DNA of 22,373 nt from a virus. Within the stretch, counting starts at the first letter, position 1, and every line of letters starts with the position of its first letter. The notes under the pieces are model-generated. The model saw nothing but the letters and a program-made list of their open reading frames with translations. It was not told the DNA's origin and did not search any database. The DNA is taken from the IMG/VR virus record IMGVR_UViG_3300010885_004823, positions 1 to 22,373 of that record; one strand, given 5' to 3'. Both the position numbers and the translations under genes were made by a program. Positions 1-22,373 of the stretch are shown piece by piece.

Positions 1-3000
1 AGCGCTGATGTGGCTGAGCAGCCCGATACAGGACTCACCCCCGGAGGAGTTGCTGAGCCTGACGCACGTGGAGTGGTTCCTGCTGGACAGGATGTTGCAA
101 GCGCTGATGTCGGAGAAGGAGTCAAGCCCGCTGCACTGACAGAAACACCACCTACGGAAACAAAACCTACGCTAGAAGAACAGATTAAGGCGGATGAGGA
201 AAGACAGGCTGCATACGATGTTAAGAAAGCTAAAGTTGAAAGTATTGCCCGTTTAAATGCAAGCGCTGCGTTTGACCAAGCGGGTGACTACACTAACCTT
301 CAAGAAGCAATTGATTCCTATGAGATAAACATGGGGGATACATTGGTAGAAGAAGGATTTAAAAATGACCCTGACTATGACGCCCTAGTTAGAACGGCTA
401 GCCGTGCATTTGATGATGAAATTAGCAAACTAAAAGGAACCACAACCGATGGCACTACGCCCACTGAAACCATCAAAGCAGAAGAAAAAAGACAAGAAGA
501 ACAACCGCCACCAGCAGCCGGAGCAGTAGTCCCCGGTAAACGTCTCGGTCGGCCACCTGTCCAGCAACGGCATACGTTTTCAGAAAATACGGCGGGTGGG
601 TTTGACCACGTTACGGATAACGAAGTAACTGCAACGTACGCGAATAAAAAGCAAGCTACTGCGGCTGTCAATCTGGCTAAAGCAAAGGACAAGGGTGACG
701 CTGCTCTGATTGCTACAAATCAAGCCAAGTTAGATGCTGCGCTTGCCTCAAAAGGTAAAGGCCGACCACCTAAACCCCCGGCAGTAGATGGTACTGTTGA
801 GCTAGACGGAGAAACGCGCCAAGAGATGGAAGCGCTGGAGTCGGCACTTAAAACGTACAACTTACCCGCAAGTGGGAATAGCGTAGCCAATGCAGCAATG
901 TATATCAGCGATGCAGCGGTTGACCCAACCGTACCCAAGGCAGTGCGCGAACGTGCGCAGCAAATGCTTAAAGATGATGTTTCTACTAAAGACATCCCTA
1001 AGAAGATAAAGTCTACTGACGGCAACGTGGGCAAAGGTGACACTGGGTTTAACTCCGCTGCAAATGGTGCGCAAGCAATAACTCGTGTTATTAAAACAGG
1101 CAATGCGTTCCAACGTTTTGTGGCCGAGCGCATCCGCAACTTCTTGTCTGGCGTTAAGTTTGTAGTTCTGGAAAAGGGTGACACCATACCCGATGGGATG
1201 GAAGATGCACGCGGTTTGTTTGTTTACGACCCCAAAACAAAAGAACGTACCGTATACGTGCGTGGTGCTAGCTTTGGTGGCATGCAGGGCATCAACAACA
1301 TTACAGTGCTGCACGAAATGCTGCACGCAGCAACGACTAACCGTATTACCGCAGGTCTATTGAAGGGGTTCAGGAACGCTCAGCTTCAAAAGTTTGTCCG
1401 TGAGATGAGCGACATAATGAAGCGTGCAGAGCAAGAGTACAAAAGCTCAACGTACCTTGACATGGTTGACGAAGGCGTTAACGAGGTTGTCAGTAGAACC
1501 TACGACCCTAAAACGGATAGCTACGACATCTTCACGTCTCCGTATGAGTTCTTGGCTTACGGTATGTCTAGCCCTGAGTTCCAAAAGTTCTTGATGGGCG
1601 TAAAGGGCGTGCGCAAAGAGCCAACCCTCTTCTCTGCATTTGCTAATAGCATCCGTGACCTGTTTGGTATCAAGCAGGGCGAGTCCACTGCATTCTCCGA
1701 TCTGGTAGATATCACTGACAAGATGCTCGGTACTCGGGTTACACCAACCACCGCGCAGAGCAAAATATCTTTACAAGAAAAAGCCCCGCTTACCGACGCA
1801 GAGAAACAAAAAGAATTAGATCGTGCTGTAGCTCAAGCTACTAAGAAAGTAGCCACCTCAAGGGATGGCTACGAACTAGGAAACGCTGTAGCAGACTTGG
1901 CGAAATGGCGCGATCCTCGTTACTTGTGGGGGGAAATTAAAGGCGTCTACGATGCGGCTACTAATCCCGTGCGGTCAGCCATATCTAATTTTTACGATAG
2001 CGAAGCGCTTGCTTATGCTGGCCCCGGCGACATCATTACTGGGCTTAAAGACGCGCACGAAGCAATACAAAAAATGGCTAGCTCTACGCAAACATACATG
2101 CGTGGTGTTGCTGATCTGTCTTTGGATGTTGCTAAGTTTTTTAGGGGGCATCCAGAACTCCGTCAGCCGTTTGAAGATTTAATTAACGCTACTACGCTTG
2201 CTAAGTACGACCCATCGGATAAAAAAGCTACGATTCGTAGTAAGCAACTAGATGCTGATTACGAAGCACTCGGCAAAGAAGGACAAAAAACTTACCAGCA
2301 AGCGCGTGACTACTACAAAGCAATGAACGCCGTTAAGCAGCAGTTGCTTGAAGAAAATCTTGAAAAACTAGACCTAGACCCCGAGGCCCGTAAAAAGTTA
2401 TTGGCGGATGTCCGTCTAATTTTTGAGCAAGACAAAATAGAACCGTATTTTCCGCTGGCTCGTTTTGGTGATTTTGTTTTAGAGGTGGGGGCTGGTAAAT
2501 CGCGTGCTTCGTACCGTTTTGAAACAATGAAACAACGTGATCGTGCGGCTAGAGAATACGCAGCAAAACGGGGTAAAACTATTGACGAGCTTCGTCAAGA
2601 TGAAGAGCTAAAGACATCGGAAGATTCAAGCGGGTCAACACTGCGCTCAACCATTGAAGGTACAAGTAAGCTATTAAAAGCTACTTATGACGCAATTGAG
2701 TCGGCAAATATGGCCGATTCTCAAGCCAAACAAAACTTAAAAGATACTTTGTATCAAGCGTACCTAGCTGCAATGCCCGAGAACAGCGTGCGCAAAATGT
2801 TTATGCACCGCAAAGGTACGCCCGGATTTAGTTCTGACATCCTCAGAACAATCAATACCACCGGGCTCAAAATGTCCAGTGCGCTTGCAAAACTTGAACA
2901 CTCTGGTGACATCCGACGTGCCTTGGAACTAGCAAACCGGGAACTTAACAGGGGCAATGATAAGTACAAACCATTTGTTAAGCGCATGGAAGAGTTGGCG

Positions 3001-4785
3001 GCGGACGCTATACAACCAAAAATTCAAACTGATGCAGCAAGATGGTTTGATACTGGTATAGGGTTTCTTGCTAAAGTTTCTTTTTTAAAGAACTTAACAA
3101 GCTGGTCTTCGGCAATGCTTCAGCCAGTGGATATTATTATGGTTGGCGCTCCTGTACTTACGGGCAACCATGGGCCTAAAGCTGCGGTAGCGTTGGCTAA
3201 CCGCTTAAACTTAGTAAGTCAATACGGAATAGTTGAGACCAGACCAGACGGCTCAAAACGTTATCGTGCACCTAGTATTGAATACGCTAAAGGGATTACT
3301 CCGCTGCAACGTCAAGCACTTCGGGATATGGTCGATGTCTATGGCGTCACAAAAAATACTCTGTCTAACGAAGTATTCAGTCGTGCGGGGAAACCAACTG
3401 CTAAGGTTAACGGCAAAGCCTATGGCCTCGGCAAAAATGCTGTAGATACGTTAATACTTGGTGGGCTCATGCACCACGGTGAACGCTTGTCCCGCGAAGT
3501 TATGGCTTTGACCTCGTTCGATCTTTACATGGCGGAGTTGGAAAAAGCTCGCCCTAAAGACCCGATGAACTTTCATGAGGCAGTAAAACTTGCCGTACGT
3601 GAAACGCATGAAGCATTAGGTAATTACGACCCAAGTAACAGACCTCTGATTATGCGTGGGGGTATTGGTAAGCTTGTCACTATGTACAAGTTTTTCCCGC
3701 TGGTACGTACTAAGCTACTGGGCATCAACTTTTTTAAGATGCTTCCGTTGTTTAACAAAGAGGGCAAGAAAGCAGCGGCTACTAAATTCTTCGGTATTCT
3801 TGGTACGCATCTTTTGCTTGGCGGCTACACTGCGCTCCCAATGTTTAGTCTGGCGCTGAGCGTACTTGGCTATATCTGGAAAAAATGGCAGAAAGACCCA
3901 GATGCGCCGGATGATATGAGGAGTGTTAAGTACGAAACTTGGTTTCGCACCGAATATTTACCCAATGAAATTGGTAGGCTTAAAGCCAAATATGAATTTT
4001 TGCCAAAAGAATCTGCACGCCTTGCAGAGTATGGTTTGCTCAACTACTTTACAGGGATGAACGTTTCAGGCCGTATTACAATGAACGACATGTGGTTCCG
4101 TGACCCACAACCGGGCAACACAATTAAAGAAACGTTTTTAAATTGGGGGCAAGTACTTGGTGGCCCTGTTGCATCTAACATACTTGCAACTGCGGAAGGT
4201 TTCCAGTTAATGTCGCAAGGTGAGTGGGAACGCGGCCTTGAAAAAGCTATCCCGCTTGGCTCGATTGCTAAACTCTTAACTGCTAAACGCTACGCAGAAG
4301 AGGGTGTTCAAACATCTCAGGGCGTACAGCTAGTACCAAAAGGCAAAGTACCTACAAGTGAACTAGTGGGGCAAGCGATTGGTTTTACCCCTGCCCGTAT
4401 TGCTGAAGCGCAAGATAAAGCGTTTGCAGCCACTGTTGCTGAAAAAGATTTGGCTGTAGAGCGTACAAAAATTGTGCATACGCTGGTAGATTCGTTCCGT
4501 AAGTCTATTGACCCGAGTAGGCCATTAGACCAAAACGAACGTTTCGACAAAATATTTAACGAAGCACTACTCAAGATGGTTGATTTCAACATACGCAACC
4601 CTAACAGGCCGATTGAGGATGAAGAAGTAGGCTCGTTGATAAACGCAACTATGAAGAAAATTGCCGAGACAGAAATGGGCAGTGGGGTTAGGGTGACCAA
4701 TAAAAACTTAGAGTTGGTAACTCCTTCCTCAGATGCTGCACTGGAAGCGTTAACTCCCTACCTCAAAGAAAAAAACCCCCGGTGA
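1..4785 (+). CDS. Giant virion/ejection-type protein with HEMLH metallopeptidase motif (5' end outside window)
   Basis: The frame is open from base 1, so the gene probably begins left of the window; at least 1591 residues are visible, counting from the GTG at 10. The N-terminal ~260 residues are Ala/Pro/Thr/Glu-rich and low in complexity, with two AT-hook-like GRPP patches (residues 176-183 and 248-257). Residues 435-439 are HEMLH, the zinc-binding HExxH of zincin peptidases, followed by a region like the metallopeptidase segments found in giant phage proteins. A long helical, charged middle part follows. Residues about 1257-1293 are strongly hydrophobic (FFGILGTHLLLGG and onward) and could enter a membrane. 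Size, mosaic build and strand suggest an internal virion protein ejected with the DNA, or a polyvalent multidomain protein. It is the only + strand gene here and faces the replication operon. Peptidase activity and virion location are inferred; the motif and hydrophobic segment are seen. Confidence 0.8.
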   Translation, partial: SADVAEQPDTGLTPGGVAEPDARGVVPAGQDVASADVGEGVKPAALTETPPTETKPTLEEQIKADEERQAAYDVKKAKVESIARLNASAAFDQAGDYTNLQEAIDSYEINMGDTLVEEGFKNDPDYDALVRTASRAFDDEISKLKGTTTDGTTPTETIKAEEKRQEEQPPPAAGAVVPGKRLGRPPVQQRHTFSENTAGGFDHVTDNEVTATYANKKQATAAVNLAKAKDKGDAALIATNQAKLDAALASKGKGRPPKPPAVDGTVELDGETRQEMEALESALKTYNLPASGNSVANAAMYISDAAVDPTVPKAVRERAQQMLKDDVSTKDIPKKIKSTDGNVGKGDTGFNSAANGAQAITRVIKTGNAFQRFVAERIRNFLSGVKFVVLEKGDTIPDGMEDARGLFVYDPKTKERTVYVRGASFGGMQGINNITVLHEMLHAATTNRITAGLLKGFRNAQLQKFVREMSDIMKRAEQEYKSSTYLDMVDEGVNEVVSRTYDPKTDSYDIFTSPYEFLAYGMSSPEFQKFLMGVKGVRKEPTLFSAFANSIRDLFGIKQGESTAFSDLVDITDKMLGTRVTPTTAQSKISLQEKAPLTDAEKQKELDRAVAQATKKVATSRDGYELGNAVADLAKWRDPRYLWGEIKGVYDAATNPVRSAISNFYDSEALAYAGPGDIITGLKDAHEAIQKMASSTQTYMRGVADLSLDVAKFFRGHPELRQPFEDLINATTLAKYDPSDKKATIRSKQLDADYEALGKEGQKTYQQARDYYKAMNAVKQQLLEENLEKLDLDPEARKKLLADVRLIFEQDKIEPYFPLARFGDFVLEVGAGKSRASYRFETMKQRDRAAREYAAKRGKTIDELRQDEELKTSEDSSGSTLRSTIEGTSKLLKATYDAIESANMADSQAKQNLKDTLYQAYLAAMPENSVRKMFMHRKGTPGFSSDILRTINTTGLKMSSALAKLEHSGDIRRALELANRELNRGNDKYKPFVKRMEELAADAIQPKIQTDAARWFDTGIGFLAKVSFLKNLTSWSSAMLQPVDIIMVGAPVLTGNHGPKAAVALANRLNLVSQYGIVETRPDGSKRYRAPSIEYAKGITPLQRQALRDMVDVYGVTKNTLSNEVFSRAGKPTAKVNGKAYGLGKNAVDTLILGGLMHHGERLSREVMALTSFDLYMAELEKARPKDPMNFHEAVKLAVRETHEALGNYDPSNRPLIMRGGIGKLVTMYKFFPLVRTKLLGINFFKMLPLFNKEGKKAAATKFFGILGTHLLLGGYTALPMFSLALSVLGYIWKKWQKDPDAPDDMRSVKYETWFRTEYLPNEIGRLKAKYEFLPKESARLAEYGLLNYFTGMNVSGRITMNDMWFRDPQPGNTIKETFLNWGQVLGGPVASNILATAEGFQLMSQGEWERGLEKAIPLGSIAKLLTAKRYAEEGVQTSQGVQLVPKGKVPTSELVGQAIGFTPARIAEAQDKAFAATVAEKDLAVERTKIVHTLVDSFRKSIDPSRPLDQNERFDKIFNEALLKMVDFNIRNPNRPIEDEEVGSLINATMKKIAETEMGSGVRVTNKNLELVTPSSDAALEALTPYLKEKNPR

Positions 4786-4797
4786 TTAGCCGGGGGG
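4769..4797 (-). terminator. Rho-independent terminator of the leftward operon, overlapping the stop of the + gene
   Basis: Arms CCCCCGG (4776-4782) and CCGGGGG (4790-4796) enclose a 7-base loop. Read on the minus strand, the stem is followed by seven T (A run 4769-4775), the standard intrinsic terminator layout. On the + strand no T run follows, so it should stop mainly the leftward transcript. The TGA of the + strand gene (4783-4785) lies in the loop. Confidence 0.85.
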
Positions 4798-4855
4798 AAC
4801 ATTGGGAGGAAAACCTACTTTGTTGGCAACTGTAAACCAACGAGTACAGTCTAGC

Positions 4856-5050
4856 CTAAATGCGCCACACGCGTAAGCCCTTGATGCCGTCTTGGATAAT
4901 TAATTTTGAAGCCACAGGTATCTTCAGGCGCTTGCAGACCGTGGCTATTTCTTTCCGGGCGGCTTTCGCATCAATGCAGGGTACAAAGAACGAGTACCCG
5001 CGCCGGAATTTAGCCCAGTCAATTCGATACGTTACTGTCTCGATCTTCAT
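4856..5050 (-). CDS. Small conserved-looking phage protein, 64 aa
   Basis: A 64-residue basic protein starting MKIETVTYRIDW and ending GLRVWRI. The start overlaps the last 32 bases of the primase-helicase gene in another frame. An upstream ATG at 5062 is possible, but MKIE looks the more natural start; no strong ribosome site is visible, so it is probably translated by coupling. The pattern of an aromatic 'RGYSFFVPC' block, a Lys/Arg-rich middle and a C-terminal 'GLRVWR' resembles short proteins I associate with other phage genomes, but I cannot name a family or a role. It is the last gene before the operon terminator. The single Cys and lack of a signal sequence suggest a cytoplasmic protein. 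Confidence 0.7.
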   Translation of the reverse strand: MKIETVTYRIDWAKFRRGYSFFVPCIDAKAARKEIATVCKRLKIPVASKLIIQDGIKGLRVWRI

Positions 5051-7871
5051 TTGTCGGCACAAGAGCGTCTATGTGCAGGAACTCGGAAACTGATGCGTCA
5101 AACTTCAACACCCGGACTGCGGGGGACACGACCTTCATGCCTTTAGACATCCGCTTGTTCACGCCCTCCATGTAAACGTTGATCTCGCCCAACTCTTTCA
5201 GCGTGGCCTTGTAGTTGATCTGCTGGCCGACACAAAAATCTTTAAACTGCTTGGCTGCAATGAAAAGGTGCTTAGTATCTGGCTCGTAGCGTATGAGCAG
5301 CTCTCCACGGGGCTCAAGCATAGGCATCGACTGTAGGTTACTACGGGCATCGACCTCACCATTGACCACCAAAGCGTTATTGATGTGAGCGTTCACAAAC
5401 TCGCCCAAGATTGTGGTGGGTGAGGAGGTTGGTGCTTGAATGTCAGACCGCATATTACCGAGCATGCCTTTGAGCCACTCGTACACTGCTTTCATGTCGT
5501 AATCATGCAGCCCCAAGTTAGAGGCAATCAAACCACCAGCAATATTGCAAGCAGCGACAGCAGACCAGAACCGTTCCTTTTGACTGAACTGAACCTCTTT
5601 GTCAATCCGAGCCTGAATCTTACGCGTCAGGGCTACTGCCTCTTCCATATGATTAACTAACCACTGGATGTAGACGTCACCCGCATGCCCAAAGTTTTCG
5701 CGCAACTGATGGTCAAACATCTCTTTGCCCTCTTGCACACCGATGACGTTGTTGGGCTCAATCCTGTACTCAAGTAGACGCATGGACTCACCGTCTGGCG
5801 TGTTCTTCGCAACCCCTAACTTCTCGTAAAAGCTGGCGTTGGCTGAGCATAGGGTGATGCCTTGCCACTTGGTATTGTTGATGCGTAGCTCGTTGGTCGA
5901 GCCTTTCATTTTGTTCTTACCCCGGCCCTGCGATATGCTGTAAGCCATATCAGAGAATTCCATACCACTCAAGTTGGTGATCTCGTCAATCGTGTTGGGC
6001 AAGTTGTTCATCACGCCAAGCTGGTGCATCTTTGCGTTGAACGTATCCTTGAACATGGAGGTCAACTCTTTCGGCTGGCCGTAGACGCTATTGCACATGA
6101 ACAGCGTAGTCGATTTGCCCTGACCCGACTCAGGGTGAATCACGTTGATGATCGCGCCCTCAAGCCCCGTGAACTTCAGCAGCGGTGAACCGAACGCCGT
6201 CAGTGCTGCAAACGCATGAGCCTCAAGCCCCGGTCTTGCGTACATATTGAACGCCTCTTTCCACTTCTCCATCGTACCCTTGGGTATAAGCTTCTCGGCA
6301 ACGTCTTTCGTAGTGCTCGATGGGGGGCTATAAAACGACCCGTCCTTTGTAATTTCTCGGTCGCCAAGAATGAACTTGCTGTCCCCTTCGACCCAACCAA
6401 ATTGTGTTCTCATAGTCTCTGCCTTTTTTAAATACTGTAGGTTCTTAATAAAAAATACAACAAACCTTGCGAGTGAGTCGTACTGCGTTTTGTGGGCTAC
6501 AACCCCGTGCTGAGCTAACTGCTTGCGCAACTCGTCAGGAGAAGATATAGCCATTGTGGAAATACTAAACTCCCGTACACCATCATGCGGCAGGTGCAGC
6601 CGGAATAAAGCTACTTCGCCTATCTCTGGGTCACGCATGCGCTTGACCACGTAGAAGTCATGCTCGTATACAAGTTTTGCTTGCTCCTCTTCACTCTCGG
6701 GGCGGATGTAAATGCCGCCCTTCGCACCCCGAAAAAACGGAAACGGGTACTCTGGAATCTGCTGTACTTCAACTGTCCCGTCTTCTTTTTCAACGGTGTA
6801 CTCGTTATCTTCCGCCCCGGCTTCCTCAATCTCAACACCGAGCATGATGGGTGATTTAATCTTGCCGTGGTGGATGCAGCCTTCGCACCCCTGCGGGTTC
6901 TGTTTTGCAAATGTTGCACAGTGATGCGGGCCACCTTTACTGCGTAGGTTATTGACTTTGCTATCAACTTCCACAGCATCGTAGCCCTCATGGTCGCTCG
7001 ATAGCTTGTGCGCGGCCTTGTCACCGTCTATGCAGAAAGCTGCAATCGAAAGCGCGGATCTCCAAAGTGGTTCTTCAATGCTGTTCTGGTTTTCATAGCA
7101 GTGCATTAGCTGGTTACAGCCCTCGCCGTTTGCCGACTTAATCATGATCGTGCTGAACCGCTTGACCTTGTTGCCCATGAGTGCTTCCATCATCGGGCTC
7201 ATTGAGCGCGGTATGAAATCGGGAACATCGTCTTTCGGTTCGGGCGCACCAAGCAAGTCTTTAACGTCTTGGTATGTCATGCGGTGAGTTAGCGAATTAA
7301 TCACTATCACCTCTTTAGGCTCTTCTTGCTTAAAGTTAAATGTGCCGGGAATGCGCAGGATACGAGACGCCTCAAAGACTGAGGGGTCAACGATAAGCCC
7401 TTGCTCGGCGCACAACTCGCGCAGTCGATTAGCCAGCGGTTCCCACTCTCGGCGGGATATTGTTTTGTCTAGCAGCCAGTACGCATGTATGCCGTAGCCG
7501 GAGCTAACTAGTATTGGCCTTGGTAAGCCGACTGTGATGCAGAACTTCTTGAGCTCATCGTGCCCGGTCTGTTGATTGAGATAGCCCTTGATGATGCCTT
7601 TACTGTCGGGTACGCCTTTGGTTGGGCCACAGTCAATGTCCATCCACAAAGCACGGAAGTATTTAGCATTCTCATGGGTACGGTTGTTCAATGAACCAAA
7701 CTTAGCGCAGCCAAAAAATGCGCCTATCTTGCGTTCGGTAAACCGCTTCGCTAACTCTTCAACCTCTTCCCTAGTATCTACAAAATGTTGGTCAGCATAC
7801 TTGCCAATACCTATCACACAGTAACGCCCTTCCGGTGGCAGCACTGCGTTAAGAAGGTCAAAGGTCGGCAT
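5019..7871 (-). CDS. Primase-helicase: AEP/PrimPol domain plus DUF927-type ATPase
   Basis: Predicted to prime and unwind DNA at the phage replication fork. Residues ~1-200 look like an archaeo-eukaryotic primase: the metal-binding pair in WMDID (D78, D80), SSGYGIHAYW with H129, then D162 and the RILRIPGTFNFK block. A Cys/His cluster (C318, C329, C332, H334, H335) probably binds zinc. Residues ~490-760 form a DUF927/superfamily 3-like ATPase: Walker A in HPESGQGKSTT (580-589) and Walker B in NTIDEI (626-631). The last ~150 residues are probably a winged-helix or other DNA-binding tail. The ATG at 7871 lies just after the HTH gene stop (7875); the ribosome site is weak, which fits coupling. Single-protein primase-helicases of this type are common in phages and plasmids. 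The assignment is strong at domain level; the order of activities is from family knowledge. Confidence 0.9.
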   Translation of the reverse strand: MPTFDLLNAVLPPEGRYCVIGIGKYADQHFVDTREEVEELAKRFTERKIGAFFGCAKFGSLNNRTHENAKYFRALWMDIDCGPTKGVPDSKGIIKGYLNQQTGHDELKKFCITVGLPRPILVSSGYGIHAYWLLDKTISRREWEPLANRLRELCAEQGLIVDPSVFEASRILRIPGTFNFKQEEPKEVIVINSLTHRMTYQDVKDLLGAPEPKDDVPDFIPRSMSPMMEALMGNKVKRFSTIMIKSANGEGCNQLMHCYENQNSIEEPLWRSALSIAAFCIDGDKAAHKLSSDHEGYDAVEVDSKVNNLRSKGGPHHCATFAKQNPQGCEGCIHHGKIKSPIMLGVEIEEAGAEDNEYTVEKEDGTVEVQQIPEYPFPFFRGAKGGIYIRPESEEEQAKLVYEHDFYVVKRMRDPEIGEVALFRLHLPHDGVREFSISTMAISSPDELRKQLAQHGVVAHKTQYDSLARFVVFFIKNLQYLKKAETMRTQFGWVEGDSKFILGDREITKDGSFYSPPSSTTKDVAEKLIPKGTMEKWKEAFNMYARPGLEAHAFAALTAFGSPLLKFTGLEGAIINVIHPESGQGKSTTLFMCNSVYGQPKELTSMFKDTFNAKMHQLGVMNNLPNTIDEITNLSGMEFSDMAYSISQGRGKNKMKGSTNELRINNTKWQGITLCSANASFYEKLGVAKNTPDGESMRLLEYRIEPNNVIGVQEGKEMFDHQLRENFGHAGDVYIQWLVNHMEEAVALTRKIQARIDKEVQFSQKERFWSAVAACNIAGGLIASNLGLHDYDMKAVYEWLKGMLGNMRSDIQAPTSSPTTILGEFVNAHINNALVVNGEVDARSNLQSMPMLEPRGELLIRYEPDTKHLFIAAKQFKDFCVGQQINYKATLKELGEINVYMEGVNKRMSKGMKVVSPAVRVLKFDASVSEFLHIDALVPTNEDRDSNVSN

Positions 7872-7874
7872 GTT

Positions 7875-8126
7875 TTACTTTGTTTGTTTGAGGGCTGCTT
7901 TGGTGGAGTGTATGTAGTCGTTGATCTGTTCAGCGTATCTGGGATAGGGGACAGAGCCCCCTTTAAACCAGTTGTAAATAGTCATCCGGCTTACACCGAA
8001 CTCCTCTGCAATACTGCTGACACCAATGTTGGCGCGAATACATACACGCCCCAAAGCCACACCCAGAGACTTGATACTTGCTGTTTTATTGGCGCACACC
8101 AAGCTCCGGCTGTAACCATAGGACAT
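7875..8126 (-). CDS. Small helix-turn-helix DNA-binding protein, 83 aa
   Basis: Residues ~34-56 (IGVSSIAEEFGVSRMTIYNW) form a textbook helix-turn-helix, with a tail rich in Lys. The protein is short, soluble and basic, so it is either a transcription regulator or a small initiator-like DNA-binding protein. Ribosome site GAGGAG lies 5 bases before the ATG and overlaps the end of the ssDNA-binding-protein gene. It sits between that gene and the primase-helicase, far from any lysogeny cassette in view, so calling it a CI-type repressor would be unjustified. It is a candidate for binding the shared TTGACAATGTAAA or TAACA-NN-TGTTA sites, but nothing in the sequence proves that. Confidence 0.8.
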   Translation of the reverse strand: MSYGYSRSLVCANKTASIKSLGVALGRVCIRANIGVSSIAEEFGVSRMTIYNWFKGGSVPYPRYAEQINDYIHSTKAALKQTK

Positions 8127-8128
8127 AT

Positions 8129-9052
8129 TTACTCCTCGTCACTCCAAGCCTTCACCACAGAGTCAAGGTCTTTCTTGACGGTGGGCTTTGGCTCGGCTTT
8201 GGTGGGGCGCTTTACTGGCTCCTCGATAGAAGACTCGGCCTTGGTCTTAGCCATTGCCTTTGCTTCGTCTTCGTCAAACATCTTGCCCAGAGGCTTAGGT
8301 GCGTCCAACTTGGCTTGCTTACCTGCCATGTCAGCTTGGTACGGTGTCATCACAACCATCTTGAGCACTTCAGGCGTTTTGGCTACTTCGCTAGTCACAG
8401 CGTACTGCGCTTTGTTAATGTAGCCAGTCGGCGTGAACAGCACGGACTGATTGTCGTTGTCCTCGTTGAAGCTGACCTGCGTGATAACGTAGTCCAAGCT
8501 CTTGCCGTTGTTTGACAGGTACTTGGAGTAGTTTTCAAACGTGTGGGTGTTGTCACCCGAGCCATCACCGAACAATGACTTGGAAGCCAGATTCATTTGA
8601 TAGACTTCACCTTCCAGCGAGGTACCAAAATCCTCTTTCAGCACCATAGCAATACGGCGCGAGTAACGGCAAGCCTTTGAGTTGCCCATGCCAGAACCTT
8701 TGATGTTCTGCTGGCAGTTGTCGCAGCGTTCAGCCTGTGGGTTTGCAGCCCCGGCATCAGGTGCACGACCATCGTTAGAAAAACAGTCAGGTGCAGTCGG
8801 CTCAGCGTCAGCACTCCATGCTTTTGTGTAGAAGATACGGCCCACAGCAGGAGATGCGTTAACAATGATAGCGTCTAAGCTACCCTTGATCTTCCCCATC
8901 TCTTCGCCACCGACCATCTTACGGAAGATTCCGTTTTTAGGCACGATGCGCTTAACGCCGGACTTACCAGCAAGCTGTTTTGTAAGGTCACTGACCCCTG
9001 CGTTTTGCAGAAAGTCGGGGAGGTCTTGATTAACGATTGTAAGATTACTCAT
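8129..9052 (-). CDS. Putative single-stranded DNA-binding protein with a Cys4 zinc insertion
   Basis: A 307-residue protein with three features of phage ssDNA-binding proteins: a compact N-terminal domain, a four-cysteine zinc-finger-like insertion (C90, C110, C113, C128), and a flexible Lys/Pro/Glu-rich tail ending in the acidic AWSDEE. Acidic C-termini of ssDNA-binding proteins recruit polymerase and other partners (known from bacterial SSB and T7 gp2.5). Its position directly upstream of the primase-helicase and downstream of a Gp157-like gene fits. The start at 9052 follows AAAGGAAAAATGAA, 1 base after the previous stop. I do not recognise a specific named family. An alternative is another zinc-containing recombination mediator. 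Confidence 0.6.
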   Translation of the reverse strand: MSNLTIVNQDLPDFLQNAGVSDLTKQLAGKSGVKRIVPKNGIFRKMVGGEEMGKIKGSLDAIIVNASPAVGRIFYTKAWSADAEPTAPDCFSNDGRAPDAGAANPQAERCDNCQQNIKGSGMGNSKACRYSRRIAMVLKEDFGTSLEGEVYQMNLASKSLFGDGSGDNTHTFENYSKYLSNNGKSLDYVITQVSFNEDNDNQSVLFTPTGYINKAQYAVTSEVAKTPEVLKMVVMTPYQADMAGKQAKLDAPKPLGKMFDEDEAKAMAKTKAESSIEEPVKRPTKAEPKPTVKKDLDSVVKAWSDEE

Positions 9053-9053
9053 T

Positions 9054-9479
9054 TCATTTTTCCTTTGAACGTCTAACTACCACGGTATAAGAATTCTCCA
9101 CATTGAGGCCAAGTGGTAGAACTTCGGGATTCTCAGCGAGAAAGTCTTTCATGTTTGTTTGATGAAGTCTCTTCTCTAACAGGCCAAATGCACCGTGCTC
9201 CTCAATGAGGTCGTACATTGAATCCCAATCGTTCGTCCAGTACCGTGACTTTACTGAGCGAATGATCGTGCCATGTGGGGTACGAATGCTGTCGGCATTC
9301 ATGTCTTTGCATACATCGAGCATCTGTGTTTCCAAAACTTCCAGTTGCTCTTTGAGTTCGTTGTCTTCAGCTTCAAACGCGCGCTTGTTGTCGGCACGAT
9401 GATCTCTGATCTTGATGTAGATTGCGGCCAGCTTGTCCAAATCTACGGGGGTAACTCTGTCCTGAACTTCATCGTCCAT
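9054..9479 (-). CDS. Coiled-coil phage protein, 141 aa, Gp157-like
   Basis: An N-terminal ~60-residue charged coiled coil (IRDHRADNKRAFEAEDNEL region) is followed by a globular half with PHGTIIRSVKSRYW and DWDSMYDLIEEHG. This 'coiled coil, T.hGt, Dw..f..fi.e.g..dll..r' layout resembles phage Gp157-type proteins found next to ssDNA-binding and recombination genes; the exact function is unknown. It is the first gene behind the promoter at 9540-9567, with a leader of about 53 bases and a good ribosome site (AGGAG, 6 bases before ATG). The family name is tentative; the phage replication context is firm. Confidence 0.65.
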   Translation of the reverse strand: MDDEVQDRVTPVDLDKLAAIYIKIRDHRADNKRAFEAEDNELKEQLEVLETQMLDVCKDMNADSIRTPHGTIIRSVKSRYWTNDWDSMYDLIEEHGAFGLLEKRLHQTNMKDFLAENPEVLPLGLNVENSYTVVVRRSKEK

Positions 9480-9539
9480 CTGATGCTCCTAATAAGTGAG
9501 TGGGGGGTATGTCGGTGAGGCAATGCGCCACACAAATCC

Positions 9540-9567
9540 AGTATACCCTAACTTTTTACATTGTCAA
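9540..9567 (-). promoter_or_regulatory. Sigma70-type promoter for the 9479-4856 gene block
   Basis: On the minus strand: -35 TTGACA (9567-9562), 16-base spacer, -10 TATACT (9545-9540). The -35 lies inside the last codons of the SNF2 helicase gene, whose TAG is in the spacer. TTGACAATGTAAA is identical to the start of the promoter at 18673-18700 and has dyad symmetry (TT.ACA.TGT.AA), so it may also be an operator. Confidence 0.8.
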
Positions 9568-10951
9568 TAGTCTCTGGAGAAATTTCTTGACGGTAAAGGT
9601 CAATCACTTTTTGGTGGTTGCTAATGTTGCCCTGAAGCAGCTTGTACATCTTGGTTTCGATGGGGCTACCCGTGATATGCACCACAGTCATGTTGTTGAC
9701 TTGTCCGGGGCGGTCGATACGTGCGTTGGCTTGCAGGTACGTCTCGACGCTGGTGCAGGGAGCATACCAAATGATTGTGTTGGCGGCGGTTAGCGTTAAC
9801 CCGTGGGATGCTGCTTTCGGCTGGATAATTAGCACCTTGGGCTCTGACTGCTCTTGAAACTGCTTGACGATATCTGAGCGCCTGTTCACGGGAACCGAGC
9901 CGTTGATGACCTCGCACGTAATGTTGTGCTTGACCAAGTGCTTTTGCAGCAGTTCAATGGTGTGCGTGAACGGAACAAACACAAGCACCTTGTGGCTCGA
10001 CTCTTCGATGACCTCTTGAACTACGTTCAACCGACTGCTCACATCGAACTCAATGACTTCGTGCGTATCCGTATACACCGCACCTCCAGCTATTTGCAGC
10101 AGCTTGTTGATCTGCACGGCGGCATTGACAGCAGATACTTCTTCTCCAGCAGCCTCAATCAGCATCTGCTTCTTCAGTATGTTGTAGTACTTGAGTTGCT
10201 GGGGTGTAAGTGGTGCGTCTCGGTCAACAAATATGAGTGGCGGTAAGTCAAGGCACTGCGCTTTCTCGAACCTTATGGCAGGTTGCAACGCTTGGTACAC
10301 AAGTGCTTGAGCCGTGGGCTTCGGAACCCAGCGATAGTCCGTTATCTTCAGCATCACTGAGTCTCGGAACTGACCAAAGAAGGCTGGTACACCCTTGGGG
10401 TTCACGAGCTTTGCCAATCCGTAAGCATCCACAGGCGACTGTGCAGCGGGCGTACCCGTCAACATCCACAGACCCTTGATAACTTTTGTCAGGTCGCGCA
10501 AGTCTTTCCAACGTGCGGTCTGCGCGTTCTTGTACGCAGATGCCTCGTCCACCACGATGAGGTCAAACCCCCCGGCAATGATTTCTTTTTTGACGATGCC
10601 CACGCCATCAAAGTTAATGACGACAAACTCGGCACCGAGGCCCACAATCTCTTTGCGCTTACGTGCGGCTCCATAAGCAATGGATACGGTTCTGTGTATC
10701 GCAAATTTAAACAGGTCGTTCTGCCAAGCCGACTTCATGATCGACAAGGGGCAGATCACTAACACGCGCTTCACTAACCCAATGGATATGAGGTAGTCAA
10801 CAGCCCAGATCACTGATGCCGTCTTACCTGTACCCTGCTCGTTGAAGCAGAACGCCTTGCGGTTGATTGTGAGGAACTCTGATGTTGTCTTCTGATGCGC
10901 GAACGGAGTGAACCCCGGAGGACGGGGCCACGTGTACTCTGATAAATTCAT
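9548..10951 (-). CDS. SNF2-like superfamily 2 helicase/ATPase
   Basis: A 467-residue ATP-driven DNA translocase of the short SNF2-like type common in phages. The motifs appear in order: motif I NEQGTGKT (37-44), motif II DEAS (135-138, a DEAH variant), motif III LTGTP (164-168) and motif VI ARIDRPGQ (410-417). Both RecA-like lobes are present and there are no extra domains, so it is a minimal core enzyme. The ATG at 10951 overlaps the stop of the upstream HNH-like gene (ATGA). The end carries the downstream promoter. A role in replication restart, recombination or protein displacement on DNA is inferred from the family. Confidence 0.92.
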   Translation of the reverse strand: MNLSEYTWPRPPGFTPFAHQKTTSEFLTINRKAFCFNEQGTGKTASVIWAVDYLISIGLVKRVLVICPLSIMKSAWQNDLFKFAIHRTVSIAYGAARKRKEIVGLGAEFVVINFDGVGIVKKEIIAGGFDLIVVDEASAYKNAQTARWKDLRDLTKVIKGLWMLTGTPAAQSPVDAYGLAKLVNPKGVPAFFGQFRDSVMLKITDYRWVPKPTAQALVYQALQPAIRFEKAQCLDLPPLIFVDRDAPLTPQQLKYYNILKKQMLIEAAGEEVSAVNAAVQINKLLQIAGGAVYTDTHEVIEFDVSSRLNVVQEVIEESSHKVLVFVPFTHTIELLQKHLVKHNITCEVINGSVPVNRRSDIVKQFQEQSEPKVLIIQPKAASHGLTLTAANTIIWYAPCTSVETYLQANARIDRPGQVNNMTVVHITGSPIETKMYKLLQGNISNHQKVIDLYRQEISPETIDNVKS

Positions 10952-11262
10952 TTTTTCTTGCGCTCTTTGGTACTTACTTCTGATACGACTTTGTGGTTTG
11001 AGCCACGCTTAAATGATCGGTTCTTTACCGGGGCTTCCAAGCGCACACCGTTCTTGTTAGTGCCGCCTTTCGACAGAGCCACTCGGTGCGCAACGTCCTT
11101 GCCTTCGCGGACATCGGCACGACCATCTTTGTTCTGGTCTGGGTTCTTCTTGTCTATGCCTTCTCTGGCGCGTTGACGCTCCAAGCGCTCTGGGTTCTCA
11201 CCCCGCGCAATCTGCTGGGTGTACTCTTTCTTATACGGTCTAGGTTTGTTAACGTATGGCAT
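10948..11262 (-). CDS. Small basic HNH-like phage protein, 104 aa
   Basis: Very basic, with GKDVAHRVALSKGGTN at ~55-69 followed by KNRSFKR at 80-86. This matches the 'gkDVdHk.pLs.GGsN...N.RsfkR' core of a common small phage protein family with an HNH-like fold. Here the residue before the His (Asp in most relatives I recall) is Ala58, while H59 and the Asn-Arg block remain. It may be a structural DNA-binding protein or a weakened nuclease. The ribosome site AGGAG is 10 bases upstream and lies within the end of the 116-residue gene (14-base overlap). Small freestanding HNH proteins in phages can be packaging helpers or homing enzymes; the context does not decide. Confidence 0.7.
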   Translation of the reverse strand: MPYVNKPRPYKKEYTQQIARGENPERLERQRAREGIDKKNPDQNKDGRADVREGKDVAHRVALSKGGTNKNGVRLEAPVKNRSFKRGSNHKVVSEVSTKERKKK

Positions 11263-11599
11263 GGTATTCGTTCTCCTTTAGTTTACGGATATTGAAATAA
11301 GCATTGGGGTTGTCCTTGAGTCTTTTTATCTTGTACCCGAGAACTAAAGCCGCACAAATAAATTCGCCGTTAGCTACGTACTGCCCCATCACTCTCTCGA
11401 CTACGTGCTTCAAGCCATAACTAGAGCTTGCGGTATTTACCGTTTTGCGTCGATCAAGCCCATCATGTCTGAGCAACCATTCAGCGCAAAGGTTTACAGC
11501 TTCTATACGAATTTCACCCTCCCCACCAAAACCAAATTGGGTTAGGTCAGGGTACTTAGCTTTAACTTGTGCAATCTTGTCTTCAAATTCATTAGCCAT
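11249..11599 (-). CDS. Conserved-looking hypothetical protein, 116 aa
   Basis: The middle of the protein reads SSSYGLKHVVERVMGQYVANGEFICAALVLGY, followed by NAYFNIRKL. I associate this 'SSYGLKH.vE...G.Yv.NG.fI.AA...G' pattern with a family of unknown function on plasmids and phages. No catalytic motif, signal peptide or membrane helix is evident. The start at 11599 has AGGAG 7 bases upstream and lies 3 bases after the Cas4-like nuclease gene. Its placement between the nuclease and the HNH-like/SNF2 genes suggests a DNA-metabolism accessory, but this is inference only. Confidence 0.75.
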   Translation of the reverse strand: MANEFEDKIAQVKAKYPDLTQFGFGGEGEIRIEAVNLCAEWLLRHDGLDRRKTVNTASSSYGLKHVVERVMGQYVANGEFICAALVLGYKIKRLKDNPNAYFNIRKLKENEYHAIR

Positions 11600-11602
11600 A
11601 CT

Positions 11603-12265
11603 TTAGCTCCTGTTGTATTCACATTCTCTGATTGGGCAAAATTTGCAAAGCGGGCCTTGCACGGGGTTCCAGACACCATTGTCTAATGCCGCTTCGATTC
11701 TTGCAACGTCCCGTGCAGGGGACTCGATGTACTTGGAAACCATCTCGACGTGATGCTCAGCCTTGACGAACTCTTTACTCACTACGAAAAGAAGAGCAGA
11801 CTTCACTCTCTTGACTTCCGGGAACTTGGCGAACAGGCCACAGGCCACAAGATCGAGTTGCTTCACGTCCGCATACCTCGCACTCTTGCTTGTCTTGTAG
11901 TCCACCGAGTGAGCCGTCCCAGTCTCCCGATTGATAACCACCAAATCGGCTATCCCATGCCACCACACATTCGGTGCATCGAAATCGCAGCTTTCTAAGT
12001 TCTTTGTCAACCCAAGCTTTACCTCGCATAACTTATCTCCGGGTATGTCCTTGAGCGTGTCTAGGATAGCTCGCATATACGCAAACTGTTCAGGGACGGG
12101 GGTGCCATCGCGGATGTACTCCTCCGCTACAGTGTGAGCCAGCTTACCGTACATAGTTGCATGCGTGTCGGACTCAACGATGTCCTTAGCTATCTTGGTA
12201 TGGTAGTACTTCTTAGGGCACTGCTGAAATGTTTTCAGACTGCTGAACGACCAGACGATACTCAT
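11603..12265 (-). CDS. PD-(D/E)XK nuclease of the Cas4/RecB type with a predicted Fe-S cluster
   Basis: A 220-residue single-domain exonuclease. It opens with WSFSSLKTFQQCPKKYY, the typical RecB/AddB/Cas4 start. Catalytic residues visible are H44 (GKLAHTVAEE), D107 (GIADLVV) and the DYK triad at 122-124, with the QLDLVACGL helix following. C16 together with C207, C210 and C215 forms the C...C-x2-C-x4-C pattern that holds a 4Fe-4S cluster in AddB and Cas4. All expected residues are present. Start ATG overlaps the upstream stop (ATGA), with AGGAG 4 bases upstream. In a phage without a CRISPR array in view, the role is probably end resection in recombination or host DNA degradation, not spacer acquisition. 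Confidence 0.9.
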   Translation of the reverse strand: MSIVWSFSSLKTFQQCPKKYYHTKIAKDIVESDTHATMYGKLAHTVAEEYIRDGTPVPEQFAYMRAILDTLKDIPGDKLCEVKLGLTKNLESCDFDAPNVWWHGIADLVVINRETGTAHSVDYKTSKSARYADVKQLDLVACGLFAKFPEVKRVKSALLFVVSKEFVKAEHHVEMVSKYIESPARDVARIEAALDNGVWNPVQGPLCKFCPIRECEYNRS

Positions 12266-12504
12266 GACGCTCCTTTTTCTTTAATCACGTCTGCTAAATA
12301 TGTGATCGCAGTAGCAATGTTGTCAAGGGAGTACGCAATCCCATCTAAAGACTCACTTAAACACGCACTTGCATGTGTCATACCTTCATACGACTTTACG
12401 CTGTGTGCTTCTATCGCTCCCATCGGAGTATTCGCATTACCGTTCCCCAGCATGGAGGCGGCTCTTAAAATTGCAGCGGCAATTGCTTCTTCGTCTAACA
12501 TCAT
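12262..12504 (-). CDS. Hypothetical small protein, 80 aa
   Basis: Ala-rich and helical (starts MMLDEEAIAAAILRAAS), with a C-terminal amphipathic stretch. No known domain is recognised. It is linked by ATGA overlaps on both sides: to the short ORF at 12501-12623 and to the Cas4-like nuclease (12262-12265). Its own end contains the AGGAG used by the nuclease gene, so it is probably translated. Function unknown. Confidence 0.65.
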   Translation of the reverse strand: MMLDEEAIAAAILRAASMLGNGNANTPMGAIEAHSVKSYEGMTHASACLSESLDGIAYSLDNIATAITYLADVIKEKGAS

Positions 12505-12623
12505 TTTGGTTCCTTAGTATTAAATATTAATAGGGTGCAACCTCTGGTTGCCGTCACGCATTTGCCCCTCGCGTTTAGGGCACTTATCCAGCGCGAATGA
12601 GCATACGCGCCAGTTGCAATCAT
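12501..12623 (-). CDS. Possible 40-aa ORF filling an otherwise empty gap
   Basis: Begins MIATGAYAHSRW and ends with TGA overlapping the next ATG (ATGA, 12504-12501). The start is preceded by AAGAAGAACAC, the same ribosome-site context used at the starts of the genes at 13246 and 13641. It fills most of the 136-base gap between two called genes. A short stem (GCAACC/GGTTGC, 12537-12551) lies within it. The composition is not strongly protein-like, so the alternative is a noncoding spacer whose start-site context was duplicated. Function unknown. Confidence 0.4.
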   Translation of the reverse strand: MIATGAYAHSRWISALNARGKCVTATRGCTLLIFNTKEPK

Positions 12624-12640
12624 GTGTTCTTCTTTAATTT

Positions 12641-13246
12641 TTAACCTCGTACCATATGTGCTTTATTTACTTCGCTAGATACATCTCTTGGGGATGCGTA
12701 TCCATTTGACTTGGGAATTTCTTCTACGTTTATTGTTGAGTCATCGTGCAAACTAGCCCCCGTATGTGATTTACCTACAGTGGCGCGGTTCATTAAAGCT
12801 GTTGCAACCTTACGCAGTGCATGGTCTGAGTCTTTAGCCAACATGGTCGTTACTATGCCAACGGCAAATAGCTTGGGGTCATACGCTTCTGTTAACTGAG
12901 GGGAAAACTGAGTGATAGTTTGTGAATTCTCATCACGCATGATGACAGGGCTGTCAGCCGACTCATCTTTTGTAATAATTGTGCTCAAGAAATGGACTTT
13001 TTCCCGCACCTTTTCAGCACCTTTTATCATCAGGCTCACATTCCCGGTATCAAAAATCCATTTCATTTTTCTCTCAATGTCTTCAGCTTCACAGCCAACT
13101 AAAAGCAATTTATGTTTGGCAGTTTCTCTAGTTGATTTATCAAGCACGTTAACATCTACGATGTAAAGCATCCCTAAAAGGGGGGCCTCCGTTGGCCTTA
13201 ATAAAGCCGCCGTTGGTGGGTGGTGAATCTTTTTGTATCTAGTCAT
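12641..13246 (-). CDS. Hypothetical protein, 201 aa
   Basis: No family is recognised. The N-terminal half is mixed alpha/beta (LLGMLYIVDVNVLD, then KHKLLLVGCEAEDIERK) and the C-terminal third is polar and probably disordered. No Cys cluster, membrane helix or nucleotide motif is present. ATG at 13246 overlaps the stop of the upstream 132-residue gene (ATGA), with AGAAG as ribosome site. As part of the run of small accessory genes between the polymerase and the nuclease, it could be an early host-interaction protein, but nothing in the sequence shows this. Confidence 0.75.
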   Translation of the reverse strand: MTRYKKIHHPPTAALLRPTEAPLLGMLYIVDVNVLDKSTRETAKHKLLLVGCEAEDIERKMKWIFDTGNVSLMIKGAEKVREKVHFLSTIITKDESADSPVIMRDENSQTITQFSPQLTEAYDPKLFAVGIVTTMLAKDSDHALRKVATALMNRATVGKSHTGASLHDDSTINVEEIPKSNGYASPRDVSSEVNKAHMVRG

Positions 13247-13641
13247 GTGTTCTTCTGCTTTAGTTTGTTGTTAATGTTCTCGTAGGTTGCTCGTAGCGAT
13301 ACTTCATGGCTGGCTACAAACTTCACACCGTCCTTGTTGATGTAGGGCGGGTCATAGTCAAAGTGTTTAAACACCGCGCATCCCAGCAACTCCTCGTCTG
13401 TCAGACCTACCCAAGGCCGCACGTAGTCTTGAATGTCATCGTCCTCGGTTAGCTTTGCTTGCGCTGCGGCTTGTTTACTTTGAAATCCTGTCATAAGCTC
13501 TCCTTTGCCCTTGTCGTCGTATGCCGCTTTCCACTTTGCGTACTTGGCTTGGCATTTGTCGCAGTCGCACTCCCATGTGCACTCGTCAGGGTCAACAATG
13601 TCGCCTTCCCTTTTTATCGGTGCGTCACCAAATTTAGTCAT
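13243..13641 (-). CDS. Hypothetical Cys-rich phage protein, 132 aa
   Basis: The N-terminus contains CTWECDCDKCQAKY (residues ~21-34), four Cys and acidic residues that could bind a metal. The C-terminal half has RPWVGLTDEELLGC and DPPYINKDGVKF, phrases typical of short phage proteins of unknown function. The start at 13641 has AGGAG 7 bases upstream and overlaps the stop of the 55-residue gene (ATGA). No enzymatic motif is seen. Confidence 0.75.
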   Translation of the reverse strand: MTKFGDAPIKREGDIVDPDECTWECDCDKCQAKYAKWKAAYDDKGKGELMTGFQSKQAAAQAKLTEDDDIQDYVRPWVGLTDEELLGCAVFKHFDYDPPYINKDGVKFVASHEVSLRATYENINNKLKQKNT

Positions 13642-13805
13642 GTGTTCTCCTTGAGTGGCTTGATTACCCTCTCTAAAGATTCGTCTGTTCGTGTCTTAGT
13701 CGCCTTCATGTAAACAAGCAGTTCCTCAATTTCTTCAATTGAGTACAGCCCTGCAAGAACGTGAAAGCGGTCTACGCCGTAGGTTTTTTCTGTGTACTCA
13801 TCCAT
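13638..13805 (-). CDS. Small acidic hypothetical protein, 55 aa
   Basis: Begins MDEYTEKTYGVDRFHVLAGL and ends KPLKENT, with a coherent amphipathic helix (YSIEEIEELLVYMKA) in the middle. AGGAGAAG lies just upstream of the ATG. It overlaps the end of the 109-residue gene by 8 bases and its TGA overlaps the next ATG (ATGA at 13641-13638). The fit between flanking genes, good ribosome site and protein-like sequence make it a likely real gene. Function unknown. Confidence 0.75.
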   Translation of the reverse strand: MDEYTEKTYGVDRFHVLAGLYSIEEIEELLVYMKATKTRTDESLERVIKPLKENT

Positions 13806-14127
13806 TGTTCTTCTCCTGTGGTGGTGTGCAGGTATGGACAGTGGTCAAGTCAGCAGTGCGCTTGCCGCATCGTTCGCAGAAGTTGCGCTCCTGCACTGGC
13901 AGGGGTGCTGGCTGTGCCTTCAGTTGCTTGCAATACCCGCGATGCTGGCAAGCGTTGTGTGGCGATTCAATGTTTGATTGACCCGGCCATTCTTCGGCTG
14001 GCTGCACTGGCTGTGCCAATGCTTCTTTGATGGCGGCAATGTAGTGTTTCTTTGGTAGCCCATGCATATAGTCCGGGCAATAAACGTCTATTGCCTCAAG
14101 CGCCAGCTTTAGTGCTTCTTTAGTCAT
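13798..14127 (-). CDS. Small zinc-ribbon-like phage protein, 109 aa
   Basis: The N-terminal helix region MTKEALKLALEAIDVY and IAAIKEALAQPVQP resembles a recurring type of small protein in Burkholderiales phages and prophages. The C-terminal half has NFCERCGKRT and HTC (C-x2-C and H-x-C), a likely zinc site, after a first Cys pair in HNACQHRGYC. Function unknown. ATG overlaps the preceding stop (ATGA) and uses AGGGGACAAGC as ribosome site, the same 18-base junction found at the next gene upstream. Confidence 0.75.
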   Translation of the reverse strand: MTKEALKLALEAIDVYCPDYMHGLPKKHYIAAIKEALAQPVQPAEEWPGQSNIESPHNACQHRGYCKQLKAQPAPLPVQERNFCERCGKRTADLTTVHTCTPPQEKNNG

Positions 14128-14414
14128 GCTTGTCCCCTTTCGTTAATAAGATGCGCGATATGGTCGCAAGCCGCCGCAGCCGCTCGCGTGATTTCCATGC
14201 TCATCATTGTGTGTAAGCTGCCGCCCGGTTTGTAGTTTGCTGCGTGCTCTTTTGCCACCTCTGCACACGCCTCGCGCTCTTCAGCAAGTAGCATTTTTAT
14301 TCTGTCCCCGTACATTGACACCACAATTGTCGGCAGACCGATTGCTCGGGCGCGGTCATACAACTTAATGTCTTCGGCTGTTAAAGTAACAGTAACATCA
14401 TCGTGCTTAGTCAT
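14124..14414 (-). CDS. Small helical phage protein with 'EREACAEVA' motif, 96 aa
   Basis: Residues ~50-60 read AEEREACAEVAKEHA, followed by a Met-rich helix and an ending HLINERGQA. The 'EREACA' helix is shared with the neighbouring 76-residue protein and is a familiar motif of small Burkholderiales phage proteins with no known function. The last five codons also form the ribosome site of the next gene (GGGGACAAGCATGA). Start ATG overlaps the upstream stop. Probably a cytoplasmic accessory protein. Confidence 0.75.
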   Translation of the reverse strand: MTKHDDVTVTLTAEDIKLYDRARAIGLPTIVVSMYGDRIKMLLAEEREACAEVAKEHAANYKPGGSLHTMMSMEITRAAAAACDHIAHLINERGQA

Positions 14415-14641
14415 GCTTGTCCCCTTGCTCGGATGGCATCAGCGCAAACATCAGCACCCTCCCAATACGCACTACTGGCCTGTTCATCACACACCTTCGC
14501 ACACGCCTCGCGCTCTGCGGCTACTGCATTCATCAAAGCTTCAAGCTCATCAGCAGCTTCTTGCTGTAGGTCTCCCCATGACGATACGCCCCGGCTTGCG
14601 GTGTCGCGCAGTCTGGCTATCAGTTCTTCTGTATGTGTCAT
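14411..14641 (-). CDS. Small helical phage protein with 'AEREACAKVCD' motif, 76 aa
   Basis: Starts MTHTEELIARLRDTAS; the middle is an Ala/Glu-rich helix with AAEREACAKVCDEQA, and it ends IRARGQA. It is related in its C-terminal half to the 96-residue neighbour, and the two end in the same RGQA because both stops sit in the same coupling junction. The ATG at 14641 lies 3 bases after the stop of the 47-residue gene, with AGGAG embedded in that gene's end (CAGGAGTAGAG). Function unknown. Confidence 0.75.
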   Translation of the reverse strand: MTHTEELIARLRDTASRGVSSWGDLQQEAADELEALMNAVAAEREACAKVCDEQASSAYWEGADVCADAIRARGQA

Positions 14642-14644
14642 TCT

Positions 14645-14788
14645 CTACTCCTGTTCTGGTGGTAATCTGAACTCCCAAAATCCGTAGGCATCGCCTCTAC
14701 TCCAGCGCTCCCACGAAAAGTGGATGTCCCTTGTTTTCTTGTTAACGTACTTCCACAGTATGCGCACACCATCTTCTGTGTATGTCAT
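14645..14788 (-). CDS. Small aromatic-rich phage protein, 47 aa
   Basis: Begins MTYTEDGVRILWKYVNKK and contains HFSWERWSRGDAYGFWEFR, a Trp-rich pattern like other very short phage proteins ('yGyWe.R'). The ATG comes 1 base after the stop of the 159-residue gene, and its TAG is followed 3 bases later by the next ATG. It exactly fills an otherwise unexplained 148-base gap, which supports it being a gene. Function unknown. Confidence 0.72.
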   Translation of the reverse strand: MTYTEDGVRILWKYVNKKTRDIHFSWERWSRGDAYGFWEFRLPPEQE

Positions 14789-14789
14789 T

Positions 14790-15269
14790 TCATACCTTCT
14801 TCGGTTTAATTGCTCTCATACGTTTCTGTTTAAAGTCCTCAATGACTAGCTTGAATGCAGCGCCCATATCTTTCACAGTGATGACCTCAAGCTGCGCATC
14901 GTGTAGCTCCATCACCACATTGAGTGCGTCCATCTCCGATGCCTTGAGCACAAACCGACCTGACTCCGCACCGCGTACACCTACCTCGTACAGCGCATCC
15001 AGCCCAGCGCGTACCTCTGGGAAGTAGTCACGCCCAAAGCCTAAGCGGTACAACGCTTCAACAATGTTGACTGCCTGTATCAGCGCATCGATGTCCTTGC
15101 GGGTAGCAACGCCTCGGGTCAACGCAGTCAACGCATCGTGGTTCTTGATCTTCAGGTCAACCAAGAAACTGTCGTGCTGCGCCACCGGGGTGATACTCTC
15201 CAGTACGTAAGCTAGCGGGTTCTGTAGCACGGGCTTTGGCCTGTACTTGCTACGTTTGCGCATCAGCAT
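14790..15269 (-). CDS. Hypothetical phage protein, 159 aa, directly after the polymerase
   Basis: The basic N-terminus RKRSKYRPKPVLQNPLAYVL is followed by an all-helical body (KNHDALTALTRGVA, DIDALIQAVNIVEALYRLG). Similar 'RKRSKYRPK..' proteins are, as far as I know, widespread in Burkholderiales phages without assigned function. Two starts are possible: ATG at 15269, overlapping the polymerase end by 7 bases, or ATG at 15263, sharing TGATG with the polymerase stop. The second gives 157 residues beginning MRKRSKY and is equally credible. No catalytic or membrane features are seen. Confidence 0.78.
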   Translation of the reverse strand: MLMRKRSKYRPKPVLQNPLAYVLESITPVAQHDSFLVDLKIKNHDALTALTRGVATRKDIDALIQAVNIVEALYRLGFGRDYFPEVRAGLDALYEVGVRGAESGRFVLKASEMDALNVVMELHDAQLEVITVKDMGAAFKLVIEDFKQKRMRAIKPKKV

Positions 15270-17929
15270 GCTCCGTAGTTGCTACCGTACCCAGCCTCGC
15301 AGTTCAAGGGCAACTCCATGCCCCAATCTGGCCGTGTACGCATGCACATTTCAACGTATTCTTTAGCGGTCTCAACCTGTTCAGTCGGTACGATACAAGC
15401 AATTGCGTCATGCACGGTCATGACCACTCTGTATTTCTTGGCAACCATAAGCATCTGCTCACCGATCACAATCCGAGCCAAGGCTTGACACACGTTCTCA
15501 ATGACTTTGCCACCGTAGATGCGTGTCGGAATGACTGCCTTACCCTTCTTCGTGTCGTACACAAGCTCAATTTCACCGTCATCGTCTTGGAGCTTACGCA
15601 AGTTGGGGTAACGCAGGTACAAACCATTGGGGAGCAAAACACCGCCGCTACCTTCAATCTTTAAGACATCGCCCCGGCCCAACGTTGTCTGCTGGTTCTG
15701 GAGTATGGCCTTGAGTGCTGACGCGGCAGACTTCCAGAGTTCAACAATCTTCGGGTACGTTGCGCGGTACGTGTCGATGATGCGCTTGGCCTCGTCAAGT
15801 TCAATCCCCACATTAAAGTTCTTAAGTTGTGCCTGAAACTTTGCTGCGCCCATACCGTAGCCGCAGTTATGGACAATCATCGGCCCCTGTGCTGTTAAGA
15901 CCGTGTAACGATTTTTCGGCCCTGCGTAAGCGAGATCGTAAGTTTGCAATTTCCGACTCAAGGGTTGCAACTTTTCGTTTGTTTTTAAGGTTGGCGCTCC
16001 GGGATACAAATTGGATGTTGTCGGGCTCATAATTTCCGTTAACATCAATCCTATCCATTTCAAAACTTGGAACATCCCACCCCTTAAGCGTTTGTGCATA
16101 CTGAAGAAACGAGGCTCGGTTCTCCCGCCATTGCTTGTGTACTGATATACCGCGCCCCCCGTAGTGCAAATATGCTCTGTTAGTTGCAGTGTGGCACCGA
16201 CCAATCGCGGAGGACAACCGATTGAGTAAGCGTTCCCTATGTTCGTCGTTAGGCAGTACCTCGGCGTAACCCCAATATAGCTTGCGAGTTTTTGCAGCCG
16301 ATTTTTTAGCGCAAATATCGCATCTTGTACTTTTAAAGTTCTTAAAGTTTTGATGGTCAACGGTGTACTCTGGTAGTCCGCAATCGCATTGGACAATGAG
16401 TGCGCGTACCCCCCGTCTTTCCCCGGCGAGATAGCCTGTAACGGTAAGTTTTCCGCTCCTGTACCCAATGCTTGGCAAAGGGTATTTGCGTCGGCTACCA
16501 CTGATTGCGCTTCCAACCATTGCGTCCCGCACAATACTTTGTGATCTGGCGTCAACCAGAGCCCTAAGAGACTCAGCGTTTCTTTCTCGCCTTTCGGCAC
16601 TAATCCTTGATGGCATACCCATTCCTCCCCATCCCAAAGTTTGTCTTCCGAGGTTACCTGTTCGATAGGCTTCCATCCTGAGCCACATAGTACCATAGAC
16701 CCAGCACCAATGCAACCTAAAATTGTTGTCTTACCTACGAATCTCTCGTCCTTTGTAATCTGCAATACGTCCTTGCCATAGATAGCCGATGCCATGATTT
16801 TGTAAACGTCCTCGCCCCGATCAAATGCGTCTACCAGATCATTCTGTTCTGCAAGCCATGCCAGCGTACGCGCTTCAATCTGTGATGAGTCCGAGTCAAT
16901 CATCATGTAGCCGTCCGGTGCTTCGATAGACTTCTTCAGCGGAGATGTGCGTTGCAAGTTCTGCAAGTTAATCTTGTCGTCACCGCCCCAGCGTCCAGTG
17001 TGTGCGGCGTAGTAGCGTAGGGGTACAGGCATTGGGCCTCGTGAAGCAATCCCAATGAACCTCTCAGTCCTCGTCTCTTCAATGGTTGACTTAGTTCCCA
17101 ACCGTGCCGCAACCAATACTTGCACATTTGCATTCTCATGCTCCAGTAGGGCTTTGAACGCTTCATCCGTCTTAGAGAATGCGTAAGTCTGCTTGCCGTT
17201 GGTAGGGCTCTTCTTCATCGGCGGCACAACATTTAGATCGCGGAGTAAGTCGGCAAACTTAGGGTTACTCATCAAGGTGTCTTTGTCGAAGTTGCTCAAT
17301 ATCTCTGTTTTGCGCATCCTCTCTAACTCAAGATGCAGGTCTAACATCCCCTTGTCCAACTGCAATACTGGCTCGGTGAACATACGCACGGTCAAGTCGA
17401 TCAGGCGCAGTTCAATCTTTGGGAAGCCCTTGCTCATTTGCCCAAACAAATCCCACGTAAGGGCAACGTCATTCTTGCAATACTCACCGTACCGTGCTAA
17501 CTGCTCGGGGCTGAAGTCGGTGCGGTGCAGACCCAAGGCGTTCTCGACCTCTGTGCCTTTCTCGCCAAGACCGTAATGTTGAGCCAAGACTTTTAAACTT
17601 CCGCCTACTTCAGTACCGTGTAGCGCCCTACCCATGGACAATGTATCAAGCCAGCCTTTGGGCCTGAGTCCGAATACCCAGTTCAAAATTGCACCGTCGA
17701 ACGGGGCGTTGTGCGCGAGGGCCAAAGAGTTCGCCCAATCAAACTGACTGAGGAACTGGTGCATGGCTTCAGCATCGCCACTGAACCACTGGGGCTCACC
17801 ATCGTCTACCTGTACCGCAGCACCGATAACCTCAAACTGGGGGCTACGAATGTATTCCTCCGTGGTAACTTTCGTTAATGAAAACTCCCGAGAATAAAAA
17901 GACTCAAAATCAATCGTCAGGATTTTCAT
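15263..17929 (-). CDS. Family A DNA polymerase with 3'-5' exonuclease, interrupted by an intein
   Basis: The replicative polymerase of the phage. The precursor is 888 residues; removing the intein (406-688) leaves 605. Exonuclease motifs: TIDFES (D7, E9), AHNAPFD (73-78) and YCKND (150-154). Polymerase motifs: HTGRWGG with INLQNLQR (~310-327), motif A DSDSSQIEAR (D345), motif B from R396 through K400-TTILG, resuming after the intein as CGYGMG, and motif C VHDAI (H840-D841). All catalytic residues are present; there is no 5'-3' exonuclease domain, as usual for phage enzymes. The start overlaps the upstream gene (ATGA, 17926-17929). The intein splits the O-helix, so unspliced protein should be inactive and splicing is required for replication. 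Confidence 0.95.
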   Translation of the reverse strand: MKILTIDFESFYSREFSLTKVTTEEYIRSPQFEVIGAAVQVDDGEPQWFSGDAEAMHQFLSQFDWANSLALAHNAPFDGAILNWVFGLRPKGWLDTLSMGRALHGTEVGGSLKVLAQHYGLGEKGTEVENALGLHRTDFSPEQLARYGEYCKNDVALTWDLFGQMSKGFPKIELRLIDLTVRMFTEPVLQLDKGMLDLHLELERMRKTEILSNFDKDTLMSNPKFADLLRDLNVVPPMKKSPTNGKQTYAFSKTDEAFKALLEHENANVQVLVAARLGTKSTIEETRTERFIGIASRGPMPVPLRYYAAHTGRWGGDDKINLQNLQRTSPLKKSIEAPDGYMMIDSDSSQIEARTLAWLAEQNDLVDAFDRGEDVYKIMASAIYGKDVLQITKDERFVGKTTILGCIGAGSMVLCGSGWKPIEQVTSEDKLWDGEEWVCHQGLVPKGEKETLSLLGLWLTPDHKVLCGTQWLEAQSVVADANTLCQALGTGAENLPLQAISPGKDGGYAHSLSNAIADYQSTPLTIKTLRTLKVQDAIFALKNRLQKLASYIGVTPRYCLTTNIGNAYSIGCPPRLVGATLQLTEHICTTGGAVYQYTSNGGRTEPRFFSMHKRLRGGMFQVLKWIGLMLTEIMSPTTSNLYPGAPTLKTNEKLQPLSRKLQTYDLAYAGPKNRYTVLTAQGPMIVHNCGYGMGAAKFQAQLKNFNVGIELDEAKRIIDTYRATYPKIVELWKSAASALKAILQNQQTTLGRGDVLKIEGSGGVLLPNGLYLRYPNLRKLQDDDGEIELVYDTKKGKAVIPTRIYGGKVIENVCQALARIVIGEQMLMVAKKYRVVMTVHDAIACIVPTEQVETAKEYVEMCMRTRPDWGMELPLNCEAGYGSNYGAC
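15867..16616 (-). CDS. HNH homing endonuclease nested out of frame inside the intein, 249 aa
   Basis: Frame -1 (+2) relative to the polymerase. It starts at ATG 16616 (MPSRISAERR), with GGAGG 7 bases upstream; an ATG at 16622 and a TTG at 16715 are less likely. A Cys4 zinc ribbon (C77, C79, C99, C102) precedes the HNH core: HYGGRGISV (151-159), W163, MDRID (187-191), GNYEPDNI (194-201) and KNKRK (211-215). This is the arrangement of freestanding phage homing endonucleases ('YGGRGI..W...F...LdRiD..GnY.p.N..w'). A C-terminal charged helix follows. The TAA stop (15869-15867) is made by the intein's last His-Asn codons CAT AAC. It probably cuts intein-free polymerase genes and so spreads the intein. 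Nearly all its codons also code for intein. Confidence 0.88.
   Translation of the reverse strand: MPSRISAERRERNAESLRALVDARSQSIVRDAMVGSAISGSRRKYPLPSIGYRSGKLTVTGYLAGERRGVRALIVQCDCGLPEYTVDHQNFKNFKSTRCDICAKKSAAKTRKLYWGYAEVLPNDEHRERLLNRLSSAIGRCHTATNRAYLHYGGRGISVHKQWRENRASFLQYAQTLKGWDVPSFEMDRIDVNGNYEPDNIQFVSRSANLKNKRKVATLESEIANLRSRLRRAEKSLHGLNSTGADDCP
16623..16630 (-). promoter_or_regulatory. Internal Shine-Dalgarno of the nested HNH gene
   Basis: GGGGAGGA on the minus strand, 7 bases before ATG 16616. In the intein frame these bases encode the end of WDGEE just after block A. It decides the start of the nested gene. Confidence 0.75.
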
Positions 17930-18351
17930 TTGTTGTGCATGGCCTCGTAGTAGGAGTTCTTCTGCTTTAGGTTGCTGCCATACTGCTGGGCTAGGGAGTT
18001 TTGATACTGTTGGATTTGCGCTTGTACTTGCGCTTGCAGCGGATTCGTAGCCGTGTTTTCGAGGATGCTGCCGTTGGGGGCGTTGCCATACGTGTAGTCC
18101 TCGGAGCCTGTCATCGGGTTAAGCACTTGCGCGGTAATGCTGTCGAGTCGCGCACGGCGCTCTTCGCCCTTCTTAACCTTAGCCCATTCTTTTGCCAGCA
18201 CCTTGCGTTCAATCCGGGTGAAGCCGTCTCGGGCTGTCACTAGGTTTCTCCATACGCTATGGTGGGTAAAGTCCTCTGGTCGCTCACGCAGTCGTGTAAT
18301 CAACATGCGCACTTCGGGTGCGCATAGATGTATAAGTACTTTCTCAATCAT
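17926..18351 (-). CDS. Hypothetical phage protein, 141 aa, upstream of the polymerase
   Basis: The N-terminal half is basic and helical (LITRLRERPEDF, FTRIERKVLAKEWAKVKKG). The C-terminal third is Gln/Asn-rich and probably disordered (QAQVQAQIQQYQNSLAQQYG). No family is recognised. It is bracketed by ATGA overlaps: its start with the VRR-NUC gene stop (18351-18348) and its stop with the polymerase start. The tight coupling suggests equimolar production with the polymerase; a small processivity or tethering role is conceivable but unproven. Confidence 0.78.
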   Translation of the reverse strand: MIEKVLIHLCAPEVRMLITRLRERPEDFTHHSVWRNLVTARDGFTRIERKVLAKEWAKVKKGEERRARLDSITAQVLNPMTGSEDYTYGNAPNGSILENTATNPLQAQVQAQIQQYQNSLAQQYGSNLKQKNSYYEAMHNK

Positions 18352-18644
18352 TTCATAAACTCCAATATAGATGCTTCTAAAGTGTCAAGCTCGTTCTCGT
18401 TCACGACCCATGCGTAGCCCCCGCACTCGTGGATTTGTCTGAGATTCTTTTCTTGCAGCGCGGTAGTCTTACCCTTCCCCGCCTTGGCTTCGATAGCCAA
18501 GAACTTGCCGTTTACGCAGCACAGGAAGTCGGGTACACCGCTATTACCGTAGCCAGTACCAATAGGCATAGCGTAGTAGATGTTGTGGGCTTTCAAGATT
18601 GCTTTAATCTTGGCCTTGACTTTCGATTCAGGCGTGGTCGCCAT
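18348..18644 (-). CDS. VRR-NUC domain nuclease, 98 aa
   Basis: A minimal VRR-NUC enzyme, the PD-(D/E)XK-type fold found in phages and in FAN1. Visible active-site elements are E6 in the first helix, GVPDFL (D39), AIEAKAG (E52, K54) and TALQ (Q64), followed by NLRQIHECGGYAWVV. The length of about 100 residues is normal for standalone phage VRR-NUC proteins, which are thought to be structure-specific (Holliday-junction-like) nucleases. It is the first gene after the promoter at 18673-18700, with a leader of ~22 bases and GGAG 6 bases before ATG. Confidence 0.93.
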   Translation of the reverse strand: MATTPESKVKAKIKAILKAHNIYYAMPIGTGYGNSGVPDFLCCVNGKFLAIEAKAGKGKTTALQEKNLRQIHECGGYAWVVNENELDTLEASILEFMK

Positions 18645-18672
18645 CTGATACTCCAGTTGTTTTCAAGTCTTG

Positions 18673-18700
18673 ATTGTACCCCATCTCTTTACATTGTCAA
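18673..18700 (-). promoter_or_regulatory. Sigma70-type promoter of the VRR-NUC/polymerase block
   Basis: On the minus strand: -35 TTGACA (18700-18695), 16-base spacer, -10 TACAAT (18678-18673). It shares CTATTGACAATGTAAA with the promoter at 9540-9567. The predicted start is near 18666. It lies 10 bases after the T-tract of the upstream terminator. Confidence 0.85.
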
Positions 18701-18710
18701 TAGTACAGAC

Positions 18711-18734
18711 GTAAAAAAGCCACCCGAAGGTGGC
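18711..18734 (-). terminator. Rho-independent terminator ending the right-hand gene block
   Basis: On the minus strand: GCCACC, loop TTCG, GGTGGC, then six T. The UUCG-type tetraloop and T-run make it a strong intrinsic terminator. It lies 35 bases after the DUF3310 gene and separates that block from the next promoter. Confidence 0.93.
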
Positions 18735-18752
18735 TAGTATTTTCCCTAACTC

Positions 18753-18766
18753 CTAACAATTGTTAG
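18753..18766. repeat. Palindromic site A (CTAACAATTGTTAG)
   Basis: A perfect 14-bp palindrome 2 bases after the stop of the DUF3310 gene and upstream of the terminator. One of five sites with the core TAACA-NN-TGTTA, all located in the right-hand block. Confidence 0.8.
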
Positions 18767-18768
18767 CG

Positions 18769-19251
18769 TTACTTGGTTGAATTAATCTCGCGTGTCAGAT
18801 ACCACTGCGCCTTGCGCAAGTCCTCCAGCTTGTTGCCCTTGTGCTCGGCACGAGTGATGTACTTCACTACGTTGCCAAGGTTGTAGCTCAGCTTCTTCGC
18901 ATCAATAAAGTCAATCGTCTCGATTCCACCTACGATGTAATGGGCAGGCTGATTCACCGGGTCATGCATGGTTATAGGCAATGGGGTTGCTCCCTGCATC
19001 AAACTCTTGCCCGTTATGGGATGCACTCGCCTACCCGCACCCGCCGCGTACACCATCGCGTCCATAAACTTGTCGCTTGTATTGGTCACCGTATCCTCGA
19101 CGGTTGGGGCTTCTTCGCTCTTCCGCTTTTTCACGTTCCACAATACGTTGTAGACATAGCTGCTCTGCATACCTAATGCTTTAGCAATTGCACCCGCCTT
19201 GGCGTTGGGGTGTTTGGCAGCGTACTTACGGATTGATTCTGACATACTCAT
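18769..19251 (-). CDS. DUF3310 protein with N-terminal helix-turn-helix-like segment, 160 aa
   Basis: Residues ~96-157 match DUF3310: DPVNQPAHYIVGG, IETIDFIDAKKLSYN, GNVVKYITRAEHKG and LEDLRKAQWYL. The function of DUF3310 is unknown; it is abundant in phages and sometimes annotated as nucleotide kinase-like without proof. The N-terminal ~40 residues (KYAAKHPNAKAGAIAKALGMQSSYVYNVLWNV) look like a winged or helix-turn-helix DNA-binding segment, an addition to the usual short domain. The start at 19251 overlaps the stop of the previous gene (ATGA), with GGAG 7 bases upstream. It is the last gene before the terminator at 18711-18734. Confidence 0.88.
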   Translation of the reverse strand: MSMSESIRKYAAKHPNAKAGAIAKALGMQSSYVYNVLWNVKKRKSEEAPTVEDTVTNTSDKFMDAMVYAAGAGRRVHPITGKSLMQGATPLPITMHDPVNQPAHYIVGGIETIDFIDAKKLSYNLGNVVKYITRAEHKGNKLEDLRKAQWYLTREINSTK

Positions 19252-19451
19252 AGTTTTACTCCGGTTTGGTTATTAACATACTCGGTAAGAATTTCCCTCA
19301 TCTTGGCTTGCTTTGTATACGCAAAATTTGTGTTGAAGTAATTCATCACATGCTCTGGTAGACGCAAGCTCGTGCAAGCTAGGGCGGCTTTCTTACCTAA
19401 CCCCCTGCCCTTGCGTTGCTTTTCTAATTTCAAATTCTCAATTCCTGACAT
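19248..19451 (-). CDS. Small ribbon-helix-helix-like protein, 67 aa
   Basis: Basic N-terminus (KLEKQRKGRGLGKKA), then TSLRLPEHVMNYFNTNF followed by KQAKMREILTEYVNN. The beta strand 'TSLRLPEHV' plus two helices fits a ribbon-helix-helix DNA-binding fold as in small phage repressors and antitoxins. No toxin partner is adjacent. It is therefore a candidate to bind the nearby TAACA-NN-TGTTA palindromes, as such folds recognise short dyads; this is inference. It overlaps the 53-residue gene by 14 bases and the DUF3310 gene by 4. Confidence 0.68.
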   Translation of the reverse strand: MSGIENLKLEKQRKGRGLGKKAALACTSLRLPEHVMNYFNTNFAYTKQAKMREILTEYVNNQTGVKL

Positions 19452-19599
19452 ACGCAGCCCCCTTGGTTATGCGGATAAGCAGTCGTGCCTTGCGCCATGT
19501 TTTACGTATGTCCGTATTGCTAGGGCTATACCACTTGAACTTGGGGTCGGTGCACTTGCGTAGTGGCATAACCTTTGATTTATATTTAATCTCTTCCAT
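19438..19599 (-). CDS. Small basic hypothetical protein, 53 aa
   Basis: Starts MEEIKYKSKVMPLRKC with GAAGGAG 6 bases upstream, 1 base after the stop of the 292-residue gene. An upstream in-frame ATG lies before the ribosome site and is unlikely. Lys/Arg-rich (TWRKARLLIRITKG), so nucleic-acid contact is plausible. No family is recognised. Palindromic site B lies directly upstream of its ribosome site. Confidence 0.65.
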   Translation of the reverse strand: MEEIKYKSKVMPLRKCTDPKFKWYSPSNTDIRKTWRKARLLIRITKGAAYVRN

Positions 19600-19600
19600 C

Positions 19601-20479
19601 TCATGCTCCTTCGCTAACATTTGTTAGGTCACCTGCCAGCAATACGAATATCTCACTTGTCACCTTGCAGCCTATGTCGGTAAGATACTCTCCATCTTGC
19701 ACCAACTTGAGCATACCCAGCTTCATCCGTACATCCAAAGGGAGGCTATTATCGTCGTACAGTTGGATGTCGTCACCTACCTTGACTAGGTACTTACCAG
19801 AATCTTTGACCACAAGTAATGTCTTCTCATCATCAAAGTCTTTTTGGACACGCTCGATAGTTCGCAGTTCTACATTGAGTATCGTCAGCATTTCTATGCT
19901 AGTAGTAACCTCTTGCTTGACCTTGAGTACGGCTTCGTTCTCGATGGACTCTAAAAACATGTCGTAGCCCTTGGTCTGAACCCACGCCAACATTGCGGAA
20001 TTCAAGGTAAGTTTATGCCCGTTGCGCTCACGCTCTTTGCTATACCCAGCGTTGCTTACTACCCGTTGTGCATCACTCGTAGCCTTCTCAACGCGCTCAC
20101 TGGAGTTCATCCTGCCGAACATCTTCTTCGCTGTGAGGATGGCTTTCTCTGGGCTCTGGGTACGGTAAGAGTCTGACCTCTGCCGAGTCTTACCAATACG
20201 ATCATTGGAGATAGATATCAAGCGGCGCTGGCCTACGTGCGCTGTATTAATCTTGCCCAATGGTTCACCATCCAGCTTGACTACGAACGCAGTTGCCATA
20301 CCTTTCTCGAATCCGTAACCCCCACAGGCGACAACAACAAATGTCCACAGCGGATTCAACGTAGCCAGTCGGCTAATTACGGGGTCAAGCTGGTTGTACA
20401 CCCCCGTCAAAGCTATACCGCCCTCCCGCACTTTCTCATCAACCACGATGTTGCTGAGCCCCAATGTTTTCATACTCAT
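19601..20479 (-). CDS. Hypothetical protein, 292 aa
   Basis: Starts MSMKTLGLSNIVVDEKV with AGGAG 8 bases upstream, just after palindromic site C; in-frame codons further upstream run through the ribosome site and are rejected. The N-terminal third is mixed alpha/beta (LWTFVVVACGGYGF, a Gly-rich stretch, not a P-loop); the middle is charged and helical; the C-terminal part contains KYLVKVGDDIQLYDD and ends near LLAGDLTNVSEG. I recognise no domain. It lies in a block with DUF3150-like and VWA genes, so it could be a client or adaptor of that module. Its last codons contain palindromic site B. Confidence 0.8.
   Translation of the reverse strand: MSMKTLGLSNIVVDEKVREGGIALTGVYNQLDPVISRLATLNPLWTFVVVACGGYGFEKGMATAFVVKLDGEPLGKINTAHVGQRRLISISNDRIGKTRQRSDSYRTQSPEKAILTAKKMFGRMNSSERVEKATSDAQRVVSNAGYSKERERNGHKLTLNSAMLAWVQTKGYDMFLESIENEAVLKVKQEVTTSIEMLTILNVELRTIERVQKDFDDEKTLLVVKDSGKYLVKVGDDIQLYDDNSLPLDVRMKLGMLKLVQDGEYLTDIGCKVTSEIFVLLAGDLTNVSEGA
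19614..19627. repeat. Palindromic site B (CTAACATTTGTTAG)
   Basis: Lies inside the last codons of the 292-residue gene (encoding LTNVS), immediately upstream of the ribosome site of the 53-residue gene. Core TAACA-NN-TGTTA is intact. Confidence 0.75.
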
Positions 20480-20490
20480 ATTCATTACTC

Positions 20491-20504
20491 CTAACAAATG
20501 TTAT
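20491..20504. repeat. Palindromic site C (CTAACAAATGTTAT)
   Basis: Fills the gap between the DUF3150-like gene and the 292-residue gene. On the minus strand its right arm runs straight into the ribosome site (TGTTAGGAG), so a bound protein would cover translation or transcription signals. Confidence 0.8.
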
Positions 20505-21353
20505 TTACCACTCAAACTTACCGAGAATCGCATCGACCTTTGACTTGAGGTTTCCGCGCACCAATGCGTCATCCTTGACCTCTTCGATGTCGGCTCCAAG
20601 CATGGCTAGCTCTACTTGCCTACGTGCATCTTCCAGCTTGGGGTCGTTGGTCACATTCAACTTGGTCAGCAACTCGCACAACTCAATAGGATTGCTGAGC
20701 AGTGAGTCGTGATACCGCTTCTTGCCGTCCCCTGTATCCTCCAGCTTCTTGGACATACCCAAGAGAACCTCGTGTAGACGCTCCCACGGTGTCCGCATCG
20801 CATCGGCCAGCTTCTCCGAGTACTGGGTTTCATACGCACTCCTCATCTCCTCCAAGTCATTCGCTGGAATGTCCAAGCGGAAGTCGCCTGCCTCGGGTAG
20901 TGGCTTCACACTGCGCCTGAAACTGAACTTAGTCCTAACAGATGTTAGGTCGGGGTAGTCCTCTGCCTTGTACATACCAGCGAGGTTTACCTTGGCATCC
21001 TGCACCAATGTCTCGTACTCATCAAAGAAGTTCTCGCACAACAGGTTGAACGTACGCTCGTAACCATTCATAGTCTGCTTGTAGTCCATGAATAGTTTGG
21101 TCGGCAACATGCGCTCACCCTTGTCAGCCCACGGCAACGTGTGCTGGTTGTGATACAGACGTACCCTCGCGGCAAACTTCTCGATGTCTGCTCGTAGGCT
21201 TGTACCCGCAAATAGATTCTTCTTGGTCTGTGAAGCGTCTTTGTGTGCAGATGCACTTGCGTTGACTTGGTTCGTAAGCTCCCGGTCAATCTTGGCCGCT
21301 GGCCATACGCTAAGGTTCAACTCTACTAACACTGCTGATGCGCTGATACTCAT
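20505..21353 (-). CDS. DUF3150-like protein, 282 aa
   Basis: Starts MSISASAVLVELNLSVWPA at 21353, with GGAG upstream and 1 base after the previous stop; a longer frame to 21407 would run into the upstream gene. Features of the DUF3150 type: an early Trp/Lys segment, a KKNLFAG/RADIEKFAARVR helix, the HQHTLPW-like box (YHNQHTLPWADKGERMLP), FFDEYETLVQ, and a segment with Arg/Phe/Arg (GDFRLDIP). DUF3150 proteins usually lie beside a MoxR-type AAA ATPase and a VWA protein and probably work with them. The function is unknown. Palindromic site D is within this gene. Confidence 0.75.
   Translation of the reverse strand: MSISASAVLVELNLSVWPAAKIDRELTNQVNASASAHKDASQTKKNLFAGTSLRADIEKFAARVRLYHNQHTLPWADKGERMLPTKLFMDYKQTMNGYERTFNLLCENFFDEYETLVQDAKVNLAGMYKAEDYPDLTSVRTKFSFRRSVKPLPEAGDFRLDIPANDLEEMRSAYETQYSEKLADAMRTPWERLHEVLLGMSKKLEDTGDGKKRYHDSLLSNPIELCELLTKLNVTNDPKLEDARRQVELAMLGADIEEVKDDALVRGNLKSKVDAILGKFEW
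20935..20948. repeat. Palindromic site D (CTAACAGATGTTAG)
   Basis: Within the DUF3150-like coding sequence; arms extend to 16 bp (20934-20949, CCTAACA..TGTTAGG). Far from any start codon, which is unusual for an operator. Confidence 0.75.
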
Positions 21354-21354
21354 T

Positions 21355-21606
21355 TCATTTCTCCTGTGGTTTTCCGGCCAACTTAGCCATCTGATACTTG
21401 CTGTCACCTACTATGCTCATACCAAAAACGGTGTCGAGCGGGTATACATGGTGTGTGTAACTCTCGGTCATACCCAACGCCATGCGCTTCTCCGAATCCC
21501 AATACTTCTCTTCGTATACTTCAGCATTCTCTAGACAATCGATAAGTACGAATGCCTTCTCACGCGGCAATATAATTTTGCGATAACCCAAATCAATAAC
21601 TACCAT
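21355..21606 (-). CDS. Small hypothetical protein, 83 aa
   Basis: Starts MVVIDLGYRKIILPREKAFV at 21606 with AGGAG 7 bases upstream; the longer frame to 21687 runs through the end of the VWA gene and palindromic site E and is rejected. The N-terminal part looks like two beta strands and a helix (REKAFVLIDCLENAEVYEEKYW). No family is recognised. It lies between the VWA and DUF3150-like genes, with its stop 1 base before the next ATG. Confidence 0.72.
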   Translation of the reverse strand: MVVIDLGYRKIILPREKAFVLIDCLENAEVYEEKYWDSEKRMALGMTESYTHHVYPLDTVFGMSIVGDSKYQMAKLAGKPQEK

Positions 21607-21616
21607 ATCTGAACTC

Positions 21617-21630
21617 CTAACAATTGTTAT
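21617..21630. repeat. Palindromic site E (CTAACAATTGTTAT)
   Basis: Lies in the short gap between the VWA gene stop (21647) and the 83-residue gene start (21606), again fused to the ribosome site (TGTTAGGAG on the minus strand). Confidence 0.8.
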
Positions 21631-21646
21631 AGACCACCTACTAAAA

Positions 21647-22373
21647 TTAATCCTTGACGCGAATCGTTTTGCCATTGCCTGCAACACAATCGTTTCCTCC
21701 TACGATAGCCCACAGTACGGGCGCAGTCCAATCGGAACCCCAATCGCCACCCACGAATCCATCGGTCAATACGATGATGCACTCAGGCTCAATGCGCTTG
21801 TCTTTCAAGTACGCTGATATGCAAGACGGGCTCGTACCCCCACCACCCTTGGGCTTGGTAGAGTTGATGATGTTGGATACATCGTTCTCGGTGTACTCCT
21901 CATGCGCAGCCACCCGGCTGTCCCAATAGATCAAGTCCACTTGGCTCGGCTTTACTTCTTCTGCGATACCCTTAACCTCGGAAAGTATTTCTTCCAGCGC
22001 ATCAAACACCGAACCCGATGCGTCAACGGCAATCACCATGCGGCCAACTCTTTCTCCAATGAGACTCGGCATGTAAACGCCTGTACTCAGGAACCTACGG
22101 TTCACCCTACGCCACGAGGACGTATCCTTTGCACTGCATGTAGACTTTACGAACTCACGCAGCATCTCGCGCCAGTTGACCTTGGGCTCAAGCAAGTCAA
22201 GCAAGTCACGGTCAAGCCCACCACCACCAGCACCCGCAATCTTCTGGTGCGCCATTACCCCTTGGCGAATAGCTTGGTCGATGTCGCGCTCAAGTTCTTT
22301 CTTGTCAGCCTCGGTCATCTCTTTGGCCCCGGCCCAGTCGTGGTCATCAAAGCCTGTACCTTCGCCCGTACCT
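21647..22373 (-). CDS. VWA-domain protein (DUF2201/VWA-like type), N-terminus outside window
   Basis: The frame stays open to the right edge, and the residues before the first ATG (22318) read GTGEGTGFDDHDWAG, a Gly/Asp-rich linker typical of this family, so the gene is cut by the window. The visible part has a metal-ion-dependent adhesion site: VDASGSV (DxSxS), GGGGTSP (Thr) and LTDGFVGG (Asp), all intact. VWA proteins of this kind act with MoxR-type AAA ATPases as chaperone-like or metal-insertion modules; the DUF3150-like gene two genes downstream is the usual companion. A MoxR-type ATPase is expected beyond the right edge. The target in the phage is unknown. Confidence 0.9.
   Translation of the reverse strand, partial: GTGEGTGFDDHDWAGAKEMTEADKKELERDIDQAIRQGVMAHQKIAGAGGGGLDRDLLDLLEPKVNWREMLREFVKSTCSAKDTSSWRRVNRRFLSTGVYMPSLIGERVGRMVIAVDASGSVFDALEEILSEVKGIAEEVKPSQVDLIYWDSRVAAHEEYTENDVSNIINSTKPKGGGGTSPSCISAYLKDKRIEPECIIVLTDGFVGGDWGSDWTAPVLWAIVGGNDCVAGNGKTIRVKD

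Follow-up and report, generated by a model that had tools for sequence, protein, structure and literature searches.

A probable dual-coding homing intein in a viral DNA polymerase gene, and relatives with out-of-frame HNH genes

How an intein might carry a homing endonuclease when its splicing frame contains none is the question raised by the DNA polymerase gene on the stretch of viral DNA analyzed here (IMG/VR record IMGVR_UViG_3300010885_004823, 22,373 nucleotides; referred to below as the window). The original prediction, made from the letters of the sequence, held that the -1 frame of the intein DNA encodes a complete HNH enzyme. We consider the element to be very probably a dual-coding homing intein, the endonuclease of which is translated separately.

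The intein and the overlapping HNH gene

The host gene (minus strand, 15263 to 17929) encodes a family A DNA polymerase with 3'-5' exonuclease (PolA; Pfam DNA_pol_A, 2e-29, and PHROGs) and is read from 17929 to 15263 as a single uninterrupted frame of 888 amino acids. Within it, the intein frame occupies 283 codons (849 bp, 15866 to 16714, minus strand), from Cys1 to His-Asn, between an N-extein (16715 to 17929) and a C-extein (15263 to 15865), both on the same strand. The insertion point lies between KTTILG and CGYGMG, in a conserved PolA motif. The hallmarks of an intein were all located, namely, Cys1, the block B TxxH, the C-terminal His-Asn, and a Cys at +1 directly after it, in agreement with the predicted 849-base open frame with intact splicing motifs. 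Furthermore, residues C1, T55, H58, D260, G277, and H282 are invariant among 56 relatives.

In the AlphaFold model of the intein, residues 1 to 96 and 248 to 282 have pLDDT values near 97, and residues 97 to 247 have values below 50. The two ends are modeled as a HINT fold, and, among solved structures, Foldseek ranks inteins and a Vint domain (probability 1.00) closest to the model. On the minus strand, these parts correspond to an N-terminal splicing half (residues 1 to 96, 16427 to 16714), for which the Foldseek matches are inteins, a middle that is predicted to be disordered (residues 97 to 247, 15974 to 16426), and a C-terminal splicing half delimited by the invariant residues and the model (residues 248 to 283, 15866 to 15973, ending in His-Asn). 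Translation of a precursor with a splicing-competent HINT domain is strongly suggested.

The intein frame was found to lack an endonuclease, and the HNH gene sits in the -1 frame, both as predicted. This gene (minus strand, 15867 to 16616) runs from an ATG at 16616-16614 to a TAA at 15869-15867, encodes 249 amino acids, and matches the HNH endonuclease family phrog_374 in PHROGs (1e-32). Its core (residues 48 to 215, 15972 to 16475, minus strand), most of which is encoded by the intein middle, contains the zinc ligands Cys77/79/99/102 and the motifs YGGRGI, MDRID, and GNYEPDN; residues C77, C79, C99, C102, D188, R189, N200, and N209, covering zinc binding and a putative active site, are invariant. 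The HNH model has a mean pLDDT of 86.7, with the core near 97. The intein middle being predicted to be disordered and the HNH core being modeled confidently, the DNA between the splicing halves folds confidently in the HNH frame only. Sequence and fold searches of the HNH protein against the PDB gave no significant or reliable match; therefore, its assignment rests on PHROGs and motifs. Pfam and NCBIfam searches with the two window proteins returned nothing useful.

The expected translation signals of the HNH gene were also present. A Shine-Dalgarno (SD)-like GGAGG (16624 to 16628, minus strand) lies 7 nt 5' of the ATG. The stop codon TAA (15867 to 15869, minus strand) is spelled by the last two codons of the intein, CAT AAC; CAT contributes its final base and AAC its first two, so the two frames end one base apart.

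Other observations concern the window and the profiles used. The phrog_93 profile (613 positions) matches the intein frame at positions 3 to 307 and a VRR-NUC-like gene of the window (18348 to 18644) at positions 350 to 432, and so seems to combine a comparable intein with a VRR-NUC nuclease. A minus-strand gene at 21647 to 22318 is labeled an HNH endonuclease in PHROGs (phrog_1314); as its sequence contains VIAVDASGSV and LTDGF, which resemble a von Willebrand A-type domain, this label may be wrong. At 10 to 4785, on the plus strand, i.e., opposite to the replication genes, lies the gene of a 1,591-aa DarB-like polyvalent protein with an HExxH-like stretch (HEMLHA).

Relatives in two out-of-frame phases

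When phage records were searched with each frame by tblastn, both frames were located at the same place. The intein frame matched 192 phage records, with at least 80% of its length covered in 166, and the top matches of the HNH frame (Salmonella, Vibrio, and other phages) fall within the polymerase gene. Identity to the window in Ent1, MR14, EBPR siphovirus 2, and Vibrio 97.13 amounts to 28 to 35% for the intein frame and 43 to 48% for the HNH frame, and the two frames have the window's relative phase. Overall, the layout was found in isolates of Jerseyvirus, Kagunavirus, and Dhillonvirus and in Pseudomonas MR14, Vibrio 97.13, and EBPR siphovirus 2.

IMG/VR contigs were surveyed, and their loci were sorted with splicing-block and HNH profiles. 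The HNH had the same phase as in the window in 123 entries (class one) and, among those in which the intein end was located, the other out-of-frame phase in 67 (class two), near-copies included in both counts. Further other-phase entries occur among the loci with an intein end that was not located. Removal of near-copies left 83 class one and 49 class two loci. Both frames are open in the same phase in 77 of the 83 nonredundant class one relatives, so the -1 frame is indeed open and conserved. In four others (L046, L055, L056, and L061), the HNH core has been deleted in frame and both splicing halves are kept, L061 also having stops in its HNH frame; in the remaining two (L017 and L082), the HNH frame is otherwise full length but contains stops.

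The converse, an intact HNH with a broken intein frame, was seen in one phage, Salmonella phage SS3e (L167/L113), in the record of which the HNH is annotated as its own coding sequence; the broken frame may reflect an error in the sequencing of this old genome. In the other records inspected, the HNH is missing from the annotation, the polymerase is given, and the intein is given sometimes.

Class two includes the inteins of Streptococcus Javan113, Shewanella SFCi1, Caulobacter RW, and APSE-7, as well as L076, L080, L168 to L171, L213, L236, and about 40 more loci. The host genes of its contig relatives are PolA (two sites), SF2 helicases (Helicase_C), and further genes. In L076 and L080, a single polymerase gene holds one intein of each class. 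Phylogenetic analysis recovered three HNH clades, each well supported, and in one tree part of class two groups among freestanding HNHs. Three independent origins of the out-of-frame HNHs were considered and dropped, as a single clade for all class two HNHs was not rejected (p-AU 0.55).

As large inteins generally contain their endonuclease as an in-frame domain, it is conceivable that a once in-frame HNH domain was shifted out of frame by paired indels. However, no HNH was found in the intein frame at any of about 200 loci of the survey and the relatives (near-copies included), the sole phase-0 reading being the SS3e sequence with its shifted intein frame. The two distinct out-of-frame phases also argue against such a shift, as does the grouping of part of class two among freestanding HNHs, a single class two clade still being compatible with the data. 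We therefore regard paired indels as highly unlikely; more probably, an HNH gene lodged out of frame in a mini-intein.

Conservation of the HNH start suggests that the enzyme is initiated separately. An ATG lies between intein offsets 74 and 125 in 74 of the 77 class one loci with both frames open, and an SD of at least 4 nt is present in 58 of the 77. The GGAGG recurs with identical spacing in L011, L013, L015, L018, L024, L033, L035, and L090; SD strength is not uniform, and in some relatives no SD is recognizable. In class one, the codons of a conserved Glu-Trp pair of the splicing domain (intein offset 90 to 95) spell, if Glu is encoded by GAA, an alternative ATG at offset 92; an intein motif thus supplies part of the HNH start. 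In several divergent class two loci, AAGGAGGT recurs 8 nt 5' of the ATG, 145 nt into the intein. Located around intein offsets 129 to 147, it was observed in L182, L191, L192, L195, L196, L198, L201, and L275, and it seems to coincide with the codons of a conserved intein Glu-Val pair.

Programmed ribosomal frameshifting, which would yield a fusion of the N-terminal intein part and the HNH instead of a free enzyme, could account for the constant offset of the HNH frame from the intein frame within each class. However, class one would need a -1 and class two a +1 shift, and canonical -1 slippery heptamers occur in just 11 of the 77 class one loci, where they are scattered and not conserved. The conserved ATG of class one and the recurrence of AAGGAGGT with its ATG at the same offset in divergent class two loci likewise point to internal initiation, and we consider frameshifting quite improbable.

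Coding constraint on the two frames

The overlap of the two frames is beyond what chance would produce. When synonymous codons of the window HNH were shuffled, a mean of 8.2 stops arose in the intein frame, and shuffling those of the intein gave a mean of 7.5 stops in the HNH frame; none was observed in either. For the relatives, HNH codon shuffles gave 4.9 (class one) and 9.9 (class two) expected stops in the intein frame, and intein codon shuffles gave 7.0 and 6.2, respectively, in the HNH frame. Over all shuffles, 4.9 to 13.5 stops were expected and 0 were observed in 77 plus 47 loci. As these loci had been chosen for an open intein frame, the independent check is a search by the HNH only, with no condition on the intein. 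In that search, all 36 intact loci had 0 stops in the intein frame, and the third frame had 5 to 36.

Freestanding HNH relatives contain stops in their two other frames (medians of 6 and 11), and an open alternative frame was found in only 2 of 74, both with 64 to 68% GC. One further candidate, L159, in which an HNH is accompanied by an open second frame, was rejected as a GC-rich coincidence, its other frame being of low complexity and containing no intein.

Comparison of codon positions revealed coding constraint in both frames. Class one rates were obtained from 12 independent pairs. In the part that encodes the intein only, differences at intein positions 1, 2, and 3 amounted to 0.129, 0.054, and 0.239, respectively. 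In the HNH core, the values for the same positions were 0.060, 0.284, and 0.110, which correspond to 0.110, 0.060, and 0.284 at HNH positions 1, 2, and 3, since intein position 2 is HNH position 3. On the 3' side of the core, intein position 3 is again the fastest (0.234).

Within the class one core, changes that are silent in the HNH and alter the intein occurred at 91.5 per 1,000 opportunities (386/4,217), compared to 21.7 per 1,000 (97/4,461) for changes that are silent in the intein and alter the HNH (Fisher, 6e-48); the latter are thus about 4.5 times rarer. In the N-terminal overlap, both kinds of changes silent in one frame are near 30, versus 139 for doubly silent changes, a contrast that rests on few doubly silent changes (5/36). 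As both kinds are depressed there, both proteins appear to be constrained in this region. Class two shows the same switch in its own phase (57.7 versus 7.2).

These results bear on whether the HNH reading frame could be a relic or result fortuitously from overlapping composition. The HNH-frame stops in L017 and L082 would be in line with a relic. However, purifying selection on the HNH frame is strong among close pairs, and both the codon positions and the shuffles (0 stops versus about 6 to 9 expected) contradict such an explanation, which we consider scarcely credible. Relatives, shuffles, and codon positions instead agree with dual coding, the splicing frame being intact and the HNH gene separate, as originally proposed.

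Homing, comparison with known elements, and implications

Translation of PolA by ribosomes reading its frame would yield a precursor, from which the HINT domain formed by the two ends of the intein would splice the intein out, with the HNH-coding middle looped out of that domain as a disordered linker. Other ribosomes would initiate at the internal GGAGG-ATG in the -1 frame and produce a free HNH endonuclease. In polymerase alleles that have no intein, this enzyme would then cut or nick the DNA in or close to the site of insertion, and the insert would be copied in during repair. We infer the cleavage and repair steps from the HNH family and the distribution of the insert; the HNH might also only bind or nick DNA.

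The distribution of the insert points to a mobile element. When the flanks of the Ent1 insert were joined and used as a query, uninterrupted polymerase genes were found in S111 and S142 (95.6% identity), so that among close Jerseyvirus relatives intein-bearing alleles stand beside empty ones in a clean pattern of presence and absence. Between AG11 (Jerseyvirus) and KMB36 (Kagunavirus), the intein is 97.2% identical and the flanks are 80% identical, a gap of which the reduced freedom of dual-coding DNA may explain part. Homing elements pass through a cycle of invasion, degeneration, and loss, and the empty alleles, the HNH-less derivatives, and the HNH-frame stops, as read from these genomes, fit such a cycle.

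Many phage HNH proteins have roles other than homing, and the HNH could have been conserved for regulation, packaging, or the exclusion of rival phages. However, the architecture accompanies inteins at several insertion sites and in several host genes, the whole unit is cleanly absent from close relatives, and the HNH has been lost while the intein stays, as a homing cycle predicts. A nonhoming function is therefore unlikely, and homing remains the preferred role of the HNH.

The dual-coding inteins resemble canonical large inteins such as PI-SceI in their HINT domain, Cys1, TxxH, His-Asn, and Cys or Ser at +1, and in their location in a conserved motif of a replication gene. In contrast to the in-frame LAGLIDADG or HNH domain of canonical large inteins, they have a separate, overlapping endonuclease gene and a linker that is predicted to be disordered. 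The cyanobacterial GyrB intein is a case of an in-frame HNH domain. In collaborative homing, a freestanding endonuclease adjoins an intron; there, too, a separately translated enzyme may mobilize a splicing element, but in the dual-coding inteins the HNH gene lies inside the element that it would mobilize. Group I introns with an HNH reading frame (I-HmuI; I-PfoP3I in cyanophage PolA, PMC3428280) likewise contain this frame within an element that interrupts a phage gene, and both kinds of elements occur in DNA polymerase genes. However, these introns are spliced as RNA, whereas the inteins would splice as protein, and their HNH gene overlaps a protein frame that must stay open.

The closest published case is the ShiLan domain, or Pacc40 insertion, of mycobacteriophage methylases, which has an out-of-frame HNH and no detectable splicing domains (Arsenault, Gosselin, Gogarten 2025, PMC11855218). 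As in the window, that insertion is open in the host frame with the HNH out of frame, the HNH stop TAA falls within its last bases (TAAC), and a disjunct distribution suggests homing (PMC11855218). Unlike ShiLan, which also has no SD, the inteins described here have a complete HINT domain, a conserved ATG, and often an SD, and their host genes are PolA and helicases instead of methylases. The TAAC end of ShiLan follows the same phase logic as the His-Asn codons of the intein, its last in-frame residue being Asn and the next Ser or Thr; with such an intein-like end, ShiLan may be a decayed dual-coding intein.

The original prediction knew of no described class with this architecture. This appears to hold for a true intein; an out-of-frame HNH in an open host frame had already been published with ShiLan. 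Searching the literature for inteins that contain an endonuclease out of frame recovered the ShiLan study and a genome announcement reporting a methylase of that kind, but nothing else, and priority is uncertain. A 2025 preprint by Gosselin and coworkers reportedly concerns actinobacteriophage inteins with a noncanonical architecture. For overlapping frames in actinobacteriophages, PMC11855218 cites Gorbalenya 1998 ("Non-canonical inteins") and the 2025 preprint (Gosselin et al.).

Overall, it is likely that the intein of the window represents a widespread, essentially unannotated class of dual-coding inteins, which recurs across hundreds of phages in two phases and several host genes and in which both frames are held open for splicing and homing. 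Beside an in-frame domain or none, an overlapping gene would be a third way for an intein to carry an endonuclease. It would also explain why many phage PolA inteins resemble mini-inteins with a meaningless linker, and more than 150 public phage records would each gain a gene that they now lack. The class would further provide a clear test case for overlapping genes in which constraint alternates between two frames over the length of a single DNA segment, and it suggests that the ShiLan insertion be reexamined.

Follow-up and report, generated by a model that had tools for sequence, protein, structure and literature searches.

In lambdoid phages, Cro and CI act at palindromic operators of about 14-17 bp, which are few and overlap the promoter cores, and cro, the first gene of an early operon, damps early transcription. 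Cluster A mycobacteriophages (L5, Bxb1, TipsytheTRex) carry 20-30 copies of a short site, the stoperator, some of them at promoters and most in short intergenic gaps, which is recognised by the phage repressor, and motif and repressor diverge together between phages (PMC9283540, PMC6550527). Stoperators are 13-14 bp long, have no dyad symmetry, are bound by a monomer, are spread genome-wide, point with transcription and belong to temperate phages (PMC9283540, PMC6550527). In plasmid RK2, a short palindrome, the KorB-OB operator, recurs at many positions, upstream of promoters by either 4-10 bp or 45 to more than 1,000 bp, and KorB, a ParB-type CTP clamp, exerts global control of the replicon (PMC11790492).

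We analysed a window of 22,373 bases (the whole stretch of DNA, which is an entire virus record, a fragment whose end falls inside a VWA gene) and its relatives, and compared the dyad repeated in them with these systems. The sites are palindromic like those of Cro and CI, but not one of 91 strong promoters carries a site over its -35/-10 core. As with KorB-OB, one short palindrome stands at many places, but here most of the sites stand in gene starts and on the downstream side of promoters. A KorB/ParB system was rejected, since the ParB_N domain (PF02195) was found in 0 of 12 records, which may be incomplete, in a search that did find its positive controls. Stoperators are resembled in that the sites are multi-copy and lie at promoters and gene starts (51% near starts). 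Unlike stoperators, the sites form a perfect dyad, CTAACA-N-TGTTAG, which is palindromic and used with its centre in both orientations; there are 10-22 of them, nearly all in one early block, some are intragenic, the spacer is variable and no integrase was found. The system thus works like the mycobacteriophage stoperators without being one of them, as it lacks their asymmetry, their orientation and their genome-wide spread.

Repeated dyads in the window and in its relatives

The original prediction, made from this DNA alone, held that five copies of TAACA-N2-TGTTA are confined to one gene block, three of them intergenic and two coding, and that they are dispersed sites of a dyad-binding protein and not a coding coincidence. 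As shown in Table 1, exactly five matches were indeed found, at 18754, 20492 and 21618 between genes and at 19615 and 20936 within them, with no further match in the rest of the window, while 100 dinucleotide shuffles of the window gave a mean of 0.01 matches and none of the 100 reached five. Each site starts one base higher than had been given. Two sites had been described as fused to ribosome sites; GGAG in fact follows all three intergenic ones, and that at 18754 is not a ribosome site, because only a terminator and no gene lies downstream. The genes around the five sites are all on the minus strand, and site 2 includes an in-frame ATG for the small gene that follows. When all possible 5-mer palindromes of the window were ranked, the TAACA/TGTTA dyad was the most repeated, as it was in nearly every close relative. 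A reversed control pattern gave no match, and a search of the window allowing two mismatches to TAACA-N2-TGTTA found no excess over chance.

Table 1. Sites, genes and signals of the window
Feature	Position	Strand	Remarks
Site 1	18754..18765	-	TAACAATTGTTA; final site of the block, past DUF3310 gene, directly before terminator and P3
Site 2	19615..19626	-	TAACAAATGTTA on the coding strand; encodes D-L-T-N-V-S, 3' end of the 292-aa gene
Site 3	20492..20503	-	TAACATTTGTTAGGAG; between DUF3150-like and 292-aa genes; fused to ribosome site
Site 4	20936..20947	-	CCTAACATCTGTTAGG; within DUF3150-like gene; codons CTA ACA TCT GTT AGG (L-T-S-V-R)
Site 5	21618..21629	-	TAACAATTGTTAGGAG; between VWA gene and 83-aa gene; fused to ribosome site
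83-aa Cro/CI-like HTH protein (HTH83)	7875..8126	-	tested as binder, disfavoured
Promoter P3	18673..18700	-	TTGACA-16-TACAAT; drives the replication operon, which has 0 sites
Intrinsic terminator	18713..18735	-	AGCCACC-TTCG-GGTGGCT-TTTTT; closes the early block
HTH-DUF3310 protein	18769..19251	-	tested as binder, disfavoured
67-aa ribbon-helix-helix-like (RHH) protein	19248..19451	-	tested as binder, disfavoured
292-aa early gene, unknown function	19601..20479	-	
282-aa DUF3150-like gene	20505..21353	-	query for relatives
DUF2201 VWA gene, 3' part	21647..22372	-	record end; remaining early block and FGP gene beyond

Relatives were collected with the 282-aa DUF3150-like protein, which gave more than 130 IMG/VR contigs; where the protein is at least 87% identical, almost every phage has the same set of sites, in up to 19 copies. 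Across 460 distinct sites the dyad is longer than the ten fixed bases and reads CTAACA-N-TGTTAG, with the outer C present in 75-86% and the outer G in 84-90%, and its A/T centre occurs in both orientations (41 vs 46 in spacer-1 sets). Near-complete relatives of 60-66 kb have 10-22 sites, nearly all in a single early block of 7-15 kb which is flanked by leftward packaging genes and the replication operon; a single stray match outside the block was noticed in one record (G053). The motif, counted over these near-complete relatives, is not genome-wide. Spacing between the sites is more regular than a random arrangement would give, the median gap being 608 bp. No alternative motif was found in three site-poor phages (G013, L065, L176).

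Searches of cultured phages gave no match at DNA level to the early block, none to the product of its first gene (FGP, see below) and, for the DUF3150-like protein, only matches of 28%; no relative was found among genome contigs. This phage family is uncultured, and the databases searched contain no cultured relative of it. Neither a tyrosine nor a serine recombinase that could serve as integrase was found in 12 records, possibly incomplete, which suggests that these phages are probably lytic.

Position of the sites and selection on the DNA

We collected 91 distinct strong sigma70-like promoters within the early blocks and took the distance from the nearest site centre to the predicted start. 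The nearest site lies at +30 to +89 in 64 of them (70%, against a random expectation of 7%), at -80 to -100 in another 21 (23%, against 5%) and far away in the remaining six, and the core from -45 to +20 is never occupied, where 8% was expected. Classical promoter-occluding operators are thereby rejected, and the stoperator-like action that had been suggested is the best functional analogy. A promoter at every site was likewise rejected, the enrichment being weak (17% vs 7%). Furthermore, the sites near gene starts (51%, against 12% expected) include 76 which contain the start ATG itself. The early promoters are near the sigma70 consensus, with scores up to 11.4. In loci with a clear P1, the promoter of the first early gene, the centre of the upstream site is 63-69 bp from the -10 element; a site placed so, at about -77 of P1, would suit an activator too. 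At the other end of the block, the window shows site 18754, then the terminator and then P3, which opens the site-free replication operon.

The dyad is clearly kept by selection on the DNA, inside genes through the choice of codons. In the gene of a MoxR-like ATPase the peptide TASNIVRTR is nearly invariant, and in 14 loci S-N-I-V-R (K in one) is written TCT AAC ATT GTT AG(A/G), which is a spacer-1 site, while 27 loci without a site use other codons for the same peptide. Although the DNA of L078 and that of L081 are 84% identical, L081 has lost six of the seven L078 sites, coding ones included, and the single one retained stands before the replication promoter. At site 20936, TAAC-N4-GTTA is kept in 37 of 40 close relatives; the inner T is lost in many relatives through a GAA codon, and therefore weaker versions of the dyad persist at this position, while relatives without it mostly read L-E-x-V-K (E for T, K for R). 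Conservation at synonymous positions in related phages, on which the original prediction had made its claim depend, was thus checked and found. Together with the recurrence of the sites across the more than 130 related contigs and their confinement to the early block, it bears out the reading of the dyads as dispersed sites of a dyad-binding protein; the shuffles, the controls and the synonymous-site tests reject an origin of the sites by chance or coding coincidence.

Spacer classes and the first early gene

The spacer of the dyad is 1, 2 or 3 bp depending on the phage, entire sets being shifted by single-base indels. Some relatives have 12-19 spacer-1 sites and no spacer-2 site, and others have 10-16 spacer-3 sites. 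Between L207, with spacer 3, and L198, with spacer 2, the sites stand at the same places and are offset by single-base indels in surrounding DNA that is mostly 91-95% identical, and L197 and L200 differ likewise, both pairs being 91-97% alike across most of the aligned DNA; L057 and L175 show the same shift, in place, between spacers 1 and 2. Mixed genomes also occur, with 11+6 (L054), 15+5 (L206) and 18+4 (L068) sites of two spacings, and one regulator may tolerate two spacings in them.

The first rightward (early) gene of the block lies outside the window, and we refer to its product, about 170 aa long, as FGP. Each of the 38 distinct FGP loci that continue for at least 2 kb downstream carries 5-21 sites; a site follows the FGP stop by 30-112 bp in 36 of the 38, and one lies at most 260 bp upstream of FGP in 31. 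Where the first gene is unrelated (L140-L142, L176) the block has no site, a comparison that draws on few site-poor types of first gene (L081/L140-L142, L176, perhaps L065) and in which contigs were called FGP-less by tblastn, which may miss a distant FGP. FGP type A goes with spacer 2, type B with spacer 1 and type C (L189) with spacer 3, the last being a single FGP. On the FGP tree two changes suffice to explain the spacer labels (with two truncated contigs, labelled 'none', left out), whereas the DUF3150 and RHH trees each need five and the HTH83 tree seven; these are quick trees with long branches whose row sets differ, that of HTH83 the most. The spacer class follows the FGP type, and not the neighbouring genes. 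A caveat on this link is that closely linked early genes can be co-inherited.

FGP had no match in Pfam, PHROGs, PDB sequences or folds, in searches which used single sequences, and its alignment has no conserved stretches. Fold searches with a model of FGP (mean pLDDT 77) and with one of RHH gave no informative match. A likeness between the C-terminal helices of FGP and a PadR hairpin (Z 4.7) is not meaningful. It is the linkage to the sites and their spacers that points to FGP as the best candidate binder of the dyad.

Candidate control of the early block

We put it only slightly above an even chance that the sites serve as operators for a regulator of the early block which the phage encodes and which binds the dyad, and that FGP is this regulator, acts as a homodimer and shuts the block off. 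The dyad, its flanks and both centre orientations argue for a dimer on double-stranded DNA. Since the sites lie downstream of promoters, never over them, and are repeated through the operon, we propose that FGP would effect an early shut-off which spares P1 and P3; both its binding and its repression are what we infer from the comparisons above. FGP would be made first, from P1, and would then accumulate and bind the dyad as a homodimer, with a geometry that dictates the spacer. It would occupy all of the 10-22 sites: those in the leaders behind the main early promoters, those at gene starts within the block, those in coding sequence and those at either end. There it would stop RNA polymerase and turn the early block off, mostly by blocking elongation in the manner of stoperators. 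With the P1 and P3 cores site-free, FGP and the replication operon would remain expressed, and the site just past the FGP stop and the last one before the terminator may insulate the block.

The main rival gives FGP a positive action, in which it would activate P1 from the site at about -77 and load on, or relieve, polymerase at the leader and gene-start sites by anti-pausing or antitermination. The fixed distance to the P1 -10, a position used by upstream activators, and the sites directly downstream of promoters and directly before terminators agree with this, but the near-consensus early promoters should need no activator, and antitermination is known to work through RNA or promoter elements and not through a multitude of intragenic palindromes; we regard an activating FGP as unlikely. 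It is less likely again that the binder is another phage protein. The 83-aa HTH, the 67-aa RHH-like and the HTH-DUF3310 proteins, which the original prediction had put forward, are phage-encoded and have plausible DNA-binding folds, and HTH83 is encoded in almost every site-bearing record that extends as far as its gene. However, HTH83 and RHH are nearly unchanged in phages with 0-1 sites (HTH83 is common to L166 and L168, RHH to L083 and L078) and their trees need the seven and five label changes given above, so that neither HTH83, an XRE-type regulator of the lambdoid Cro/CI kind, nor an Arc/Mnt-type RHH protein tracks the spacer class; and L086, with 12 sites, has a DUF3310 protein that lacks the HTH part.

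Spacer classes could also reflect different hosts, if a host regulator binds the sites, but the sites track a phage gene subtype and disappear with it, and L207/L198 and L197/L200 differ in same-place spacers despite their close likeness, which makes a host binder very improbable. Because so many sites bear a start codon, as TAACAAATGTTA does, or lie near a gene start, an RNA-level element, that is, a translational operator or an mRNA processing site, has to be weighed too. Its chances appear slimmer still: sites upstream of P1 fall outside the P1 transcript, the last site is followed by a terminator and no gene, the centre occurs either way round, with nearly equal frequency in spacer-1 sets, and the dyad stem is at most 4-5 bp and AT-rich. 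Multi-copy palindromes in one block recall centromere arrays; a role in partition, packaging or replication instead of gene control is hardly credible, given the result for ParB_N in the 12 records and the fixed positions of the sites relative to promoters and gene starts.

Our reading of FGP as the regulator may be carried one step further, with a confidence that falls somewhat short of even: FGP would be a new regulator family whose operator sets form specificity classes by half-site spacing alone (1, 2 or 3 bp), a class being switched by exchange of FGP, after which 10-20 operators are converted through single-base indels, and the mixed genomes would be living intermediates. If true, these phages hold a natural record of the regulon-wide re-tuning of dimer geometry, and the spacer classes possibly mark immunity-like groups in phages without integrases. 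It has long been asked how a regulator can change specificity together with a dozen or more of its operators, and close relatives (91-97% alike in most aligned DNA) with one-base site shifts, mixed genomes and matching candidate regulator types make the question directly testable. The dyads of this family look like part of a new, rapidly re-tuned gene-control system, and our analysis suggests an unrecognised family of phage regulators as well as multi-site early control in phages without a cultured relative in the collections searched.

The first early gene and site variation among relatives

In the related phage L093, FGP, the product of about 170 aa that is the candidate binder of the dispersed TAACA dyads (CTAACA-N(1-3)-TGTTAG), gives way to an unrelated 188-aa ORF with a strong promoter of its own. 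Phages carrying this type of first gene have no sites within the early gene block, and a search for another enriched palindrome in these phages revealed none. TAACA sites were absent from L187 (9,243 bases), which has two copies of CTAAGA-N2-TCTTAG and one further dyad, CTAAG-N4-CTTAG; these possibly reflect a half-site change within the same system.

An asymmetric variant, TAACANNAGTTA, was noticed in the subgroup L072, L073, L075, L079 and L087, at conserved positions alongside sites with a 1-bp spacer. The long leader 5' of the second early promoter was also found to hold, besides exact dyads, many half-site-like TGTTA and GTTACG repeats.

Positions of the features discussed
Feature	Position	Strand	Remark
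188-aa ORF in place of FGP	L093 9006-9572 (record G013)		first early gene
Repeat-rich leader, second early promoter	L006 1-470; L057 1600-2200; L021 3800-4000		
PolA gene	window 15263-17929	-	888 aa
Insert in PolA gene	window about 15867-16715	-	~283 extra aa

An insert in the PolA gene

PolA has 888 aa in the window vs 605 aa in most relatives. The insert begins with CIGAGSMVLCG, contains TPDHKV and ends with IVHNC, motifs by which it appears to resemble an intein. A second ORF of 282 aa in a different frame spans it almost exactly; a Pfam search with this ORF returned no match, and by eye its product looks like an HNH endonuclease.
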